Positions 1-64,000 of a stretch of DNA of 64,000 nucleotides are shown here, piece after piece. Each line of letters opens with the position of its first letter. Position 1 is the stretch's first letter. Source of the stretch: Peristeroidobacter soli (GTDB lineage: Bacteria; Pseudomonadota; Gammaproteobacteria; Steroidobacterales; Steroidobacteraceae); contig NZ_ML142848.1 of assembly GCF_004138485.1 (NCBI RefSeq), positions 1,834,640 through 1,898,639 of the forward strand, written 5' to 3'. The translations under genes were made by a program, and so were the position numbers. The notes below the pieces were generated by a model. The model was not told where the DNA came from. It made no database searches and worked only from the letters and a program-made list of their open reading frames with translations.

Positions 1-859
1 TCATGTGATGGGAGAACTCGACCTCCGACTCATCGACCGCGCCCGACACCGGCGCCGCGCTCGACGGCTCGGGTGTGCACGCCAGCGGGATGTGACCTTC
101 GCCGGCCAGCAATCCCGACGTGGGATCGAGACCGATCCAGCCCGCGCCCGGCAGATACACCTCGCACCAGGCATGCAGATCGGTGAAGTCGGCCGGCGGA
201 CCGGACGGGCCGTCGAGCGCTTTGACGTCGGCGGCCAGTTGAATCAGATAGCCCGACACGAAGCGCGCCGCCAGGCCCAGATGCCGCAACAGTTGCACCA
301 GCAACCAGCCCGAATCGCGGCACGAGCCGGACGCATTGCAGAGTGTTTGCTCCGGCGTCTGCACGCCGGGCTCCATCCGGATCAGATAACGGATATCCTT
401 GGCGAGCCGCTGATTGAGGCTGACCAGAAAATCGATCGTGCGCACCCGCTGGCGCGACAGGCCGGCCAGATACTCGCCGAAGCGAGGCGTGGGCGCATGA
501 GTGACCAGATAAGGCGCGAGCTCACGACGCTCGGCCGGCTGATAGTCGAAGGGAAAATGCCCGGCGTAATCGTCCAAAAAGAAATCGAACGGATTGAGCA
601 CCGCCATCTCGGCCGTGAGGTCGATCTCGATGCGCAGCTCGGTGGTCGGCTCCGGCACCACCACGCGCGCCAGGTAGTTCGCTTCCGGGTCCTGTTGCCA
701 GTTGATGAAATGTTCGGCCGGCGTGATGCGTTGGGAGTACGACAGGATGCGGGTCCGGCTGTGCGGCGCCGGGCGCAGCCGGATCAGCTGCGGGCCGAGC
801 GAGACCCGCCGGTCATATCGATAATGAGTGACATGATTCAGCGCGACGTGGATCGACAA
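1..859 (-). CDS. Transglutaminase-like family protein, N-terminal part (runs off the window)
   Basis: The frame is open from a TTG codon at 859 to the window edge, so only the first 286 residues are seen. The protein opens with SIHVALNHVTHYRYDR, the typical start of the bacterial transglutaminase-like N-terminal domain. A transglutaminase-like core follows, with a candidate catalytic Cys in SGSCRDSGWLLVQLLRHLG (about residue 175), His in DLHAWCEVYLPG (about 228) and Asp in LDPTSGLL. I chose TTG because AAGGA lies 7 bases upstream and the homology begins exactly there; an ATG three bases earlier is in another frame. Full-length relatives are often about 1,100 residues with a C-terminal DUF2126 domain, which would lie outside. 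A role in peptide or protein crosslinking or hydrolysis is inferred only from the fold. Confidence 0.85.
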   Translation of the reverse strand, partial: MSIHVALNHVTHYRYDRRVSLGPQLIRLRPAPHSRTRILSYSQRITPAEHFINWQQDPEANYLARVVVPEPTTELRIEIDLTAEMAVLNPFDFFLDDYAGHFPFDYQPAERRELAPYLVTHAPTPRFGEYLAGLSRQRVRTIDFLVSLNQRLAKDIRYLIRMEPGVQTPEQTLCNASGSCRDSGWLLVQLLRHLGLAARFVSGYLIQLAADVKALDGPSGPPADFTDLHAWCEVYLPGAGWIGLDPTSGLLAGEGHIPLACTPEPSSAAPVSGAVDESEVEFSHHM

Positions 860-1038
860 GCATTGTTCCTTGCGGCCCGAGGGGCCGAGCTCCGGCTCGG
901 GTTCAGGCAATGCAAGTCTCACTCCAGCCACATCGGTGCGCCGACGCCGCGAACGCCGGCATCCGCGCACCGGAGCGGTGCGCCGACGAGGTATCATCGC
1001 ACCGGCACAGAGCTTCCAGAATAGGAGCAAGGGCGAGC

Positions 1039-2115
1039 GTGACCCTCACCATCATTCTGATCGCAGCCATGGTCGGCGTGGCCGTGTTCATGTTCGGCAT
1101 GCGCGGCGCGTCGAATCGTTCCCCGGTTCCCGACGCGCCTCGCGGCGAGCCCCAGGCCATTGCCGGTCCCCGCGCCGGCGACGGTCCGCCCTTCGAAACC
1201 GAGGCGACCGCGAGCGCCTTTGCCGAATGTTACAAGCTGGCTTTCACGGTGCCCGGCTTCGACTACGCGATCTCGGGTCAGCACGAAGCGGTGCTGGAGA
1301 AGGTCAACCACAACGCCGCGGCGGCGGTTCATCAGCGTGAATATTTCCCTCGTCGTCCGATGCTGCTGCCGAAGCTCATGCAGGCACTGAACGACGACGA
1401 GAGCACTCGCCGGGAACTGGTGAGGCTGATTCTCGAGGATCCCGCGCTGGCGGGCAGCACTCTGCAACGGGCCAACAGCGCCGCGTATCGCTATTCACCC
1501 GAGCCCGTGGACAGCCTCGATCGTGCCGTCGTCGTGCTCGGCACCGATGGACTGCGCAGCCTGCTGGCCACGGCCATTCTGCAGCCGGTGTTTCGCCAGC
1601 CCAAAGGTCACTTCGACAACTTCGCCGCCGTGACCTGGGAACATGCGCAACGCACGGCCGCCGCGTCCGAGATGTGCGCGAGGGTGCTCGGTAACGCCGA
1701 TCCCTTCATCGCGCAGCTGATCGGCCTGCTCGGCCCGCTGGCGCGCATCGTGCTGTTTCGACTGACGATGGAAACATATCGCGAGTTTCCGGACATTCAG
1801 CCGCGCGCCGAAGTATTCATTCGCGCCATGCAGTCGCAGGCGCCGAATGTCGCGGGGTTCATCGCGTCGACCTGGGAGCTGTCCGACCCTTCCATTCGCG
1901 CCTTGCAGGAACAGACGGACAAGATTCCGCCGGACACGATGAGCCCGCTCGGTCAGGCCATCTACTTCGGCGAGCTCTGTGGCGCACTGACGCTGCTGGT
2001 CAAGCGTGGCACCTATTCCGAGGAAGGCGCGCAGGCACTGCTGATGGAGCAAGGCCTGAGCCGCAAGGTCACCCAGGAAATCTGGCAAGCCGCGAACCGC
2101 GCCGTGCAGGAATAG
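1039..2115 (+). CDS. Membrane-anchored HDOD domain protein
   Basis: The 358-residue protein starts with one hydrophobic segment (about residues 2-20, LTIILIAAMVGVAVFMFGM) followed by a low-complexity stretch. An HDOD domain follows from about 105 to 300 (RRPMLLPKLMQALNDDES, ANSAAYRYS, LDRAVVVLGTDGLRSLL). HDOD domains are HD-like folds without the metal-binding His-Asp pair and are found in signalling proteins; the precise role is unknown. The GTG start at 1039 is preferred over an upstream in-frame codon because AAGGG sits 5 bases before it and the membrane segment then lies at the very N-terminus. It is divergent from the transglutaminase gene. Confidence 0.85.
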   Translation: MTLTIILIAAMVGVAVFMFGMRGASNRSPVPDAPRGEPQAIAGPRAGDGPPFETEATASAFAECYKLAFTVPGFDYAISGQHEAVLEKVNHNAAAAVHQREYFPRRPMLLPKLMQALNDDESTRRELVRLILEDPALAGSTLQRANSAAYRYSPEPVDSLDRAVVVLGTDGLRSLLATAILQPVFRQPKGHFDNFAAVTWEHAQRTAAASEMCARVLGNADPFIAQLIGLLGPLARIVLFRLTMETYREFPDIQPRAEVFIRAMQSQAPNVAGFIASTWELSDPSIRALQEQTDKIPPDTMSPLGQAIYFGELCGALTLLVKRGTYSEEGAQALLMEQGLSRKVTQEIWQAANRAVQE

Positions 2116-2142
2116 CGGTCCGGAACCGGGCCGCGACTGCAG

Positions 2143-2169
2143 TCGTTCACTAAGCATCTAAGTGAACGA
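2143..2169. terminator. Inverted repeat between HDOD gene and small membrane protein gene
   Basis: TCGTTCACT (2143-2151) pairs perfectly with AGTGAACGA (2161-2169) across a 9-base loop. It lies 28 bases after the HDOD stop and ends 10 bases before the next ATG. No T-tract follows, so it may be a weak terminator, an operator, or a hairpin near the ribosome-binding site of the next gene. Confidence 0.4.
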
Positions 2170-2179
2170 GCGAGGCCCC

Positions 2180-2341
2180 ATGGCTAATGTGCCTGCAAAC
2201 ATGCCCAAGCGTCCGCCCGGCCTGCACCGGATGCTGGATTACGGACGACAGAAGGGTAAAGTAGGTTGGATCCTGCTGTGGCTGCTGGGCATTCCCATCC
2301 CAGTGCTGTTCGTGCTGTTTCTGGTAAGAGGCTGCACTTAA
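2180..2341 (+). CDS. Small single-pass membrane protein, 53 aa
   Basis: An ATG at 2180 opens a 53-residue frame ending in TAA at 2339-2341. The first half is basic and proline-rich (MANVPANMPKRPPGLHRMLD, then YGRQKGKVG). The second half is one strong membrane segment (WILLWLLGIPIPVLFVLFLV) ending RGCT. GAGG lies 4 bases upstream. The basic N-terminus predicts an N-in orientation. It sits just upstream of a DUF1840 gene on the same strand with 25 bases between. I do not recognise the family; small proteins of this form are widespread and uncharacterised. Confidence 0.65.
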   Translation: MANVPANMPKRPPGLHRMLDYGRQKGKVGWILLWLLGIPIPVLFVLFLVRGCT

Positions 2342-2366
2342 CTCAACCTCTGGAGCAACGTCGCTC

Positions 2367-2720
2367 ATGCTGGTCACCTTTCGCTCCACCGCGACTGAAT
2401 CCATCACCATGTTCGAGGACGTTGCTGTCCAGCTGCTGAAGCTGATGGGCGCGACCGGGCGTATCCCCGGCGCGCTCGGCCCGGACGACGTGCCCGCGGC
2501 CTTGAGTCAACTCGAGCGAGCCACCGAGCGGATCAAGGCCGGGACGCATGCCACCCCGGCCCGCCCGGCGGACAACGAAGACTCCAGGAACGAGGATGAG
2601 GACGACGAGGACAATGAGGCGCCAGTGGACCTGGCGACCCGGGCCGTCCCGCTGCTGAGCATTCTCAAGCGGGCTGCGGCCGCCAAGGCCGAGCTGGTCT
2701 GGGAAGCCAAGGGCAAGTAA
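2367..2720 (+). CDS. DUF1840 domain protein
   Basis: The 117-residue protein begins [20 protein letters not shown] and continues [17 protein letters not shown], which is the characteristic DUF1840 N-terminus. A variable acidic linker ([17 protein letters not shown]) separates it from the conserved end [18 protein letters not shown]. The family is small, cytoplasmic and of unknown function in proteobacteria. GGAG lies about 11 bases upstream of the ATG. It sits 65 bases upstream of the YebC-family gene and may be co-transcribed with it. Confidence 0.9.
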
Positions 2721-2785
2721 CCCCGTCCAACCGCCCGTCGGGCGCGGTGGTAAACTGGTTCGCTTGGAGTTCCGGGGAGCCAGTC

Positions 2786-3508
2786 ATGGGCCGCATTTTC
2801 GAAGTCAGAAAGCACGCGATGTTCGCGCGCTGGAACCGCATGGCGAAGCAATTCGCCCGCATCGGTAAAGACATCACCATCGCCGTCAAGAACGGCGGCC
2901 CCGACCCCCACTCCAACCCGGCCCTGCGACGCGTGATCCAGAACTCGCGCGCCGTCAACATGCCCAAGGACAAGGTCGAAGCGGCGATCAAGCGCGCCTC
3001 GGGCAAGGACGCGGCCAACTTCACCGAAATCCTGTACGAAGGCTACGCCCCCCATGGCGTCGCCGTGCTGGTCGAAACCGCCACCGACAATCCGACCCGC
3101 ACCGTCGCCAACGTGCGCAGCATCTTCACCAAGCACGAGGGCAACCTGGGCACCGCCAACAGCGTCAGCTTTCAGTTCAAGAAAATGGGCGTGTTCCGCT
3201 TGAACCCCGAAGGCATCGACCAGGACGACCTGGAGCTGTACCTGATCGACCACGGCCTGGAAGAGATGGGCGAGAGCACCGGCGAAAAGGGTGAGCCGCA
3301 GATCGTGGCCCGCTGCAACTTCCCCGAGTTCGGCCAGATGCAAAAGGCCCTGGAAGACCGTGGCATCAACCCGTTGTCCGCCGAGCATGAATACATCTGC
3401 CTGACGCCGACCGAGCTGCCCGAAGAGCAAGCCACCGAAGTCCTGGAAATGATCGACAAGCTCGAACAGGACGAGGACGTGCAGAAGGTGTATCACACCT
3501 TAGCCTGA
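2786..3508 (+). CDS. YebC/PmpR-family regulator
   Basis: The 240-residue protein matches the YebC/PmpR family, whose members bind DNA and in recent work also relieve ribosome stalling. It is the [16 protein letters not shown] variant rather than the standard MAGHSKWANI form. Conserved stretches include [38 protein letters not shown] and the family core around [14 protein letters not shown]. Acidic C-terminal segments follow ([20 protein letters not shown]). The ATG at 2786 is preferred over an earlier in-frame codon because GGGGAG lies 6 bases upstream and family homology begins there. Genomes often carry more than one paralog, so I do not give a symbol. Confidence 0.92.
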
Positions 3509-3545
3509 AGCCGATGTTCAAGATGATGTATCGGCCGGCGCCCTG

Positions 3546-3697
3546 GGTACATGGATGTACCCCGCCGCCGCAGGCGGCGGCGAGAGGCAAAAGTCGCGCC
3601 TTTTGCCGACTCGCATGAGGGTCGTGGCAGGGCTCGACGGTGCTTTAAGCGAAGCACGGCTTCGCTCCGTCGAGCGGGTATCCATGGATGTATACCC
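3546..3697. repeat. Intergenic palindromic element with nested hairpins
   Basis: Five structured parts follow each other. First, the core GGTACATGGATGTACC (3546-3561). Second, CCGCCGCC/GGCGGCGG with a GCA loop (3562-3580). Third, GGCAAAAG/CTTTTGCC with a TCGCGC loop (3586-3607). Fourth, a long cruciform with outer arms CTCGACGG/CCGTCGAG (3633-3640, 3667-3674) and inner arms AGCGAAGC/GCTTCGCT (3648-3666). Fifth, a second imperfect palindrome at 3676-3697. The first parts recur, inverted, at 27447-27512; the core alone recurs at 51940-51955. It looks like a REP-type dispersed repeat rather than coding DNA. Confidence 0.7.
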
Positions 3698-3730
3698 CGG
3701 GCTTACGCGGAGCAGGGACTGCACAGCGTA

Positions 3731-6700
3731 ATGCCCGATCCCGATTTGAATATGCCCCGGTTGCAGGTCGCCTTTGGCGACGACCTGTTCTCGGCCGCAC
3801 AGCACTTGGTCCGCGGCGGCTCGGTCAGCGAGCTGCGCGTTCTGCAATCTGGTCTGGTCGTGACAGGTGTGGTCGCCGACGAAAGTGCGGCGGCCAAACG
3901 GCAGCGTGTTTACATCCGGCACACGGCTGCGAACGACCCGACGATTGCGGAAGCCGAATGCAGCTGCGGTAAACCCAGCCCGTGCGTGCACATCGCCGCC
4001 GTGTCGATCGCGGCTGTGAGCAACGCGCCTGGCGTCGCCACGCCTCCGCGCGCCACGTCATCGCTGCAACGTGCGACCTCCGCATCTGCCGGGCCGCAGT
4101 TACAACAGCGGCTCTACTATCTGTTGCAATCGACGTCGGCGGGCGAACTGCAACTGTCGACCTGGATTGGCCAATCCGCCCCTGGATCGGCTCGCCTCGC
4201 GCGCGGCGGCTCCAGCATCTTCGTGCCTCGAGGCAACGACTTCCCTCGCTATGTCGATTCGGAAGATCGACAGATCCTGCACTTGTTACTTTCGCAGCGG
4301 ACCGATGGTCCGTGGCTGTTACGCGATACCGACGGCACAACCGTCCTGAATCTCGTGATCGCAACTGGCCGTGCGCGCTGGCAGACCCTCGACACTCCGT
4401 CGCTCAAAGCAGGCAAGCTGCGACAGACCAAGCTGTCGTGGCAGCAGCTGGAGAATGGCGAGCAGTATCTGCAATGCGAAGTCAGCGAGCGCGGCGACGA
4501 TGCAGTCGCCACGTTCTTCGACCTGGACGTCGCGACCTACGTCGATCCGTCGAGCAAGGAGGTCGGTGCGCTCGCTCTGCCCTGCCCCATCGAAGACTTC
4601 CGTCGGTTCTGGAACTCGCCACCGGTTGCGCCCGAAGAAGTCGCGGCATTGAATGCAGAGATCGCGCAGAGCTGCGCCGCTCTACCGAAGCTGCGCGAAC
4701 TCAAAGCGGTACGGAAGGCACGCAAGAGCGTCGGCGCGCAGCTGTATCTCTCCGAAGATCCCATCGCCACGCTGTACTTCGTCTACAACGGCCTGCCCGT
4801 GTACAGCCGTTCACTGCGCGATGACATGACTCACGTCCGCATCGTCGCGGATAGCAAGCTGCATGAGATCCCGCGAGATCGGAAAGCCGAGCACACTATT
4901 CAGCAGCGCTTCTCCTCGGCCCTGGCCAATAGCTCGCAAGGTCGCGATTTCTGGCTGGCGTTCGTGATGGATGGCATTCCCAAACTGCGCACCGAAGGCT
5001 GGGACGTCGTCGTCAACGACGACTTCCCCTATCGCCTCGCCTCGGCGGGCGAATGGTATGTGGACGCCGACAGTGGCCGCGATCGCGAATGGTTCGATTT
5101 GAAGCTCGGCCTGGTCGTCGACGGCGTCCAGGTGAATCTGCTGCCGGCACTCGTCGACTATCTGCAGGGCGCGCTCGGTAATGGCGAGGCTGGCGTACAT
5201 CGCATCGGCGATCAGCTGTTCGTGCAGCTGCCCGACAAGCGCTATCTGCCGGTGCCGATCGAACGAATCAAGCGCATCGCCGACACGCTCGTCGAGCTGT
5301 TCGATCACGACGCGCTGAACAAGCAGCAATCGCTGTCGCTGCCAGCGTCCCAAGCAAGCCGTCTCGCTCAGCTCACCTCAGAGCCCGAGGCGCCGGTGCT
5401 GCGCTCGAAGAGTACGGCGCTGCTGGAATCCGTCGCCGAGCTGAAGAACTTCTCTGCGATCAAGCCGCTGCAACCGCCGGCACGCTTCAACGCGACACTG
5501 CGCCCGTATCAGCAAGAAGGTCTGGGCTGGCTGCAGTTCCTGCGACGCTGCCACCTCGGCGGCATCCTCGCGGACGACATGGGCCTGGGCAAGACCGTGC
5601 AGACGCTGGCCCATCTGGCGCTGGAAAAGGAAGAAGGCCGGCTGACCAAGCCGTCGCTGATCGTCGCGCCGGTGAGCGTCATCGGCAACTGGCAACGCGA
5701 GATCCAGCAGTTCGCGCCGCATTTGAAACAACTGACATTGCATGGCTCGCGGCGCAAGGAACTGTTCTCGTCGATTCGCAACGTCGATGTCGTGATCACC
5801 GCGTATCCGCTGTTGCAACTGGATAGCGAAGTGCTGACGGCGCAGGAGTTCTATTTGATCGTCATGGATGAGGCGCAGGTAATCAAGAATCCTCGCGCCA
5901 AGGTTTCTCAAGCCGCGCGCGCCCTCAATGGCGAGCATCGGCTGTGTCTCACCGGCACACCGATGGAAAATCATCTCGGCGAGCTGTGGTCGCTCATCGA
6001 CTTCCTGCAGCCCGGCATGCTGGGCGACGAGCGCGACTTCCAACGCCAATACCGGACCGCGATCGAAAAGAACAACGATCGTGACCGTGCGCTGTCGCTC
6101 AGCCGGCGCCTCGCTCCGTTCATGCTGCGACGGACGAAAGATGCCGTCGCGCCGGAGTTGCCGGAGAAGACACAGATCATCGAAACCATCGCGCTGGACG
6201 AAAAGCAGCGCGACTTCTACGACGGCGTCCGACTCGCCTCGCATCGGCGCGTGCGCGAAACCATCGAGGAAAAAGGTCTCGCGCGCAGTCAGATCACCGT
6301 GCTCGACGCCTTGCTCAAGCTGCGCCAGGCCTGTTGCGATCCGCGGCTGGTCACCTCGGCGGAGCAGCCTGAAGAAGCCGTGCCGTCGGCCAAGATGGAC
6401 TGGCTCAGCAACGCCTTGCCGGAAATGATCGAGGAAGGCCGGCGCATTCTGCTGTTCTCGCAGTTCACCTCCATGCTGTCCCTGATCGAAGAGCAGATGC
6501 AGGAGCTGGGCATTCCTTATCTGCTGCTGACCGGCGATACCAAGGACCGCATGCCGCTGATCGAGAAATTCCAGAGCGGTTCGGTGCCGCTGTTCCTGAT
6601 CAGTTTGAAAGCCGGTGGCACGGGCTTGAATCTCACGGCCGCGGACACCGTCATTCACTATGACCCTTGGTGGAATCCCGCGGTCGAAGCACAGGCCACG

Positions 6701-6892
6701 GATCGCGCGCATCGCATCGGGCAACACAAGCCGGTGTTCGTGTATAAGCTGATCGCGCAAGGCACGGTCGAAGAACGCATCGTGCGGCTGCAGGAACAGA
6801 AACATCAGCTGGCCAGCCAGCTGTACACCGAAAAGAACGCCGCGCCGTTGCAACTGGATGCGGCCGATCTCGAAATGTTGTTCGCTCCATGA
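3731..6892 (+). CDS. SWIM zinc-finger SNF2-family helicase/ATPase
   Basis: The 1,053-residue protein has an N-terminal SWIM-type zinc motif (CSCGKPSPCVH, about 76-87), a long central region, and a C-terminal Swi2/Snf2 ATPase. ATPase motifs are DDMGLGKT (Walker A, about 616-622), VMDEAQVIKNP (motif II, about 712), LTGTPMEN (III), SLKAGGTGLNL (V) and DRAHRIGQ (VI, about 990). Such proteins translocate on duplex DNA; this bacterial SWIM-SNF2 type has no settled role. The frame is open further upstream through the repeat element at 3546-3697, but that stretch is Arg-rich and unlike any protein, so I start at ATG 3731; an ATG at 3752 is also possible. The stop overlaps the next start by four bases (ATGA), indicating translational coupling. 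Confidence 0.92.
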   Translation: MPDPDLNMPRLQVAFGDDLFSAAQHLVRGGSVSELRVLQSGLVVTGVVADESAAAKRQRVYIRHTAANDPTIAEAECSCGKPSPCVHIAAVSIAAVSNAPGVATPPRATSSLQRATSASAGPQLQQRLYYLLQSTSAGELQLSTWIGQSAPGSARLARGGSSIFVPRGNDFPRYVDSEDRQILHLLLSQRTDGPWLLRDTDGTTVLNLVIATGRARWQTLDTPSLKAGKLRQTKLSWQQLENGEQYLQCEVSERGDDAVATFFDLDVATYVDPSSKEVGALALPCPIEDFRRFWNSPPVAPEEVAALNAEIAQSCAALPKLRELKAVRKARKSVGAQLYLSEDPIATLYFVYNGLPVYSRSLRDDMTHVRIVADSKLHEIPRDRKAEHTIQQRFSSALANSSQGRDFWLAFVMDGIPKLRTEGWDVVVNDDFPYRLASAGEWYVDADSGRDREWFDLKLGLVVDGVQVNLLPALVDYLQGALGNGEAGVHRIGDQLFVQLPDKRYLPVPIERIKRIADTLVELFDHDALNKQQSLSLPASQASRLAQLTSEPEAPVLRSKSTALLESVAELKNFSAIKPLQPPARFNATLRPYQQEGLGWLQFLRRCHLGGILADDMGLGKTVQTLAHLALEKEEGRLTKPSLIVAPVSVIGNWQREIQQFAPHLKQLTLHGSRRKELFSSIRNVDVVITAYPLLQLDSEVLTAQEFYLIVMDEAQVIKNPRAKVSQAARALNGEHRLCLTGTPMENHLGELWSLIDFLQPGMLGDERDFQRQYRTAIEKNNDRDRALSLSRRLAPFMLRRTKDAVAPELPEKTQIIETIALDEKQRDFYDGVRLASHRRVRETIEEKGLARSQITVLDALLKLRQACCDPRLVTSAEQPEEAVPSAKMDWLSNALPEMIEEGRRILLFSQFTSMLSLIEEQMQELGIPYLLLTGDTKDRMPLIEKFQSGSVPLFLISLKAGGTGLNLTAADTVIHYDPWWNPAVEAQATDRAHRIGQHKPVFVYKLIAQGTVEERIVRLQEQKHQLASQLYTEKNAAPLQLDAADLEMLFAP

Positions 6893-8130
6893 TCAAAATC
6901 GACAGCTCCCTGCAGAAGCAGGTGGACGATCAATTGCTGGAACAGGGCGCGTTCACGGTCCTGGAGCTGTTGCTCGCCACCGGGCGCCTGGCTTACAGCG
7001 ACTACGAGAGCTGGCGTCGTCAGGAAATCGAATTCCTCGACGGCGTGTTGATGGGCAGCCCGGAGAAGATCCGCGCGCAGATCGAACAGTCGGTGAACTA
7101 CGCTCGTAGCATCGGGCTGGTCGAGCAGCCGCAGGAGTTCACGGCCTGGCACACGGACACGCCGGCCGCCAACAAGCCGCTGCGTATCAGCACTCAGACC
7201 GACGTGCATCGTCTCATCGCCGGACGTTTCATTCCGGCGAAGCTGGCGCCACAGATGGATTTGTTCTTCGACAATCCGGTGGCCACGCTCACCAACGGCA
7301 TCGGTCGCGCCCTGGCCGCGATGAATGCGGCCGACGCACAACGACAGCTCGATCGTCTGTATGAAATCGCGCCGAATCATTCCGACCTGGCCGGATATGA
7401 TCGGTTGGTCGGGGCGCTCTCGCGTCTGGGCCACCCGAGTGCCGATGTGCGTGAAGAGCTGGCGTTTCTGCAGGACACGGCGCCGACCGCCAAACGACTG
7501 CTCGGTTCGCAATGGCGCGAATTACTGACGCCGCTGTGGCGACAGTTGGCCGACTCGCTGACCGATCAGCCGTTCTCCGCCGACGAACCACAGCTCCATC
7601 GCAGCTTCGCTTTGACTCAAGCGCAGGATTGGGCCGGTGTCAGCGCCTGTGTTCTGCAGGATCCCGAATGGTGGCGACAGCCCGCGCTGTGCATCGCCGT
7701 CGCGCAGAGTGGCGCATTTCAACATCGACGCGTCGAATCGCTGACCGGCTGGTTTGCTCTGTGCTGGCATTCACCCGCGGTCGCGTCGGAAGCTTTGAGC
7801 AAGCCCCAGCAGCCCGATGCCGGCGTCGGCAAGGCATGGCAGGAGTTTTTGGCAACGGAAGACGATCTGGTCGATGACGACTCGGACGATTCAGCACTCA
7901 GCCCCTGTGACTTCCCCGCGTGGATGCTGTTACACGAGCCCGGGCTTGCCAGACAGATGGCCATCGATCTGGCGCAAACGGACAGTACCGGCGAAGAGCA
8001 CTATCGCTGCGTGCATCGCTGGCTCGAAGCGCGGCGTGCGCAAAAGAAAGACGACGAGCTCGCTCAGCGCAAAGCCCTGCAAGCGGCACATCCGCTGTTG
8101 TTTCGTTATTTGAAAAGCGTGGTCGGCTAA
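6889..8130 (+). CDS. Unknown partner protein of the SNF2 helicase
   Basis: The 413-residue protein begins MIKIDSSLQKQVDDQLLEQG and shows no motif I can assign to an enzyme. The early part (FTVLELLLATGRLAYSDYESWRRQE, then EFLDGVLMG) is helical and reads like a repeated adaptor domain. The C-terminal third carries an acidic patch (TEDDLVDDDSDDSA) and a basic helix (RRAQKKDDELAQRKALQ). There is no signal peptide or membrane segment. Its ATG overlaps the helicase stop by four bases, so the two are probably made in fixed ratio and may act together. Function is unknown; the coupling to the helicase is the only functional clue. Confidence 0.8.
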   Translation: MIKIDSSLQKQVDDQLLEQGAFTVLELLLATGRLAYSDYESWRRQEIEFLDGVLMGSPEKIRAQIEQSVNYARSIGLVEQPQEFTAWHTDTPAANKPLRISTQTDVHRLIAGRFIPAKLAPQMDLFFDNPVATLTNGIGRALAAMNAADAQRQLDRLYEIAPNHSDLAGYDRLVGALSRLGHPSADVREELAFLQDTAPTAKRLLGSQWRELLTPLWRQLADSLTDQPFSADEPQLHRSFALTQAQDWAGVSACVLQDPEWWRQPALCIAVAQSGAFQHRRVESLTGWFALCWHSPAVASEALSKPQQPDAGVGKAWQEFLATEDDLVDDDSDDSALSPCDFPAWMLLHEPGLARQMAIDLAQTDSTGEEHYRCVHRWLEARRAQKKDDELAQRKALQAAHPLLFRYLKSVVG

Positions 8131-8236
8131 GAATTGTCGCGTCGCGGCGCCGTGCGACGGCGCACGCTACGTATTCTCGCGTCGGCGCGACGGCGTATCC
8201 TCACTCGTGCCAATTCCGACCACGAAGGGGAGCGTC

Positions 8237-8803
8237 ATGAACAGATTCCTCGCGCAGTTATCGCCGGCCGTGCTCGCAATCGCCGTGAGCATGCATGCAA
8301 CCGCGGATACAAACGCCAAGGCCGCGCCCACCGATACGGACCTCGTCAAGAGCGCCATGACCGCCGCGCCGGCCAAGGTGTCGCAGCACGCCACGATCGT
8401 CACGATGGATGACAGCGGCAAGATGCGTACGGTGCGCAAAGGAACGAACGGTTTCACCTGCATGCCGGACAACCCGGAAACGCCGGGACCCGATCCGATG
8501 TGCATGGATCAGAACGCGATGGAATGGGTGCACGCCTGGATCGCTCACACGACACCGACGCACGGCAAGGTCGGCTTCATGTACATGCTCTCTGGCGGCA
8601 CCGACGCCAGCAACACCGATCCGTATGCGACCAAACCCAGCTCGGAGAATCACTGGGTAAAGACCGGCCCGCACGTAATGATCGTCGGCGCCGATTCGAG
8701 TTTCTACGACACCTACCCCAAAGGCGCCGATCCCGATACGGCCGTTCCATACATCATGTGGGCGGGAACGCCGTATCAGCACTTGATGGTGCCGGTGAAG
8801 TAG
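8237..8803 (+). CDS. Secreted protein of unknown function
   Basis: The 188-residue protein has a signal peptide (MNRFLAQLSPAVLAIAVSMH, cleavage probably after HATA). The mature part contains conserved-looking blocks: EWVHAWIAHTTPTHGKVGFM, GPHVMIVGADSSFYDTYP and PYIMWAGTPYQHLMVPV. Two cysteines (FTCMPD and DPMCMD) may form a disulfide. The ATG at 8237 has AAGGGGA about 6 bases upstream; an earlier in-frame codon lacks one. The nine-base gap to the convergent kinase gene leaves no room for separate terminators. I recognise it only as a conserved hypothetical secreted protein. Confidence 0.8.
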   Translation: MNRFLAQLSPAVLAIAVSMHATADTNAKAAPTDTDLVKSAMTAAPAKVSQHATIVTMDDSGKMRTVRKGTNGFTCMPDNPETPGPDPMCMDQNAMEWVHAWIAHTTPTHGKVGFMYMLSGGTDASNTDPYATKPSSENHWVKTGPHVMIVGADSSFYDTYPKGADPDTAVPYIMWAGTPYQHLMVPVK

Positions 8804-8812
8804 CCGCTCGCG

Positions 8813-10657
8813 TTACTCGCAGGACTGACGACAATCCCGCAGATCGTCCAGGCAGAGCTGGTCGGACTGGCGGGCATTGTCATCGCAATCCTGGCGACGT
8901 TGAGTGACGGTACCGCCGAGCACATCGACGCAGGCTTTGTATCTCATGGTCATGCGCGCCAGACAGGCTTCGCGGTTGAATGCGTTGTCACAGCGTGACT
9001 GCCCGAAGTAGGCACAACTCGTTGCGGCCGGATTCGTCGTCGTGATGCGTCCCGGGGTCGCACCGAACGCCACCGCTCGCATGCACTCCTGCTTGCCACG
9101 ACGGCTCAGACTGCCGCACTCGCCATTGTCGCGTTCACATTGAGCGATACATTGTTTGCGTCGAGCGTCGATGCCGCCGCCAGCGGAAGATGATGGCGCA
9201 CTCTCGGAGGGCGTCGCCTTCGCCACTCGCTGAGGCGCAGGAGACGACGCCGGTGCAGCCGGCAGCGGCGTCGCGCTGATCGCGTCGGCTGCCGATTGCA
9301 CGGGCGCTTCGGTCGGTTTTTCAGGTTCCGGCTCGGGCGACGCTGCGGCGACCGATGCCGTTTCTTCGGGCGGCGGCTCGGCGGGCGTTGTTCCATCCGT
9401 CCCTGCGGCACCCGACGATTGCGTCGTTCCTGCGGCTGGCGCCGGCGTCGATTTGGCCGGCTGAGCGGTAGCGACCGTCTCCGGCTTTGGCGCGCGACCT
9501 TGATTGGTCACAATCACGAACGCACCAGCGGCGGCCGCCGCGAGCCCCGCGCCGATCAACAACAGACTGCCATAACGAAACTTCTTCGGCGGCGGCGCTT
9601 CGATCTCGGCCAGCAATTCGTTCAGCGACTGGAAACGATCTTCCGGCATCACCGCCATGGCACGCATCAGTGCGGCGGCATATCGCTTCGGCAAGTCACG
9701 ACGGATATTCTCGATCGGCTGCACGGCGCCGGTCGGCAGCGTGCCCGCGAACAATTCATACAACACCACGCCGAGCGCATATTGATCGGTGCGCCAGTCG
9801 ACTTCCTTCGAACCGATACGTTGCTCCGGCGACATGTAATACGCCGTGCCGAGCGCCATGCCCGTCTGCGTGAGCTGCGAATTGGCGAAGGCGCGCGCGA
9901 TGCCGAAGTCCATCAGCTTGACCGTGCCGTCTTCCGCCAGCCAGATGTTTTCCGGCTTGATGTCACGATGCACGATGTAACGATGCGCATAGCGAAGCGC
10001 GTCGATCAGCTGGCGCGCGATGTCCGTGACTTCGGCGACGCTGAACACGCGATTGTTTTGACGATACTGCTCCATCCGCTGCCGAAGGGTGTGACCTTTC
10101 AGCCGCTCCATGGAGAAGTAATACAGCCCGCCGCTGATGCCTACGTCGTGCACGCGCACGATGTTCGGATGAGACAGACTGCAGGAAACTTTGGCCTCGG
10201 CCAGGAAACGATCCTTGGCGGCGATACTGAACTGCAAATCCTGACGCAGCACCTTGATCGCCACGTCTTCCTGTTTCAGACGATCGCGGGCGGCGTACAC
10301 GTTGCCCATGCCGCCCTGACCGAGCAGATGACCGATCTCCAGGCGGTCGGCGATGACCGCGCCCGGCTCCATCCGAACAAACGTGTCGCCCGAGGGCGCG
10401 GGCGTCAGCGTCGTGGCCGAACGCATGGCCGTCGCGTTCGGGTCGGGATTCGTGTAACGGCCGGAGGCGGTGATGAACTCATACGCCTCGCTCAGCTCGG
10501 CGAGCTTGGCGCCTTGCGTATTGCGTTCGACATCGGTCTGCGCCGAGACCAGCCGCTCCTGCACGGCGGCCAGACGCTCGCCGTAGACCCTCGCCACGGT
10601 GGCGTGATCCTCGTTTCCCTGCAACCCCAGGCTTGCCAGCGCCGCTTCTTTGTTCAT
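8813..10657 (-). CDS. Transmembrane Ser/Thr protein kinase with cysteine-rich extracytoplasmic domain
   Basis: The 614-residue protein has four parts. An N-terminal helical region (about 1-66) ending LAELSEAYEFI looks J-domain-like. A PknB-type kinase domain (about 105-350) has LGQGGMGNVY, VAIK (Lys 135), HRDIKPEN (Asp 232), DFGIA (about 250) and SPEQ, so all catalytic residues are present. A single membrane segment (about 361-383) is followed by a Pro/Ala/Glu-rich linker. The last 110 residues hold 12 cysteines in CxxxC-like spacing and should lie in the periplasm. ATG 10657 is preferred because family-like sequence begins there. TACAAT ends six bases before this ATG, so transcription could be leaderless. 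Confidence 0.9.
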   Translation of the reverse strand: MNKEAALASLGLQGNEDHATVARVYGERLAAVQERLVSAQTDVERNTQGAKLAELSEAYEFITASGRYTNPDPNATAMRSATTLTPAPSGDTFVRMEPGAVIADRLEIGHLLGQGGMGNVYAARDRLKQEDVAIKVLRQDLQFSIAAKDRFLAEAKVSCSLSHPNIVRVHDVGISGGLYYFSMERLKGHTLRQRMEQYRQNNRVFSVAEVTDIARQLIDALRYAHRYIVHRDIKPENIWLAEDGTVKLMDFGIARAFANSQLTQTGMALGTAYYMSPEQRIGSKEVDWRTDQYALGVVLYELFAGTLPTGAVQPIENIRRDLPKRYAAALMRAMAVMPEDRFQSLNELLAEIEAPPPKKFRYGSLLLIGAGLAAAAAGAFVIVTNQGRAPKPETVATAQPAKSTPAPAAGTTQSSGAAGTDGTTPAEPPPEETASVAAASPEPEPEKPTEAPVQSAADAISATPLPAAPASSPAPQRVAKATPSESAPSSSAGGGIDARRKQCIAQCERDNGECGSLSRRGKQECMRAVAFGATPGRITTTNPAATSCAYFGQSRCDNAFNREACLARMTMRYKACVDVLGGTVTQRRQDCDDNARQSDQLCLDDLRDCRQSCE

Positions 10658-10803
10658 GGCCGGATTGTATGCCCGACCGGTCTTATCCGTGCCGACCCCG
10701 CCCTTAAGGGAGGGTCGCAGAGTGATCGAGTCCACATTCCAGTGGACGAAGCGCCCGGCGGATGCGGTAAATTGGCGGTTCGAAGCCCTTTTTCTTCAGT
10801 CGA

Positions 10804-11355
10804 GTGCAGTTCGTGCGATTCAGCCTGTTCGTGATCTCCGTTGTTTTCACCGGCACCGCCCTGGTTGCCGACGCGGCCCCCGCCGCCGATTTTCGCGTCC
10901 TGGATTTCGGCGCACCCTGCGACCGGATCGCCGCGCTCGAAGCCGCCCGCGGCTCCGCCTCGTTCGAAGGCAAACTGCCTTCAGGCTATCAGTTCGCCTT
11001 CCGGATTCAGGAGTTCGATCGTGACGGGCTGGCCGTCTATTCCTGCGACGGTGGCAAACTATTCCGCGGCGGCTACATCTTCGACGCCAAGGACGAAGCC
11101 GACGCCGCAGCCCTCTATGCGACGATCAAGAAACGCGTGACCCGCGAACGCGGCACCCCGTCCTATGACTTCGCCTCAGCGGCTCACCGCAAGAAAATGG
11201 GCGACGCCGGCGCCACGCTCTCCCGCGTCGACACCCTGGTCGCCTTCTGGAGCGGCCCCACCTCCGAAGCCCATGCCTCCGTCGCCGAGCCCTCCAAGGA
11301 CCGCGGCTGGCGAGTGAGCCTGAGCTACACGGCGAATAGCCACGTCAAGGAATGA
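10804..11355 (+). CDS. Secreted protein of unknown function
   Basis: The 183-residue protein begins at a GTG with a signal peptide (VQFVRFSLFVISVVFTGTAL, cleavage near ADAAPA). The mature part starts ADFRVLDFGAPCDRIAALEA and contains GYIFDAKDEADAAALYATIK, so it is a small periplasmic domain with two cysteines (GAPCDR and YSCDGG). No ribosome-binding site is obvious; another GTG nine bases on would still leave a signal peptide. It is divergent from the Ser/Thr kinase, with 146 bases between starts. I do not recognise a characterised family. Confidence 0.75.
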   Translation: MQFVRFSLFVISVVFTGTALVADAAPAADFRVLDFGAPCDRIAALEAARGSASFEGKLPSGYQFAFRIQEFDRDGLAVYSCDGGKLFRGGYIFDAKDEADAAALYATIKKRVTRERGTPSYDFASAAHRKKMGDAGATLSRVDTLVAFWSGPTSEAHASVAEPSKDRGWRVSLSYTANSHVKE

Positions 11356-11406
11356 ACCGATCGTGCAACGGCATCCCTCCGCTGCAGAGGTAGGGCCGGG
11401 ACGGAG

Positions 11407-11859
11407 TCACTCCGACTCGAGCGCGGGGAAGAGGTGGAGCACATCATCGAGAAGAGCTTGCGCATCGGCTATGGTCGTTTCGACCTGAGCTTCTGACACG
11501 TCGATGATATCTCCGTAGTCGAAGTGGTTGCGCAGTCTGTGAATGTCATCGAGGCGACGCCATCGATTGGCTTCCCACTCGACGGTGTGCGCCAGGCACT
11601 GAAACACCATCGTTCGGTGCCCCTCCGAGCCTGCAAGGCGGTAGCCGGCGGCTTCGACGGACACCCGCGCAAGCCAGAATGCCGCGCCGTACGCTGCCGA
11701 AAAGCGCGTTGCGAGCGTATTGGTTTTTCGCCGTGCATCCACGAGAGCTTTGGACGGCCTGTCCGTCAGCCCTCGCAGCATGTCCCAATTGGGCTCAGCG
11801 GCGTGCAGCGCGGGTTTCGCTCCTTTTGTTAGATTGTCGAGGTTTGCCTTTCTTACCAT
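11407..11859 (-). CDS. HEPN-like protein, putative toxin of a HEPN/MNT pair
   Basis: The 150-residue, all-helical protein begins MVRKANLDNLTKGAKPA. It contains ARVSVEAAGYRLAGSEGHRT, which resembles HEPN helices, and ends with DDIHRLRNHFDYGDIIDVSE and a helix rich in Ala and Leu. HEPN proteins paired with MNT nucleotidyltransferases are usually RNases. The RNHFDY segment is in the right place, but the standard RX4-6H motif is not clear. GGAAG lies about 6 bases before the ATG at 11859. This start lies inside the upstream MNT gene (65-base overlap), so translation is coupled. Family assignment rests on fold-like pattern plus partner. Confidence 0.7.
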   Translation of the reverse strand: MVRKANLDNLTKGAKPALHAAEPNWDMLRGLTDRPSKALVDARRKTNTLATRFSAAYGAAFWLARVSVEAAGYRLAGSEGHRTMVFQCLAHTVEWEANRWRRLDDIHRLRNHFDYGDIIDVSEAQVETTIADAQALLDDVLHLFPALESE

Positions 11860-12457
11860 CGCGTTCTTCCGCTGAGGTGAGCATCGCCAGTTTCGCCTCA
11901 TCACCGAGCACGAACACTTTCGGGCCAGCCAGGACCGCGCGCATGGACGACTTCATCAATGAAGCGCGATCAGTTGACGAATCCCGGTCGAAATACAAGG
12001 TTTGCACCCTTCTGCCAAGGCGCTCTTCGATCGAGTAGATGCGCTCCGTTATAACAGAGTAGCCAACCGTGCCAATGACGAACAAATCGAGGTCGCTGTC
12101 TGCGCGTTCAGCTCCTTTGGCGACGGAACCGAAGATCAATGCAACATCAATCTTATCTTCCAACCCTTGCAAGGCATCGCGGATATATGTCGGTGCGCCG
12201 GAAACCTTCGCGATGAAATTCCTCAGCTCCGCGAATACCGGCGAGGAAGTTCCCGCGGAGAGGAATCGTTGATGACCTTCTCGTTGTTCGACGACGAGCC
12301 CGGCGGCGGTCAGGGTGGCAAGCTCGCGGGAGACCGCACCAGGCCCGGACTTCAGACGGCGCACCAGCTCATTGAACGACAACCGGCGATCCGGGTTCGT
12401 GTAAAGCTCTCGCAGCACAGCGGCGCGCGTCTTGCCGAAAAGGACCTCATCGAGCAT
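11795..12457 (-). CDS. HTH-fused MNT nucleotidyltransferase (putative antitoxin and autoregulator)
   Basis: The 220-residue protein joins an ArsR/MarR-like winged HTH (about 1-68: LDEVLFGKTRAAVLRELYT, LSFNELVRRL, GAVSRELATLTAAGLV) to a minimal nucleotidyltransferase domain. The catalytic signature is complete: GSVAKGAERADSDLDL, with GS at 110-111 and DxD at 122/124. MNT antitoxins of this class AMPylate their HEPN partners; an HTH-fused form could also bind its own promoter. The ATG at 12457 has GGGGAG 4 bases upstream. Its promoter overlaps a palindrome (12480-12500). Downstream it overlaps the HEPN gene by 65 bases. Confidence 0.85.
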   Translation of the reverse strand: MLDEVLFGKTRAAVLRELYTNPDRRLSFNELVRRLKSGPGAVSRELATLTAAGLVVEQREGHQRFLSAGTSSPVFAELRNFIAKVSGAPTYIRDALQGLEDKIDVALIFGSVAKGAERADSDLDLFVIGTVGYSVITERIYSIEERLGRRVQTLYFDRDSSTDRASLMKSSMRAVLAGPKVFVLGDEAKLAMLTSAEERDGKKGKPRQSNKRSETRAARR

Positions 12458-12470
12458 GGTGCTCCCCACC

Positions 12471-12563
12471 TGGGATTGATCGCTCCCAATATAGGAGCGA
12501 AATTCCAGTCGTCAAGCGGATCGCTCCCTGACTGGGATCGATTACACCCAAATTGGGAGCGAT
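12471..12563 (-). promoter_or_regulatory. Promoter and palindromic operators of the HTH-MNT/HEPN operon
   Basis: Reading the minus strand, TTGACG (12515-12510) and TATATT (12493-12488) are separated by 16 bases, a near-consensus sigma-70 promoter; the start point would fall near 12481, about 24 bases before the ATG. A perfect palindrome TCGCTCC (12480-12486) / GGAGCGA (12494-12500) brackets the -10 box. The 10-mer GATCGCTCCC occurs at 12478-12487 and again at 12519-12528, and its inverse GGGAGCGAT lies at 12555-12563. TGGGATyGAT also occurs twice (12471, 12533). This is a typical autoregulatory layout, probably bound by the HTH-MNT protein. Confidence 0.75.
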
Positions 12564-12635
12564 GGAACAGCCCGAGGACTGCGCTGAGCTGGACGGACTC
12601 GACCGGCCACAAGACGACTGGCGGGAGAGAGGAAG

Positions 12636-12712
12636 TGGCGCGCCCGGAGAGATTCGAACTCCCGACCAACCGGTTCGAAGCCGGTTACTCTATCCAGCTG
12701 AGCTACGGGCGC
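12636..12712 (-). tRNA. tRNA-Arg (anticodon TCG)
   Basis: The 77-base gene folds as a cloverleaf. The acceptor stem GCGCCCG pairs with CGGGCGC, the D arm contains AGCTCAGCTGGATAGAG, the anticodon stem ACCGG/CCGGT encloses loop CTTCGAA with anticodon TCG, and the T arm contains GGGAGTTCGAATCTCTC. Discriminator G and CCA are encoded. It lies upstream of the exonuclease gene's 3' end and 73 bases from the HTH-MNT operator region. Confidence 0.95.
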
Positions 12713-12768
12713 AGAACGGGCATTGTAACGTGAGTCCGGGGCGCTGGCGATAGCCGCGCTGCGGCCGC

Positions 12769-13320
12769 TTACGACCGGCTCTGCCTGAGCATGTTACAAA
12801 ACAGCGCGCCCTGCTCGATCGCGTCGTCGAGTGCGACGTGGGTGTGCGGCAGTTTGTCGAACCAGTGCTTCGGCATGTTCCTTTTGGTGGCCGCTCGAAA
12901 CCCGGTTTTCAGCACCGCCATCGCGAACGACTTCATGTCCAGCGCCGAGTGACTGAAAGGACTCTCGCCGACGAACCTGATCAGGTACCAATACACGAAC
13001 AGAAAATCGAACCCCGCCGGATACGCCACGAACACCGGCTTGCCGTCCAGCGATTTGATCCAGCTCACGTAGCGCGCCATCGCCTGCTCGGGCGACTCCA
13101 GGCCCTTGCGACAGGCCGCCCAGGCGTCGGGTTGCGTGGCCCACCACTCGGCCGTCTTCGGATGCGCCTGCGCGCCAGGCAGCGTTTCCAGATTCGCGGA
13201 GAAAGTGGCGACGAGCACTTTGTCGGCGGTGTAAGCGGCCGAGCCGATGCTGAGCATGGAGTGCGGGCCGGGAATCGGCCCGTCGGTTTCGACGTCGGTG
13301 CTGATGTAGATCTCGTTCAT
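12769..13320 (-). CDS. DnaQ-like 3'-5' exonuclease/exoribonuclease
   Basis: The 183-residue protein has the DEDD-type exonuclease pattern. It opens [15 protein letters not shown], with the first acidic pair at Asp 9 and Glu 11. A central [20 protein letters not shown] block carries the second motif, and [11 protein letters not shown] near the C-terminus supplies the His and last Asp of a DEDDh enzyme. The length suits stand-alone 3'-5' exoribonucleases of the Rv2179c-like type rather than DNA polymerase epsilon. It should trim single-stranded RNA or DNA in the cytoplasm. It is divergent from the DUF5916 gene, with a 107-base shared spacer. Confidence 0.82.
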
Positions 13321-13427
13321 CGTCGCAGTTCACCAGAATCCCGCCACGCTTGTCACTCCCGTCGCCTTAAACCTTTTCAGCCACTGCCGCGTCCCACGCA
13401 TATCGCACTCATTCGTGGACCGACGCC

Positions 13428-15662
13428 ATGTTCGCAAAGGGCGCTCGCTGCCTGGGATTGCTGCTGGCCCTGCTCGCCGCTCGAGCGTTCGCCGTCGACA
13501 TCGACGGCAAGCTCGGCGCCGACGAATGGCGTGAGGCCCGGCACATCACCGACTTCCGTAAGACCCTGCCGTTGAACGGCGAACCAGCATCGCTCGCCAC
13601 CGAAGCCTGGATTCTGGCGACCCCGGACGGTCTGGCGGTGGCGTTTCGAAATTTCCAGCCGCCGTCCGTGCCCCGCGTCCAGCAACGCGTGCAGCGGGAC
13701 TTCAAGGATCTGGTCGATCGTGTCGACTTGATGATCGATTTCGACGGCGATCACCGCACCGGTTACAACTTCAAAGTGAGCTCCACCGCGGGCGTGTATG
13801 ACGCCATTCTCACTAACGAGACCGAGTTCAATCCGGACTGGGACGGCAACTGGCGCTACGCCGTCGGCAGCGACGATGAGAGCTGGACGGTGGAGCTGTT
13901 GATTCCCTGGCACATCGCACCGATGCGCGAGAACACCGGCGACGCGCGAACTATCGGCATCTATCTCGATCGCGTCGTCGCCAGCACCGGCGAGCGCGTC
14001 TCCTGGCCGCTGGCCGCGTGGGAACGTCCCCGTTTCCTGTCCGACTTCGCCCCCGTCGAGGTCGCCAGCTTCAAACAATCGTTGCTGGCCATCACGCCGT
14101 ATGTTTCCAGCCGCTACGACGTGATCGACTCGGACAGCAAGTTCAACGGCGGCGCCGATCTGTTCTGGAAACCGAACGGTCAGCTGCAACTCAGCGCCAC
14201 CGTGAATCCCGATTTCGGTCAGGTGGAGGCCGATGAGCTGGTGGTCAACTTCGACGCCACCGAAACTTTCATCAGCGACAAACGCCCGTTCTTCACCGAG
14301 AACCAGGGCATCTTCGAATTCACCACGCCCTCGGACTTCAGCCAACTGCTCTACACACGCCGAATCGGTGCGCCAGCCGACGACGGCCGAGGAGCAGCGG
14401 ATATCACAGGCGCATTGAAATTGAACGGCAGCCTCGGCGCCACCAAATACGGCATCTTCGCGGCCGATGAAGCCCACGAGGCCGGCCGTACATTCGGCGC
14501 ACTACGCCTGGTGCGTGACTTCGAGGATCAAAACCTCGGCTTGCTCGCGACCCGAGTCGAGCGGCCCTACCTGGATCGAACCGCCAGCGTGATCGGTGTC
14601 GATCACAATTGGCGACCGACAGCGCGCTGGAATGTCCGCACGCGCCTGATGGGCAGCGAGATCGAACAATCCGGCGACAGCACGACAGGCGACGGCGCCA
14701 CGATCTGGGCCGACTACGAAATGGACCATGGCTGGCGACAGCAATGGATCGGCATGCATTTCAGTAATGATCTGCAGATCAACGACGCCGGTTACCTGTC
14801 ACGCAACAGCACCAACTACGCGCACTGGCAACTGAACCGTCGCTTCACCAACCTGCCCGCCGGGTCGCGTTACATGTCCAAGGACTGGCGCTGGCGAATC
14901 AGCACCGACTACAACGATGCCGGCCAGCTGATGAATCATCAATTTCGTATCAGTCGCGAAAGCCGGTTGCGCGACGGCAGCTACGAGTACGGGCAGATCA
15001 ACATCAACAGCGCCGGCGTCGATGACTTGCTGACCCGTGGCCATGGCGTGGTGAACGTGCCGCCCAACTTCAACAGCTATGTCGAGTTCGAACGGCCACG
15101 ACAGGGCAACTGGGCCTGGCACCTGGAGCTGGAATTCAACAGCGGCGGCCTGGCGGGCAACGACGAGGTGGGTTACAGCGTCAATCTCGAGCCCACGTAT
15201 TTCATCAGCGATGCGTTGAACGTATATCTCGGCCTGTACGCGAGCCGGACGCCCGACTGGCTGGTGTGGCAGCGGGACAATCTGATCGGCAGCTTCGAGG
15301 GCGAGGAATCTCATTTCAACGCCGGCTTCAACTGGATCATGACCAACCGGCACGAGCTGCGACTGAAACTGCAGGCCGTCGCCGTGAATGCCGATATCCG
15401 GCAAGGCTACCGAGTCGATCCGTCAGGCACTGCCCTGCCCACCGACGAAGTCGTCAACGACTTCAGCGTCCGCAACCTCGGACTGCAGATCCGCTACCGG
15501 TTCGAGATCGCCCCGCTGTCCTACTTGTATGTCGTGTACGGACGTGGCGGCTACGAAGAAGAGGCCGTGGGCGGCGATCGCGGCCGCCTCCTTCGCAACA
15601 CATTCGACCTGCGCGACGACGATCAGCTGCTGGTCAAGCTCAGCTATCGGTTCGAATCGTGA
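13428..15662 (+). CDS. DUF5916 outer-membrane barrel protein with CBM9-like N-terminal domain
   Basis: The 744-residue protein has a signal peptide (ARCLGLLLALLAARAFA). The first domain, starting VDIDGKLGADEWREA, is a carbohydrate-binding family 9-like fold as found at the start of DUF5916 proteins. The rest (from about residue 215: VNPDFGQVEADELVVNFDAT, then ETFISDKRPFFTENQGIFEF) is the DUF5916 region and is rich in alternating aromatic beta-strands. It ends LLVKLSYRFES, with an aromatic near the C-terminus as in outer-membrane barrels. Substrate is unknown; a role in surface binding of a polymer or ligand is inference. No TonB box is seen. Confidence 0.87.
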   Translation: MFAKGARCLGLLLALLAARAFAVDIDGKLGADEWREARHITDFRKTLPLNGEPASLATEAWILATPDGLAVAFRNFQPPSVPRVQQRVQRDFKDLVDRVDLMIDFDGDHRTGYNFKVSSTAGVYDAILTNETEFNPDWDGNWRYAVGSDDESWTVELLIPWHIAPMRENTGDARTIGIYLDRVVASTGERVSWPLAAWERPRFLSDFAPVEVASFKQSLLAITPYVSSRYDVIDSDSKFNGGADLFWKPNGQLQLSATVNPDFGQVEADELVVNFDATETFISDKRPFFTENQGIFEFTTPSDFSQLLYTRRIGAPADDGRGAADITGALKLNGSLGATKYGIFAADEAHEAGRTFGALRLVRDFEDQNLGLLATRVERPYLDRTASVIGVDHNWRPTARWNVRTRLMGSEIEQSGDSTTGDGATIWADYEMDHGWRQQWIGMHFSNDLQINDAGYLSRNSTNYAHWQLNRRFTNLPAGSRYMSKDWRWRISTDYNDAGQLMNHQFRISRESRLRDGSYEYGQININSAGVDDLLTRGHGVVNVPPNFNSYVEFERPRQGNWAWHLELEFNSGGLAGNDEVGYSVNLEPTYFISDALNVYLGLYASRTPDWLVWQRDNLIGSFEGEESHFNAGFNWIMTNRHELRLKLQAVAVNADIRQGYRVDPSGTALPTDEVVNDFSVRNLGLQIRYRFEIAPLSYLYVVYGRGGYEEEAVGGDRGRLLRNTFDLRDDDQLLVKLSYRFES

Positions 15663-15668
15663 ACCCGA

Positions 15669-17315
15669 CTAGTGAACCAGCGCCGTCAACGGCCACACGT
15701 ACGCCTGACCGAGCACCAGCAAGCTCACCAGTAACGCCAACGCGATGCTGTGGAAGAACACGTAGCGCAGAATCTCGCTTTCGTGACCATACCAACGCGT
15801 CGCGGTGGATGCGACGACGATGCTTTGCGCGTCGATCATCTTGCCCATCACACCGCCCGAGCTGTTGGCCGCTGCCATCAACACCGGATTCAATCCGAGC
15901 TGTTCGGACGTGATTCTTTGCAAGCCGCCGAACAACACATTCGACGCCGTATCCGAACCGGTCAGAGCGACGCCAAGCCAGCCGAGCATGGTGCCGAACA
16001 ACGGATACAGCCAGCCTGTCTGCGCGAACGCCAACCCCATCGTCGCGTCGGCGCCCGAATAGCGAGTGACATAGCCGAGCGCGAGCATGGCCGCAATCGT
16101 CAGCAGCGATAAGCGAACGACGACCAGCGTCTGGAAATATTCGCGCACGAACTCTCGCGGCGAGAACTTCATCAACCCGCTGCTGATGATCGAGGCGACC
16201 AGAATTCCCGTGCCGGTCATCGACAGCAAGTTGAAGTTGTAAACCGCGGCTTCGGCGGTGGGTTGGGCGACGACCGGCGGCACTTTCTGAACCAGCTCAT
16301 GCAGCCCGCCGACGGGCAGCTTGAGAATGAACAACGAATCGAGCCAGGTTTTGACTTGGGGAATGCCCCACAGGAACACACACACGCTGAGCACGATCCA
16401 GGGCAACCAGGCTTTGAACACCTGCTCCGACGTATAGGTCGTCGCCGCCGGCTCGGTTGCCACGTTCTCTTCAGCCTGGCCGCGCGTCGTCGAGCGCCAG
16501 ATCGTTTCCGGGCGCCACACACGCAGAAACAACGTCAACGCACCCATTGAGCAGAGCGCGGCGATGATATCGACCAGCCACGGCCCGTGAAAATTGGAAA
16601 CGAGATATTGAGGAATGGCGAACGACACGCCGGCGACCAGGATCGCCGGCCACACTTGCAGCATGCCGCGCCATCCCGCGAACGCGCAGATCAACCAGAA
16701 CGGTACGATCACGGAGAAGAACGGCAACTGTCGCCCCACCATGCCACTCAGTTCGTGCAAGTCGAGTCCGGTCACGCTGGCGAGCGCAATGACTGGCGTA
16801 CCCAACGCGCCGAACGCGACCGGCGCAGTATTCGCGATCAACGACAATCCCGACGCTGCCAGTGGTGAGAAGCCCAGACCGATCAGCATCGCGCCGGTCA
16901 CTGCCACCGGCGTGCCGAATCCCGCCGCTCCTTCGAAGAACGCGCCAAAGCCAAACGCGATCAGCAGCAGCTGCAACCGTCGATCGGGAGTGATGCCGGC
17001 GATGCTGTCCTGAAGAATCCGGAACTGCCCGCGCTGCTCGGTGAGTCGATACAAAAATATGACATTCAGGATGATCCAGCCGATGGGCATGAGACCGTAG
17101 GCCGCGCCGAATGCCGCCGCCCGGGTCGCCATGCCGGTGGGCATCCCGAACGCGAGAATGGCGATGGCCAGCGAACTGGCAATGCCGAGCAAGGCGGCCA
17201 CATGCGCCTTCATCTTCAGCAAACCGATGCAACCCAGCAGCACCACGACCGGCACGGCCGCCATGAACGTGGACACGATGGCGTTGTTGAATGGATCGTA
17301 CCCTTGTGCCCACAT
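15669..17315 (-). CDS. lldP: L-lactate permease (LctP/LldP family)
   Basis: The 548-residue inner-membrane protein has at least 12 hydrophobic segments and the family blocks GFGAFFEGAAGFGTPVAV, LIANTAPVAFGALGTPVIAL and AAANSSGGVMGKMIDAQSI. Members carry L-lactate, and often glycolate, with protons. The ATG at 17315 has GGAAGGGGA about 8 bases upstream; in-frame sequence before it is not membrane-like. It lies 17 bases downstream of the PAP2 gene stop on the same strand and may share its transcript. No lactate dehydrogenase lies next to it, so the substrate is by family only. Confidence 0.9.
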   Translation of the reverse strand: MWAQGYDPFNNAIVSTFMAAVPVVVLLGCIGLLKMKAHVAALLGIASSLAIAILAFGMPTGMATRAAAFGAAYGLMPIGWIILNVIFLYRLTEQRGQFRILQDSIAGITPDRRLQLLLIAFGFGAFFEGAAGFGTPVAVTGAMLIGLGFSPLAASGLSLIANTAPVAFGALGTPVIALASVTGLDLHELSGMVGRQLPFFSVIVPFWLICAFAGWRGMLQVWPAILVAGVSFAIPQYLVSNFHGPWLVDIIAALCSMGALTLFLRVWRPETIWRSTTRGQAEENVATEPAATTYTSEQVFKAWLPWIVLSVCVFLWGIPQVKTWLDSLFILKLPVGGLHELVQKVPPVVAQPTAEAAVYNFNLLSMTGTGILVASIISSGLMKFSPREFVREYFQTLVVVRLSLLTIAAMLALGYVTRYSGADATMGLAFAQTGWLYPLFGTMLGWLGVALTGSDTASNVLFGGLQRITSEQLGLNPVLMAAANSSGGVMGKMIDAQSIVVASTATRWYGHESEILRYVFFHSIALALLVSLLVLGQAYVWPLTALVH

Positions 17316-17332
17316 GATCCAGTCCCCTTCCG

Positions 17333-18196
17333 TTATTGAATGCTCCGCCGCCGGAAGATCTCGAGCCCCGCGATCCACGCCGCTACCCAGGCGGCACCGA
17401 ACGCGTAACCCCCAAGCACGTCACTGAAGTAATGGACCTGCAACACCACCCTGCTGAACCCCACGCACACGATCAGCAGCATCGCGATCGCAGCCACGGG
17501 CAAGTGAAATCTCGGCTTCGAATGAATCACGATCAAATAAGCGAGCAGCCCGTACACGATAAACGAACCTGAGGAATGACCGCTCGGAAAGCTCCAGCCG
17601 CTCACCGACGCAAAGCCATGCAGATGTTCCGGTCTAGAGCGTTCGAAGATTGCTTTCAACCCTACATTCGCCAGCGCACCGCCCGCCGTAGCGACGATCC
17701 AGGCGGCGGCCAGATACCAGCGGCGGCGGAACAGCATGAACGAGGCGATGACGATTCCCAGGGGCAGGAGAAAGTCTTTGTCGCCCAGATCGGTAACGGC
17801 CGCGAAGATACGCAGCTGCGCTTCGGTCGCGTGCCAACTCAGCGCCTCGGTCAGCGCGACATCGAAGCGGCCGAGATCGTCCTCTACCCCGATATCCTCC
17901 GCGATCTCGACGAAACCGACGCAGGCCACGACCGCAACCGCCAGACTCACCAGCACCTGAATGCCCAGCCCGCTCGCGATCTGCCAGAGACTTTGCACGG
18001 CGCCGGGGATCGGCAGGCGCCTGGCATGGGGACGAACCCGATCGATCACTCCCTGCGCCAGCGCGACCAGGCGACCCCCATACCGCTGCAGGGCATGCCA
18101 GAGCAATCCCGCGACCACCAGCATGCCGAGCGTGATGACGAACACTACGGCCCAGAGATGGAAGGCCAGGAACTCTGCAAATTTTTCAGTTGTCAT
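17333..18196 (-). CDS. PAP2-family membrane phosphatase
   Basis: The 287-residue protein has about six membrane segments and all three phosphatase motifs in its C-terminal half: KAIFERSRPE (KX6RP), PSGHSSG (PSGH) and SRVVLQVHYFSDVLGG (SRX5HX3D). Such enzymes remove phosphate from lipid phosphates such as phosphatidic acid or undecaprenyl pyrophosphate at the periplasmic face. An extra N-terminal membrane segment (FHLWAVVFVITLGMLVVAGL) and linker precede the core. It is upstream of the lactate permease by 17 bases. The exact lipid substrate cannot be told from sequence. Confidence 0.9.
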   Translation of the reverse strand: MTTEKFAEFLAFHLWAVVFVITLGMLVVAGLLWHALQRYGGRLVALAQGVIDRVRPHARRLPIPGAVQSLWQIASGLGIQVLVSLAVAVVACVGFVEIAEDIGVEDDLGRFDVALTEALSWHATEAQLRIFAAVTDLGDKDFLLPLGIVIASFMLFRRRWYLAAAWIVATAGGALANVGLKAIFERSRPEHLHGFASVSGWSFPSGHSSGSFIVYGLLAYLIVIHSKPRFHLPVAAIAMLLIVCVGFSRVVLQVHYFSDVLGGYAFGAAWVAAWIAGLEIFRRRSIQ

Positions 18197-18264
18197 GCAC
18201 CAGCAACGCCGTCCCGCGTGCTGATCATCCTAGGCCCTTCGCTGGGGCCGCATCAAATTTACGG

Positions 18265-18903
18265 TCAGGGGATCTGCAGCGTCGCCCGATAATCCTGCAG
18301 GTCGCGCTCACAATGCACGCGCTCCGCTTCGAGCTGCTGGATTTCCGATTTGAGCTGGCCGATGCGCTCGCCGAGATGTTTCACATCCACCACGGCCTGT
18401 GCACGTTCTTCTTTGGCCGCATCACTGCTGATCGCCCGGGCCGACCGAGTGACGATGTCGGACTCAGCGTCGTGCAACTCGCTGCGCGCCGAGTCGAGGC
18501 GATAGGAGACATTCGAGAGTCGCGACTCGAGCGTATAGAGCTGATGGCCGTCCTGAAAGGCATCGGCAAACGCCGGATCGAGATCGGCCGGACAGATGCC
18601 GCTGTAGCTGCCGCCCCGCGAGCCCAACCTGAAACCGTTGGACGGTGTGCAGAACTCCCGCAGACCTTCCGCGCGGCCTTCTTGATAAGCGGTGAGATCG
18701 GGCGTCACGCCATGTTTCGCACACGCTTTGCGATGCTCCCCGATGCGATCGGCGGAGTGGCCTGCGACGCCATCCTCGAAACCGATGGTCCGCCAGTCCA
18801 CCGTCAGGCATTCCTCGCGATCCATGGTCGCGCAGCCGCTGATAGCGACCAGGAGGACCGCGACACTGGCTCGCGCAAAGGACGGGTAGTTCGGCGTTCG
18901 CAT
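18265..18903 (-). CDS. DUF2799 lipoprotein
   Basis: The 212-residue protein has a lipoprotein signal (VAVLLVAISGC, lipid Cys at 24). After it comes MDREECLTVDWRTIGFEDGVAG, the DUF2799 pattern, with conserved GFEDG and YQEGRAEGLREFC repeats. The C-terminal third is a predicted coiled coil (LGERIGQLKSEIQQLEAERV). It is expected to sit on the periplasmic side of a membrane; function is unknown. Start choice between ATG 18903 and an earlier codon is uncertain, but the signal fits 18903. Confidence 0.85.
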   Translation of the reverse strand: MRTPNYPSFARASVAVLLVAISGCATMDREECLTVDWRTIGFEDGVAGHSADRIGEHRKACAKHGVTPDLTAYQEGRAEGLREFCTPSNGFRLGSRGGSYSGICPADLDPAFADAFQDGHQLYTLESRLSNVSYRLDSARSELHDAESDIVTRSARAISSDAAKEERAQAVVDVKHLGERIGQLKSEIQQLEAERVHCERDLQDYRATLQIP

Positions 18904-19001
18904 GCAGGTCAAGCCGTCGGGAGAGGCCAAGACCCTAAACTACCGGGGCCGAGGCGATGGCTACGTGAGCTGTGTCACAATCGCCGGCTCATGACCCAGA
19001 T

Positions 19002-19029
19002 CGCCTCGGGCCAGGACCGGCCCGAGGCG
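19002..19029 (-). terminator. Hairpin downstream of the SRPBCC gene
   Basis: CGCCTCGGGCC (19002-19012) and GGCCCGAGGCG (19019-19029) pair perfectly over 11 bases with loop AGGACC. It lies 11 bases past the SRPBCC stop. There is no clear T-tract, so it may act as a Rho-assisted or weak terminator. Confidence 0.5.
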
Positions 19030-19040
19030 TTGTGAAACAT

Positions 19041-19484
19041 TCAGCCAGGAATTTCCGGCTCGACCAGCTTGGCCAGTTGCTCCAGCGATTCCTGCCAGCC
19101 GAGGTAGCAACCGTCCTCGGGGATCACATCGGGAATACCTTCCTGCACGATGTCGATCGCCACACCGCACGACACCGGTGTGATGACGATGGTCGTCGGC
19201 ATCTCGCCCGGCAGGTTCGCATCGTCGAAGGTGCTGACGTAACGGATCTTCTGATTCGGCACCAGCTCCGTGTACTTGCCACCGAACGAATGCGCGTTGC
19301 CGCTGGTGAAGTTGGTGAACGACGCCTTGTACGTGCCACCCACCTTGGCCTCCAGATGATCCACCTTGCAGGTGAAGCCATAGGGCGGCAGCCATTTCGC
19401 GAAGGCCTGGGGATCGAGAAACGCGCGATAGACGCGCTCGGGCTTGGTACGAAGGACGCGATGCAGTCGGACGGTGCCTGGCAT
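19041..19484 (-). CDS. SRPBCC (AHSA1-like) family protein
   Basis: The 147-residue protein has the START/Bet v1-like pattern of AHSA1 proteins: TVRLHRVLRTKPERVYRAFLDP, AFAKWLPPYGFTCKVDHLEA and the C-terminal helix GWQESLEQLAKLVEPEIPG. Such proteins form a hydrophobic cavity; bacterial members are mostly uncharacterised. AGGAGA lies 5 bases before the ATG. It lies 105 bases downstream of the M56 gene on the same strand, which could make it a late member of the BlaI-controlled transcript. Confidence 0.9.
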   Translation of the reverse strand: MPGTVRLHRVLRTKPERVYRAFLDPQAFAKWLPPYGFTCKVDHLEAKVGGTYKASFTNFTSGNAHSFGGKYTELVPNQKIRYVSTFDDANLPGEMPTTIVITPVSCGVAIDIVQEGIPDVIPEDGCYLGWQESLEQLAKLVEPEIPG

Positions 19485-19589
19485 GGTTCTCTCCTACGGA
19501 TTGGTGGGGGTTCGAGCCAAGGACGACCCGATGCGGCCGGTGCCGACATGACCCCGGCAATTATTTGCAGGCACGCAGGGTGCGGTAAC

Positions 19590-20897
19590 TCAGAGGTGAA
19601 CGCGCCCCGCCACCAGCACGCCCGGCATGAAATCGCATCCCGTATCGCAATCCTTCTTCACATACAGCTGCAAATTCGAATTCGTCTGCAGAATATTCTT
19701 CAACAGCTCCCGATACACGCTGCGCTCGCTCGCCTCACTCTCCGAATGCCAGCGCGCATGAATCGTGTAGTAGACGTTCATCAGCTCCGGATCGCCGTTG
19801 ACATGCGACGCCGGATAGGCCAACGCAATCAAATTTCGTAAAGAGACGTTGTCGAGCGTGAGCTGGCCGGCCGGGTCGAACCTGGCGTCGTGCCACCAGC
19901 CCGGATGGGTCGGCGTCAGCGTGATGGCCTCGAACGTGATCTGCCCGCCATCGGATGACTGACGCGCCGCGCCGCTCGCAACGCCTGCCAGCACCGGGCC
20001 GTAACAAAGCGCCATCGCCGTCATCAGCAGCAACAGGGCGCGCGGCTGGTCCATGGGTGACGCGCGCTCCGGACTCAGGATCGACGTCATCCGTTGCTTC
20101 AAGTCGCCACCGCTCGACGCAGCGACACCGGCGAATCGCGCCGTTACACCCAACCGGCAAACGTGCAGCAGCGACTCGGCGTAAACCACTTGCTCATGCC
20201 CGTCCTCGATGACGGACTCATCGCAAGCCGCCTCACGCTCGCGAAGCATGTTCGCACCGATCCACCACACCAGCGGATGGAACCAGAAGATCACTTCGAT
20301 GAGCTTGTGAATGGCAGCGGTGAGATTGTCACGGCGACGGATGTGACACATTTCATGCGCGAGCACCGCCTGTATCTGCGATGCGCTCAGCTCATGCATG
20401 ACGGCATGCGGCAATATCAGCACGGGCTTGAACACACCGAACACGCCGGGCGTCAGTCCGGCCGAAGTCACACGGACCGGCACGGGAAAATCCATGGGCA
20501 GACCCGGCGCCGACGCGAGCATCGAGTGCATGGCCCGCCATTGCGACCACCACCGCCACAACAGGAACGCCGAGCCCGACACCCAGATCGTCACCGCACC
20601 GGCCGCCACGATCGACAACACCGAATGATCCAACCCCCCACCGCCGATGGCGGGAACAAAGATGGCGCTGCCGGTCTCAAATATCGTCGACGCCAGCGTG
20701 ATCGGTGCGGGCAGGGAGCGCCCGAGATAGTCGCCCAGCTGTTGTAACAAGCTGAACGGCACCAGGAACTTCAACGAGGCGCAGAACCAGATCCAGTAGC
20801 GGATCTCGGCCGCATTGCGCCGGCAGATTCGCGTCAACGCCCAGGCCGCGACCAGTACCACAGTCGACTGCCACAGGTGCAACGCGAGCCCGGTCAT
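19590..20897 (-). CDS. M56/BlaR1-family membrane metallopeptidase with extra C-terminal domain
   Basis: The 435-residue protein has membrane segments in its first 120 residues and the M56 zinc site HEMCH (181-185) followed by EREAACDE (about 220-227). BlaR1-type peptidases cleave the partner BlaI repressor on sensing a signal. Instead of a penicillin-binding sensor it ends with about 115 residues (ITFEAITLTP, LTLDNVSLRNLIALAYPASH, YYTIHARW) resembling the TIGR03435 (DUF3738) domain, which probably senses something in the periplasm. Its ATG overlaps the BlaI stop by four bases, so the pair is co-translated. Confidence 0.88.
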   Translation of the reverse strand: MTGLALHLWQSTVVLVAAWALTRICRRNAAEIRYWIWFCASLKFLVPFSLLQQLGDYLGRSLPAPITLASTIFETGSAIFVPAIGGGGLDHSVLSIVAAGAVTIWVSGSAFLLWRWWSQWRAMHSMLASAPGLPMDFPVPVRVTSAGLTPGVFGVFKPVLILPHAVMHELSASQIQAVLAHEMCHIRRRDNLTAAIHKLIEVIFWFHPLVWWIGANMLREREAACDESVIEDGHEQVVYAESLLHVCRLGVTARFAGVAASSGGDLKQRMTSILSPERASPMDQPRALLLLMTAMALCYGPVLAGVASGAARQSSDGGQITFEAITLTPTHPGWWHDARFDPAGQLTLDNVSLRNLIALAYPASHVNGDPELMNVYYTIHARWHSESEASERSVYRELLKNILQTNSNLQLYVKKDCDTGCDFMPGVLVAGRVHL

Positions 20898-21280
20898 GCG
20901 TTCTCGTCCTTCTTGCCGAGCCCCTTCAGGATTTTCTCGGCCTCCTTGATATCGCCCATGGTCAGCTTGCCCGACTCGATGAGGTGCGCCATCACCGGCT
21001 GCGCCCGGCCGCCGAACAGGCCGAGCAATTCATCGATCAGGCGGCGCTCGGCCGCTGCGCGCGTGATGGTGGCCTCGAAGATATGCGCGTTACTGATTTT
21101 CTTGGCGCGCCTGAGCATTTCCTTCGCTTCCAGCCGGTACACCATGGTCTGCACCGTGGTGTAAGCGGGCCGGCCCCGCTTGGGAAAGGCATCGTGGATC
21201 TCACGGATGGAGCAGACGCCGTTGGTCCACAGCGTTTCCATGATGGTCAATTCCAGCTTGCTGAGTTTCTGCGAAGGCAT
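20894..21280 (-). CDS. BlaI/MecI-family repressor
   Basis: The 128-residue protein is a winged-helix repressor: LSKLELTIMETLWTNGVCSI, RGRPAYTTVQTMVYRLEAKE, then a dimerising C-terminal half. Family members bind TACA/TGTA palindromes and are cleaved by the partner M56 peptidase. The ATG at 21280 has GAGG 6 bases upstream; the frame is open further but the family begins here. A matching operator lies 74 bases upstream (21321-21371). The likely circuit is self-repression plus control of the divergent ExbB-like gene. Confidence 0.9.
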   Translation of the reverse strand: MPSQKLSKLELTIMETLWTNGVCSIREIHDAFPKRGRPAYTTVQTMVYRLEAKEMLRRAKKISNAHIFEATITRAAAERRLIDELLGLFGGRAQPVMAHLIESGKLTMGDIKEAEKILKGLGKKDENA

Positions 21281-21320
21281 TCCGGACCTCGGACGATCGA
21301 CGTGGTCGAGCCTACGCCTG

Positions 21321-21371
21321 TTGTAGTAGGTGCCGCAAGTCGCTTGCACGCATCTACTACAACTGTCATAG
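21321..21371. promoter_or_regulatory. Candidate BlaI operators in the divergent spacer
   Basis: TTGTAGTAG (21321-21329) and CTACTACAA (21354-21362) form a perfect 9-base inverted repeat. The second arm also starts a compact palindrome, CTACTACA (21354-21361), spacer AC, TGTCATAG (21364-21371), matching the ACTACA/TGTAGT style of BlaI sites in 6 of 8 positions. A further half-site TACTACGA lies at 21373-21380. They lie between blaI (minus) and the ExbB-like gene (plus), so both could be controlled. Confidence 0.65.
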
Positions 21372-21410
21372 TTACTACGACTTCCGTGGTTAACATTACG
21401 AGGCAGACCC

Positions 21411-22157
21411 ATGGCCAGCGCCACCCAAGATGTTCCCAGCCAGTTCGACATGCTCGGCTTTCTGCACGAGGCGGGCGGACTCTCCTACGCCATCCTGATC
21501 GTGCTGGTGGCGATGTCGCTGGCCTGCTGGTTCATCACCCTCACCCGGATCTGGGACCAGCGAAAGATCAACAAGGAATATGCGGAGGCGCGCAAGAAAT
21601 TCTGGACGTCGGGCAATCTGCACGACGGCATCGCCGCGCTCGGCGGCCGTGAGAATGTGTTTCGCATGCTGGCCGAGGACGGCATTCGCGCCAAGCAATA
21701 TCACCAGGGTCATCTGACCGCGGAGATGCCGCTCAGCGACTGGCTGGCGATTGCTTTGCAACGCTCGATGGAAAGTGTCACTGCACGATTGCAGATGGGC
21801 CTGGCCATCCTGGCCACGACGGGATCGGTCTCCCCTTTCATCGGCCTGCTCGGCACGGTGTGGGGCATCTTGAACGCACTGACTCGAATCTCCCTGTCCG
21901 GCCAGCCCAGCCTGGATCAGATCGCCGGCCCGATCGGCGAGGCGCTGGTCATGACCGCCATCGGTCTGTTCGTCGCCGTGCCCGCCGTCATGGGCTACAA
22001 CTGGCTGATCCGACGTAACAAGGCCATCCAGGAACAGATGCGACTGTTCACCGCCGATCTTCACTCCTGCCTCGTCGGCGGCGCGCGCTTCGACACCTCC
22101 ACGCCCGTGACCCGGACCACCGCGCCTCGCGCAACGTCGATCGCGAAGACCGCTTGA
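21411..22157 (+). CDS. MotA/TolQ/ExbB-family proton channel protein
   Basis: The 248-residue protein has three membrane segments: YAILIVLVAMSLACWFITL near the N-terminus, LQMGLAILATTGSVSPFIGL with the conserved GLLGTVWGI, and EALVMTAIGLFVAVPAVMGY. These are the ExbB/TolQ blocks. ExbB normally works with ExbD to energise TonB, but no exbD or tonB is adjacent, so the partner must be elsewhere. GAGG lies about 7 bases upstream of the ATG. The gene is divergent from blaI and shares its operator region, hinting at BlaI control. Confidence 0.9.
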   Translation: MASATQDVPSQFDMLGFLHEAGGLSYAILIVLVAMSLACWFITLTRIWDQRKINKEYAEARKKFWTSGNLHDGIAALGGRENVFRMLAEDGIRAKQYHQGHLTAEMPLSDWLAIALQRSMESVTARLQMGLAILATTGSVSPFIGLLGTVWGILNALTRISLSGQPSLDQIAGPIGEALVMTAIGLFVAVPAVMGYNWLIRRNKAIQEQMRLFTADLHSCLVGGARFDTSTPVTRTTAPRATSIAKTA

Positions 22158-22199
22158 CCCGTCCACACGGCTGTCACATTGCTGACATATGCTGGTCGG

Positions 22200-22793
22200 A
22201 TGAAACGAACTGCATCGAAACCCGCGCTGCTCGCGCTTCTCATCGCATCCACTCTGACCGGCGCCGTGAGCCTGGCGGATCCGTTACATAAGTACGGGAA
22301 CGAAGGCGCGTGGTGTCATGTCGATAGCGGCTGGATGTTCCCGGAGAACGTGGGGAATTTTGCGCGGGTTTTGCAGCCGTACAGTATTGACGGCAACAGT
22401 GATGCAGCGGGCGCCGAGTATCGGCAGGAGTCGGGGCCGTTGCAGGGCGCGATCGAAGTCGATGTCTATGGCATCGACTCGATGGCGACCGATGCGAAGC
22501 TCGATGGAGCAAAGGCGACGGCGGCCCACAAAGTGGGCGAAGGCGCGCAGATTGAATCGGAGCAGCCGTTCAAACTTGGCGCCGCGAAAGACCTGAAGGG
22601 CGTGAAGGTCAACTATGCGGCCGGCGCCAACGCGTCGGGACGGACCCATCTCTATTACTTCACGACGGATCGCTGGCACGTGAAAGTGCTGGCGACCGTC
22701 ACAGGCACGAGCAAGGAGAGCGACGAGGCGCTCGATGCGTTCGTGCAAGCGTTGCCGTGGAATACACTGGGCACGAACCCGGGCATTCACTGA
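22200..22793 (+). CDS. Secreted protein of unknown function
   Basis: The 197-residue protein has a signal peptide (MKRTASKPALLALLIASTLT, cleavage near SLA). The mature part includes GAWCHVDSGWMFPENVGNFA and ATVTGTSKESDEALDAFVQA, with a single mature cysteine. It reads as a periplasmic beta-rich domain. I cannot place it in a characterised family. The ATG at 22200 is chosen because the signal peptide begins there; an in-frame ATG at 22179 would add seven odd residues. The next gene follows after 8 bases, so they probably form an operon. Confidence 0.78.
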   Translation: MKRTASKPALLALLIASTLTGAVSLADPLHKYGNEGAWCHVDSGWMFPENVGNFARVLQPYSIDGNSDAAGAEYRQESGPLQGAIEVDVYGIDSMATDAKLDGAKATAAHKVGEGAQIESEQPFKLGAAKDLKGVKVNYAAGANASGRTHLYYFTTDRWHVKVLATVTGTSKESDEALDAFVQALPWNTLGTNPGIH

Positions 22794-22801
22794 GATTCCA
22801 G

Positions 22802-23386
22802 ATGCGTCCTGCTGTCATCGTCGCAGCGCTGGGCATGGCCGCCGTCCTCGGCGGGCTGGTTTATCTCCAGTCGGCTCGACAGTCGTCCAATGCGGCTGCA
22901 TCGGCCGCGCAGACGTCTCGAGAGAGCTCAGCGGCTGCGGCCGAAACACCCACGTCCAGCGCAGCAGCGGCGTCAACGAACAATATCGCCGCCATCGAAG
23001 CCGCAACGGCCGCGCAGAACGGTGGCGACGCAATCGCCGCGAGCAAAGCATCGAGACCCGACACCGTCGAGCAATGGATCAAGGACACGCGAGACAGCGA
23101 TCCGAAGATCCGAGCCGCGGCGATCACCAAGCTCGCCAACGCACCGAAGGCGCAAGCGTTACCGGCGTTGAAGAACGTGCTCGAAACCGGCGAACCGGAC
23201 GTCGATCGTCACATCGCGCTCAATTCACTGCACACCCTCGCTTTGCGCGATGGCGACAAGAACGGCCAGGTGCGCGACGTCATGCGCAGCGCGATTTATC
23301 ACAGCGATAACGACGGGGTCATGCAGACCGCGCAGTCGCTGCTCGACGATGTCGAAGCAGCGCTGTCGGAACCGCCACCGAAATAA
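22802..23386 (+). CDS. Membrane-anchored HEAT-repeat-like protein
   Basis: The 194-residue protein begins with one hydrophobic segment (AVIVAALGMAAVLGGLVYLQ) that is either a signal anchor or uncleaved signal. A Ser/Ala-rich linker of about 60 residues follows. The last 105 residues contain HEAT-like helical pairs (DSDPKIRAAAITKLANAPKA, LPALKNVLETGEPDVDRHIA, VMQTAQSLLDDVEAALSEPP). HEAT repeats usually mediate protein contacts. It lies 8 bases after the preceding secreted protein gene. Function unknown. Confidence 0.8.
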   Translation: MRPAVIVAALGMAAVLGGLVYLQSARQSSNAAASAAQTSRESSAAAAETPTSSAAAASTNNIAAIEAATAAQNGGDAIAASKASRPDTVEQWIKDTRDSDPKIRAAAITKLANAPKAQALPALKNVLETGEPDVDRHIALNSLHTLALRDGDKNGQVRDVMRSAIYHSDNDGVMQTAQSLLDDVEAALSEPPPK

Positions 23387-23486
23387 GAAGGTCGCCGCCA
23401 GCGCCCGACGCATCGTATCCGACGCGATCTGCTGAGACATTGGCAGCTCGCAGCAGGTGTCCGCCGCACCGAGTGCGGCTGGATCG

Positions 23487-25550
23487 TCAAAATCTGGCGG
23501 TCAACGTCACGCGCACCGTGCGCGGCTCCACCGGGTGAAAGTGGATGTCTTCCACCGGCGCACTTTCGTTGGCGAGCTGCGACTCGTAGAAATAAGTGAT
23601 GTCGTTGTCCTTGCTGTCCAACACGTTGTAGACAGCCGCGCTGACCTTGTAGCGTTTCCAGAACCGATAACCCGCCTCCAGATTCACGAGCGTCGTCGAA
23701 TCCGACCGCACGCGATCGTCTTCGATCAGCGGCGCGGAGCCAAAGTGACGGAAGCGCGCCCCACCGAACCAGCCGCTCGGATGATCGATCGCAAGCCCCA
23801 CTGACGCGACATTCTCCACCGCACCCGGAATGCGATCGCCCGCGGGATCGTAATCGGTGAACCGCGCTCGCGACCACGCCAGATCCGCATCGACGATCAA
23901 CCAGCTCAGCGGATTCCAGATCACCGCCGCCTCGACACCGCGACGTTCGCTCGCTCGACTCGCTTCTGTCGTGCCCGCATCACCAACGAACAGCAACTCC
24001 GAATCGAGCTTCAGACTCCACAGTGACACGCTGAACTGCGTGTTCGGCACCAGCGCTGTACGCATGCCGACATCCAGCCCCGTCGCACCGACGAGCGCAT
24101 CGACCTTATCCGCCGGCGTCACGCCATCGCTCGGATCGACCTTGATCGTCGTGCCGCGTGCGTCGTTGCTGTGAAAACCCCGGCCGGCGTTGAAGAAGAA
24201 CTCCGTCTTGCTCCACGGACCGAGCACCAGCGAGAACTTCGGACTGGCGATGGAATCGCTCGCCGTTCCCGAATTCTCGGCGAGCCCTGCATCCACATCG
24301 AACTCGAACCGATCGGCGCGCAATCCGACCGTCGTGCGCATGCGATCGTTCCAACGCGTATCCAGGCTGCCGTACACGCCGTAGCTGGTTTGCCGAACGG
24401 CATCTTCGCGAGTCGTCTCGAAGCGTCGACCGGCGATCGTGCGATACAACCCAACCTTCTCGATATCGTCGTGCCGGACCTGCACGCCGGTCTGCACCTT
24501 CTGCGACAGACCGAATGCATCGAAGCCCTTGGTCCACGACCAATCGCCACCGTAGACGCGACGCTGATCGACCTGTTCGAACTGATCGCCGTTCTCGGGA
24601 TCGGTGAAGTAGGAGAAATTCGAGATCAGATCCAGGTCGTAATCGACCGCATACACCAATGCCTTGGACTGCCCACCCGCGAGTGCCGTCGTCCAATCCG
24701 CCGCCAGGCTGTAACGATGCGAATCGCCGCGATCCGTCGGATCCACCGCACCGAAGCGATCGATCAATCCGGCTTCCACCGCGCGCAACGGAATCTGATC
24801 CGTCGAACGCCACTCGCCTTCATACCCTTGCGCGGTGATGCTGAAAGAGCCCGCCTCGGTATCGTGGCTGTAGCGAACCAAACCGTTGCGCTTGCGATAG
24901 TTCTCTTCGAGCTGCCACGGGCCATCGATCAGCGCGTAGTCCAATCCGACCAGCAACTCACCGCCGCCCACGCCCGTGGAACCAGCGATCAAACCGCGCG
25001 TGTAATTGTCCTGCCCCGCTTCGAGCACGACCATCGGCGCCTCGAGCGAGCGGCGATAACGCATGTCCACGGCGCCAGCGGCCGAGAAGTTGCCCGTCTC
25101 CGCGTAGTAGGTTCCTTTGCGATACTCGATCGACTGCATCAGCTCCGGGATGACGAAGTTGATGTCCGTGTAGCCCTGGCCGTGACCATGCGTGGGCATG
25201 TTGACCGGCACCCCGTCCACGCTGGTCGCAAGATCGGTGCCGTGATCCAGATTGAACCCGCGCAGGAAATATTGATTCGCCTTACCGTCGCCGCTGTGCT
25301 GAGTCACGATCAACCCAGGCACGACCTCGAGCAGCTCGCCCGCGCGCAACACCGGCCTCATGGCGAGCTGCTCGGCACCGACGACGCCCTGGCTCGCCGA
25401 TACAGGCGTGCCCTGCAAGCGATCCAGGCCGCCGGTGACGACGACCTCTTCGAGCACCGTCGTCGGCACACCGCCGGCCCACGCCGAGCTCATCGCGATA
25501 AAAGAGGCGGCGCACAGGGCGCCGCCGGTCTGGCGAATCATGCTGATCAT
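23487..25550 (-). CDS. TonB-dependent receptor of the DUF3604/HupE cluster
   Basis: The protein (about 687 residues) has a signal peptide (GGALCAASFIAMSSAWA), a plug domain (VLEEVVVTGGLDRLQGTPVS, GELLEVVPGLIVTQHSGDGK, YFLRGFNLDHGTDLATSVDG) and a 22-strand-type barrel ending VTLTARF with terminal Phe. The motif VNMPTHGHGQGYTDINFVIP, rich in His, and VRVT near the end are typical of receptors linked to HupE-type genes. It would import a scarce ligand across the outer membrane with TonB energy. It lies 19 bases after the HupE/UreJ gene. Starts at 25565, 25550 and 25541 are all possible. Confidence 0.9.
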   Translation of the reverse strand: MISMIRQTGGALCAASFIAMSSAWAGGVPTTVLEEVVVTGGLDRLQGTPVSASQGVVGAEQLAMRPVLRAGELLEVVPGLIVTQHSGDGKANQYFLRGFNLDHGTDLATSVDGVPVNMPTHGHGQGYTDINFVIPELMQSIEYRKGTYYAETGNFSAAGAVDMRYRRSLEAPMVVLEAGQDNYTRGLIAGSTGVGGGELLVGLDYALIDGPWQLEENYRKRNGLVRYSHDTEAGSFSITAQGYEGEWRSTDQIPLRAVEAGLIDRFGAVDPTDRGDSHRYSLAADWTTALAGGQSKALVYAVDYDLDLISNFSYFTDPENGDQFEQVDQRRVYGGDWSWTKGFDAFGLSQKVQTGVQVRHDDIEKVGLYRTIAGRRFETTREDAVRQTSYGVYGSLDTRWNDRMRTTVGLRADRFEFDVDAGLAENSGTASDSIASPKFSLVLGPWSKTEFFFNAGRGFHSNDARGTTIKVDPSDGVTPADKVDALVGATGLDVGMRTALVPNTQFSVSLWSLKLDSELLFVGDAGTTEASRASERRGVEAAVIWNPLSWLIVDADLAWSRARFTDYDPAGDRIPGAVENVASVGLAIDHPSGWFGGARFRHFGSAPLIEDDRVRSDSTTLVNLEAGYRFWKRYKVSAAVYNVLDSKDNDITYFYESQLANESAPVEDIHFHPVEPRTVRVTLTARF

Positions 25551-25569
25551 CCCCAACTGATGCAATGAC

Positions 25570-26520
25570 TCAGGCTGTCACGATGCCGACGATACGATCG
25601 ATCGACCAATAAGCCGCGATACCACCAATCGCGTAGAGCGCCGGCGTGCGCGCCATGACGAACTGCGGCTTCGATGCCAGGAGGCGGTACACCCCATAGC
25701 AGAGACCGACCACCAGCAGCTGACCGACCTCCACGCCCACATTGAATGTGAGCAAGGCGACGAACATGTTGTTCTTCGGCAGGCCGATGTCCGCCAGCGC
25801 CCCCGCGAAGCCCAGGCCGTGCACCAGGCCGAACAGGAACGCGACCAGTGCCGGCCAGCGCCGCGACAATGTCTGTTCCTTATGCAGCGCCTCACCGGCC
25901 ACCAGCATGATGGACAGCGCGATGGTCGCTTCCACCGGCGGCGGACGCAACGTCAGCAAGCCGAGCGAGCTCAGCGCCAGGGTCAAGCTGTGCGCGAGCG
26001 TGAACGCGCTGATGGTGAACACCAGTCGTTTGTTGAATCCGACCAGGAACAGCAGCGACAGCACGAACAGCAGATGATCGAATCCGCTCAGGATGTGCTC
26101 GACGCCCAGAGTCACATAGGCCCACGCGATCTCACCCGAGCCACGCTTGTCTTCGGCCGAACCGTACAAATTCACTTCGGGCTGACGCGTGGTGATCGTA
26201 AACACCTGCTTCTGGCCGTCGAGCCAGTAGATCTTCACGATGGCGGCCGAATAAGCATCGCCCACGCCGTTGACGCGGAGCTTGCCGAACAGGCCTTTCT
26301 CGCCGCAACGGAGCATGTTCATCTCCGCCGTACATGCCTCGGGCCACACGGGCGCGAGCACTACGGAAGGCGCCTTGTCGCTGCTGGCGGTCCATTGCCA
26401 CAGGAATTCGCCCGGCGACGTCTCGCGCACTTCCATCTCCGCCATGCTCAGCTCATGGGCGAAGACGGCGCTCGACACCAGCGCCAGGAACGCGAGGAGC
26501 AACAGATGCAGCTTGCGCAT
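25570..26520 (-). CDS. HupE/UreJ-family membrane protein
   Basis: The 316-residue protein has a signal peptide (LHLLLLAFLALVSSAVFA), a periplasmic N-terminal domain of about 110 residues with two cysteines (EACTAEMNMLRCGE), and a C-terminal block of about seven membrane segments. The membrane block has the HupE/UreJ_2 pattern: YVTLGVEHILSGFDHLLFVL, FTLAHSLTLALSSLG, FGLVHGLGFAGAL and FNVGVEVGQL, with conserved His, Asp and Glu in the membrane. HupE/UreJ proteins are thought to move Ni or Co; this larger type is uncharacterised. Its ATG overlaps the stop of the isomerase gene (TGATG), so translation is coupled. Confidence 0.88.
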   Translation of the reverse strand: MRKLHLLLLAFLALVSSAVFAHELSMAEMEVRETSPGEFLWQWTASSDKAPSVVLAPVWPEACTAEMNMLRCGEKGLFGKLRVNGVGDAYSAAIVKIYWLDGQKQVFTITTRQPEVNLYGSAEDKRGSGEIAWAYVTLGVEHILSGFDHLLFVLSLLFLVGFNKRLVFTISAFTLAHSLTLALSSLGLLTLRPPPVEATIALSIMLVAGEALHKEQTLSRRWPALVAFLFGLVHGLGFAGALADIGLPKNNMFVALLTFNVGVEVGQLLVVGLCYGVYRLLASKPQFVMARTPALYAIGGIAAYWSIDRIVGIVTA

Positions 26521-27386
26521 CACTGCTTCACTCCATCGATCACGATGGTGTACTTCTTGGCCAGAGCAGCGACGGCGGCGCTACGCTGCTCGGACATCAC
26601 AGCGTCGGTCCAATCGCCAGTGACCACGCCACGCAGCTTCTCGAAGTCGGCGGGCTGCAGAGGGACGACGGATTCGAGCCGCATCGCTCGCCAGCCGCTC
26701 TTGGTCTGCAACGCGCGCCACTCACCCGGCCGCGAGCTTTCCAGCGCCGTGGCGAACTCCTCGCCATAGCTCTTGACGATATTGTCGTGCGGACGATCTT
26801 TGAAGACGCGCAGCCCGGCCTGCACCTCCGGCGTGGCGCCGGTATTCAGTGCATTCACGAACGAACGGATGGTGGCTTCGGAGGACGAGCCTGCGATCAC
26901 GGCTTCCTCGAAATTGAAGCGCTGGGGAATGTCATAGCGGGCGCGGTTCTTCTCGAACCACTCGCGCAGCACCTGGTCGTCGAAGTCGGGACGTTTGGTA
27001 TTGCTGTCCACCATGCTCAGTGCCTTGAAGATCACGCGCTCGCGAATGGTCTTGTCGCCCCTGTCCAGGCCCAGCGCCAGACCCTCGCGATACAACACCT
27101 CGTTGTCGAGCCACACCTGGCGCAGCGCCCGGAGCTCATCGGCATCGGGCTTGTGACCCCGCGCGGACTCGAATACCTGCTGTGCTTCGGCATCGACTTC
27201 GGCATCGAGCACGATGAGGTTCGGATCGTCGGCCTGACCGGCGATCAGCGAATCGACGCCGAACAGCACGGCGCCGATCAGAATGAAATGCAGCAGCGGT
27301 TCTCTCAACCACTGTACGCGCCGAGCCTGGTCCTTGGATGCAGCGGCAGTCGAAGAGATCTCTGAGCTCGACAAGACGGATGACAT
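26520..27386 (-). CDS. PpiC-type peptidyl-prolyl isomerase, membrane-anchored
   Basis: The 288-residue protein has a short cytoplasmic N-terminus, one membrane anchor (LLHFILIGAVLFGVDSLIAG, about 28-47) and a periplasmic part. The region RQVWLDNEVLYREGLALGLD with RERVIFKAL is the SurA/PpiC-like chaperone helix set. After it comes WFEKNRARYDIPQRFNFEEA and a parvulin-like region ending GEWRALQTKSGWRAMRLESV. Members assist folding of outer-membrane or secreted proteins. Position upstream of, and overlapping, the HupE gene suggests it serves the adjacent receptor or the DUF3604 protein. The ATG at 27386 has AAAGAG 9 bases upstream. Confidence 0.85.
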   Translation of the reverse strand: MSSVLSSSEISSTAAASKDQARRVQWLREPLLHFILIGAVLFGVDSLIAGQADDPNLIVLDAEVDAEAQQVFESARGHKPDADELRALRQVWLDNEVLYREGLALGLDRGDKTIRERVIFKALSMVDSNTKRPDFDDQVLREWFEKNRARYDIPQRFNFEEAVIAGSSSEATIRSFVNALNTGATPEVQAGLRVFKDRPHDNIVKSYGEEFATALESSRPGEWRALQTKSGWRAMRLESVVPLQPADFEKLRGVVTGDWTDAVMSEQRSAAVAALAKKYTIVIDGVKQ

Positions 27387-27446
27387 ATGTAATCGCTCTT
27401 TGTCCAAAAACAGCCGATCGGACTCCTGTCGCGACGGCTGTGCTAC

Positions 27447-27512
27447 GAGAAAAAAAGCGTGGTTTTTTTCTCTCCGCTCGCCACCTGCGGCGGCGAGGTA
27501 CATCCCTGTACC
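27447..27512. repeat. Second copy of the dispersed palindromic element
   Basis: On the minus strand the order is the core GGTACAGGGATGTACC (27512-27497), then a CGCCGCC/GGTGGCG hairpin, then an A/T-tract hairpin. This last one reads on the plus strand GAGAAAAAAA (27447-27456) loop GCGTGG, TTTTTTTCTC (27463-27472). The core matches the copy at 3546-3561 in 15 of 16 bases and the flanking GC hairpin is also shared. The A/T hairpin could additionally terminate transcription on either strand. Confidence 0.65.
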
Positions 27513-27524
27513 TTCAAACAAATG

Positions 27525-27550
27525 AACGCCGCGCGTTGCCGCGCGGCGTT
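27525..27550 (-). terminator. Hairpin downstream of the DUF3604 gene
   Basis: AACGCCGCGCG (27525-27535) and CGCGCGGCGTT (27540-27550) form a perfect 11-base stem with a four-base loop. On the minus strand it is followed by CATTTGTTTG. It lies 26 bases past the DUF3604 stop and probably limits read-through into the isomerase-HupE-receptor genes. Confidence 0.7.
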
Positions 27551-27576
27551 CGGATGGCTCCTCGATAACGGAAGGG

Positions 27577-29829
27577 TTACTTCACGTTAGCGACGATCGT
27601 GCCGTTCTTCACTTCGATGAAGATCGGGTTGCTGTAGAACCACAGATCCGACCAGGCGGCCACGTCATAGCTGACGTACTGCTGGCCGGTGACGGCCGGG
27701 AAGCGCGCCAGGTGAGCCGGGCAGCCGTCGATGCTGGTGCCGGTGTAGACCGTGTTGGCCGGAATCTGCGTGGTCATCTGCGTCGTGCAGGGGATGCGCA
27801 ACTTCGACGCATCGCTCGCATTCGTGTAGATGTCCGCCAGCGGGTTGCCGTCCGCATCGGTCTCGTAAGGCACGGAGGCCGGCAGGTTGGAGCCGCGCAG
27901 ACGCAGGTACTGCGTGGCCTTCACGCCGGAGAGACGGAAGGAAGCCACCTTGTAATCGCCATCCGTCGTCCAGGTGCCGTTGCCGAACGTCTTGACCACG
28001 CCGGCCGAGGTGTTCTTCGCACCCGCGGGCACCGTGTTCATGTCCGGATTGTCGACCCAGTTGTCCGGCCACTGACCCGAGTAGTTCGCCAGGCTCGGCT
28101 TGATCATGCCGGTCACCAGGCCGCTGATCACGTCGAAGTGATCGAGCTCGGGCTTGTTGAGCGGCTGAGTCTTGCTGATCTGGAGCAGCGAGGGGTTCGG
28201 GAAGGTGTACGGCGAGTAGTTGGTGCCGGACGGATCGCGAACCACGACGGTCACGAGCACGTCGTCGTTGTTGTTGATCTTGAGCTTCTCGCCCATGACC
28301 GCGCAGTTGGCATTGATGTTCACTTCAGTGCCGTTCTTCGCCGCCTGCAGAGCGATCGCTTCCAGCTCGGCCGCGCCTGCGTCGCCCTTGAAGCGATTGT
28401 CGGAGCAGGCCACGAACGCCAGACGATCGATCAGCTGACCGGACGCCGCGAAGCTGTTGCCGCTGCGCAGACCGTCCACGATCTCCTGCGGATTCGCCGG
28501 GCCGCCCTTGTCGCGGCTGGTCTTGCGGACCATCACGTAATCGCGCTGATATTCGCCGGGATAGAAGTCCTGAGTCGAACGGCGATCGTCGGCAGAGAAG
28601 CTGCCGCGGTTGTGCCAGTCGGAGCTGGCGAAGAACCACCAGTTGCGACCTTCACCCAGCAGCGCGTCCCACACGCCGCCGACCTGGCCGGCATACACGC
28701 CGGTGCCGCCCCACGTCGTGCCGCCGACGCTGTCGACGCGCACGCCACCGATGCTGTTACGGTCCGGGCTGTACTCGCCACGGTTGTCGGAAGCGCCGTG
28801 ACCCGGCTGGCTCTCGAAACCGAACGCAACCTTCGGCGCCGCGTTGTTGAAGTTACGCAGGTGCTCGATGTTGAAGCCGTTGTTGCCGTCCGGGTTGAAC
28901 GGTCCAGCGCGCTCGAGATGCGCCGGGACGTAGTAGCTGGTGTACGGGTGGTAGCTGGCCATCCACTTCAGCGCGTCGACCGTCTTGTTGTGGCCGCGCA
29001 CGCCGCTGCCCACGCCGCCGGCGGGGAACAGCTTGGCAGCATTCGCCTTCCAATCCGGGTTGGTGGAATAGTCGATGCCGGGCACCGAGCAATCCCAGTT
29101 GTTGGCGCCACCGCGGCTGTTGTCGGTGTCACCGCGATCGAAGCAGTACGACCACTGAGCGAGCGCGTTGGCATCGCCGACCGGCACGTAGCTGCCCGGG
29201 CCCACGACGCCGTTCTTGCCGACCACCTGGCCGCTGACGACGGACATCGAGGTGTGCTCGTGACCGGCGACGACCGATTCCATGCCGACGAACACCGGCA
29301 GGCCCTTCTGACCGCTCAGGTACTCGGCGACCGGGTACTGCAGTTCCTGCAGCGACTGCCAACGCCACATGCTCGGGCTGGCCTGCGAAGACAGTGGAGT
29401 GCTCGAGCTGCCGTCGGAAGAGCCGGTGTTGCCCTTCACGGCGGCGGCGCCGATGCTGTTCGCCCAAGTGGTGGTCGGGCCGCGACCTTCGACGAACGGA
29501 TACGGCTCGCTGCTCAGCGACGCATCTTCGACGAGCGTGCAATTGCGATTGCCGTTGCCGCCGTGACCGGCCTGCACGAACCAATCCAGACCCCACGGGG
29601 TGTCCTGGGTGTCCGTCACCTTCTTGATCAGCTTCTGCATCGAGATGGAGCCGTCGGAGCAGGTGGTGTGATTGTGGAAGTCGCCGGTGGCGTACACGCC
29701 TTCGGCACGCGGGCCGACTTCAACCGCGGGTTTGCCGGAGTCCTTGGCTAACGCTGGGGCCATCGTGGCCGCACTGAGTACCGCCGCGACCGCTGTCGCG
29801 ATCTGGGTCCGGGTGATTGCAACTCTCAT
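27577..29829 (-). CDS. Secreted DUF3604 protein (PHP-like metal-binding start)
   Basis: The 750-residue protein has a signal peptide (TRTQIATAVAAVLSAATMAP, cleavage near ALA). The mature part starts with GVYATGDFHNHTTCSDGS (His 52, His 54), the PHP-like metal site found in DUF3604 proteins, and later has VGMESVVAGHEHTS, SDWHNRGSF and FGFESQPGHG, more likely metal ligands. Many cysteines suggest disulfides. DUF3604 proteins are large secreted proteins with a predicted hydrolase fold and no established substrate. ATG 29829 is chosen because the signal peptide begins there. It heads a minus-strand cluster with the isomerase, HupE and TonB-receptor genes. Confidence 0.9.
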   Translation of the reverse strand: MRVAITRTQIATAVAAVLSAATMAPALAKDSGKPAVEVGPRAEGVYATGDFHNHTTCSDGSISMQKLIKKVTDTQDTPWGLDWFVQAGHGGNGNRNCTLVEDASLSSEPYPFVEGRGPTTTWANSIGAAAVKGNTGSSDGSSSTPLSSQASPSMWRWQSLQELQYPVAEYLSGQKGLPVFVGMESVVAGHEHTSMSVVSGQVVGKNGVVGPGSYVPVGDANALAQWSYCFDRGDTDNSRGGANNWDCSVPGIDYSTNPDWKANAAKLFPAGGVGSGVRGHNKTVDALKWMASYHPYTSYYVPAHLERAGPFNPDGNNGFNIEHLRNFNNAAPKVAFGFESQPGHGASDNRGEYSPDRNSIGGVRVDSVGGTTWGGTGVYAGQVGGVWDALLGEGRNWWFFASSDWHNRGSFSADDRRSTQDFYPGEYQRDYVMVRKTSRDKGGPANPQEIVDGLRSGNSFAASGQLIDRLAFVACSDNRFKGDAGAAELEAIALQAAKNGTEVNINANCAVMGEKLKINNNDDVLVTVVVRDPSGTNYSPYTFPNPSLLQISKTQPLNKPELDHFDVISGLVTGMIKPSLANYSGQWPDNWVDNPDMNTVPAGAKNTSAGVVKTFGNGTWTTDGDYKVASFRLSGVKATQYLRLRGSNLPASVPYETDADGNPLADIYTNASDASKLRIPCTTQMTTQIPANTVYTGTSIDGCPAHLARFPAVTGQQYVSYDVAAWSDLWFYSNPIFIEVKNGTIVANVK

Positions 29830-30037
29830 TTGTTTCGCAGCTCCCTTCAAGCTATCGGGTGTGTTGTGAGAAGGACCCGCAGCGTAGAAGGGCGATATGA
29901 CTACATTGTGAACGCTAGATGATGCTTGGACCCGAGCCGAGAACTGCGTCTTCGCGACTGTCACGATGCCGTAGCAATCGGGCTCCTACAATAGAAGGTT
30001 GCGCAGTCGCGCGAGTTCACCGAAGCAGTCTGTGGAA

Positions 30038-30670
30038 ATGGCCGGTACGCCCGAAGTTTTCAGTCTTTTTCCCACGCCGGTCATGAAGATACCGGGCGCG
30101 CTGCCACGTCAGCTGGTCGATGGACTGGTCGCTCACTTCAGCGCGCACGCCCGCACTCTAAATAATTCTTCAGCCAATCTTTCGCACACCTCGATGCTGA
30201 AGCCCTCCGACAGCCCGCTGCTGATTACCGCGGCCACGGTGATAACGCCGCTGCTCGCCGAGTTTGGTGCGCTGCTATTCGGCGAGCGCCTGCCGTGGTC
30301 GCTGAAAGAGATGTGGGTGAACCTGCTCGACACCGGCGGCCGGCAGTCGATGCACAACCACGCCAACTCGTTTATCTCCGGCGTCGCCTACCTGACGCCG
30401 ACCCATCCGGATTCCCGCACCGTGTTCATGAAGTCGCCGGGCGGCACGGAGTTCTCCTTCAAGAACGATCATGAAGGCGTGGTCACCGGCCCGTTCAACG
30501 CCGAGAAATGGATCAGTCCTCAGCCGGACCCGGGCGACATCGTGCTGTTTCCCAGCTACATCATGCACGCCGTGCCCCCCAACCCGGGCGAGCGCCGGAT
30601 CACGCTGGCGTTCAACGCGATTCCGGCCCAGCTGGATTCGTGGGGATACAAGATCGGGTTCAGCGGCTGA
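30038..30670 (+). CDS. TIGR02466-family putative 2OG-Fe(II) oxygenase
   Basis: The 210-residue protein begins MAGTPEVFSLFPTPVMKIPG, the usual FPTPI-like start of this family. The iron-site region reads RQSMHNHANSFISGVAYL, and the distal His/Arg pair lies in MHAVPPNPGERRITLAFN. Family members are predicted 2-oxoglutarate- and Fe(II)-dependent hydroxylases; substrates are unknown. The ATG at 30038 lacks a strong ribosome site, but homology begins there. A TACAAT hexamer at 29987-29992 could be its -10. It is divergent from the DUF3604 gene. Confidence 0.88.
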   Translation: MAGTPEVFSLFPTPVMKIPGALPRQLVDGLVAHFSAHARTLNNSSANLSHTSMLKPSDSPLLITAATVITPLLAEFGALLFGERLPWSLKEMWVNLLDTGGRQSMHNHANSFISGVAYLTPTHPDSRTVFMKSPGGTEFSFKNDHEGVVTGPFNAEKWISPQPDPGDIVLFPSYIMHAVPPNPGERRITLAFNAIPAQLDSWGYKIGFSG

Positions 30671-30787
30671 GCCGACCCGATTCCAGCAACTATCGAATTC
30701 GACACGTTGCCATGTCACGAGCCGTCGCCGGATATCGCGAGATGACCATGGCCAGTAGTGAACCCAGTAGCGGTATCGAGTGGCGAG

Positions 30788-33505
30788 ATGGCCATGGCCC
30801 TTAGCGAACAACTATTGGGGCCGTCGAGCGGCGCGGCCGAGGCGCGCGGCCTGGAGTGCGGTCGGTCGCGTCACATCGCGCTGGCTTGTCTGTTGATGGT
30901 CGCGTCCGGCTTCGCCGGGCTCGCTTATCAAATCGTCTGGACCCAACAGAGCACGTCCTGGCTCGGCCACGAGTCGGCGGCCGTGCTCGCGGTCGTGGCG
31001 GCGTTCTTCGGCGGATTGGCGCTGGGTGCCCTGACGCTCGGCTCTCGCATCGATCGGAGTGCGCGACCGGCGCGTTGGTACGCGGGCTGTGAGGTTGTCA
31101 TCGGCGTCTGGAGCCTGACGCTCGCGACGTTGCTCGAGCCGGCGTCGAGTGCGTTGCTTGGCTTGATTGGCCCGCAACCGTCGGCGTCGTGGCATTGGTT
31201 CGTCGCCTTCTTCGGCACGGCGGTACTGCTGCTTCCTGCGACGGTGGCAATGGGAGCGACGCTGCCGGCGATGGAACGCGTGTTCGCGGCGACCTCCGTT
31301 AGGAATATCTCGATCAGCGCGCTGTATGCGGCGAATACGGCCGGCGCCGTCGTCGGCGTGATCGCGGCTGCGTTCTGGCTCGTGCCGCAGCTCGGATTGG
31401 CTCATTCCGCCCTGGCGTGTGCGGTGCTGAACTTCGCCTGCGCGGCCGTGGCGCTGAGTTTGCAAACGAAGGGCTCGAACCGTGAGCGCGAGCGAGGGAT
31501 CGAAACCGCGCGCCGTCCGTCGCACATTCTCTTATTACTCGGCGCGACGGGCTTGCTCGGCATCGGCTACGAAGTGCTGGTCGTTCGCGCGCTCAGTCAG
31601 GTCGCCGAGAACACGGTCTATACGTTTGCGCTGCTGCTCGCGGTCTACCTGATCGGCACCGCGCTCGGCGCGGCGATCTATGGCCGCTGGCTGGCTCGCA
31701 AGGCCCCGCCAGGCGACGCTACATCAACCGCCGCGAACTCAGTAGCAAGCTCGCGCGCAGCGCCGAGCGGCGCGGCCACCGACAACCTACTCACCGCTCT
31801 GATTCAAACCCTCGCCGCCACCTGCCTCCTCGGCTCCCTCCTCCTCACCGGCGCCGACGACATCAAGAACTCGCTGATCGCCCTGCTCGGCCCGAGCGTA
31901 ACCGCTGCGCTCGCCGGCGAAGTGGCGATAGCCATCCTCGCATTCCTGCTGCCCACAATCGTAATGGGCGCCCTCTTCAGCCACCTGAGCACCAGCGCCC
32001 GTGACGGCGGCATCAGCTTCGGCCACGCCATCGGTGTGAACACGCTCGGCGCAGCCATCGCTCCGCTCTTATTCGGCGTCGTGCTCCTGCCCATGCTGGG
32101 ATTGAAAACAGCATTGCTCCTGATCTCCGCGGGCTACTTGTTACTAGCCGCGAGACAGACCTGGTCGCGCCCCGTGCAATGGGCACTGATCGCCGCCACC
32201 GCCGCAGGCATCATCTGGGGCCCGTCGCTCCACAATACTCACATTCCCGAGGGCGGCCGGCTGGTGAGTTATTTCGAAGGCGTGATGGCCAGCGTCAGCG
32301 TGATCGAAGACGAGTCCGGCATCGCGACCCTTCATATCAACAACCGGCAACAGGAAGGCAGCAGCGCCACGCTGCTCGCGGACGCACGGCAGGCACTCCT
32401 GCCCGTCCTGCTCCACCCGAACCCGAAACACGCGTTGTTTCTTGGCCTGGGCACCGGCCTGACCTCGTCCTCGGCGACGCTGCAACCCAATCTGCAAGTC
32501 GACGTTGTCGAACTGGTCCCGGAGGTCATCGACGCCGCCGCTCACTTCGAAAGCGCCTACTCGAGCAACGCCGACCGCTCCCGCATGCACACGATGAGCG
32601 CCGACGCACGACGCTTCATCCGCACCAGCGAGCAACGCTACGATGTGATCGTCGCCGACAACTTCCACCCCGCCCGCAGCGGCTCGGCTTCTTTATATAC
32701 AGTCGAGCACTTCGAAGCCGTCCGCCAACGGCTGTCGGACGGCGGCGTGTTCTGCCAGTGGTTGCCGCTGCATCAGCTCGATCTCGACACCCTGCGCAGC
32801 ATCGTTCGCTCGTTCATGGCCGTGTATCCGCACGGCGCGGCAGTACTCGCAACGCTCAGCTTGGACACACCCACCGTCGGCTTGATCGCTCACCGCGATG
32901 GCGAGCTCTTCAGCCGCGACGAAGTGCGCACTCAACTCTCCGCAGCACGCGCCTACAACGTGCAAGGCTTCGGCCTTACGGACGACCTCGCCCTGCTCGG
33001 CAATTTCTTCGCCGGCCCTCAGGCACTGCAAACATTTGCCGGCACCGCGCCACTCAACACCGACGACCGTCCGATCGTCGCGTACCGCGCACCGAATATC
33101 ACTTACTCGCCCACATCGACACCGCGTGAACGATTGCTGCAATTGCTGGGCGCCGTGACCGTCAGCCCGGAAGAAATCCTGAGCGGCGGGCAACACTCAG
33201 ACTGGGATCGCCGGCTCGCGGCTTATTGGAGCGCTCGCAATCGTTTCATCGCCGCCGGTCGCGCTGTGCGGCCCACCTCCGACGTTCGCGACATGCTGGC
33301 GCAAGTGCGCGACCCGCTGCTCGAAGTGCTGCACCTCAGTCCGGATTTTCGCCCCGCTTACGATCCACTGGTCCGCATGGCGGCCGCGCTGGCCGGCGTG
33401 GATGGTGCCGCCGCGCGCTCCTTGCTGAGCGAATTGCAGCAGGCACAGCCCGATCGGCCGGAAGCCGCGCGATTGTTGAGCGAGATCGACTCACAGGCGC
33501 AATGA
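30788..33505 (+). CDS. Fused multi-pass membrane/spermidine-synthase-like protein
   Basis: The 905-residue protein has about 12 membrane segments in its first 500 residues (for example ALACLLMVASGFAGLAYQIV and GFAGLAYQ-type transporter-like start) and a soluble C-terminal domain. The latter has the spermidine-synthase-like methyltransferase fold: ALFLGLGTGLTSSSATLQPN, DVVELVPEVIDAAAHF and RYDVIVADNFHPARSGSASL, then YTVEHFEAVRQRLSDGGVF. The usual catalytic Asp of spermidine synthase is not in standard context, so polyamine synthesis is doubtful. Such fusions are common and uncharacterised. GTG 30758 could start it ten residues earlier. Confidence 0.85.
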   Translation: MAMALSEQLLGPSSGAAEARGLECGRSRHIALACLLMVASGFAGLAYQIVWTQQSTSWLGHESAAVLAVVAAFFGGLALGALTLGSRIDRSARPARWYAGCEVVIGVWSLTLATLLEPASSALLGLIGPQPSASWHWFVAFFGTAVLLLPATVAMGATLPAMERVFAATSVRNISISALYAANTAGAVVGVIAAAFWLVPQLGLAHSALACAVLNFACAAVALSLQTKGSNRERERGIETARRPSHILLLLGATGLLGIGYEVLVVRALSQVAENTVYTFALLLAVYLIGTALGAAIYGRWLARKAPPGDATSTAANSVASSRAAPSGAATDNLLTALIQTLAATCLLGSLLLTGADDIKNSLIALLGPSVTAALAGEVAIAILAFLLPTIVMGALFSHLSTSARDGGISFGHAIGVNTLGAAIAPLLFGVVLLPMLGLKTALLLISAGYLLLAARQTWSRPVQWALIAATAAGIIWGPSLHNTHIPEGGRLVSYFEGVMASVSVIEDESGIATLHINNRQQEGSSATLLADARQALLPVLLHPNPKHALFLGLGTGLTSSSATLQPNLQVDVVELVPEVIDAAAHFESAYSSNADRSRMHTMSADARRFIRTSEQRYDVIVADNFHPARSGSASLYTVEHFEAVRQRLSDGGVFCQWLPLHQLDLDTLRSIVRSFMAVYPHGAAVLATLSLDTPTVGLIAHRDGELFSRDEVRTQLSAARAYNVQGFGLTDDLALLGNFFAGPQALQTFAGTAPLNTDDRPIVAYRAPNITYSPTSTPRERLLQLLGAVTVSPEEILSGGQHSDWDRRLAAYWSARNRFIAAGRAVRPTSDVRDMLAQVRDPLLEVLHLSPDFRPAYDPLVRMAAALAGVDGAAARSLLSELQQAQPDRPEAARLLSEIDSQAQ

Positions 33506-33614
33506 GCCGGCGTCGACGCCGCCGAAACATTCGACGCCACTGAAATCCGCGCCCGACGTCGCTGGCGGGATCGACACCCCCTATAATCGGCACACGCCGA
33601 TCAACCAGTGGCTC

Positions 33615-34145
33615 ATGTCAGCACCGTCCTTGTATTCGAGGCTTCTCGGCCCGGCTTTCGAAGCTCTGCCGCCCGCTCTCAAGAGCATTCACGACGCCCG
33701 CCGCTCCAAACGGTACGTCGGCCGATGTGACATTCGCGGCGGCGGTCCGATCGCCAGAACTATTGCCCGCCTCGCAGGCCTGCCCATCGCCCGGACCGAC
33801 GCCCCCATCGAAGTCATCGTCAATGTCACGGCGAGCAGCGAGGACTGGATACGAAAGTTCGGCAAGCAACGCATGCAATCGCGACTGAACTATCGCCGGC
33901 AACGAATGGAAGAGCGGCTCGGACCGATCGTGCTGGCCTTCGACCTGTCTGCACAGCAGGATCGTATCGTTTGGTCCTTGTACAGCGCGCGTCTGGCATT
34001 GTTTCCTGTGCCGCTGACCTGGCTGCTGAAATGCGGAGCGACCGAATCCCTCGACGACGGGCGCTACGCCTTCGATGTGAGCGCGCACGTGCGCGGTATC
34101 GGTCTCGTCATTCATTACAAAGGATGGTTGGTCGAACATGAGTGA
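33615..34145 (+). CDS. DUF4166 domain protein
   Basis: The 176-residue protein reads as the DUF4166 family: YSRLLGPAFEALPPALKSIH, RYVGRCDIRGGGPIARTIAR, GLPIARTDAPIEVIVNVTAS and WIRKFGKQRMQSRLNYRRQR. In many bacteria this domain is fused to the C-terminus of a saccharopine-reductase-like protein. Here the two are separate, and the stop overlaps the next start by 8 bases, so they are translated together. Function unknown. A TATAAT hexamer at 33582-33587 could be the -10 of its promoter. Confidence 0.88.
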   Translation: MSAPSLYSRLLGPAFEALPPALKSIHDARRSKRYVGRCDIRGGGPIARTIARLAGLPIARTDAPIEVIVNVTASSEDWIRKFGKQRMQSRLNYRRQRMEERLGPIVLAFDLSAQQDRIVWSLYSARLALFPVPLTWLLKCGATESLDDGRYAFDVSAHVRGIGLVIHYKGWLVEHE

Positions 34146-35250
34146 CCGGGCGATGAAGTCCGTCGTCGTCCTCGGTGGCTATGGCAACTTCGGCCGCCGC
34201 ATCGTCGGCGCGCTGGCCCGTGAGCCAGGCGCTCGCGTATTTGTTTCCGGGCGTGATTTGCAGCAGGCCGCGGCCGTCGCGCAGGAGATCGGCGGCTCGG
34301 CGGAGCCGCTTCGTCTCGATGCTAGCGCGGGAGACTTCACCGCTGAACTGCGCAAGGTGGGCGCGTCGATCGTCGTTCATACCGCCGGGCCTTTCCAAGG
34401 ACAGGACTATGCCGTACCCCGCGCTTGCATCGCCGCCCATGCTCACTACCTCGATCTCGCCGACGGGCGCGGATTCGTATGCGGCATCAGGGCTCTCGAT
34501 GAAGAAGCGAAGCTCAATGACACGCTCGTCGTCAGCGGCGCGAGTTCCGTGCCTGCACTTTCATCCGCCGTCGTCGACGCCCTCGGCGCGCAGTTCTCAT
34601 CGATCGAGAGCATCGATCACGGCATCACCTCCGGCGCGCGGCCGCCGGGCAAAGCGACGATGGATGGTGTGCTCGCCTACGCGGGCAAGCCCTTCAAACA
34701 ATGGCGCGACGGCCAGTGGCAGCAAGTGCGCGGCTGGCAGGATCTGACGCATCGTTTGTATCCCACCCCGATCCAGGGACGCTGGATCGCGAACTGCGAT
34801 GTTCCCGACCTGGATTTGTTTCCTGAACGATATCGACCGGTGCAGACCGTGCAGTTCCGCGCCGGCGTCGGCCCGGCATCGAGCATGATTGGGCTGTGGT
34901 TTGCTTCCTGGCTGGTGCGAGTCGGATTGCTCACCTCATTGCGCAGTTGGGTGCCCGCACTCCATCGCACCGCCAGCACCCTCGCCCCTTTCGGCTCGAA
35001 GCGCAGCGCCATGCATGTGACGATTCGCGGCACCGCTTTGAACGGCGAGCCCGCGGTACGCAACTGGTTTCTCTTGGCCGATCAGGATCACGGCCCGTTC
35101 ATTCCCTGCTTCCCTGCCATCGCGCTGGCCCGCAAACTGATTCGCGATGAAGTCGCCGCACGCGGCGCCATGCCATGCATGGGCCTGCTCACCGTGGACG
35201 ACATCATCTCCATCGGCGATGGTCTCGACCTGCGCGTCGTCGTGGGCTGA
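34138..35250 (+). CDS. Saccharopine dehydrogenase-like NAD(P)-binding oxidoreductase
   Basis: The 370-residue protein has a Rossmann nucleotide site at its start (SVVVLGGYGNFGRRIVGALA) and the saccharopine-reductase-like core (VVHTAGPFQGQDYAVPRACI, YLDLADGRGFVCGI, SGASSVPALSSAVVDALG). No saccharopine-pathway gene lies nearby, so the substrate is unknown. It overlaps the DUF4166 gene by 8 bases; fused versions of these two domains are known, which supports joint action. It is convergent with the S41 peptidase gene, with four bases between stops. Confidence 0.88.
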   Translation: MSDRAMKSVVVLGGYGNFGRRIVGALAREPGARVFVSGRDLQQAAAVAQEIGGSAEPLRLDASAGDFTAELRKVGASIVVHTAGPFQGQDYAVPRACIAAHAHYLDLADGRGFVCGIRALDEEAKLNDTLVVSGASSVPALSSAVVDALGAQFSSIESIDHGITSGARPPGKATMDGVLAYAGKPFKQWRDGQWQQVRGWQDLTHRLYPTPIQGRWIANCDVPDLDLFPERYRPVQTVQFRAGVGPASSMIGLWFASWLVRVGLLTSLRSWVPALHRTASTLAPFGSKRSAMHVTIRGTALNGEPAVRNWFLLADQDHGPFIPCFPAIALARKLIRDEVAARGAMPCMGLLTVDDIISIGDGLDLRVVVG

Positions 35251-35254
35251 GTCA

Positions 35255-36244
35255 TTATTTCGCCGGCCGGTCCTGCTTCTGCTCGGCGATCAATTCGAGT
35301 GCCTTGTCCAAGGCCTGCGCCTGGTCGATAACCACTTCGGGCTGCACCCCCACACCTTGCCAATTGCCGCCAGTGATGGGATTCAGCGACTTCTCCACGA
35401 CTGACCACAGCACGAAGTGCGGATGAATGCGCTTGTATGTAAATGGATGCGCGCCCCCGCCCGATGGTTCGCCCACGATGGTCGCGCGCTTCAGCGCCTG
35501 CAGATCGTAGGCCAACGCTTCCGCGGCCGAGAACGTTCGCTTCGATGTCAGCACGTACACGGGCTTGGTCCCACCGAACTTCGCACCCGGAACGTAGGGC
35601 AGTGTGAAATTCTGCGTGGTCTTGCCGGTCGGGCGGTTGTAAGTACCGCTGAGCGGTTGCTGCGTATCGAAGAGATAGCTGGCAACCAACGCGACTGTAT
35701 CCATGCCACCGCCGTTCCGACGCAAATCGATGATGAGCGCGTCCGTGTGAGCAATGACCTGCATTGCCGCGGCGACCGTATCGCCTCCCATGCTGGACGG
35801 AGGGAACACCGCTAAGTCGAGCAGGCCGACGTTGTTTGCGAGACGCTCCGCTTTACGCACGCCGAAGTTGACGTGCGCGCCGTAGTAGCGCTCCATCTCC
35901 TGCTCGTTGAACTCCGCATCCGCGGCGGCCTGATCAGAAGGCAGCTCCTTCTCGGAATATTCGACATTGAGATGACCGTCGCCCGTCTCGGCCCGCAACT
36001 TATCTCTCAGTGCCTCCGCAACCGCCGTGCCGTCGCCGGCATTCTCCAGCAACGCTCGAACCGACCTGTCGCGCAGTCGTTTGGCGGCACGCTTGCCTAC
36101 CACTGGATCGATGTACTCTGTTTCCAAGTGCGCAATGACGGCATCGAGCACTCGCTTACGATCGGTGTCGGTAATCGGCGCGCCATAGGCGGCCGTGATG
36201 AAGAGTGACGCAACGATTGCGACTGCCGACTTGATCCCCGCCAT
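35255..36244 (-). CDS. Secreted S41-family peptidase
   Basis: The 329-residue protein has a signal peptide (SAVAIVASLFITAAYG). The core shows S41/tail-specific-protease features: ALIIDLRRNGGGMDTVALVA, YVLTSKRTFSAAEALAYDLQ with the likely catalytic Ser 239, and VGEPSGGGAHP. No PDZ domain is obvious between signal and core, so it is the short interphotoreceptor-retinoid-binding-protein-like type. It is expected in the periplasm. AAGGAA lies about 5 bases before the ATG. Substrate unknown. Confidence 0.88.
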   Translation of the reverse strand: MAGIKSAVAIVASLFITAAYGAPITDTDRKRVLDAVIAHLETEYIDPVVGKRAAKRLRDRSVRALLENAGDGTAVAEALRDKLRAETGDGHLNVEYSEKELPSDQAAADAEFNEQEMERYYGAHVNFGVRKAERLANNVGLLDLAVFPPSSMGGDTVAAAMQVIAHTDALIIDLRRNGGGMDTVALVASYLFDTQQPLSGTYNRPTGKTTQNFTLPYVPGAKFGGTKPVYVLTSKRTFSAAEALAYDLQALKRATIVGEPSGGGAHPFTYKRIHPHFVLWSVVEKSLNPITGGNWQGVGVQPEVVIDQAQALDKALELIAEQKQDRPAK

Positions 36245-36296
36245 ATGTTTCCTTCAAATTCCAGACTGGCTCGCCTTCAATAATAGAGACCGCGCC

Positions 36297-36698
36297 ATGT
36301 TCAGTCATGTCCATCTCGGAACTCGGGATCTGCCACGCGCGGAGGCGTTCTACGACGCCATACTTCTTCCCATCGGATTGCAACGCCGACAAGTCATTCC
36401 CGATGGCGGGCCCGACTGCGCGTGCTGGATCGCACCCGATCGTGCTCTGCCCCGCTTCTACATCACGATGCCGTTCAACAAAAAGGCAGCGTCGGCGGGC
36501 AACGGCACGATGGTCGCCTTCCTGGCCCCCAATCCCGCCGCCGTCGATCAGGCCTATCATGCCGGCATCGCCGCCGGCGGCTCCGACGAAGGCCCACCCG
36601 GCGAACGCCTCCACTACGGCAAAGGCTACTACGGCGCCTATCTTCGCGATCCCGACGGCAACAAAGTTCACATCGTCCATCGCGGCGACATGGCATGA
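36297..36698 (+). CDS. VOC-family (glyoxalase-like) protein
   Basis: The 133-residue protein starts MFSHVHLGTRDLPRAEAFYD and ends GAYLRDPDGNKVHIVHRGD, the two conserved ends of a VOC fold with metal-ligand positions (His 4/6 and Glu/His near the end). A cysteine pair CAC lies in the centre (GGPDCACWIAPD). Substrate cannot be predicted; members include glyoxalases, dioxygenases and resistance proteins. The start at 36297 is where homology begins. It is divergent from the S41 peptidase gene. Confidence 0.88.
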   Translation: MFSHVHLGTRDLPRAEAFYDAILLPIGLQRRQVIPDGGPDCACWIAPDRALPRFYITMPFNKKAASAGNGTMVAFLAPNPAAVDQAYHAGIAAGGSDEGPPGERLHYGKGYYGAYLRDPDGNKVHIVHRGDMA

Positions 36699-36703
36699 AC
36701 AAC

Positions 36704-36734
36704 GAAGGCCGCACCCACGAGCGGCGCGGCCTTC
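36704..36734. terminator. Bidirectional-type hairpin between VOC and VPLPA-CTERM genes
   Basis: GAAGGCCGC (36704-36712) pairs with GCGGCCTTC (36726-36734) over a 13-base loop. It lies 6 bases past the VOC stop and about 32 bases past the stop of the convergent gene. No strong T-tract is seen on either strand. Confidence 0.55.
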
Positions 36735-36765
36735 AAGTCAGGAATCCGTTCCGGTCAACTATTCC

Positions 36766-37332
36766 TCAAGCAGTGCGACGGCGACGGACGACGCCCATGC
36801 CGGCGAGCGCCGAGCCGAGCAGCCAGAACGCGGCCGGCAGCGGCACCGGGGTGATGCTCACGTCCATGGAGTAGGCGAAGATGCCTTCCAGCGGGAAGCC
36901 CGACTCGCCGCCGACGGCGATCGTGTACACGCCGCTCGCAGGCAATACCAGGTTCAGCAGGCTGGTGCCGATCGCGCCAGTCACGGGATTGGTGCCGGCG
37001 ACAAAAAGGTTGTCACCGAAATCGCCGTAGTTGCTGAAGCCCGGAATGAACAGCTCCATCTGTTCGACCACGCCCTGATACACACTCACGCCGAACTCGA
37101 TCGCCGAGGACTGCACCACGATGGACAGCACATCGCCCGCGTTCGCGCTGAACGACCAGAAGTTGACCTGGTCGCCATCGATTGCGTTCGACTCGATCCA
37201 GGCGCTGGAGCTGGTGACGCTGCTCTCGACCGTGCCGCCGCCGGTGAGATCGCCGCTCAGCACTTGAGCGAACGACGACACCGGCAACAACAGCACGGCC
37301 CACAGCCATACCGCACGAATGATGTTTCTCAT
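36766..37332 (-). CDS. VPLPA-CTERM sorting-signal protein
   Basis: The 188-residue protein has a signal peptide (AVWLWAVLLLPVSSFAQ) and a C-terminal tripartite signal VPLPAAFWLLGSALAGMGVV followed by RRRR. That is the VPLPA form of the PEP-CTERM family, processed by exosortase. The middle (GDQVNFWSFSANAGDVLSIV, GVYTIAVGGESGFPLEGIFA) resembles a pre-peptidase C-terminal beta-sandwich. AAGGAG lies 7 bases before the ATG. It follows phoX by 11 bases and is probably in its operon. No exosortase gene is in the window. Confidence 0.88.
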   Translation of the reverse strand: MRNIIRAVWLWAVLLLPVSSFAQVLSGDLTGGGTVESSVTSSSAWIESNAIDGDQVNFWSFSANAGDVLSIVVQSSAIEFGVSVYQGVVEQMELFIPGFSNYGDFGDNLFVAGTNPVTGAIGTSLLNLVLPASGVYTIAVGGESGFPLEGIFAYSMDVSITPVPLPAAFWLLGSALAGMGVVRRRRTA

Positions 37333-37343
37333 TGCGACACTCC

Positions 37344-38852
37344 TTACAGCGCGCCGTTGTCCCAGGGACCCGTGATCGCCAGCGTGATGCCCGGCGTCTG
37401 CAGGTTCACGAACATCCACTTCTCGAAGAAGGTCGCGCCACACCACTCGGTGTTGGTGTAGTTGCCCGGCGGGATGAGCGCGGTGATGTTGCCACCTGCA
37501 TTCAACGCCGCATCGGCCTGCTGCAGCTGAGCGGCGGTGAAGTTCATGCGGTTTTCCGCGAAGATGAACGTGCCGCCACTCTGAGTCAGACCACGCAGAC
37601 GCTGGATGCTGTTGCCACCGTCTTCGCACAGCACGATGCCGCCGCGCGGGCTGACAGCGATGTTGTCCGGCATGTTGACCATGTTGTTGCCGATACCGGC
37701 ACCGGCCGAGTTGAACACCATCGTCAAGGTCTCACGACGCGGGTCGTAGCAGAACACCTGCCCCTGGCGAGCGACGCCGCCGCTGGTGCTGACGAAATAG
37801 ATCTTTCCGCTGTCGTAGTAAGCGCCTTCCAAGCGTGCGAAGCCCGCGCGCCCCGGAGCGGAGTTGTAGACGCGACCGTTGATCGCTTCGACGTCCGTCA
37901 CTTGCACCCACTCGGTGCTCCAGGTGGTGCCGACCGGGAAGTCGACGTACACACCGCCGATGCCACTGAAGTTGAAGTTGTCGGTGCCGACCACTTTCAT
38001 CGCCCACAGCGTGCCGCCCATGTGCAGCTTGCCGTACTGATTCGGCACGAACTTGTAGAACGCGCTCGGCGTAACGTCTTCCGTCTGATACACGATGCCA
38101 GTGGCCGGATCGACAGCAACAGCTTCCCACTCCGACTTGCCCATCGCGCGCAGCGGCTGACCGGTCGCCGCGCCGTAGCCCGGTACTTCGAAGATCCAGC
38201 CGTGACGCACGCCGGCCGGAGAAACATCGCCCGCTTCTTCGCAGCTCAGCCACGAACCCCAAGGCGTACGGCCGCCGGCGCAGTTACGCACCGTGCCCGT
38301 CAGCGACGCATACGAGCTCACGAACTTACCCGTCGCAGTATCGAACAACACGTTGGTCGTGCCGCCGCGGGCATAGGTCGGGTCGTAAGCCGCAGGCGCG
38401 TTGAACGCGACACCGCCGGTGCCCTGTTCATGATTGCGAACCATCACGATCTGGCTGCCCTTCGCCGCGACGACGGCCATGCCGTCATGCAGGCTCGGCG
38501 TGCGCTGGCCGTCAGCCATCGGCTGACCGGTCCAGCCGTAGCTGCGATACGTGAAGCCGGCAGGCAACGCGATCAGCGGCAGGCCGGTGGTGAGATCGTT
38601 GACCGGAGCGACCGGACCATAATCGTCCGAGTACGGCAGCTCGGCCGCACTGACTTCGCGACGCGCGAGCATCGCGGCGAAAGAAATCGATGCGGCACCC
38701 ACCACACCGTTACGAATGAATTCACGACGATTGGCCACCGGAACGACTTCTTCGGCCGAAAGCGGCCGAGGCCCTTTCGGCACGCTCGCCAAAAGGCGCG
38801 ACTTTTGGCGAGCTTCGTCGTCCGCGCTCGGCTCACGAGTTTGATCGGTCAT
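37344..38852 (-). CDS. PhoX-type (DUF839) phosphatase, Tat-exported
   Basis: The 502-residue protein has a Tat signal (NRREFIRNGVVGAASISFAA) after a 40-residue charged leader. The core has DUF839/PhoX blocks: HDGMAVVAAKGSQIVMVRNH, NCAGGRTPWGSWLSCEEAGD, EWEAVAVDPATGIVYQTEDV, FARLEGAYYDSGKIYFVSTS, PDNIAVSPRGGIVLCEDGG. PhoX enzymes are Ca- and Fe-dependent alkaline phosphatases in the periplasm. A 30-base perfect hairpin sits inside the leader coding DNA (38784-38813). The next gene encodes a VPLPA-CTERM protein 11 bases later. The symbol is withheld because DUF839 members differ in activity. Confidence 0.87.
   Translation of the reverse strand: MTDQTREPSADDEARQKSRLLASVPKGPRPLSAEEVVPVANRREFIRNGVVGAASISFAAMLARREVSAAELPYSDDYGPVAPVNDLTTGLPLIALPAGFTYRSYGWTGQPMADGQRTPSLHDGMAVVAAKGSQIVMVRNHEQGTGGVAFNAPAAYDPTYARGGTTNVLFDTATGKFVSSYASLTGTVRNCAGGRTPWGSWLSCEEAGDVSPAGVRHGWIFEVPGYGAATGQPLRAMGKSEWEAVAVDPATGIVYQTEDVTPSAFYKFVPNQYGKLHMGGTLWAMKVVGTDNFNFSGIGGVYVDFPVGTTWSTEWVQVTDVEAINGRVYNSAPGRAGFARLEGAYYDSGKIYFVSTSGGVARQGQVFCYDPRRETLTMVFNSAGAGIGNNMVNMPDNIAVSPRGGIVLCEDGGNSIQRLRGLTQSGGTFIFAENRMNFTAAQLQQADAALNAGGNITALIPPGNYTNTEWCGATFFEKWMFVNLQTPGITLAITGPWDNGAL
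38784..38813. repeat. Hairpin repeat inside the phoX leader
   Basis: GCTCGCCAAAAG (38784-38795) and CTTTTGGCGAGC (38802-38813) are perfect 12-base arms with loop GCGCGA. Its centre AAAAGGCGCGACTTTT (38791-38806) is the exact reverse complement of 3589-3604 in the intergenic element upstream of the SNF2 gene. It encodes the charged segment before the Tat motif, so it is a repeat tolerated in coding sequence. Confidence 0.7.
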
Positions 38853-39048
38853 TGCTGAACCCCTCACAGTTCTTGGAAATGAAATGTGCCGGGCAGCAGA
38901 GAACGAAGCCGTGGCTTGCGACTGCTGGCGCGGCGCGAGGATTGTTCAGCGAAGGTGTTTAATGAAGATGGCGTGGGCGCGAACGCTCAATGACCAAGCG
39001 CGCATGAGCTCGCGCCCCTGTCATACGTAAACTGACAGCGACGTCAGA

Positions 39049-39657
39049 TTAGCGTTGTCGACGTCGTTGCGCCTGCCAGTAACGAATGATCACGAAGCCG
39101 GTGGCCATGCCGCCCAGATGCGCGAAGTGCGCGATGCCCGACGCGGTCTGAGTCACGCCCATCACCAGTTCGAAGATGCCGTACAGCGTGACGAACAACC
39201 ACGCCGGCATCGGAATCGGAGGAAATATCAGCATCAGCATGCGACGAGGAAACGCCATGCCGTAGGCGAGCAGCAAACCGAACACGCCGCCCGACGCGCC
39301 GATCACCGGTCCCGACATTCCACCCGTGGCCGTCGTGACGATCAGATGCATGGCCGCCGCGCCGATCACACACATCAAGTAGTAGAAGAGATAACGCCGC
39401 GAGCCGAACAGCCGCTCGATGTCCGAACCGAACATGAACAGCGCGAACATGTTGAAGAACAGATGCGCCACGCCGCCATGCAGGAACCCGTACGTCAACA
39501 GCTGCCAGACATGGAAGGCCGGGTAGCCGTACTGCTCGCCCTGTGGTGGCCACAACGCGAACAGCACGTCGATCAGCCCGCCCAGCAGATACTGCAGGCC
39601 GAACATCACGACATTGATCAGGATCAGTGCTTTGTTGAGCGGGGTAATGCTGGGCAT
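39049..39657 (-). CDS. Rhomboid-family intramembrane serine protease
   Basis: The 202-residue protein has about six membrane segments and the rhomboid catalytic pair: Ser 122 in GASGGVFG and His 180 in FAHLGGMATG. The L1/helix 2 motif HLFFNM (His 65, Asn 69) is present. Rhomboids cut membrane proteins within the bilayer. The ATG at 39657 starts exactly at the family N-terminus; an earlier in-frame codon would add 20 odd residues. A hairpin lies 50 bases upstream (39708-39727). Confidence 0.92.
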   Translation of the reverse strand: MPSITPLNKALILINVVMFGLQYLLGGLIDVLFALWPPQGEQYGYPAFHVWQLLTYGFLHGGVAHLFFNMFALFMFGSDIERLFGSRRYLFYYLMCVIGAAAMHLIVTTATGGMSGPVIGASGGVFGLLLAYGMAFPRRMLMLIFPPIPMPAWLFVTLYGIFELVMGVTQTASGIAHFAHLGGMATGFVIIRYWQAQRRRQR

Positions 39658-39707
39658 CGAAACTCTATGCGGGCGGGCCGTGGCGATTAAAGCGGGCCCG
39701 AAACAAA

Positions 39708-39727
39708 AGCCCACCATGCGGTGGGCT
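39708..39727 (-). terminator. Orphan terminator-like hairpin between divergent genes
   Basis: AGCCCACC (39708-39715), loop ATGC, GGTGGGCT (39720-39727). On the minus strand the stem is followed by TTTTGTTT, an intrinsic-terminator shape, yet no minus-strand protein gene lies upstream of it. It resembles the ald terminator at 41694-41718 in stem and in the adjoining GATCCCCCT. It may end a small RNA or an attenuated leader of the rhomboid gene. Confidence 0.55.
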
Positions 39728-39815
39728 CATAGGGGGATCGAGGTTACAGCAAGGGGTCGCGGATTTCGACCGTGGTCGGGCGCAGCAGTTCCCCGAAAGT
39801 GTAGGATGCGGCTCA

Positions 39816-41690
39816 ATGGCCGAACAATCACAATTCAAACTGCTGGTCCAACGCCGTTTCCTGCCGTTCTTCGGCGCCCAGGCGCTCGGCGCGTTCAACG
39901 ACAATGTCTACAAGAACACGCTCGTTATCCTCGCAACCTACCAGGCAGCGAGCTACACCCGGCTGGAACCGTCGCTGCTGACCAACATCGCCGCCGGCCT
40001 GTTCATCCTGCCGTTCGTGCTGTTCTCGGGCATGGCCGGGCAGCTGGCGGATCGCTACGACAAGGCGCGGGTGCTGAAGTTCGTCAAGGCGGCCGAGATC
40101 GCCATCATGGGCGTCGCGGGCTTCGGCTTCGCCACCCACGATATAGAAGTGTTGCTCGCTGCCCTGTTCCTGATGGGCATGCACTCCACCTTCTTCGCCC
40201 CCGCCAAGTACGGCTTGTTGCCGGAAGTCCTGCGCGACTCGGAACTGGTCGGCGGCAATGCCATGGTGGAGATGGGCACGTTCGTCGCGATTGTGCTCGG
40301 CACACTCATCGCCGGCCTGCTCGCGGCCCATGGCGGCACCGCGTTGATCGTGACGACGCTCGTGGCCATTGCATTGTTGGGCTTTCTGAGCAGTCTGGCG
40401 ATTCCGAAACTGCAGCCCGCGGCGCCGACGCTGAAGATCGATTGGCGCCCGTGGACCTCGACCTGGGAAAACCTGCGCGCTGCCGGCGAGTCGCGCACGG
40501 TCTTTCTATCCATCCTCGGCATCTCGTGGTTCTGGTTCTACGGCGCGCTGGTGCTCGCGCAACTGCCGCTCTACACCAAGGACGTGCTCGGCGGCAGCGA
40601 AGAAGTCGTGACGGTGCTGCTGGTGATGTTCTCCGCCGGCGTGGGCATCGGCTCTTTGCTCTGCGAGCGCTTGTCCGGTCGCCAGGTCGAAATCGGCCTG
40701 GTGCCGTTCGGCTCGATCGGCCTCACGGTGTTCGCAGTCGATCTGTATCTCGCGACGCCTGCGATGGCGGGCACCAACCTGTCGGCGCGCGACTTCATCC
40801 ACGCGCCGGGCTCCTGGCGTGTACTGATGGATATGGCGCTGATCGGTCTGTTCGGCGGTTTGTTCATCGTGCCGCTGTACGCGATGGTTCAACAACGCAC
40901 GCGTCGCGAAGTCATGTCGCGCGTCATCGGTGCGAACAGCATTCTCAACGCGGTGTTCATGGTCGTCGCCGCCGGCGTCGCGGCCCTCGCGCTGCATTTC
41001 GGGCTGACGATTCCCCAACTGTTACTGCTGACCGGCGTGCTGAACGCGTTCGTCGCCATTTATATCTACAGTCTGGTGCCCGAGTTCCTGTTGCGCTTCG
41101 TCGCGTGGCTGCTGATCCACTTCGTGTATCGGCTCGAGCGTCGTGGCATCGAGAACATTCCCGAGCACGGCCCGGCGCTGTTGATCTGCAATCACGTGGG
41201 CTTCGCCGATGCCATCGTGATCTCGGCCGCGTGCCCGCGCCCCATCCGTTTCATCATGGAAAGCAGCATCTTCAAGATTCCGGTATTGAGCACCCTCTTC
41301 CGCGGCATGAAAGCGATCCCGGTGGCGCCTCAGAAGGAAGACCCGGAAGTGTACGAGCGCGCCTTCCAACTGGTTGCGGCCGAGCTGCGCGATGGCAATC
41401 TGGTTTGTATTTTTCCCGAAGGCCGACTCACACCCGATGGCGAGATCGGCGAGTTCCGCGCCGGCATGATGCGCATCCTGAAAGAAACACCGGTGCCGGT
41501 CGTACCGCTCTCGCTGTCCGGACTCTGGGACTCGATGCTCTCGCGCAAATACAAACAAGTGTGGAAACGCTTGCCGCGCCGGTTCCTGGCCAAGATCACG
41601 CTGCAAGCGGGCGAGCCGGTTCCGCCGGAGCAGGCTGAGGTGCATGACTTGCGACGACGCGTCGTCGCGCTGCGCGGGGCCGCTCAGTAG
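39816..41690 (+). CDS. Fused MFS transporter / 1-acylglycerol-phosphate acyltransferase-like protein
   Basis: The 624-residue protein joins an MFS half (about 1-420, start LVQRRFLPFFGAQALGAFND, NVYKNTL) to a PlsC-like acyltransferase. The acyltransferase has the HX4D site in NHVGFADAI (about 460-465) and FPEGRLTPDGE (about 533). The layout parallels LplT-Aas, where lysophospholipid is flipped inward and re-acylated, but lacks the acyl-ACP synthetase part. It probably recycles lysophospholipids at the inner membrane. AGGA lies 9 bases before the ATG. Terminator-like hairpins flank the gene on both sides. Confidence 0.88.
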   Translation: MAEQSQFKLLVQRRFLPFFGAQALGAFNDNVYKNTLVILATYQAASYTRLEPSLLTNIAAGLFILPFVLFSGMAGQLADRYDKARVLKFVKAAEIAIMGVAGFGFATHDIEVLLAALFLMGMHSTFFAPAKYGLLPEVLRDSELVGGNAMVEMGTFVAIVLGTLIAGLLAAHGGTALIVTTLVAIALLGFLSSLAIPKLQPAAPTLKIDWRPWTSTWENLRAAGESRTVFLSILGISWFWFYGALVLAQLPLYTKDVLGGSEEVVTVLLVMFSAGVGIGSLLCERLSGRQVEIGLVPFGSIGLTVFAVDLYLATPAMAGTNLSARDFIHAPGSWRVLMDMALIGLFGGLFIVPLYAMVQQRTRREVMSRVIGANSILNAVFMVVAAGVAALALHFGLTIPQLLLLTGVLNAFVAIYIYSLVPEFLLRFVAWLLIHFVYRLERRGIENIPEHGPALLICNHVGFADAIVISAACPRPIRFIMESSIFKIPVLSTLFRGMKAIPVAPQKEDPEVYERAFQLVAAELRDGNLVCIFPEGRLTPDGEIGEFRAGMMRILKETPVPVVPLSLSGLWDSMLSRKYKQVWKRLPRRFLAKITLQAGEPVPPEQAEVHDLRRRVVALRGAAQ

Positions 41691-41693
41691 GCC

Positions 41694-41718
41694 AAAAAAA
41701 GCCCGCACCAGGCGGGCT
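41694..41718 (-). terminator. Intrinsic terminator of ald
   Basis: On the minus strand AGCCCGC (41718-41712) loop, GCGGGCT (41706-41700), then a run of seven T. It lies about 84 bases past the ald stop and 4 bases beyond the convergent MFS/acyltransferase stop. This is the clearest intrinsic terminator in the window. Confidence 0.8.
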
Positions 41719-41801
41719 CAACAGGGGGATCGGGTCAAAATGCGACGGTGGTCATGAAACCATCTTTGGGTCGCAGTGACACTTGTTCAAAAGTACTGTC
41801 A

Positions 41802-42914
41802 TCAAGCCGCGACGCGATACGGGCGATACGCCAGTTTCAAATCGCGAGCCACTGCCTCACAGGTGATGGCGCCGGCATGAACATTCAAGCCCGCCGCCAG
41901 ATGCGGATCGGCTGCCAGTGCTTTCTCCGCGCCGAGATCCGCCAGTTGTTTCACGTAGGGCAACGTTGCATTGGTCAACGCAAACGTCGACGTACGCGGC
42001 ACGGCGCCCGGCATGTTGGTCACGCAGTAATGAATGACGCCATCGACGACGTACGTCGGGTCGGCATGCGTCGTCGGCCGGCTGGTCTCGAAGCAGCCGC
42101 CCTGGTCGATGGAAATATCCACCATCACCGCGCCCTTCTTCATCTTGCTCACCATCTCGCGCGTCACCAGCTTCGGCGCGGCGGCGCCTACCACCAGCAC
42201 GGCGCCGATGACGACATCGGCCTGAGTCACCAACGATTCGATCGCCTCGGCGGTCGAGGCCATGGTCTTCAAACGACCGGCGAACAACGCATCGAGCTCG
42301 CGCAAACGCTTCAGCGAGCGATCGACAACCGTCACATCGGCGCGCATGCCCACTGCAATCTCCGCCGCCGCCGTACCCGACACACCGCCACCGAGCACCA
42401 CGACTTTCGCGGGCGCCGTGCCCGGCACGCCACCGAGCAACACTCCCAATCCACCATTCGCTTTCTGCAACGTGGTGGCACCGACTTGCACCGACATGCG
42501 ACCCGCCACTTCACTCATCGGCGTCAGCAGGGGCAATGAACCATTCGGCGCAGTGACTGTTTCATAAGCGATGGCCGTCGCACCGGACGCCATCAACGCA
42601 TTGGCCTGCGCGGCATCGGCCGCGAGATGCAAGTAGGTGAACAGCACCTGACCCGGACGCAACATCTGGCACTCGACCAGTTGCGGCTCCTTGACCTTCA
42701 CCACCATCTCAGCCCCTTCGAAGATCTCCTTCGCGGTCGCCACGATCCTGGCGCCCGCCGCGACGTACGCCGCGTCGTCAACCCCGATACCCGCACCGGC
42801 CGTACTCTGGATCAGTACCTGGTGGCCGGACGCCACCAGCTCGCGGACTCCCGCGGGCACCAGACCGACGCGATATTCGTGATTCTTGATCTCTTTCGGG
42901 ACGCCGATACGCAT
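41802..42914 (-). CDS. ald: Alanine dehydrogenase
   Basis: The 370-residue enzyme interconverts L-alanine and pyruvate plus ammonium with NAD. Family blocks are complete: MRIGVPKEIKNHEYRVGLVP, VVKVKEPQLVECQMLRPGQV, FTYLHLAADAAQANALMASG, VVLGGGVSGTAAAEIAVGM (nucleotide site), MVDISIDQGGCFETSRPTTH and HYCVTNMPGAVPRTST. The ATG at 42914 has GAGG 5 bases upstream; the frame continues upstream, but only as antisense to the Lrp gene. The divergent Lrp/AsnC gene is its likely alanine-responsive activator, as in mycobacteria and others. Confidence 0.95.
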   Translation of the reverse strand: MRIGVPKEIKNHEYRVGLVPAGVRELVASGHQVLIQSTAGAGIGVDDAAYVAAGARIVATAKEIFEGAEMVVKVKEPQLVECQMLRPGQVLFTYLHLAADAAQANALMASGATAIAYETVTAPNGSLPLLTPMSEVAGRMSVQVGATTLQKANGGLGVLLGGVPGTAPAKVVVLGGGVSGTAAAEIAVGMRADVTVVDRSLKRLRELDALFAGRLKTMASTAEAIESLVTQADVVIGAVLVVGAAAPKLVTREMVSKMKKGAVMVDISIDQGGCFETSRPTTHADPTYVVDGVIHYCVTNMPGAVPRTSTFALTNATLPYVKQLADLGAEKALAADPHLAAGLNVHAGAITCEAVARDLKLAYRPYRVAA

Positions 42915-43049
42915 AACACCTCGCTGAGCCGACGATGCGAAAAATTTAGGCTTCGGCCGGCGCACGAAACTGCCGCAATCAGGCGCTTTCCAACGACTTT
43001 GTGGCAGAATCTGCGGCACTCGCCCTGAGTCTCGACGGATTCTTGCGCC

Positions 43050-43511
43050 ATGAAATTCGACCGCTTCGACCGCGCCGTGCTCCAGGCGCTCCAGCACGAA
43101 GGCCGCATTCCGAACAGCGCCCTCGCCGAGCGCGTGAATCTGTCGGAGTCCGCCTGCCTGCGACGCATCCGCCAGCTCGAGGAATCCGGCGTGATCGAGG
43201 GCTACACGGCGCTCATCAGCCAGCAGAAAGTCGGTTGCCCGGTGAACGTATTCGTCAACATCACCCTCGACCGGCAGGACGAGACCGATCTGCGCAAGTT
43301 CGAAGAGGCGGTGCGCAAGATTCCCGAGGTCATGGAGTGCTACCTGATGACCGGCGACTATGACTATGTCGTGCGCGTCGTCGTCGCCGACACCGCCGAC
43401 TTCGAACGCCTCCACAGCAAGCACCTCACCCGCCTGCCCGGCGTCGCCCGCGTCCACTCCAGCTTTGCGCTGCGTACGGTGCAGAAGGCGCGCGAGCTGC
43501 CGATCAGATGA
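43050..43511 (+). CDS. Lrp/AsnC-family regulator, probably of ald
   Basis: The 153-residue protein has an N-terminal HTH (FDRAVLQALQHEGRIPNSAL, RVNLSESACLRRIRQLEESG) and an AsnC/RAM ligand domain (MTGDYDYVVRVVVADTADFE, HLTRLPGVARVHSSFALRTV). Members bind amino acids and form octamers. Its start is 135 bases from the divergent ald start, the usual arrangement for an alanine-sensing regulator of ald. The spacer must hold both promoters; no clear palindrome stands out. Confidence 0.92.
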   Translation: MKFDRFDRAVLQALQHEGRIPNSALAERVNLSESACLRRIRQLEESGVIEGYTALISQQKVGCPVNVFVNITLDRQDETDLRKFEEAVRKIPEVMECYLMTGDYDYVVRVVVADTADFERLHSKHLTRLPGVARVHSSFALRTVQKARELPIR

Positions 43512-43548
43512 CAGCTTCGTTACAAGACTGATCCGTGGCTGACGCGCA

Positions 43549-43566
43549 CTGACGGGCATCCGTCAG
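43549..43566 (+). terminator. Short hairpin after the Lrp-type gene
   Basis: CTGACGG (43549-43555), loop GCAT, CCGTCAG (43560-43566) form a perfect stem 37 bases after the Lrp stop. No T-tract follows, so termination is not certain. Confidence 0.35.
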
Positions 43567-43648
43567 CCGGCGGTCTATACAGTGGCCCGGCAGCGAAAAA
43601 CATTAACGTTGACTGCCTAAGATGTTCATTTTTGGCCGGAGTGATTGA

Positions 43649-44719
43649 ATGCGACGTCTGATTCCTTGCCTGCTCTCGTTGGCCATTCTCAGCGGCTGCG
43701 GCCTCACCCGAGGCGGTGAGTTGCCGTCGAAGTCGGCAAAGCCGGTGTTCGCTTCGGTCGAAACCGAGCCTGTGGCCAGCGCTAACGACGCCGCGGACGA
43801 CCCGGCGATCTGGATCCACCCGACCGATCCGTCGCGCAGCCTGATCATCGGCACCGACAAGAAGAACGGCCTCGATGTCTACGACCTCGCCGGCAAGCGC
43901 GTGCAGACGCTGTCCGATGGCCGCTTGAACAACGTCGATCTTCGCTATGGATTTGCGCTGGGCGGCCAGGAAATCGCCATCGTCGCGGCGACCAATCGCA
44001 CCGATCAAACATTGGCGCTGTATGCCGTCGATGCCAACGGCCGGCTGAGCAATGTCGCCGACGGCAAGGTCGCCACTGGCATGGCGGATCCTTATGGCCT
44101 GTGTATGTATCGCAGCGCCGCCGGTGAGTACTTCGTGTTCGCCAACGACGGCGACACCGGCCACTTCAAACAATGGCAACTCGAGGCACGCGGCGCGCGC
44201 GTTGGCGCTCGGCTGGTTCGTGAGTTCGCCGTTGGCTCGCAGGCGGAAGGTTGCGCGGCGGATGATGGGACGGCGGCGCTGTATGTTGCCGAAGAGGATG
44301 TGGGGCTCTGGCGCTATTCCGCCGCGCCCAATGGCGGCGATGCCCGTACGTCGGTCGACACTGTCGCCAAGGGCAACCTGACCGATGATGCCGAGGGTGT
44401 GACGATCTATTACGGCCCCGGGTCCACGGGTTACTTGATCGTGTCCAGCCAGGGTTCCAACGACTACAACGTTTATCGGCGTGATGGCGATAACGAGTTC
44501 ATCGGGAAGTTCGCCATCGTTCCGCGCCCGGCCGGCATCGACGGCACCAGCGACACCGATGGCATCGATGTCACGAGCACTTCGCTCGGCTCCGCGTTCC
44601 CGCACGGCGTGTTTGTCGCGCAGGATGGGAAGAATACGAATCCCTCCGCGCCGCAGAATTTCAAGCTGGTGCCGTGGGAGCGGATTGCGGAGGCGCTGAA
44701 GCTGCCTCGCGCGAACTAA
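43649..44719 (+). CDS. Beta-propeller phytase lipoprotein
   Basis: The 356-residue protein has a lipoprotein signal (LIPCLLSLAILSGC, lipid Cys at 17). The mature part has the beta-propeller phytase pattern: ANDAADDPAIWIHPTDPSRS, IIGTDKKNGLDVYDLAGKRV, DLRYGFALG, MADPYGLCMYR, DDAEGVTIYYG, YLIVSSQGSNDYNVY and NTDGIDVT-like GTSDTDGIDVT. Such enzymes release phosphate from phytate using Ca. It would sit in the periplasm or outer membrane. A TonB-dependent receptor gene follows after 171 bases, but that gene has its own putative operators. GGAG lies about 8 bases before the ATG. Confidence 0.9.
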   Translation: MRRLIPCLLSLAILSGCGLTRGGELPSKSAKPVFASVETEPVASANDAADDPAIWIHPTDPSRSLIIGTDKKNGLDVYDLAGKRVQTLSDGRLNNVDLRYGFALGGQEIAIVAATNRTDQTLALYAVDANGRLSNVADGKVATGMADPYGLCMYRSAAGEYFVFANDGDTGHFKQWQLEARGARVGARLVREFAVGSQAEGCAADDGTAALYVAEEDVGLWRYSAAPNGGDARTSVDTVAKGNLTDDAEGVTIYYGPGSTGYLIVSSQGSNDYNVYRRDGDNEFIGKFAIVPRPAGIDGTSDTDGIDVTSTSLGSAFPHGVFVAQDGKNTNPSAPQNFKLVPWERIAEALKLPRAN

Positions 44720-44782
44720 AAGCACTTGCGAAAGGCCGGGTTCTGGACGTTGCCGCAGCGACGTCTGGGACAATTTGCCCAC

Positions 44783-44843
44783 CGATATGCAGGATCGGAC
44801 ATAGCGCTGGTCCGCCCCTCGTTATATCCTCACGGATATCGCG
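44783..44843 (+). promoter_or_regulatory. Two tandem ModE-like operators upstream of the TonB-dependent receptor
   Basis: Box 1 has CGATATGC (44783-44790), an 8-base spacer, and ACATAGCG (44799-44806). Box 2 has CGTTATAT (44820-44827), an 8-base spacer, and ATATCGCG (44836-44843). The E. coli modA operator, as I recall it, is CGTTATAT, 8 bases, ACATAACG. Box 1 matches in 5 and 7 of 8 positions of its halves, box 2 in 8 and 5. The boxes are centred 37 bases apart and end 47 bases before the TTG start. With modE nearby, molybdate control is likely. Confidence 0.65.
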
Positions 44844-44890
44844 CACCCGCTTGCCGGCGGTCGGCGCACCGAAAATAAGGGAGCACCGGC

Positions 44891-46936
44891 TTGGCCAAGA
44901 ACACTTTCAGCACACTGACACTCGCGATCGGCGCAATCTGTGTGACCAGCGCGGCCCGCGCTGACGACAGCAACGTCTTCACGCTCGGTCAGATCACCGT
45001 CACCGCGCCTCGCATCGACACCGTCCTGGGTGACGCCACCGTCAGCCAGGAAGAAGTGTGGAACTTCAACCTGAACACGCTGGACGAGGCCGTGAAACTC
45101 GTGCCAGGCGTCACCAGCAACTTCGACTCCAACGGTCGCCGCAACGAGCACGACATCTTCGTGCGCGGCTACGGCCGCTGGCAGGTGCCGCTGTCGATCG
45201 ATGGCATTCGGGTCTATCTGCCCGCCGACAATCGTCTCGACTACAATCGTTTCCTCACGCAGGACCTCGCCGAGATTCAGATCCGCAAAGGTTACGCGTC
45301 CGTGCTCGACGGCCCCGGCGGGCTCGGCGGCGCGATCAACCTGGTGACTCGCAAGCCCACCAGGGCGTTCGAGTCGTCGTTCCAGAGCGAAGCCATGTTC
45401 GGCAATGAGGGTTACGAAGGCTGGAGCAGCACGCTCAGCCTCGGCACACGGCAAGACAACTACTACGCACAGGCCAGCGGCAGCTATCTCGATCGGGATC
45501 ATTGGTCGCTGTCCAATGATTTTCGGCCGACCGCGATGGAAAACGGCGGCGAGCGCGACGGCTCCGCGACCAAGGATTGGCGCGTCAACGTCAAGGTCGG
45601 GTTCACACCGAACGAGACCGATGAATACAGCCTCAGCTACACCAGGCAGGAAGGCGAGAAAGGCGCGCCGCTGCAGGTGTTCAACAACCCGCCGAATCCG
45701 CCCAACAGCTATTGGACCTGGCCGTGGTGGGACACCGACAGCATTTATTTCCTGTCGCACACCCAACTCAGCGACAGCAGCTATCTGAAGACGCGCCTGT
45801 TCTACAACACGTTCGACAACGCGCTCTGGGCCTATGACGACGCGACTTACACGACGCAATCGTTGAATGGCCGCTTCCGCAGCAGCTACGACGACAACGG
45901 TTACGGTGGCAGTGTCGAAGCAGGCATGTCGCTCAGCGAGAGCAACATCCTCAAGGGCTCGATCCACTATCGCGTCGACGAGCACCGCGAGCGGGACCTC
46001 AACCGCCCGACGAGCCCGGCGTTCGCCGCCATGGAGCCGTGGACCGGCAGGAAGGAGCACACCTGGTCCGTTGCGCTGGAAGACACGATGCAGTTCACGT
46101 CACAACTCAGCGCCGTGTTCGGCGTGAGCTATGACAAGAACGAGTTGAAAGAAGCCACCGACTACACGGTCGCGCGCGGCGTCTTCAGCTACTCGACCGG
46201 CGACAGCGACGCCGTCAACGGCCAGGCCGCCGTGTACTGGCGTTACAACGATGCCGCTCAGCTGCACGCGTCGATCTCGTCACGCTCTCGTTTCCCCACC
46301 AACTTCGAGCGCTTCAGCACCCGCTTCGGCAACGCCGTGCCCAATCCGGATCTGGAGTCGGAACGCGGCGTGAATTACGAGATCGGTTGGGAAAGCGGCA
46401 CGCAGTGGCAGACCACGACGCTGGCCGCGACCGTGTTTTACAACGACATCAGCGACATGATCCAGACGGTGATCGTGCAAGTCTCGCCACAGCTGACCCA
46501 GACTCAAAACGTCGGCGACGGCGAAGCGTACGGCGTCGAACTGAGCGCCGACACGCAACTCACCGATCAGCTGCGCATCGGCGCGAACTACACCTACCTG
46601 CATCGCGAGGTCACCGACGCCTTGCAGCCAGGTCTGCGCCCGGCCGGCACACCGACGCATCAGGGCCTGGTGTTCGTGAGCTATCAGCCCATTCCGCAGC
46701 TGACGATCATGCCGAACCTGGAACTGGCGGACGATCGCTGGAGCGACAACGGCACCGGCCGCTTCGTCGAGGTCGGCCAGTACAAGCTCGCGAATCTACA
46801 GGTTCAGTATCGCGCCAACGAGGCGTGGGAACTGGCTGTCGGTGCCCGCAACCTGCTGGATGAGAACTATCAGCTCGCGTTCGGCTATCCCGAACAGGGC
46901 CGCACCTACTACGCGAAGTTCAAACTGGACTTTTGA
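44891..46936 (+). CDS. TonB-dependent receptor, predicted molybdate-regulated
   Basis: The 681-residue protein has a signal peptide (TFSTLTLAIGAICVTSAARA), a plug (TLGQITVTAPRIDTVLGDAT, LDEAVKLVPGVTSNFDSNGR, HDIFVRGYGRWQVPLSIDG) and a barrel ending TYYAKFKLDF with terminal Phe. ITVTAPR is a TonB-box-like start. I chose the TTG at 44891 because AAGGGAG lies 6 bases upstream and the signal peptide begins there. Two ModE-like boxes lie just upstream, and modE and the mod transporter genes follow. Its substrate is inferred to be molybdate or a molybdenum complex. The preceding phytase offers an alternative, phytate or phosphate uptake. Confidence 0.9.
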   Translation: MAKNTFSTLTLAIGAICVTSAARADDSNVFTLGQITVTAPRIDTVLGDATVSQEEVWNFNLNTLDEAVKLVPGVTSNFDSNGRRNEHDIFVRGYGRWQVPLSIDGIRVYLPADNRLDYNRFLTQDLAEIQIRKGYASVLDGPGGLGGAINLVTRKPTRAFESSFQSEAMFGNEGYEGWSSTLSLGTRQDNYYAQASGSYLDRDHWSLSNDFRPTAMENGGERDGSATKDWRVNVKVGFTPNETDEYSLSYTRQEGEKGAPLQVFNNPPNPPNSYWTWPWWDTDSIYFLSHTQLSDSSYLKTRLFYNTFDNALWAYDDATYTTQSLNGRFRSSYDDNGYGGSVEAGMSLSESNILKGSIHYRVDEHRERDLNRPTSPAFAAMEPWTGRKEHTWSVALEDTMQFTSQLSAVFGVSYDKNELKEATDYTVARGVFSYSTGDSDAVNGQAAVYWRYNDAAQLHASISSRSRFPTNFERFSTRFGNAVPNPDLESERGVNYEIGWESGTQWQTTTLAATVFYNDISDMIQTVIVQVSPQLTQTQNVGDGEAYGVELSADTQLTDQLRIGANYTYLHREVTDALQPGLRPAGTPTHQGLVFVSYQPIPQLTIMPNLELADDRWSDNGTGRFVEVGQYKLANLQVQYRANEAWELAVGARNLLDENYQLAFGYPEQGRTYYAKFKLDF

Positions 46937-46954
46937 TTGGAGAGCGCAGCTCCA

Positions 46955-47380
46955 TCACCGGGACGTTGCTCGCCTGGCCGCCGCGGTGGCCGGCGAGCGC
47001 TGCGTGCGGGTGATGGAGCGACGCGTCCCCTCGCGCTGGGTGCTCACGGTCTTGAGCATGGGCCCGAAGTATTTCTCGGCGCGGGAGTTGGTTTCTTTTT
47101 CGAACTGGCGATACGCGGTCACGATGGCTTCACCGAACTCGGTGAGCGTCGTACCGCCGCCGCCACTGCCGCCGGTCGCAGTCAGCACCAGCGGCTCACG
47201 AAAGGTCTGATTGAGGCTGGCCAGCAACTGCCAGGCGCGGCGATAGCTCATATCCAGGTCGCGAGCCGCCTGCGACAGCGAGCCGGAGTCGCGCATCTTT
47301 TCGAGCAATGCCACCTTGCCCGGCCCGATGGCATGGTCGGAATCGAAGTCCACACGCAACGTAATCTTGAGCCTGCTCAT
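46955..47380 (-). CDS. modE: ModE-type molybdate-responsive regulator, HTH domain only
   Basis: The 141-residue protein has the ModE N-terminal HTH: GKVALLEKMRDSGSLSQAAR, DLDMSYRRAWQLLASLN and the glycine-rich GGSGGGGTTLTEFGEAIV. It lacks the two C-terminal TOBE/Mop domains of E. coli ModE (262 residues), so molybdate sensing would need another protein or an unfamiliar mode. The tail is rich in Arg and Ala (RRSITRTQRSPATAAARRAT). GGAGAG lies about 5 bases before the ATG at 47380. It is divergent from modA and convergent with the TonB receptor gene, 18 bases apart. Confidence 0.9.
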   Translation of the reverse strand: MSRLKITLRVDFDSDHAIGPGKVALLEKMRDSGSLSQAARDLDMSYRRAWQLLASLNQTFREPLVLTATGGSGGGGTTLTEFGEAIVTAYRQFEKETNSRAEKYFGPMLKTVSTQREGTRRSITRTQRSPATAAARRATSR

Positions 47381-47460
47381 CGCTTCTCTCCGCGGGCGAA
47401 ACACCAAAGTAACGCAGCCCCGGCTACGATCCAAGAGCCGGCCGCAAACGAGGTATCAGC

Positions 47461-48717
47461 ATGATCCTGTCCCTGGCGCGCAGCTTTGCGCATCTTCTCA
47501 TCGCAGCCCTGCTGCTGACCCGAACCGCCGCGGCGGCCGAGGCGCAGCGCGAGCCCTTGCTCGTATTCGCGGCGGCGTCGCTGACCGACGTGTTGCAGCA
47601 GGCCGGGCCGCTGTACACCAGGCAGTCCAACGTCGAGGTGAAGTTCTCGTTCGCCGCGAGCTCCGCGCTGGCCAAGCAGATCGAGTCCGGCGCCAGGGCC
47701 GACGCGTTCCTGTCCGCCGACCAGGACTGGATGAACTACCTGCAGGAACGCAAGCTGATCAAGACCGACACGCGCAGCGACCTGCTCGGCAATCGGCTGG
47801 TGCTGATCGCGCCGAAGGACAGCAAGGTCACGCTGAAGATCCAGAAAGGCGCGCCGTTGCTGGAGGCGCTCGGCCCGAACGGCCGGCTCTCGACCGGCGA
47901 TCCGGACTCGGTGCCGGTCGGCAAGTACGCCAGGACCGCGCTCGGCAATCTCGATTTGTGGGCCGCGATCGAACCCCGCCTGGTGCGAGCGGACAACGTT
48001 CGCGTCGCGTTGATGTATGTGGCTCGTGGCGAAGCGCCGCTCGGCATCGTGTACGCGACCGACGCCGCAGCCGAGCCGCAAGTTCGCGTTGTGGATCTGT
48101 TCCCCGAATCCGCACACGCCCCGATCACTTATCCTATGGCGGCAACCACCAGCGCCTCGCCTGAGACTGCGTCATTCCTGAAGTTCCTGCGCAGCGACGC
48201 GGCTCGCGCCATCTTCACCAAGGCCGGCTTTACCATCCTGAGTGGCGGCGCCAAGACCGCTGACGGCGCTGCAGCTTGCAGCGGCTTCCAGTTCGACGTG
48301 AGCAAGGAACTGAAGGTGTTCGAGAGCAAGCCGCGCGAAGTAGCCGCCACGACCGCCGCGAATTCGGCTGCTGCGATCGATGTGAATCAGCTGTACTCCG
48401 TGAAGCTGACGGATCAAAGCAAGGTGTCGTTCGCCACGACGCCCGGCAAGTCGACAGTCGCCGATGGCTCGTACGCCGGCCTGCTCAAGATCACCTCGCC
48501 TCGCTCACAAACCATTCGTGTCACGGCGACGGAACATGCGTGGCTGGACGTCGTCAGCGGCGGCAAACTGGTCGAGTCGGCCCGTCACACCGGCAGCGCC
48601 AACTGCAAAGTGTTACGCAAGGTCGTGGAGTTCAAGATCGCGCCGGATCAGCCGGTGATGATTCAGGTGAGCGGCAGCACCGAGCAGCAGATCAAGCTCG
48701 CGGTCACGACGACTTGA
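47461..48717 (+). CDS. modA: Periplasmic molybdate-binding protein ModA with C-terminal extra domain
   Basis: The 418-residue protein has a signal peptide (residues 1-26) and a complete ModA domain to about residue 262 (LLVFAAASLTDVLQQAGPLY, FSFAASSALAKQIESGARAD, FLSADQDWMNYL, VALMYVARGEAPLGIVYATD, YPMAATTSA). Usual ModA is about 255 residues. Residues 270-418 form a second domain with two cysteines (273 and 382), GLLKITSPRSQTIRVTATEH and AWLDVVSG. It resembles stand-alone secreted proteins of unknown function. GAGG lies 8 bases before the ATG. The 3' end overlaps modC tail to tail by 14 bases. Confidence 0.9.
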   Translation: MILSLARSFAHLLIAALLLTRTAAAAEAQREPLLVFAAASLTDVLQQAGPLYTRQSNVEVKFSFAASSALAKQIESGARADAFLSADQDWMNYLQERKLIKTDTRSDLLGNRLVLIAPKDSKVTLKIQKGAPLLEALGPNGRLSTGDPDSVPVGKYARTALGNLDLWAAIEPRLVRADNVRVALMYVARGEAPLGIVYATDAAAEPQVRVVDLFPESAHAPITYPMAATTSASPETASFLKFLRSDAARAIFTKAGFTILSGGAKTADGAAACSGFQFDVSKELKVFESKPREVAATTAANSAAAIDVNQLYSVKLTDQSKVSFATTPGKSTVADGSYAGLLKITSPRSQTIRVTATEHAWLDVVSGGKLVESARHTGSANCKVLRKVVEFKIAPDQPVMIQVSGSTEQQIKLAVTTT

Positions 48718-49849
48718 CCGGCGGCCCTTCGACAAACGCGTGACCGCGGATCGAGACTGACTTCACCAGCGCCCACACCTGCAGACCGGGGCGCAGACTC
48801 AGCGCATCCGACGCGGCGCGCGTGACGCGCGAGAGAATCGACGCGCCACCGATGTCGACATAGACCAGCTCGGTATCCTCAACATCCGGAACGATCCGCG
48901 CGATCGTTCCGGTCATGATGTTTCGAACACTGAGGTTCTCGGGCCGGCTGGTTGCGAGAATGATGTCTCGCGCCAGCAATTGGGTGCGGACGTGAGCGCC
49001 GGCTTTCGCCTCCCGCAAGCCAATCCGCAGTACGTTCGTGCCGACCCGGATGTTTGCCAGGCCGGTGCCACCATCCACCGACTCCACGACGCCATGGATG
49101 ACGGCGCCCACCGCATCCGGCCCGACGATGGCGCGCAACTCCGGATGCAGGCTCAGCTCATCCAGCGGCCCCTGCGACAGCACTCTGCCTTGATCCATCA
49201 GCACGACGTGGGTTGCGAGCCGCAGCACTTCCTCGAACTGATGGCTCACATAAATCATGGGAATCGCCAGCTCATCGCGCAGCTTCTCCAGATACGGCAG
49301 CACTTCTTCGCGACGCGCGGCATCGAGCGACGCCAACGGCTCATCCAGAACCAACACGCGCGGACCCGACAGCAACGCGCGCCCCAACGCGACGCGCTGA
49401 CGTTCGCCACCCGACAGTTGATGAACCCGCCGTGACAACAACGGCTCGAGCCCAAGCAACGGCGCGACCACGTCGAGCGTGATGCGCGGCAGATCCCGGC
49501 GCGGATTCACCCGCAGGCCCTGCAAATCCGGAACGAATCGATTGGCGCGCTGCTCGCCGTAGCGCAGATTCCCCATCACATCGAGGTGAGGAAACAATCG
49601 CGCATCCTGGAACACGTAACCGATGCGTCGATGCTCGGCCCGCAACGATTTGCCGCTCTGTTCGAGCGCAACGCCGTCGATCACGATGCGCGCTTCGTCG
49701 GCCGGCAGCAGTCCCGCGACGATGTTTGCCAGCGTCGTCTTGCCGCAGCCGGAGCGGCCGAACAGCGCGATCACGCCGGGAGAGGAGACCTCGATCTCCA
49801 CATCGAGCACAAAGCTCTCGCGGCGCTTCTTGGCGCGGATGCTGAACAT
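48704..49849 (-). CDS. modC: Molybdate ABC transporter ATP-binding protein
   Basis: The 381-residue protein has Walker A FGRSGCGKTTL (about 30-40), the signature LSGGERQRVALGRALLSGPR, Walker B VLVLDEPLASLD and switch His in YVSHQFEEV. The C-terminal third is a TOBE/Mop-type domain (LRIGLREAKAGAHVRTQLLA, DIILATSRPENLSVRNIMTG), as in ModC, which binds molybdate and regulates uptake. It powers ModB import of molybdate bound to ModA. It follows modB by 8 bases on the same strand. modA lies on the opposite strand, an unusual split. Confidence 0.94.
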   Translation of the reverse strand: MFSIRAKKRRESFVLDVEIEVSSPGVIALFGRSGCGKTTLANIVAGLLPADEARIVIDGVALEQSGKSLRAEHRRIGYVFQDARLFPHLDVMGNLRYGEQRANRFVPDLQGLRVNPRRDLPRITLDVVAPLLGLEPLLSRRVHQLSGGERQRVALGRALLSGPRVLVLDEPLASLDAARREEVLPYLEKLRDELAIPMIYVSHQFEEVLRLATHVVLMDQGRVLSQGPLDELSLHPELRAIVGPDAVGAVIHGVVESVDGGTGLANIRVGTNVLRIGLREAKAGAHVRTQLLARDIILATSRPENLSVRNIMTGTIARIVPDVEDTELVYVDIGGASILSRVTRAASDALSLRPGLQVWALVKSVSIRGHAFVEGPPVKSS

Positions 49850-49857
49850 GCGGCGCG

Positions 49858-50547
49858 CTACCGTCCCAACATCCGGCGCACGCGACGCGCGATGTACTCG
49901 GCTGCGATCAATCCCAGCAACCCGAGCGTGAACGAAATCGTCGCCAGTCTCGCGGCGACGGCATCGCCCCCCGGGGTCTGCAACGCGGTGTAGAGCGCAA
50001 GGGGCAAGGTGCGCGTTTCGCCGGGAATGTTAGAAACGAAAGTGATGACGGCGCCAAACTCGCCGAGCCCCGCCGAGAATGCGGTGACGGCGCCGGCCAG
50101 AATGCCGGGCAGCATCAGCGGCAACATCACCGTGAAGAAACGATCCCACGGCCCCGCGCCGAGCGTGCGTGCCGCGTCTTCCAACCCCGAGTCGACGCCC
50201 TCCAGCGAGATGCGAATGGCTCGCACCATCAACGGAAAACTCATGACCGCGGTGGCCAGCGCCGCGCCCGCGCTGGTGAACACGAGCTGGATGCCGAAGT
50301 GCTCATATAGCCAGCCGCCGATGGGCCCGCGCATTCCAAACAACAGCAACAGCAGGTAGCCGACGACGACCGGCGGCAACACCAGCGGCAAATGCACCAA
50401 GGCATCGAGCAGCAAGCGTCCGTGCAACTTGCGCCGGGTCAGCAGCCAGGCCACGAGGATCGCCAGCGGCAGGCTGAACAGCACGCTGCGCAGGGCGATC
50501 GACAGGCTCAGGCGGACCGCGTCCACCTCGGCGGCGGTGAGCATCAT
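49858..50547 (-). CDS. modB: Molybdate ABC transporter permease
   Basis: The 229-residue protein has five or six membrane segments and the ABC permease EAA loop (EDAARTLGAGPWDRFFTVML). ModB-like blocks include LLDALVHLPLVLPPVVVGYL, FTSAGAALATAVMSFPLMVR and AGLGEFGAVITFVSNIPGET. It forms the channel for molybdate with ModC. Start is one of two adjacent ATG codons at 50547/50544. It is the first gene of the minus-strand modBC unit; its spacer with the divergent small secreted gene is 102 bases and shows no convincing ModE box. Confidence 0.94.
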   Translation of the reverse strand: MMLTAAEVDAVRLSLSIALRSVLFSLPLAILVAWLLTRRKLHGRLLLDALVHLPLVLPPVVVGYLLLLLFGMRGPIGGWLYEHFGIQLVFTSAGAALATAVMSFPLMVRAIRISLEGVDSGLEDAARTLGAGPWDRFFTVMLPLMLPGILAGAVTAFSAGLGEFGAVITFVSNIPGETRTLPLALYTALQTPGGDAVAARLATISFTLGLLGLIAAEYIARRVRRMLGR

Positions 50548-50649
50548 GAGCGGCAGTATAGAGCAGCGCCGAAGGTAAACATTTTGAGCATAGCCAAGCA
50601 GCGCGCACGCGCCTTAAGATTGCCCGGTAACGCCGCTAGAGGATTCGTC

Positions 50650-51021
50650 ATGATCAAAACCATTATTACCGGAACGCTGCTGGCCTGCCTCGCGGCCGCC
50701 ACCGCAAGCGCCGACTGCTCGTATCCCAAGGCTCCGACCGGCTTGCCCGACGGTGCCACCGCGACCCAGGACGAAATGGTCGGCGGCATGAAAGCCATCA
50801 AGGAATACAACAACCAGGTCACCACCTATCTGAACTGCCTGGAAAGCGAAATGAACACCCGCATCGAGGCCGCCGGCCCCGACGCGCCGGCCGATCAGGT
50901 CGAGCAGATCAAGGCCATCCACACCAAGCGTCACAACGCCGCCGTGGAGGAGCTGGAATCGACCGCCGCCCGCTTCAACGAGCAGGTGAAAGTATTCAAG
51001 GCACGCGAGAAAAAGAGCTGA
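50650..51021 (+). CDS. Small secreted helical protein (paralog 1)
   Basis: The 123-residue protein has a signal peptide (TIITGTLLACLAAATASA) and a mature helical part beginning DCSYPKAPTGLPDGATAT. Two conserved cysteines (ADCSYP and LNCLES) and AIKEYNNQVTTYLNCLESEM are shared with the next gene. The C-terminus is helical (HNAAVEELESTAARFNEQVK). It resembles small periplasmic helical proteins of unknown role. AGAGGA lies 6 bases before the ATG. It is divergent from modB. Confidence 0.82.
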   Translation: MIKTIITGTLLACLAAATASADCSYPKAPTGLPDGATATQDEMVGGMKAIKEYNNQVTTYLNCLESEMNTRIEAAGPDAPADQVEQIKAIHTKRHNAAVEELESTAARFNEQVKVFKAREKKS

Positions 51022-51030
51022 TTTTTTCCG

Positions 51031-51068
51031 GGCGGGGCGCGCGCTTATGTGAAGCCGCGCGCCCCGCC
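51031..51068. terminator. GC-rich hairpin after paralog 1
   Basis: GGCGGGGCGCGCG (51031-51043) pairs perfectly with CGCGCGCCCCGCC (51056-51068). It lies 9 bases after the stop of the preceding gene. There is no T-tract after it on the plus strand. It is followed directly by the hairpin at 51073-51098. Confidence 0.45.
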
Positions 51069-51072
51069 GTCC

Positions 51073-51098
51073 AAGCCCCGAGCGTCCGCCTCGGGCTT
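51073..51098 (+). terminator. Second hairpin after paralog 1
   Basis: AAGCCC (51073-51078) pairs with GGGCTT (51093-51098), extended by GAG/CTC past a bulged C, and is followed by TGC. A short T-rich end makes it a weak intrinsic terminator for the gene ending at 51021. Confidence 0.5.
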
Positions 51099-51282
51099 TG
51101 CATGAGCGCCGTCCGGCGACTCATTTCACGTATTCCAGCGATCCCGCCGAAAGCAGTGCGACCGCCGTCGCAGTTGTACGAGGTACCGACAGATCGACCC
51201 TTAAGCGCGCGCTCGTAGGGCCGATGCCCGCTGTGTCCGCCGTAACAACGGCTCATGCTCACGGATCAGCTGGAGAGAAGTA

Positions 51283-51633
51283 ATGAATCGCAAGTTGCTC
51301 ACCATCGGCGCTGCCTTCGCCCTCGCCTTTGGCGTGGCTACCGCCCAGGCCGAATGCGCCTTCCCCAAGGCCCCCGCTTCCATCCCCGACGGCAAGACGG
51401 CTTCGGAGCCGGAAATGGTCGCCGCCATGCAGGCCTTCAAGGCCTACAACGAGGAAGTGAATGCGTTCGGCGCCTGCCTGGAAGAAGAGACCAAGAGCAA
51501 GGCCGCCGGCACTGCGCAGCTGATGCAGCTGAAGACCATGCAGACCAAGAAGCACAACGCCGCCATCGACGAGCTGCAGGCCAAGGCCAAGCTGTTCAAC
51601 GAGCAGGTGCGTGTGTTCAAGGCACGCGGCTAA
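51283..51633 (+). CDS. Small secreted helical protein (paralog 2)
   Basis: The 116-residue protein is a clear paralog of the gene at 50650. It has a signal peptide (LLTIGAAFALAFGVATAQA), then AECAFPKAPASIPDGKTASE. Shared positions are C-x-(F/Y)-P-K-A-P, IPDG/LPDG, the second Cys (FGACLEEE), TKKHNAAIDELQAKAKLFNE and the ending VRVFKA. Both proteins predict a long helix pair closed by a disulfide. GGAGAG lies 7 bases before the ATG. The two genes are 261 bases apart and each has its own hairpins, so they are separately transcribed. Confidence 0.82.
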   Translation: MNRKLLTIGAAFALAFGVATAQAECAFPKAPASIPDGKTASEPEMVAAMQAFKAYNEEVNAFGACLEEETKSKAAGTAQLMQLKTMQTKKHNAAIDELQAKAKLFNEQVRVFKARG

Positions 51634-51647
51634 GACAGGTTTGATTG

Positions 51648-51674
51648 AATCGGCCCGCCTCGAGCGGGCCGATT
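51648..51674 (+). terminator. Hairpin after paralog 2
   Basis: AATCGGCCCGC (51648-51658), loop CTCGA, GCGGGCCGATT (51664-51674): a perfect 11-base stem 15 bases after the stop at 51633. It ends in TT only, so its strength is moderate. Confidence 0.6.
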
Positions 51675-52167
51675 GCTAACGGCCAGGCACATCTGGGCAG
51701 GACGCCCGCAACGATTTCGACGACGCCTTAGGCGCCTGTGGCGCCGCTGGATTGATGTGCCATCGGCGAGGCAGGCCAAAGGCCAGGGAATGGAGCGAAT
51801 CAGCCGCTCCATGGGGAGGCTACGGATCAGTTTCCCTGCTTACGCGCGGATGTGGATCCAAGGACCGGATGCCGCTTCGCGTGTCTTTATGAACCAGCTT
51901 GGTCATCTCAAGCAGCCGTCCCTGGAGCCTCGACCAGCCGGTACTTCCATGTACCGTCGTTCGCTCGGTTCGAGGCGACGTTAAGTCGCCTCGAAGAGGC
52001 ATCCTCGCTCACCCCTGCTTACGCGCGGATGTGGATCCAGGGAGTCAGGCCGCCCATCCCGCGTCTTTCGGTCAGTTCCAGGTTCGGGACTGGCCAGAAT
52101 TTGCCCATTCCTGCGCTCTTTCTGCTCCGATATAGCGCCCTCCCGTGGCTCGTGACACACTTTCGCG
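51675..52167. repeat. Repeat-rich spacer upstream of moeA
   Basis: This is most of the only gene-free stretch longer than 300 bases (51634-52167). A perfect 27-base direct repeat, containing GCTTACGCGCGGATGTGGAT, occurs at 51834-51860 and 52013-52039. Between them lie GGTACTTCCATGTACC (51940-51955), one base off the core of the dispersed element, and a perfect palindrome TTCGAGGCGAC/GTCGCCTCGAA (51969-51979, 51985-51995). I see no protein with family likeness; apparent short frames here are Arg-rich and track the repeats. The last 60 bases must hold the moeA promoter. Confidence 0.65.
52114..52137 (+). promoter_or_regulatory. Weak ModE-like box upstream of moeA
   Basis: The right half ATATAGCG (52130-52137) fits the AyATArCG half-site exactly. 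Eight bases before it lies CGCTCTTT (52114-52121), a weaker left half (CG-T-T-T fit). The centre lies about 42 bases before the moeA GTG. It is a candidate only; E. coli ModE does act on moa, which is why I looked. Confidence 0.3.
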
Positions 52168-53379
52168 GTGTCCAGCCGACTCCTGTCACCCACTGAAGCC
52201 GAAGCCGCGATTCGCCAGCATGCGACGCCGCTGCCGGCCGTCGCTTTGCCCCTGATTGAGCTGTCGGGCGCGGTGCTGCGCGAATCCATCACCTCGACGC
52301 GCGATCAGCCGCCGTTCGACCGGGTCACGATGGACGGCATCGCCTTCTCGTTCGCGGCCTGGCAAGGCGGCCGGAACAGCTTCCGGATCAACGGCACCCA
52401 AGCGGCCGGCGCCGCGCCGCTGACCTTGCGCGAGCCCACCGACTGCATCGAAGTGATGACCGGCGCGATGCTGCCCATCGGCTGCGATTGCGTGGTGCCG
52501 GTCGAGAACATCGAAACCGGCGATGGCATCGCTCAACTGCGCGACGACGCCCCCGCGCCGGTGCGCAATCTCAACATCCACAACCGCGGGATCGATTCGC
52601 GTCGTGGCGATCTGTTGTTACCGTCGGGCGCCCGGCTCGGCCCCGCCGAAGTGGCGGTGATCGCCTCGAACGGGCAAACGCACGCGCTGGTCTCGAGGCC
52701 GCCGCGCATCGTCGTGATTTCCACGGGCGACGAACTGGTCGAGCCCGGCCAGCCACTCCAGGATTGGCAGATCTCGCGCTCCAACGTTTACGCCGTGCTC
52801 GCCTCGCTACGACAGCATGGCTATGCCGCGCTCTCGCACGATCACGTGCCCGACGACCTGCCGAAACTGCGCGAGCGCCTGAGCGCTCACCTCGCCGCCA
52901 ACGACGTGATGATCCTCAGTGGCGGCGTGTCGATGGGCCGGTTCGATTACGTGCCGCAGGTCCTGCAGGAACTGGGCGTGCGCAGGATCTTCCACAAAGT
53001 CGCGCAGCGTCCGGGCAAACCGCTGTGGTTCGGCGTAGGCAGCGGCGGACAGACGGTGTACGCGTTGCCCGGCAATCCGGTATCGACGCTGGTTTGCCTG
53101 ACGCGCTATGTGCTCCCTGGACTGCAGGCATCGCAAGGCGCCTCGCCCGCGCCCGTTGAAACCGTCTCACTTGCCCAAAGCTACGACGTGAAGCCACCGC
53201 TCGCGGTGTTCCTGCCCGTGGCGATCATTCAGGATGTCGCGGGACCATGCGCCTTGCCGCAGCCGACACGGGGTTCCGGCGATTTCACCTCGCTGGTCGG
53301 CACCGTAGGCTTCGTGGAACTGCCGCCGGGCCCGCGAGTCGTTATGGAAGACGCGACGTTGCCTCTTTATCGTTGGTAG
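52168..53379 (+). CDS. moeA: Molybdopterin molybdenumtransferase
   Basis: The 403-residue enzyme inserts molybdate into adenylated molybdopterin in the last step of cofactor synthesis. MoeA blocks are present: STRDQPPFDRVTMDGIAFSF (the MDG(Y)A motif), EVMTGAMLPIGCDCVVPVEN, VVISTGDELVEPGQPL, LSGGVSMGRFDYV, KPLWFG and YALPGNPVSTLVC. It starts with GTG at 52168 and begins a plus-strand unit with moaA (4 bases), moaC (4 bases), mobA::moaD and moaE, all closely spaced or overlapping. A weak ModE-like site lies upstream. Confidence 0.95.
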   Translation: MSSRLLSPTEAEAAIRQHATPLPAVALPLIELSGAVLRESITSTRDQPPFDRVTMDGIAFSFAAWQGGRNSFRINGTQAAGAAPLTLREPTDCIEVMTGAMLPIGCDCVVPVENIETGDGIAQLRDDAPAPVRNLNIHNRGIDSRRGDLLLPSGARLGPAEVAVIASNGQTHALVSRPPRIVVISTGDELVEPGQPLQDWQISRSNVYAVLASLRQHGYAALSHDHVPDDLPKLRERLSAHLAANDVMILSGGVSMGRFDYVPQVLQELGVRRIFHKVAQRPGKPLWFGVGSGGQTVYALPGNPVSTLVCLTRYVLPGLQASQGASPAPVETVSLAQSYDVKPPLAVFLPVAIIQDVAGPCALPQPTRGSGDFTSLVGTVGFVELPPGPRVVMEDATLPLYRW

Positions 53380-53383
53380 CCGA

Positions 53384-54433
53384 ATGCCATCCACCGTCAC
53401 TCCCCTGCCCGTGAAGCACCGCCCGCACGATACGCTGGGCCGGCCGCTGCACGACCTGCGGATTTCGGTGATGGATCGCTGCAACTTCCGCTGTCCGTAC
53501 TGCATGCCGAAGGAAACGTTCCATGAGAACTACCGTTTCCTGAAATCGAACGAGCGCCTGTCGTTCGAAGAAATCACTCGATTGACCCGCCTGTTCGTCG
53601 ACATGGGCGTGCGCAAAGTGCGGCTCACCGGCGGCGAGCCGCTGCTGCGTTCGAACCTCGCCGATCTGGTCGGCGATCTCACCGCCATCGAAGGGGTGCA
53701 GGACGTGGCTTTGACGACCAATGGAGTGCTGCTCGCTCAGCATGCGGTCGAATTGAAAGCCAACGGCCTGAATCGAATCACCGTCAGCCTGGACACCACC
53801 GATGCCGCGATCTTCAAGCAGATGAGCGGCGGCATGGGCGAGCTGGATCGCGTGCTCGACGGCATTCGCGCCGCGCGGGAAGCGGGGCTCGCGCCGATCA
53901 AGATCAACTCGGTGATCGAGCGCGGCCTGAACGATCATACGGCGCTCGATTTGATCGAGCGCTTCCGGGGTACCGGCGTGATCGTGCGCTTCATCGAATA
54001 TATGGATGTGGGCAATCGCAATCACTGGAGCCTGGAGCGCGTCGTGCCTTCGCGCGAACTGGTGGATCGGATCGGCCAGCGTTGGCCGCTGCATCCGGTC
54101 GATCCGAATTACCGCGGCGAAGTGGCTGAACGTTACGCGTTCGATGACGGGCTCGGCGAGGTCGGGTTCATTTCTTCGATCACCAATCCGTTCTGCGGTG
54201 ACTGCACGCGGGCGCGGCTGTCGTCGGAAGGCGTCTTTTATACCTGCCTGTTCGCGCGTTCCGGCATCGATCTGCGCGCACCGATGCGTGGAGGCGCGAC
54301 CGATGCGGAGCTGAGCCAGCTGATCTCGAACACCTGGCTGAAACGCGGCGACCGTTACAGCGAGGCCCGCTCCTCGCTCAAGAACGGCGAGCAGCCGTTG
54401 CGCAAGATTGAGATGTATTACATCGGTGGCTGA
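53384..54433 (+). CDS. moaA: GTP 3',8-cyclase (molybdopterin step 1)
   Basis: The 349-residue radical-SAM enzyme converts GTP, with MoaC, to cyclic pyranopterin monophosphate. The first 4Fe-4S site is CNFRCPYC (Cys 33, 37, 40), and the second is [20 protein letters not shown] near the C-terminus. SAM/GTP blocks [15 protein letters not shown] and [10 protein letters not shown] are intact, and the C-terminal double Gly needed for activity is present (MYYIGG). It starts 4 bases after moeA. Length is typical. Confidence 0.96.
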
Positions 54434-54437
54434 TCGG

Positions 54438-54905
54438 ATGGCGACGTTTACTCATGTCGACTCGAGCTCGCGACCGACCATGGTCGACGTGAGCGACAAA
54501 GTCGTCACCAAGCGCACGGCGACGGCGCAGACTCGCGTGCGGTTTCCCTCTGAGGTGGCCGAGGCATTGCGCTCTCGGCAGTTCAATACGCCGAAGGGGC
54601 CTGTGTTTCAGACGGCGATCATCGCGGGCACGATGGCGGCGAAGCGGACGCACGATCTGATTCCGTTCTGTCATCCGCTGGGCATCGAGAAGTGCTCTGT
54701 ATCGATTGAGATGTCCGGTGATGAGGCGGTGGTGCTTTGCACGGTGTCGGTTCATCACAAGACCGGCGTCGAGATGGAAGCGCTGACGGGCGCGAGCGTG
54801 GCTGCGCTCACGATTTACGACATGTGCAAGGCGCTGTCGCACGACATCGTGATTGCGGAGACGCGGTTGGTTGAGAAGCGTGGAGGCAAGAGCGATGTCG
54901 GCTGA
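54438..54905 (+). CDS. moaC: Cyclic pyranopterin monophosphate synthase
   Basis: The 155-residue protein has the full MoaC pattern: [60 protein letters not shown] and [15 protein letters not shown]. With MoaA it forms the pyranopterin ring. The ATG at 54438 follows moaA by 4 bases; an earlier in-frame start would overlap moaA and is unlikely. Its stop overlaps the mobA::moaD start by 11 bases. Confidence 0.95.
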
Positions 54906-56082
54906 CGCACCTTTGTTCGGCCTGGTGCTGGCCGGCGGCGCCAGCACTCGCATGCAGCGGGACAAGGCGGCGATCGAGTATCACGGCCAGTCGCAGCTGC
55001 ATTGGACGTTTCAATTGTTGTCGCACGTGTGTGCGGCGACGTTTGTTTCGGTGCGACCGGATCAGCGCGAGGAGCCTACGCGGGCGGGACTGCCCCAGAT
55101 CGTCGATCGCCAGCCTGGCATCGGACCGATCGCCGGCATCTCGGCGGCTCTCCATGCTCATCCCAAGGCCGCGTGGCTGGTCGTTGCCTGCGACCTGCCC
55201 TTCTTGAATGAGCCAACGCTGCGGTATCTCATCGAGCATCGCGATCCTCGCCGGCTCGCTACTGCCTTCAAGAGCAGTCACGACGGCTTGCCTGAGCCTT
55301 TGTGCGCGATCTGGGAGCCGGCGTCGCGCGAGCCCTTGCTCGCGTTCCTTGCTGCCGGAAAGCAATGCCCGCGGAAGTTTCTGATCAACGCGGACACGTT
55401 GCTGCTCGATCTGCCCGATGCGCGCGCGCTGGATAATGTGAATACGTCGGATGAGTATCGATCGGCCGCTGCCGCCTTCGGCGGCCCGTTGTTGCCCACC
55501 CACCCGCCCTCTTCGAACCAGAACGGCGCTGACCGCGCCCCTTCTCCGAACCAAGCCGGCGGCGTCACACACCTCGCCTATTCTCCCGACCAGCCCGGCG
55601 GCGATACACGCCTCACCTCACCTGCTCATTCTGGCAGCGGCGCAAGCCGCGCCCCTTCTCCGAGCCAGCACGGCGGCGTCACAGCCCTCGCCTCTTCTCC
55701 GAGCCAGCACGGCGGCGCCACACCCCTCGCCTCTTCTCCGAGCCAGGCCGGCGGCGCCACACCCCTCGCCTCTTCTCCGAGCCAGGCCGGCGAGGTTCAA
55801 AAAGACAATGTTGCTGCGTCGGGAGCCAAGGCCGACAAGCCTCGCACCTTGCGCGTTCAGTACTACGCCATCCTCCGCGAACAAGCCGGCCGCAGCGAAG
55901 AAACATTGGACACCACGGCAACAACCCCGGCCGAGCTCTACGACGAGCTCCGCCGGCGCCACCCGTTCCAATTGAACGCAGCCCAACTGAAAGTCGCCCT
56001 GAACAACGACTTCAGCGACTGGCAAACCCCGCTCCGTCACGGCGACACAGTCGTCTTCATCCCCCCGGTGGCCGGCGGATGA
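54895..56082 (+). CDS. MobA-MoaD fusion with repeat linker
   Basis: One 395-residue frame. Residues 1 to about 195 are MobA, which links GMP to molybdopterin: [20 protein letters not shown] (nucleotide site), [32 protein letters not shown]. Residues about 197-302 are a Ser/Pro/Gly linker of 39-base DNA repeats ([13 protein letters not shown] units). Residues about 319-395 are MoaD, the sulfur carrier: [45 protein letters not shown] with the C-terminal Gly-Gly that is thiocarboxylated. A TTG at 55849 lies just where a normal MoaD would start and could give free MoaD. The ATG at 54895 has GGAGG 9 bases upstream. The stop overlaps moaE by four bases. Confidence 0.88.
55535..55800 (+). repeat. 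39-base tandem repeats inside the mobA-moaD linker
   Basis: About six to seven imperfect copies of a 39-base unit, clearest at 55687-55800 where consecutive copies run CCTCGCCTCTTCTCCGAGCC and on. Each unit encodes A-S-S-P-S-Q-(A/H)-G-G-(A/V)-T-P-L. The first copies are more diverged. The period is a multiple of three, so copy changes do not break the frame. A related 42-base repeat lies after moaE (56563). Confidence 0.85.
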
Positions 56083-56558
56083 AACCCTTCTCCTTCAGCA
56101 CCGCCCCCCTGACCCTCGATGACTATCGAAGGGAACTGGCCGATGACGCCGCCGGTGGCTATGCCTCGTTCGAAGGCTGGGTACGCAATCACAACGAAGG
56201 CCACGCCGTCACCAGACTCGAATACGAAGCGTTCGAGGCCTTGGCGAACAAGGAAGGCGAACGCATCGTCAACGAAGCCATCCAGCGTTTCGGGGTGTTG
56301 AAAGCCGCCTGCGTCCATCGCGTCGGCTCACTGGCGATCGGCGACGTCGCCGTATGGGTGGGTGTCAGCTCAAAGCACAGAGCCGAGGCCTTCGCCGCGT
56401 GCCGTTACATCATCGATGAAGTGAAACATCGAGTGCCCATCTGGAAGAAGGAGTACTACGTCAACGGCGACTCAGGCTGGGTGAATTGCGAGCGCTGCGC
56501 CGTTCCCGGTCATGACCATACGCATGAGCATCCTCATGCGCACGATCACAACCACTGA
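56079..56558 (+). CDS. moaE: Molybdopterin synthase large subunit with His-rich tail
   Basis: The 159-residue protein has the MoaE pattern: YASFEGWVRNHNEGHAVTRL, YEAFEALANKEGERIVNEAI, HRVGSLAIGDVAVWVGVSSK, HRAEAFAACRYIIDEVKHRV and PIWKKEYY with the active-site Lys. It makes molybdopterin from the precursor with thiocarboxylated MoaD. After GDSGWVNCERCAVPG comes an unusual tail GHDHTHEHPHAHDHNH of about 16 residues. The ATG overlaps the MobA-MoaD stop by four bases. Confidence 0.95.
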   Translation: MKPFSFSTAPLTLDDYRRELADDAAGGYASFEGWVRNHNEGHAVTRLEYEAFEALANKEGERIVNEAIQRFGVLKAACVHRVGSLAIGDVAVWVGVSSKHRAEAFAACRYIIDEVKHRVPIWKKEYYVNGDSGWVNCERCAVPGHDHTHEHPHAHDHNH

Positions 56559-56562
56559 GCCG

Positions 56563-56740
56563 ACTCAGCCGCAGGACCACGATTCCAATCGGGCTCCCTC
56601 TCCGACTCAGCCGCGATACCACAATTCCACTCGGGTCCCCTCTTCGACTCAGCCGCGAGACAAATTCAAATTTGTCCCCTTTGGGTTGGAGCTGAGAGGG
56701 CGCGGGACAAATTGAAATCTGTCCCCTTTGGGTTGGAGCT
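56563..56740. repeat. 42-base tandem repeat and paired 35-base repeat after moaE
   Basis: ACTCAGCCGC recurs at 56563, 56605 and 56647, exactly 42 bases apart, in an imperfect 42-base repeat. It is followed by two 35-base copies (56659-56693 and 56706-56740, 47 bases apart) that begin GACAAATT, contain TGTCCCCTTTGGGTTGGAGC and differ at two positions. The first halves contain an inverted GACAAATT/AATTTGTC. No T-tract terminator is seen. The second copy ends on the stop of the convergent OmpA gene. Confidence 0.75.
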
Positions 56741-58197
56741 CAGCCGCTGCCAGCGACATGAATCACCAGGTCGATGCGCCGATTGCGCGCACGACCCACA
56801 GCCGTCTCGTTGGTCGCGACCGGCCGTGCCTCGCCGTAGCCGATCGAGCTGACCTTCTCTGCGTTCGCACCGAGCTGACTCACGAGGTACTGTTTCACGG
56901 CGTCCGCGCGATCCTGCGACAGGATCAGATTCGCCGAGTCGCTGCCGTTCGCATCGGTATGCCCTTCAACCACAATGGTGGCATCCGGGAATCGAGCCAG
57001 CGCCGACTGCACCTTCTTCATCAGCGCCGCGCTGCTGGCATCGATGGTGCTCTTCCCCGACGGGAAATTGATACCCAACAATGACACGACGACATCTTCG
57101 CCCTGCCGATACACCCGCGCCTCTTCAGCCGTGAACGACGCTTCGATCGCCGCGATATTCGCCCGCAGCTGCGCCTGTGCATCGACCTGACGCTGAAGCG
57201 CGATTCGTTCCTGCGACTCCCCGCCCAATCGAGACTCGACGCGCTTGATCTGATTGTTCAGCGCCGCGATCTGCTCCTCGCGATCCTGCAATTCCTGTTT
57301 CAACCGCCGCACTTCCTGCGTCTGCTGCTGAGCGTACTCACCCAGCTCCTTCATCGGCGCCTGATGGCCTTCGTCGAACCGGATGTCCAGCTCCATGTCG
57401 TCGGCGATGCGCTGGAGCGGCTCCTCCCACGACAGAATCAGCGCTTCGACACCGGACTGATCCTCCTTCTCCTGCTGCAGGACTTTCTGGACCTGCTGAG
57501 CCAGATACGTCGCGTGCTTCGCGTCGTAGCGAGCCTGTCCAGCGAGCTTGCGGGGCTGAGTCACGTCGTAGCGATTGCGCTGAATCTCCTGCTCCGCCTC
57601 GGCGAGATGACGTTTCGCCGACTGCAGCGTGCGGGGCGCGTACCGTTCCACCTTGGCCGCATCGGCCTGCGCGATCAGGTTGCGGGCCTCGTTGAGAATG
57701 CCGCCCTTGATGCCGGTCAGCTCGACATCGCGCAACAGGACCTCGGCCTCGGCGGCGCGCTTCTGCGCATTCGCCAGATCGCCGCCCTCGTTCTCGCGCA
57801 TGGCTTGCACGAAACGATCGTTTGCCTTGGTCCAGGCCTCGCCCGCGAACTTCGGCGCCTCGGCAACCAGTGCATCTTCGCGAGTCTTGATCACGCCAGG
57901 TAACGTTTGCCGGGCGCTCGCCGCGACCGTACGCGCCTTCTCCAGCGCCGCCTCGCCTTCCTGCACGCGAGCTGCAATTTTTTCAGTACCGCGGCCTCGT
58001 TCAGCTTCCTTGGCGGCGTTCTGGCTGGCCTGCACGGCCGCCGCGAAGGACTTGGGCGCGAGCACGTCGAGCTGGTCGGCGCGGCCCTTTTCAACGGCGG
58101 CGGCCAGGGCCGCGGCGTCGACATTGCCGGCAGCCGACGCCGGCGGAGCGCCGAAACTGAGACACACGACCACGATCAGCGCGAGTAGCTGCAACAT
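56740..58197 (-). CDS. OmpA-family protein with coiled-coil region
   Basis: The 485-residue protein has a signal peptide (LLALIVVVCLSFGAPPASA), about 300 residues of helical, charged sequence (QTQEVRRLKQELQDREEQIA, ALNNQIKRVESRLGG) that should be coiled coil, and a C-terminal OmpA peptidoglycan-binding domain (VVEGHTDANGSDSANLILSQ, DRADAVKQYLV, GYGEARPVATNETAVGRARN). The OmpA domain binds meso-diaminopimelate of the cell wall. It probably links the outer envelope to the cell wall. Confidence 0.92.
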   Translation of the reverse strand: MLQLLALIVVVCLSFGAPPASAAGNVDAAALAAAVEKGRADQLDVLAPKSFAAAVQASQNAAKEAERGRGTEKIAARVQEGEAALEKARTVAASARQTLPGVIKTREDALVAEAPKFAGEAWTKANDRFVQAMRENEGGDLANAQKRAAEAEVLLRDVELTGIKGGILNEARNLIAQADAAKVERYAPRTLQSAKRHLAEAEQEIQRNRYDVTQPRKLAGQARYDAKHATYLAQQVQKVLQQEKEDQSGVEALILSWEEPLQRIADDMELDIRFDEGHQAPMKELGEYAQQQTQEVRRLKQELQDREEQIAALNNQIKRVESRLGGESQERIALQRQVDAQAQLRANIAAIEASFTAEEARVYRQGEDVVVSLLGINFPSGKSTIDASSAALMKKVQSALARFPDATIVVEGHTDANGSDSANLILSQDRADAVKQYLVSQLGANAEKVSSIGYGEARPVATNETAVGRARNRRIDLVIHVAGSG

Positions 58198-58241
58198 ACG
58201 AAACCGGCCCGAAACAAAACTTGAGCGAAAGTATATATGCG

Positions 58242-59531
58242 TCAGGGCCGGATCTGGCCCGAGCCGCGCACCACATACTTGTAACTGGTGAGCTGTTCGA
58301 CGCCCACCGGGCCACGCGCATGGAATTTATCGGTCGAGATGCCGATTTCGGCGCCCATGCCGAATTCGCCGCCGTCGGCGAACTGGGTCGATGCGTTATG
58401 CAAAACGATGGCGCTGTCGACGCCACCGAGGAAACGCTCGGCCGTGGCTTGATTGGCCGTGACGATGGACTCCGTATGCGCCGACCCATACTTCGCAATG
58501 TGCGCGATAGCGGCGTCGACGCCGTCGACCACCTTCGCGGCGATGATGGGTTCGAGATATTCGGTGCTCCAGTCCGCCTCGACCGCCGGCCGGATGCGCG
58601 AATCGAGGCGCTGTAACGTTTCATCGCCTCGCACTTCGCAGCCCGCATCGAGCAACGACTTCAGCACGGTCGCAGCGGCGGCGCCGGCGCGATCGAACAA
58701 CACCGTCTCCGCCGCCCCGCAGACGCCGGTGCGACGAAGCTTCGCGTTGAGCACGACTGCGCGGGCCATGTCGAGATTGGCATCGCGATCCACATACACG
58801 TGACAGTTGCCATCGAGATGACCGATGACCGGCACGCGCGCTTCCTTCTGCACCCGTTCCACCAGACTGCGCCCGCCACGAGGCACGACGACATTGATGA
58901 ACTCGGTCATGCTCGACAGCATGTAACCGACCGCCGCGCGATCGGTGGTCGGCACGACTTGAATGGCCGCTTCGGGCAAGCCGGCGGCGCGCAGACCGGC
59001 GGCCAGACATTCGTGAATCGCTTTGATCGAGCGATTGCTCTCGCTGCCACCGCGCAGGATCACCGCGTTGCCCGACTTCAAACACAGCGCGCCGGCATCG
59101 GCGGTGACATTGGGCCGGCTCTCATAAATGATGCCGACCACGCCCAGCGGCACGCGCACCCGTTCGATCTTCAAACCGTTCGGCCGGGTCCAGCTGGTGA
59201 TCACGCTGCCGATGGGATCCGGCAAAGCGATGATGTCCTCGATGCCACGGGCCATGGCTTCGATCCGTTGTTCGTTCAATACGAGGCGGTCCAGCAGCGA
59301 TGAAGAAATGCCTCGCTGCCTGGCCTGCTCGACATCGGCGCGATTGGCGGCCAGCAGGTCGGCGCGGCGCTCGCGAATCGCGGCGGCCGCGGCCTGCAGC
59401 GCGGTGTTCTTGGCGTCAGTGGATGCCTGAGCCAGCGCCTTGGCGGCGCTCTTGGCCGCGCGGCCCAGGGCCTGCATCGATTCGGCGACCGCGGCGACAT
59501 CGCCTTCGATCTTCAAAATGGGAGCGTTCAT
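58242..59531 (-). CDS. proA: Gamma-glutamyl phosphate reductase
   Basis: The 429-residue enzyme reduces glutamyl-5-phosphate to the semialdehyde in proline synthesis, with NADPH. Blocks: [77 protein letters not shown] and the catalytic Cys 271 in [15 protein letters not shown]. Length is typical. No proB is next to it; it is divergent from the MFS gene over 173 bases. That spacer holds a CTGGC/GCCAG palindrome but no clear promoter. Confidence 0.95.
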
Positions 59532-59704
59532 GACTTCATTCTAGCGGCACCCCGCCCGGGTAAAGAAGGGTTCATCGGCCCGCGGGGTTCTACATCGCGA
59601 AACTGGCGGCCCGCGCGGGCCAGTCTTGGTCAATTCTTGACCCGCTTGCGCACAGTCAAACGTCTCAGGCGATGACACAATGAGCCGCTACGAGACCCAG
59701 GGGG

Positions 59705-61093
59705 ATGACGATGGCAGTAGAGGCACGATCGGTCGGCGACCGAGCCGCCGGCGCGAACGACACCGGCGCATTCACTGCCAGCAACGCCTATCGCAACTAC
59801 GTCGTCTGGCTGCTGTTCGTCATCTACGTGTTCAACTACGTCGACCGGCAGATCCTGTCCATCGTGCTCGAGCCCATCAAGCAGGAGTTCGACCTGCACG
59901 ACTGGCAGCTCGGCATGCTCAGCGGCCTGGCGTTCGCCGCGTTCTATTCGACGCTGGGCATTCCCATCGCGCGCATGGCCGACACGCGCAATCGGGTCAA
60001 CATCATCACCGCGTCCATCGTGATCTGGAGCGCGTTCACGGTTTTCTGCGGCCTGGCCCGAAACTTCTGGCATCTGCTGTTCGCGCGCATCGGTGTCGGC
60101 ATCGGCGAGGCGGGTTGCAGTCCATCGGCGTATTCGATCATCAGCGACTACGTCGAGCCGAAGAAGCGCGCCACCGCGCTGTCGATTTATTCCATGGGTG
60201 TGTACGGCGGCAGCGCGCTCGGCTTCCTGGTCGGCGGACTGGTCGCTCATGAATATGGCTGGCGTGCCGCGTTCTATACGGTCGGCCTGCCGGGTCTGAT
60301 CGTCGCGCTGATTCTGAAGTTCACCGTCAGAGAGCCCCCGCGCGGCTTCTCCGAACCGACGCCGGTCGCCATCGCCGAGCCGCCGCCGTTCAAGCGAGTG
60401 ATGGGCGATCTCTGGGCGAAGAAATCGTTTCGTCATTTGTCCGTCGCCGCCGGTCTGCATGCGTTTGTCAGCTATGGATTGAGCTCGTTCTATTCGCCCT
60501 TCTTCATGCGCACTCACGGCATGACGCTCGGCGATGTCGGCGCGTGGCTCGCCATCGTTGTAGCACTGGGCGGACTGTCTGGAACGTATCTCGGCGGTCT
60601 GTGGTGCGATCGTTACTACGCCCGCACCCAGGATCCGCGCTGGTATGTCTGGATTCCGGCGATCACGCTGATCATCGTCGTGCCGTTCGGCCAGGTCGTG
60701 TACGCGCTGGATAACACCATCGCGGCGTTGCTGTTGCTCACGCTGTACATCGCGTTGGCGGCCGCGTATCTCGGTCCCAGCATCGCCTCGACGCATCGGC
60801 TGGTCGGACTACGGGAACGCGCGCTCGCCTCGGCCTTCCTGCTGCTGATCCTCAACTTCATCGGCCTTGGACTCGGGCCGATGTTCACGGGCGCGTTGAG
60901 CGACGCCTTCAAGGGATACTTCGTCTCGCAGGGAATTGCAGAGAAAGTGGCGCTCGCCGACGGACTGCGCTGGTCGATCCGCGTGACGCTGATGATGAAT
61001 CTGTGGTCGGCGCTCCACTATTACCTCGCCGCTAAAACGCTGCGCGAGGACATCGAGACGGGCAATCAGGCCCGTGCCGCCGCCGGCCTCTAG
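59705..61093 (+). CDS. MFS transporter (spinster-like)
   Basis: The 462-residue protein has 12 membrane segments and MFS blocks: YVDRQILSIVLEPIKQEFDL, GLAFAAFYSTLGIPIARMAD, RIGVGIGEAGCSPSAYSIIS and DYVEPKKRATALSIYSMGVY. The pattern is close to the spinster-like MFS group often found in sphingomonads and steroid degraders; substrate is unknown. Start could also be 59711. Its stop overlaps the DUF924 stop (convergent) by four bases. Confidence 0.9.
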   Translation: MTMAVEARSVGDRAAGANDTGAFTASNAYRNYVVWLLFVIYVFNYVDRQILSIVLEPIKQEFDLHDWQLGMLSGLAFAAFYSTLGIPIARMADTRNRVNIITASIVIWSAFTVFCGLARNFWHLLFARIGVGIGEAGCSPSAYSIISDYVEPKKRATALSIYSMGVYGGSALGFLVGGLVAHEYGWRAAFYTVGLPGLIVALILKFTVREPPRGFSEPTPVAIAEPPPFKRVMGDLWAKKSFRHLSVAAGLHAFVSYGLSSFYSPFFMRTHGMTLGDVGAWLAIVVALGGLSGTYLGGLWCDRYYARTQDPRWYVWIPAITLIIVVPFGQVVYALDNTIAALLLLTLYIALAAAYLGPSIASTHRLVGLRERALASAFLLLILNFIGLGLGPMFTGALSDAFKGYFVSQGIAEKVALADGLRWSIRVTLMMNLWSALHYYLAAKTLREDIETGNQARAAAGL

Positions 61094-61653
61094 ACCAAAG
61101 GCGGCTCGGTCTTCAGGAACTCCAGCTCCTCGGGCGTCGAGCGCCGTCCGAGGATGACGTTGCGATGAGGGAAACGCCCGAAGCGCTCGACGATGTCGTG
61201 GTGATGGCGTGCGTACTTCACACCGTCGGCGATGCCCAGCTCGTTGAACAAACGCACCGATTCCGCCTGCGCCTGCAAGTCCTCGCTGTGCATGAACGGC
61301 AGATATAGAAAGTGCCGCTGCCTCGCCGGCAACGACTGGTCCTTGCCGCTCGCCACCGCGTATCGCGCCAACGCCAGTGCGTCGGCATCGGTGGCGTAGG
61401 CTTCCGGGGCCTGACGAAACATGTTGCGTGGAAATTGATCGAGCACGAGGACGGCGGCGAGCAACGTACGCGCATCGGCGCTGGCGGTCGCCAGCGGTTC
61501 AGCCTTCAACGCGTCGTAGGTGCCGCCGAATCGCGACCGGCACTTGTCATCCACTTGCGTGCTGCTTCTGAACCAGTCCTGCTCGCTCAGCTCCTCGAAC
61601 CAGAAATGCAAGACCTCGTCGACCCAACCCGCGGGTAATTTTTTCGAGGACAT
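61090..61653 (-). CDS. DUF924 family protein
   Basis: The 187-residue protein matches DUF924: GWVDEVLHFWFEELSEQDWF, TLLAAVLVLDQFPRNMFRQA, YLPFMHSEDLQAQAESVRLF and ARHHHDIVERFGRFPHRNVI. It is all-helical, cytoplasmic, with no known function; the conserved His, Asp and Arg residues suggest a catalytic or binding site. The ATG at 61653 fits the family start; the longer in-frame version adds 36 unlike residues. Confidence 0.92.
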   Translation of the reverse strand: MSSKKLPAGWVDEVLHFWFEELSEQDWFRSSTQVDDKCRSRFGGTYDALKAEPLATASADARTLLAAVLVLDQFPRNMFRQAPEAYATDADALALARYAVASGKDQSLPARQRHFLYLPFMHSEDLQAQAESVRLFNELGIADGVKYARHHHDIVERFGRFPHRNVILGRRSTPEELEFLKTEPPLV

Positions 61654-61798
61654 CGACGGCGCTCGCTTACCAAACCGGAACCTTATCAAAGTCACAAACC
61701 GTCGGAAGGTTCCCGACGTGCAAAATTCTGGGTAGTCGAGCGATCCACTTCGCACTCTCACGCATTAGTCCCTACGCCAGCGTAAGGATCAATCAGAC

Positions 61799-63382
61799 AT
61801 GTCGACCGCGTTCAGACTGAAAGCCCTAGCAGTACTCGGCAGCGCATTCATGCTTGCCGCATGCAGCAATAACGACGACAACAATGACGCCCCCGGCAGC
61901 GGGCAGGCAGAAACCCCGCCGCCGGCAGCCACGCCGACCGCCGGCACGCTGATCGAAACTCCGCCGACGCGCCTCGGCACGTTCGCGATCGCCGATCTGC
62001 TCAACCTGGTGAACTTGAACTCCACGGCCGAACGCATCGTGGACTTCATCGTCGACCCGGAATGCGGCGTCGACGTTTATCAGATTCGTTACAACACGCT
62101 GGATCCGGCTCAGCAGCCGACCACCGCGTCGGGCGCACTGATGGTTCCGACCGGCACGAACGCCGCATGCCAGGGCTCGCGCCCCATAGTCGTGTATGCG
62201 CACGGCACGCAGGCCGAGAAATCCTTCAACATCGCCGATCTCTCCAATGCCGATAACGGCGAAGGCTTGTTGATCGCGGTCGCCTTCGCCGCGCAGGGTT
62301 ACATCGTCGTGGCGCCGAACTACGCCGGCTACGACACTTCATCGCTGCCATATCACCCGTATCTGCACGCCGATCAGCAGGCGAAAGACACCTACGATGC
62401 ACTGAGCGCGGCACGCAGTGCGCTGCCCACGAGCTCCGCGCCGACGGTGACCGACAGCGGCCGGCTCTTCATCACCGGCTATTCGCAAGGCGGGTTCGTG
62501 GCCATGGCCACGCATCGACTGCTGCAAACAAATGGCGTTCCGGTGACCGCTTCGGCGCCGATGTCGGGGCCTTACGCTCTCGGGGCATTTGGCGACGCTG
62601 TGTTTCAAGGCCAGGTCATTCAGAGCGCCCCCGCATTGGTGGGTTGGCTCATGACCGCGTATCAGCGCATCTACGGCAACATCTATTCAGCGCCGACGGC
62701 TGCGTTCGAGGCGCAATATGCGCCCACGATCGACACGCTGTTCCCGACGACGACCACGCGCTCGCAGGTCTACGCTCAAGGACTGCTGCCTCAAGATCAG
62801 CTATTCAGCAGCACGCCTCCTGATCCGGCGTACGCGGCCTATACACCTGCGACATCGCCGTCGGATCTGGCGCCTGTGTTCGCCCGAGGCTTTGGCACCG
62901 GCAACTTGATCACGAATTCATTCCGCGGGAGTTATCTGCAGGACTCGCTCGCCCATCCCGACGGCGGCTTCCCGGCCATTACGGATGGTTTGCCGGCAGC
63001 CGCGCCCGCCAATCCGCTACGCATCGCGTTCAAAGCAAACGATCTGCGCAACTGGAGTCCGACCTCACCGGTGTTGTTGTGTGGCGGCCATGACGATCCG
63101 ACGGTTCTTTACATGAACACGGATCTGATGCGGCGTTACTGGACGGCCGCTGGCGTGACGACACCGATTCAGGTGCTCGATGTGGATGAAGATCCGTCCA
63201 TCGGCGGTGACGACACGACCCTGAAGCTCGGCTTCAACGCCGCGAAGGAAGCCGTCATCGCTTCGGCGATTGCCGGCGGCGCGACGGATGGTGGCGCACT
63301 GGCAGTGGCTGATGTCTATCACGCCACGCTGGTGCCACCGTTCTGTCTCGCGAAGGTACAGTCGTTCTTCGATGGCTTCTAA
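61799..63382 (+). CDS. Alpha/beta hydrolase lipoprotein
   Basis: The 527-residue protein has a lipoprotein signal (AVLGSAFMLAAC, lipid Cys at 23) and a low-complexity linker. The hydrolase core has nucleophile Ser in FITGYSQGGFVAMATH (about 227-232), Asp in CGGHDDPTVLYMN (about 431) and His in DVYHATLVPP (about 507). YAHGTQAEK carries the oxyanion-hole position. Ester substrates are likely but unknown. It is anchored in a membrane facing the periplasm or outside. It is divergent from DUF924 and overlaps the acyl-CoA synthetase 3' end by 4 bases. Confidence 0.88.
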   Translation: MSTAFRLKALAVLGSAFMLAACSNNDDNNDAPGSGQAETPPPAATPTAGTLIETPPTRLGTFAIADLLNLVNLNSTAERIVDFIVDPECGVDVYQIRYNTLDPAQQPTTASGALMVPTGTNAACQGSRPIVVYAHGTQAEKSFNIADLSNADNGEGLLIAVAFAAQGYIVVAPNYAGYDTSSLPYHPYLHADQQAKDTYDALSAARSALPTSSAPTVTDSGRLFITGYSQGGFVAMATHRLLQTNGVPVTASAPMSGPYALGAFGDAVFQGQVIQSAPALVGWLMTAYQRIYGNIYSAPTAAFEAQYAPTIDTLFPTTTTRSQVYAQGLLPQDQLFSSTPPDPAYAAYTPATSPSDLAPVFARGFGTGNLITNSFRGSYLQDSLAHPDGGFPAITDGLPAAAPANPLRIAFKANDLRNWSPTSPVLLCGGHDDPTVLYMNTDLMRRYWTAAGVTTPIQVLDVDEDPSIGGDDTTLKLGFNAAKEAVIASAIAGGATDGGALAVADVYHATLVPPFCLAKVQSFFDGF

Positions 63383-64000
63383 GCGGCCGGGTACCGATCG
63401 CGCAGCTCGCGCTTCAGCACCTTGCCGATGGCATTTCGGGGCAACTCGGCCGCCAGCCGCACGGCGGCCAGGCGCTGCGTCTTGCCGAGGCGCTCATTGG
63501 TCCATTGTTTGATTTCATCGGCGCTGGCCGTCGCGTCCGGACGTAACACGACGAACGCGACCGGCGTCTCGCCCCACTCCTTCGACGGCACGCCGACGAC
63601 GGCACCATCGCGCACGGCCGGGTGTTGCAACAGCACGGCCTCCAGATCGCTCGGATAGATATTGAAGCCGCCGGAAATGATCATGTCCTTGCGGCGATCC
63701 ATCAGGGTGAGAAAGCCCTCGGCGTCGAAGCGACCGACATCGCCGGTGCGGATGAAACGATTGCCGGCGGCGTCGTACCACTCGGCCTCCGCGGTCTTGC
63801 CGGGCTGATTGAAATAGCCAGTCATCATGGCGCTGGAGCGGCCAACCACCTCGCCGATCTGACCCGGCGGCAGTTCCCGGCCCTGCTCGTCGATCAAGCG
63901 AATGTCATGCCCCGGCACCGGCTGGCCGACCGTGTGCAACTTGTCCGGAAACAGATGCGCCATGAGCATGCACGTGCCGCCGCCCTCGGTCATACCGTAA
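63379..64000 (-). CDS. AMP-dependent acyl-CoA synthetase, C-terminal part (runs off the window)
   Basis: Only the last 205 or so residues are seen; the upstream part is beyond position 64000. At the edge the frame reads YGMTEGGGTC, the adenylate-binding motif, so this ATG is internal, not a start. The rest has GDVGRFDAEGFLTLMDRRKD, MIISGGFNIYPSDLEAVLLQ and the catalytic Lys in LPRNAIGKVLKRELR. It activates a carboxylic acid, perhaps a fatty or aromatic acid, to its CoA ester. Confidence 0.92.
   Translation of the reverse strand, partial: YGMTEGGGTCMLMAHLFPDKLHTVGQPVPGHDIRLIDEQGRELPPGQIGEVVGRSSAMMTGYFNQPGKTAEAEWYDAAGNRFIRTGDVGRFDAEGFLTLMDRRKDMIISGGFNIYPSDLEAVLLQHPAVRDGAVVGVPSKEWGETPVAFVVLRPDATASADEIKQWTNERLGKTQRLAAVRLAAELPRNAIGKVLKRELRDRYPAA

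What the first reader, a model, noticed from the sequence alone, without database searches (positions are those of the whole stretch)
44783..46936. TonB-dependent receptor with two ModE-like operators: predicted outer-membrane molybdate uptake
Two inverted half-site pairs, each with an 8-base spacer (CGATATGC/ACATAGCG and CGTTATAT/ATATCGCG), lie 47-108 bases before a TonB-dependent receptor. They match the E. coli ModE operator style closely. modE is the next gene, then modA, modC and modB. Small oxyanions usually cross the outer membrane by porins, so an energised, molybdate-controlled receptor would be a new layer of molybdenum uptake. Box similarity is seen in the sequence; molybdate as ligand is inference.
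Basis: partly seen in the sequence, partly recalled or inferred. Interest (0 to 1): 0.78.

Follow-up and report, generated by a model that had tools for sequence, protein, structure and literature searches.

The report
ModE-controlled outer-membrane molybdenum receptor family
This bacterium, and many others including a good share of E. coli strains, seems to use an energised outer-membrane receptor under the cell's molybdenum switch to collect molybdenum, a job usually left to passive pores.

Summary
Two ModE-type operators (44783-44806, 44820-44843) precede a TonB-dependent receptor (44891-46936) beside modE, modA, modC and modB. Against the published E. coli ModE consensus they are the two best sites of the window, and they are conserved in the nearest relative (43/48 bases against 61/121 around them). 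The operator recurs across the receptor family: 43 of 87 upstream regions by fixed pattern (0.9 in shuffles), 74 of 87 by weight matrix, but 0 of 18 control receptors of this genome. Neighbours recur: ModE 34/88, ModA 11/88, MolA-like 10/88. A distant relative lies in an operon with modD whose DNA is in 2102 of 5426 complete E. coli genomes; a strong ModE site was read in the three strains examined. ModE control and a role in molybdenum acquisition are well supported. The ligand (molybdate, a molybdenum chelate, tungstate) is untested. Corrections: this ModE lacks the molybdate-sensing domain, and no box precedes modA or modB here. [quoted passage not shown]

The parts
44783..44806 (.). ModE-type operator, box 1 (CGATATGCAGGATCGGACATAGCG)
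   Evidence: 0 mismatches to CGNTAT-N12-ATANCG; 24/24 identical in G129; second best E. coli consensus match of the window, 15/22; weak by the family matrix, 9.1
44820..44843 (.). ModE-type operator, box 2 (CGTTATATCCTCACGGATATCGCG)
   Evidence: 1 mismatch to the pattern; best E. coli consensus match of the window, 16/22; 21.4 by the family matrix
44891..46936 (+). TonB-dependent receptor, 681 aa, TTG start behind an AAGGGAG motif
   Evidence: Pfam Plug and TonB_dep_Rec_b-barrel; no NCBIfam subfamily cut-off reached among the 24 models hit; family alignments
46955..47380 (-). short ModE-type regulator, DNA-binding domain only (141 aa from the nearest ATG; the ORF runs to 47434)
   Evidence: TIGR00637 85.2 bits, cut-off 98.5, no Mop domain
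47461..48717 (+). modA fused to a C-terminal domain here called MAC (aa 263-418)
   Evidence: TIGR01256 189.8 bits, over its cut-off; MAC homologues stand alone beside the receptor in relatives
48247..48714 (+). MAC domain: beta-sandwich like pre-peptidase C-terminal domains; no Pfam or NCBIfam hit
   Evidence: AlphaFold2 pLDDT 92.3; Foldseek 1nqd E 3.9e-4, TM 0.49
48704..49849 (-). modC
   Evidence: TIGR02142 388.7 bits
49858..50547 (-). modB
   Evidence: NF006939 317.3 bits
52114..52137 (.). weak ModE-type box before moeA
   Evidence: 1 mismatch; 9.3 by the family matrix
52168..53379 (+). moeA, followed by moaA
   Evidence: ORF table; named by reading the translation, not by a family search

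Best explanation
The receptor belongs to a wide subfamily of TonB-dependent receptors that bring molybdenum (molybdate, a molybdenum complex, or both; tungsten possible) across the outer membrane and are held under ModE. When the cell has enough molybdenum, ModE bound at the boxes (median 74 bases before the start codon in the family) shuts the gene; when it is short, the receptor is made. The cargo is passed in the periplasm to a binding protein (ModA fused to MAC here; a MolA-like protein, a stand-alone MAC protein or another solute-binding protein elsewhere) and on to an inner-membrane ABC importer. Shown: the operators, their conservation, the gene linkage and the ModA-MAC fusion. Inferred: ligand, direction of regulation, hand-over.
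For: Operator in 43/87 family upstreams by fixed pattern (shuffle mean 0.89, max 3), 74/87 by leave-self-out matrix, 40 of 51 genus or title labels. 0/18 control receptors of the genome. Footprint p = 1.2e-6. Linkage in 88 loci: ModE 34, ModA 11, MolA-like 10, at least one of ModE/ModA/ModB/MolA 41, box or such a gene 80; by parsimony the linkages change state many times on the receptor tree (ModE 22, MolA 10). MolA-like proteins hit HI_1472 (MolA) at E 1.8e-25 and 5e-19. E. coli: operon with ModD (504 bits), ModE site 18-19/22 in three strains, operon DNA in 2102/5426 genomes. P. aeruginosa plasmid: box before the receptor beside moaA and nar genes. MAC is fused to ModA here and in 4 other loci, and stands alone next to the receptor in other lineages.
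Against: No box before modA or modB in the window. The ModE here has no sensor domain; 28 of 34 linked ModE proteins are short. 13 of 87 upstreams lack a box, though 3 of these (L055, L068, L117) have a strong one further upstream; 4 of 88 loci have none of box, ModE, ModA, ModB, MolA, MAC; only 2 of 7 independently drawn gammaproteobacterial loci have a strong box. The MolA-like proteins match 4pag, named only 'Periplasmic binding protein', better than HI_1472, and several are annotated as iron transporters. No transport, binding or expression data. The receptor fold job had not finished, so nothing is known of the pocket.
Confidence: 0.78

Rival explanations
1. The receptor takes up another metal complex (an iron siderophore or copper carrier) and ModE merely co-ordinates that supply with molybdoenzyme demand.
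For: Nearest NCBIfam models are siderophore and haem receptors, all below cut-off; FecBCD-type importers beside relatives are annotated as iron importers; an MbnH-like di-haem enzyme, of a family tied to copper in methanotrophs, lies near 31 of 88 loci (PMC3621798 passages).
Against: ModE, ModA, ModB, MolA-like and ModD linkage; ModA fusion; three MAC proteins hit no NCBIfam or Pfam model, MbnP included.
Confidence: 0.1
2. The receptor carries tungstate (or mainly tungstate); MolA does not discriminate between Mo and W.
For: MolA binds tungstate too (PMC4031551 passages).
Against: No tup or tungstate gene is named in the six annotated plasmid stretches read, whereas modD, moaA and nar genes are; tup genes were not searched for by themselves.
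Confidence: 0.07
3. The receptor serves phytate or phosphate together with the phytase gene upstream (43649-44719).
For: Phytase lies 171 bases upstream on the same strand; phytase also beside the receptor in G129, L064 and L069.
Against: Phytase in 2 of 80 genome-contig loci against ModE in 28 of 80; in L064 and L069 it is on the other strand.
Confidence: 0.02
4. The boxes are chance AT-rich palindromes.
For: In the window alone 5 of 100 shuffles give as many matches, no excess at 2 mismatches; exact pattern not in excess genome-wide.
Against: Footprint, family-wide recurrence, control receptors.
Confidence: 0.02

Closest known systems
TonB-dependent siderophore receptors (TIGR01783), CirA, FepA/PfeA, BtuB
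   Same: Plug and barrel domains; best PDB profile matches are the colicin I receptor and ferric enterobactin receptors; TonB box-like ITVTA near the N-terminus (by eye)
   Different: The subfamily cut-offs are missed; promoter carries a ModE operator; neighbours are molybdenum genes
Azotobacter chroococcum Achr_39320-39290, 'TonB receptor potentially for molybdate' (PMC4465626)
   Same: TonB receptor in a molybdenum gene cluster with an ABC transporter, modE/G and modABC (passages)
   Different: No operator, family or function was examined in the passages seen; homology to this receptor was not tested here
E. coli ModE regulon
   Same: Operator sequence and 24-base core
   Different: Target is an outer-membrane receptor; window ModE lacks the Mop domains
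Haemophilus influenzae MolABC (MolA taken as HI_1472, recalled)
   Same: Type II ABC importer (PMC4031551 passages) whose binding protein resembles those beside receptors in relatives
   Different: Not at the window locus; PMC4031551 does not hold the word TonB
P. aeruginosa T6SS-secreted ModA with outer-membrane IcmP (PMC8602904)
   Same: A dedicated route for molybdate at the outer membrane (passages)
   Different: Uses a secreted ModA and IcmP, not a TonB-dependent receptor
MbnP/MbnH pairs with TonB-dependent MbnT (PMC3621798)
   Same: TonB receptor beside a small secreted protein and a di-haem MauG-like enzyme
   Different: MAC is not matched by an MbnP model; many of these loci have a ModE box; methanobactin genes were not searched for

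Membership tests
TonB-dependent receptor | Plug domain and TonB_dep_Rec beta-barrel | tested here: met
   PF07715 56 bits, PF00593 143 bits, both over cut-off
TonB-dependent siderophore receptor TIGR01783 | score over the curated cut-off 223.5 | tested here: not met
   168.2 bits
TonB-dependent B12, copper, haem receptors (TIGR01779, TIGR01778, TIGR01785) | score over curated cut-offs | tested here: not met
   93.3, 52.0, 139.4 bits, all below
ModE (full-length molybdate-sensing regulator) | N-terminal ModE DNA-binding domain | tested here: inconclusive
   TIGR00637 85.2 bits, E 2.5e-24, cut-off 98.5; 7 of the 8 ModE proteins scanned are below it, 64-91 bits
ModE (full-length molybdate-sensing regulator) | C-terminal Mop/TOBE molybdate-binding domains | tested here: not met
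   absent; one TOBE found in the genome, in ModC
ModE operator | match to ATCGCTATATA-N6-TATATAACGAT | tested here: met
   16/22 and 15/22, the best two in the window
ModE operator | binding by ModE | not testable with these tools
   needs gel shift or footprint
Molybdate receptor | binds and transports molybdate | not testable with these tools
   no ligand data; fold job unfinished
MolABC-type importer (relatives only) | binding protein similar to MolA HI_1472 | tested here: inconclusive
   second-best PDB hit, E 1.8e-25 (L067), third-best 5e-19 (L083), second-best 1.2e-7 (E. coli); best in each is 4pag
MbnP for MAC | hit to an MbnP model | tested here: not met
   no NCBIfam hit for three MAC proteins at E 0.1
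A. chroococcum molybdate-receptor candidate | homology to Achr_39300 | not tested
   sequence not fetched

The most novel reading that the evidence does not exclude
This is the outer-membrane part of a dedicated, ModE-controlled metallophore pathway for molybdenum, present even in E. coli: the cell makes a small molybdenum carrier (ModD and a SAM methyltransferase are candidates in the E. coli operon), the receptor takes the loaded carrier back, and a MAC protein, in many lineages matured by an MbnH-like di-haem enzyme on its invariant tryptophan, strips or stores the metal for ModA or a MolABC-type importer.
Probability: 0.2. Interest if true: 0.92.

Novelty: new variant of a known kind. Interest (0 to 1): 0.78.

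Why it matters
Molybdate is usually taken to cross the outer membrane through porins (recalled). A conserved receptor family under ModE would add an energised first step to molybdenum uptake and give a cargo to many, perhaps several hundred, receptors that records call only 'TonB-dependent receptor' with a siderophore term. The E. coli operon, annotated as iron transport, makes the idea testable where ModE is best understood, and bears on competition for molybdenum in soil and in hosts, on nitrate respiration and on nitrogen fixation.

Tried and rejected
Phytate reading: rejected because phytase is beside few relatives. Chance reading: rejected after footprint, family and control tests. Exact short pattern genome-wide: no excess, so not used as evidence. 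Di-haem cluster: the single-linkage cluster of 34 loci held antisense ORFs; replaced by tblastn counts (31 of 88). Sequence search of MAC against the PDB: one hit at E 0.53. Promoter scan of 44700-44960: no sigma-70-like site. Paper searches for a known ModE-controlled TonB receptor (listings only, open-access library; the term ModE also matches the word mode, which weakens them) showed none by title or abstract; the A. chroococcum remark came from passages of PMC4465626. One search returned no paper. A review of TonB substrates (PMC11658791) and a paper on a copper receptor family (PMC12914433) hold no word starting with molybd. PMC10723695 and PMC10781756 (passages) gave nothing to the point.

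Two of 20 control regions had no receptor ORF by my script; one search also scored a 19th receptor, L042, chosen because of its box, which is not a control. L183 and L184 lack the 5' end and were left out of the second-receptor count; three relatives of 44% were not fetched for it (one of them, in this genome, is control L163). 6 of 23 plasmid records were read. The 87 upstreams are not independent (L062/L107 and L102/L105 are near copies), and the matrix was trained on the same loci with only the tested locus left out. The tree is a FastTree with long branches flagged.

Full report
What is there. The window lies in a 9.37 Mb genome; the nearest named relatives are Steroidobacter and Povalibacter. 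Upstream of a 681-aa TonB-dependent receptor (44891-46936, Plug and barrel domains) are two 24-base palindromes of the ModE type. Downstream lie modE(-), modA(+), modC(-), modB(-), then moeA and moaA. Two features were not in the finding. ModE is short: it has the DNA-binding domain but no molybdate-sensing Mop domain, and the only TOBE domain found in the genome is in ModC. ModA carries a 156-aa C-terminal domain, here called MAC, with no Pfam or NCBIfam match.

Are the boxes real? In the window alone the evidence is fair: 3 pattern matches against 0.79 expected. Three tests make it strong. Against the E. coli consensus printed in PMC2700814 (passage), the two boxes are the two best 28-mers on both strands of 64 kb, 16/22 and 15/22. 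Against the relative G129, whose receptor is 79% identical, 43 of 48 box bases are conserved and 61 of 121 other intergenic bases (Fisher p = 1.2e-6). Of 18 control TonB receptors of the same genome, none has a box within -300 to +60 of the ORF start, at least 3 mismatches each.

Does the family share them? With 7 loci of the family search and the window, 87 upstream regions could be read. The fixed pattern with up to one mismatch occurs in 43 (shuffles: mean 0.89, maximum 3) and without mismatch in 14 (0.04). A leave-self-out matrix puts 74 of 87 above the 99% shuffle level and 68 above 99.9%. Of the 13 others, L055, L068 and L117 have a strong site further upstream. The set is not independent; by genus or title label 40 of 51 have a member with a box. 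Caulobacterales are the weak group, 1 of 5, though 3 of those 5 have ModE beside the receptor.

What lies beside it? In 88 loci, within about 6 kb (up to 10 kb for the seven family loci): ModE 34, MAC 49, MbnH-like di-haem enzyme 31, ModA 11, MolA-like binding protein 10, ModB 6; 41 have at least one of ModE, ModA, ModB or MolA; 80 have a box or one of these; 4 have none of these nor MAC. Eight ModE proteins, the window's among them, were scanned and match TIGR00637, one above its cut-off and seven below (64-91 bits against 98.5); the two full-length ones of these also match Mop. On a quick tree (FastTree) ModE linkage changes at least 22 times and MolA linkage 10 times, so the association is not one inherited accident. 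The MolA-like proteins of L067 and L083 hit HI_1472 (H. influenzae MolA, name recalled) in the PDB at E 1.8e-25 and 5e-19, behind 4pag, named only 'Periplasmic binding protein', and in one case also 4ovk.

Out-of-sample checks. Of 369 genomes sampled from the class, 8 (own included) hold a relative at E 1e-60. Of the 7 others, 4 have MolABC-like genes near the receptor, 2 another binding protein, 1 nothing; ModE is near in 1; a strong box is present in 2, a borderline one in 1. Of 23 plasmid records with a relative I read 6: five have a box of 16 bits or more just before the receptor or its operon (L186, L187, L188, L189, L191), one (Bartonella, L190) has not.

E. coli. In plasmid pMY504-2 a relative (28.5% identity over 687 columns, E 3e-79) ends a gene row: binding protein, iron-type permease, ATPase, SAM methyltransferase, ModD (TIGR01334, 504 bits, cut-off 179), receptor. 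A ModE site matching 18/22 of the consensus lies 24 bases before the first gene. DNA of this row matches in 2102 of 5426 complete E. coli genomes, nearly always on the chromosome, and covers 80% or more in 2094; its promoter matches in 2098. The site itself was read in three sequences: in two promoter variants of 95-96% identity (SCU-316, CFT073) it is kept at 19/22 with changed bases. RefSeq names the binding protein an iron ABC transporter protein. The E. coli receptor lacks the W-x-WP-x-W motif of the main family, so it is a distant member.

A second receptor. A different 794-aa receptor of the same genome (C10:137550-139931) has a 25.9-bit box 44 bases before its start. All 9 fetched relatives of 49% identity or more whose 5' end is held (own included) have a box close to the start, 12.8-33.6 bits; 0 of 10 fetched relatives of 42-48% do. 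ModE control of TonB receptors is thus not confined to one family. Its cargo is unknown; no molybdenum gene was recognised near it in L042 by reading the ORFs.

How it most likely works. ModE represses the receptor when molybdenum is ample; under shortage the receptor is made, TonB opens it, and the metal reaches ModA or MolA. Shown by sequence: operators, conservation, linkage, the fusion of MAC with ModA (window, L027, L044, L045, L046), and MAC genes apart from ModA beside the receptor in other lineages, a Rosetta-stone argument (inference). Repression rather than activation is inferred from box position and from R. capsulatus, where MopA and MopB repress at Mo-boxes (PMC6925177 passages). 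How a ModE without sensor domain would feel molybdenum is open. MAC folds with confidence as a beta-sandwich like pre-peptidase C-terminal and collagen-binding domains (pLDDT 92.3; Foldseek E 3.9e-4, TM 0.49), with invariant L54, W99, D101, C120 and K125. That MbnH acts on a tryptophan of its partner is recalled.

Ligand. Free molybdate is small and porins pass it (recalled), so an energised receptor makes most sense for very low supply or for a complex. Type II importers usually carry chelates (recalled), Azotobacter makes compounds that bind molybdenum and are taken up (PMC3440940 passages), and ModD with a methyltransferase could make one; ModA linkage favours molybdate. I leave this open. 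A receptor fold was queued but not finished.

Known or new. Of the 11 papers of which I saw passages or word counts, one states the idea: PMC4465626 on A. chroococcum, in one clause. P. aeruginosa uses secreted ModA and IcmP (PMC8602904 passages). The searches named under Tried and rejected showed no report of a ModE-controlled TonB receptor; they cover open-access papers only, and regulon databases and subscription papers were not searched. I therefore call it a new variant of a known kind.

Noticed in passing
G000:C10:137506-137529 (L042:7507-7530), receptor L042:7551-9935: A second, different TonB-dependent receptor (794 aa) has a near-perfect ModE-type box; 9 of 9 fetched closer relatives with their 5' end share it and 0 of 10 more distant ones do.
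   Followed up: partly
L191:1323-7797 (E. coli); DNA in 2102 of 5426 complete genomes: Gene row annotated as iron transport, with modD and a SAM methyltransferase, behind a strong ModE site; probably a molybdenum system.
   Followed up: partly
window 48247-48714; copies apart from ModA such as L103:5357-5923: MAC, an uncharacterised secreted beta-sandwich domain with invariant Trp, Asp, Cys and Lys, found in 49 of 88 loci, fused to ModA in 5, often beside an MbnH-like di-haem enzyme.
   Followed up: partly
window 46955-47380: ModE without sensor domain; 28 of 34 receptor-linked ModE proteins are of this short kind, so how they sense molybdenum is open.
   Followed up: no
window 52114-52137: Weak ModE-type box before moeA and moaA.
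   Followed up: partly
window 43649-44719: Phytase gene directly upstream of the receptor, shared with G129.
   Followed up: partly
L055, L059, L189: Receptor gene rows with a different solute-binding protein and a di-haem oxidoreductase, with a strong box before the first gene.
   Followed up: no
L186:6822-9384 (P. aeruginosa plasmid): Family receptor with a ModE-type box beside a small molybdopterin-dependent protein, moaA and nar genes.
   Followed up: no
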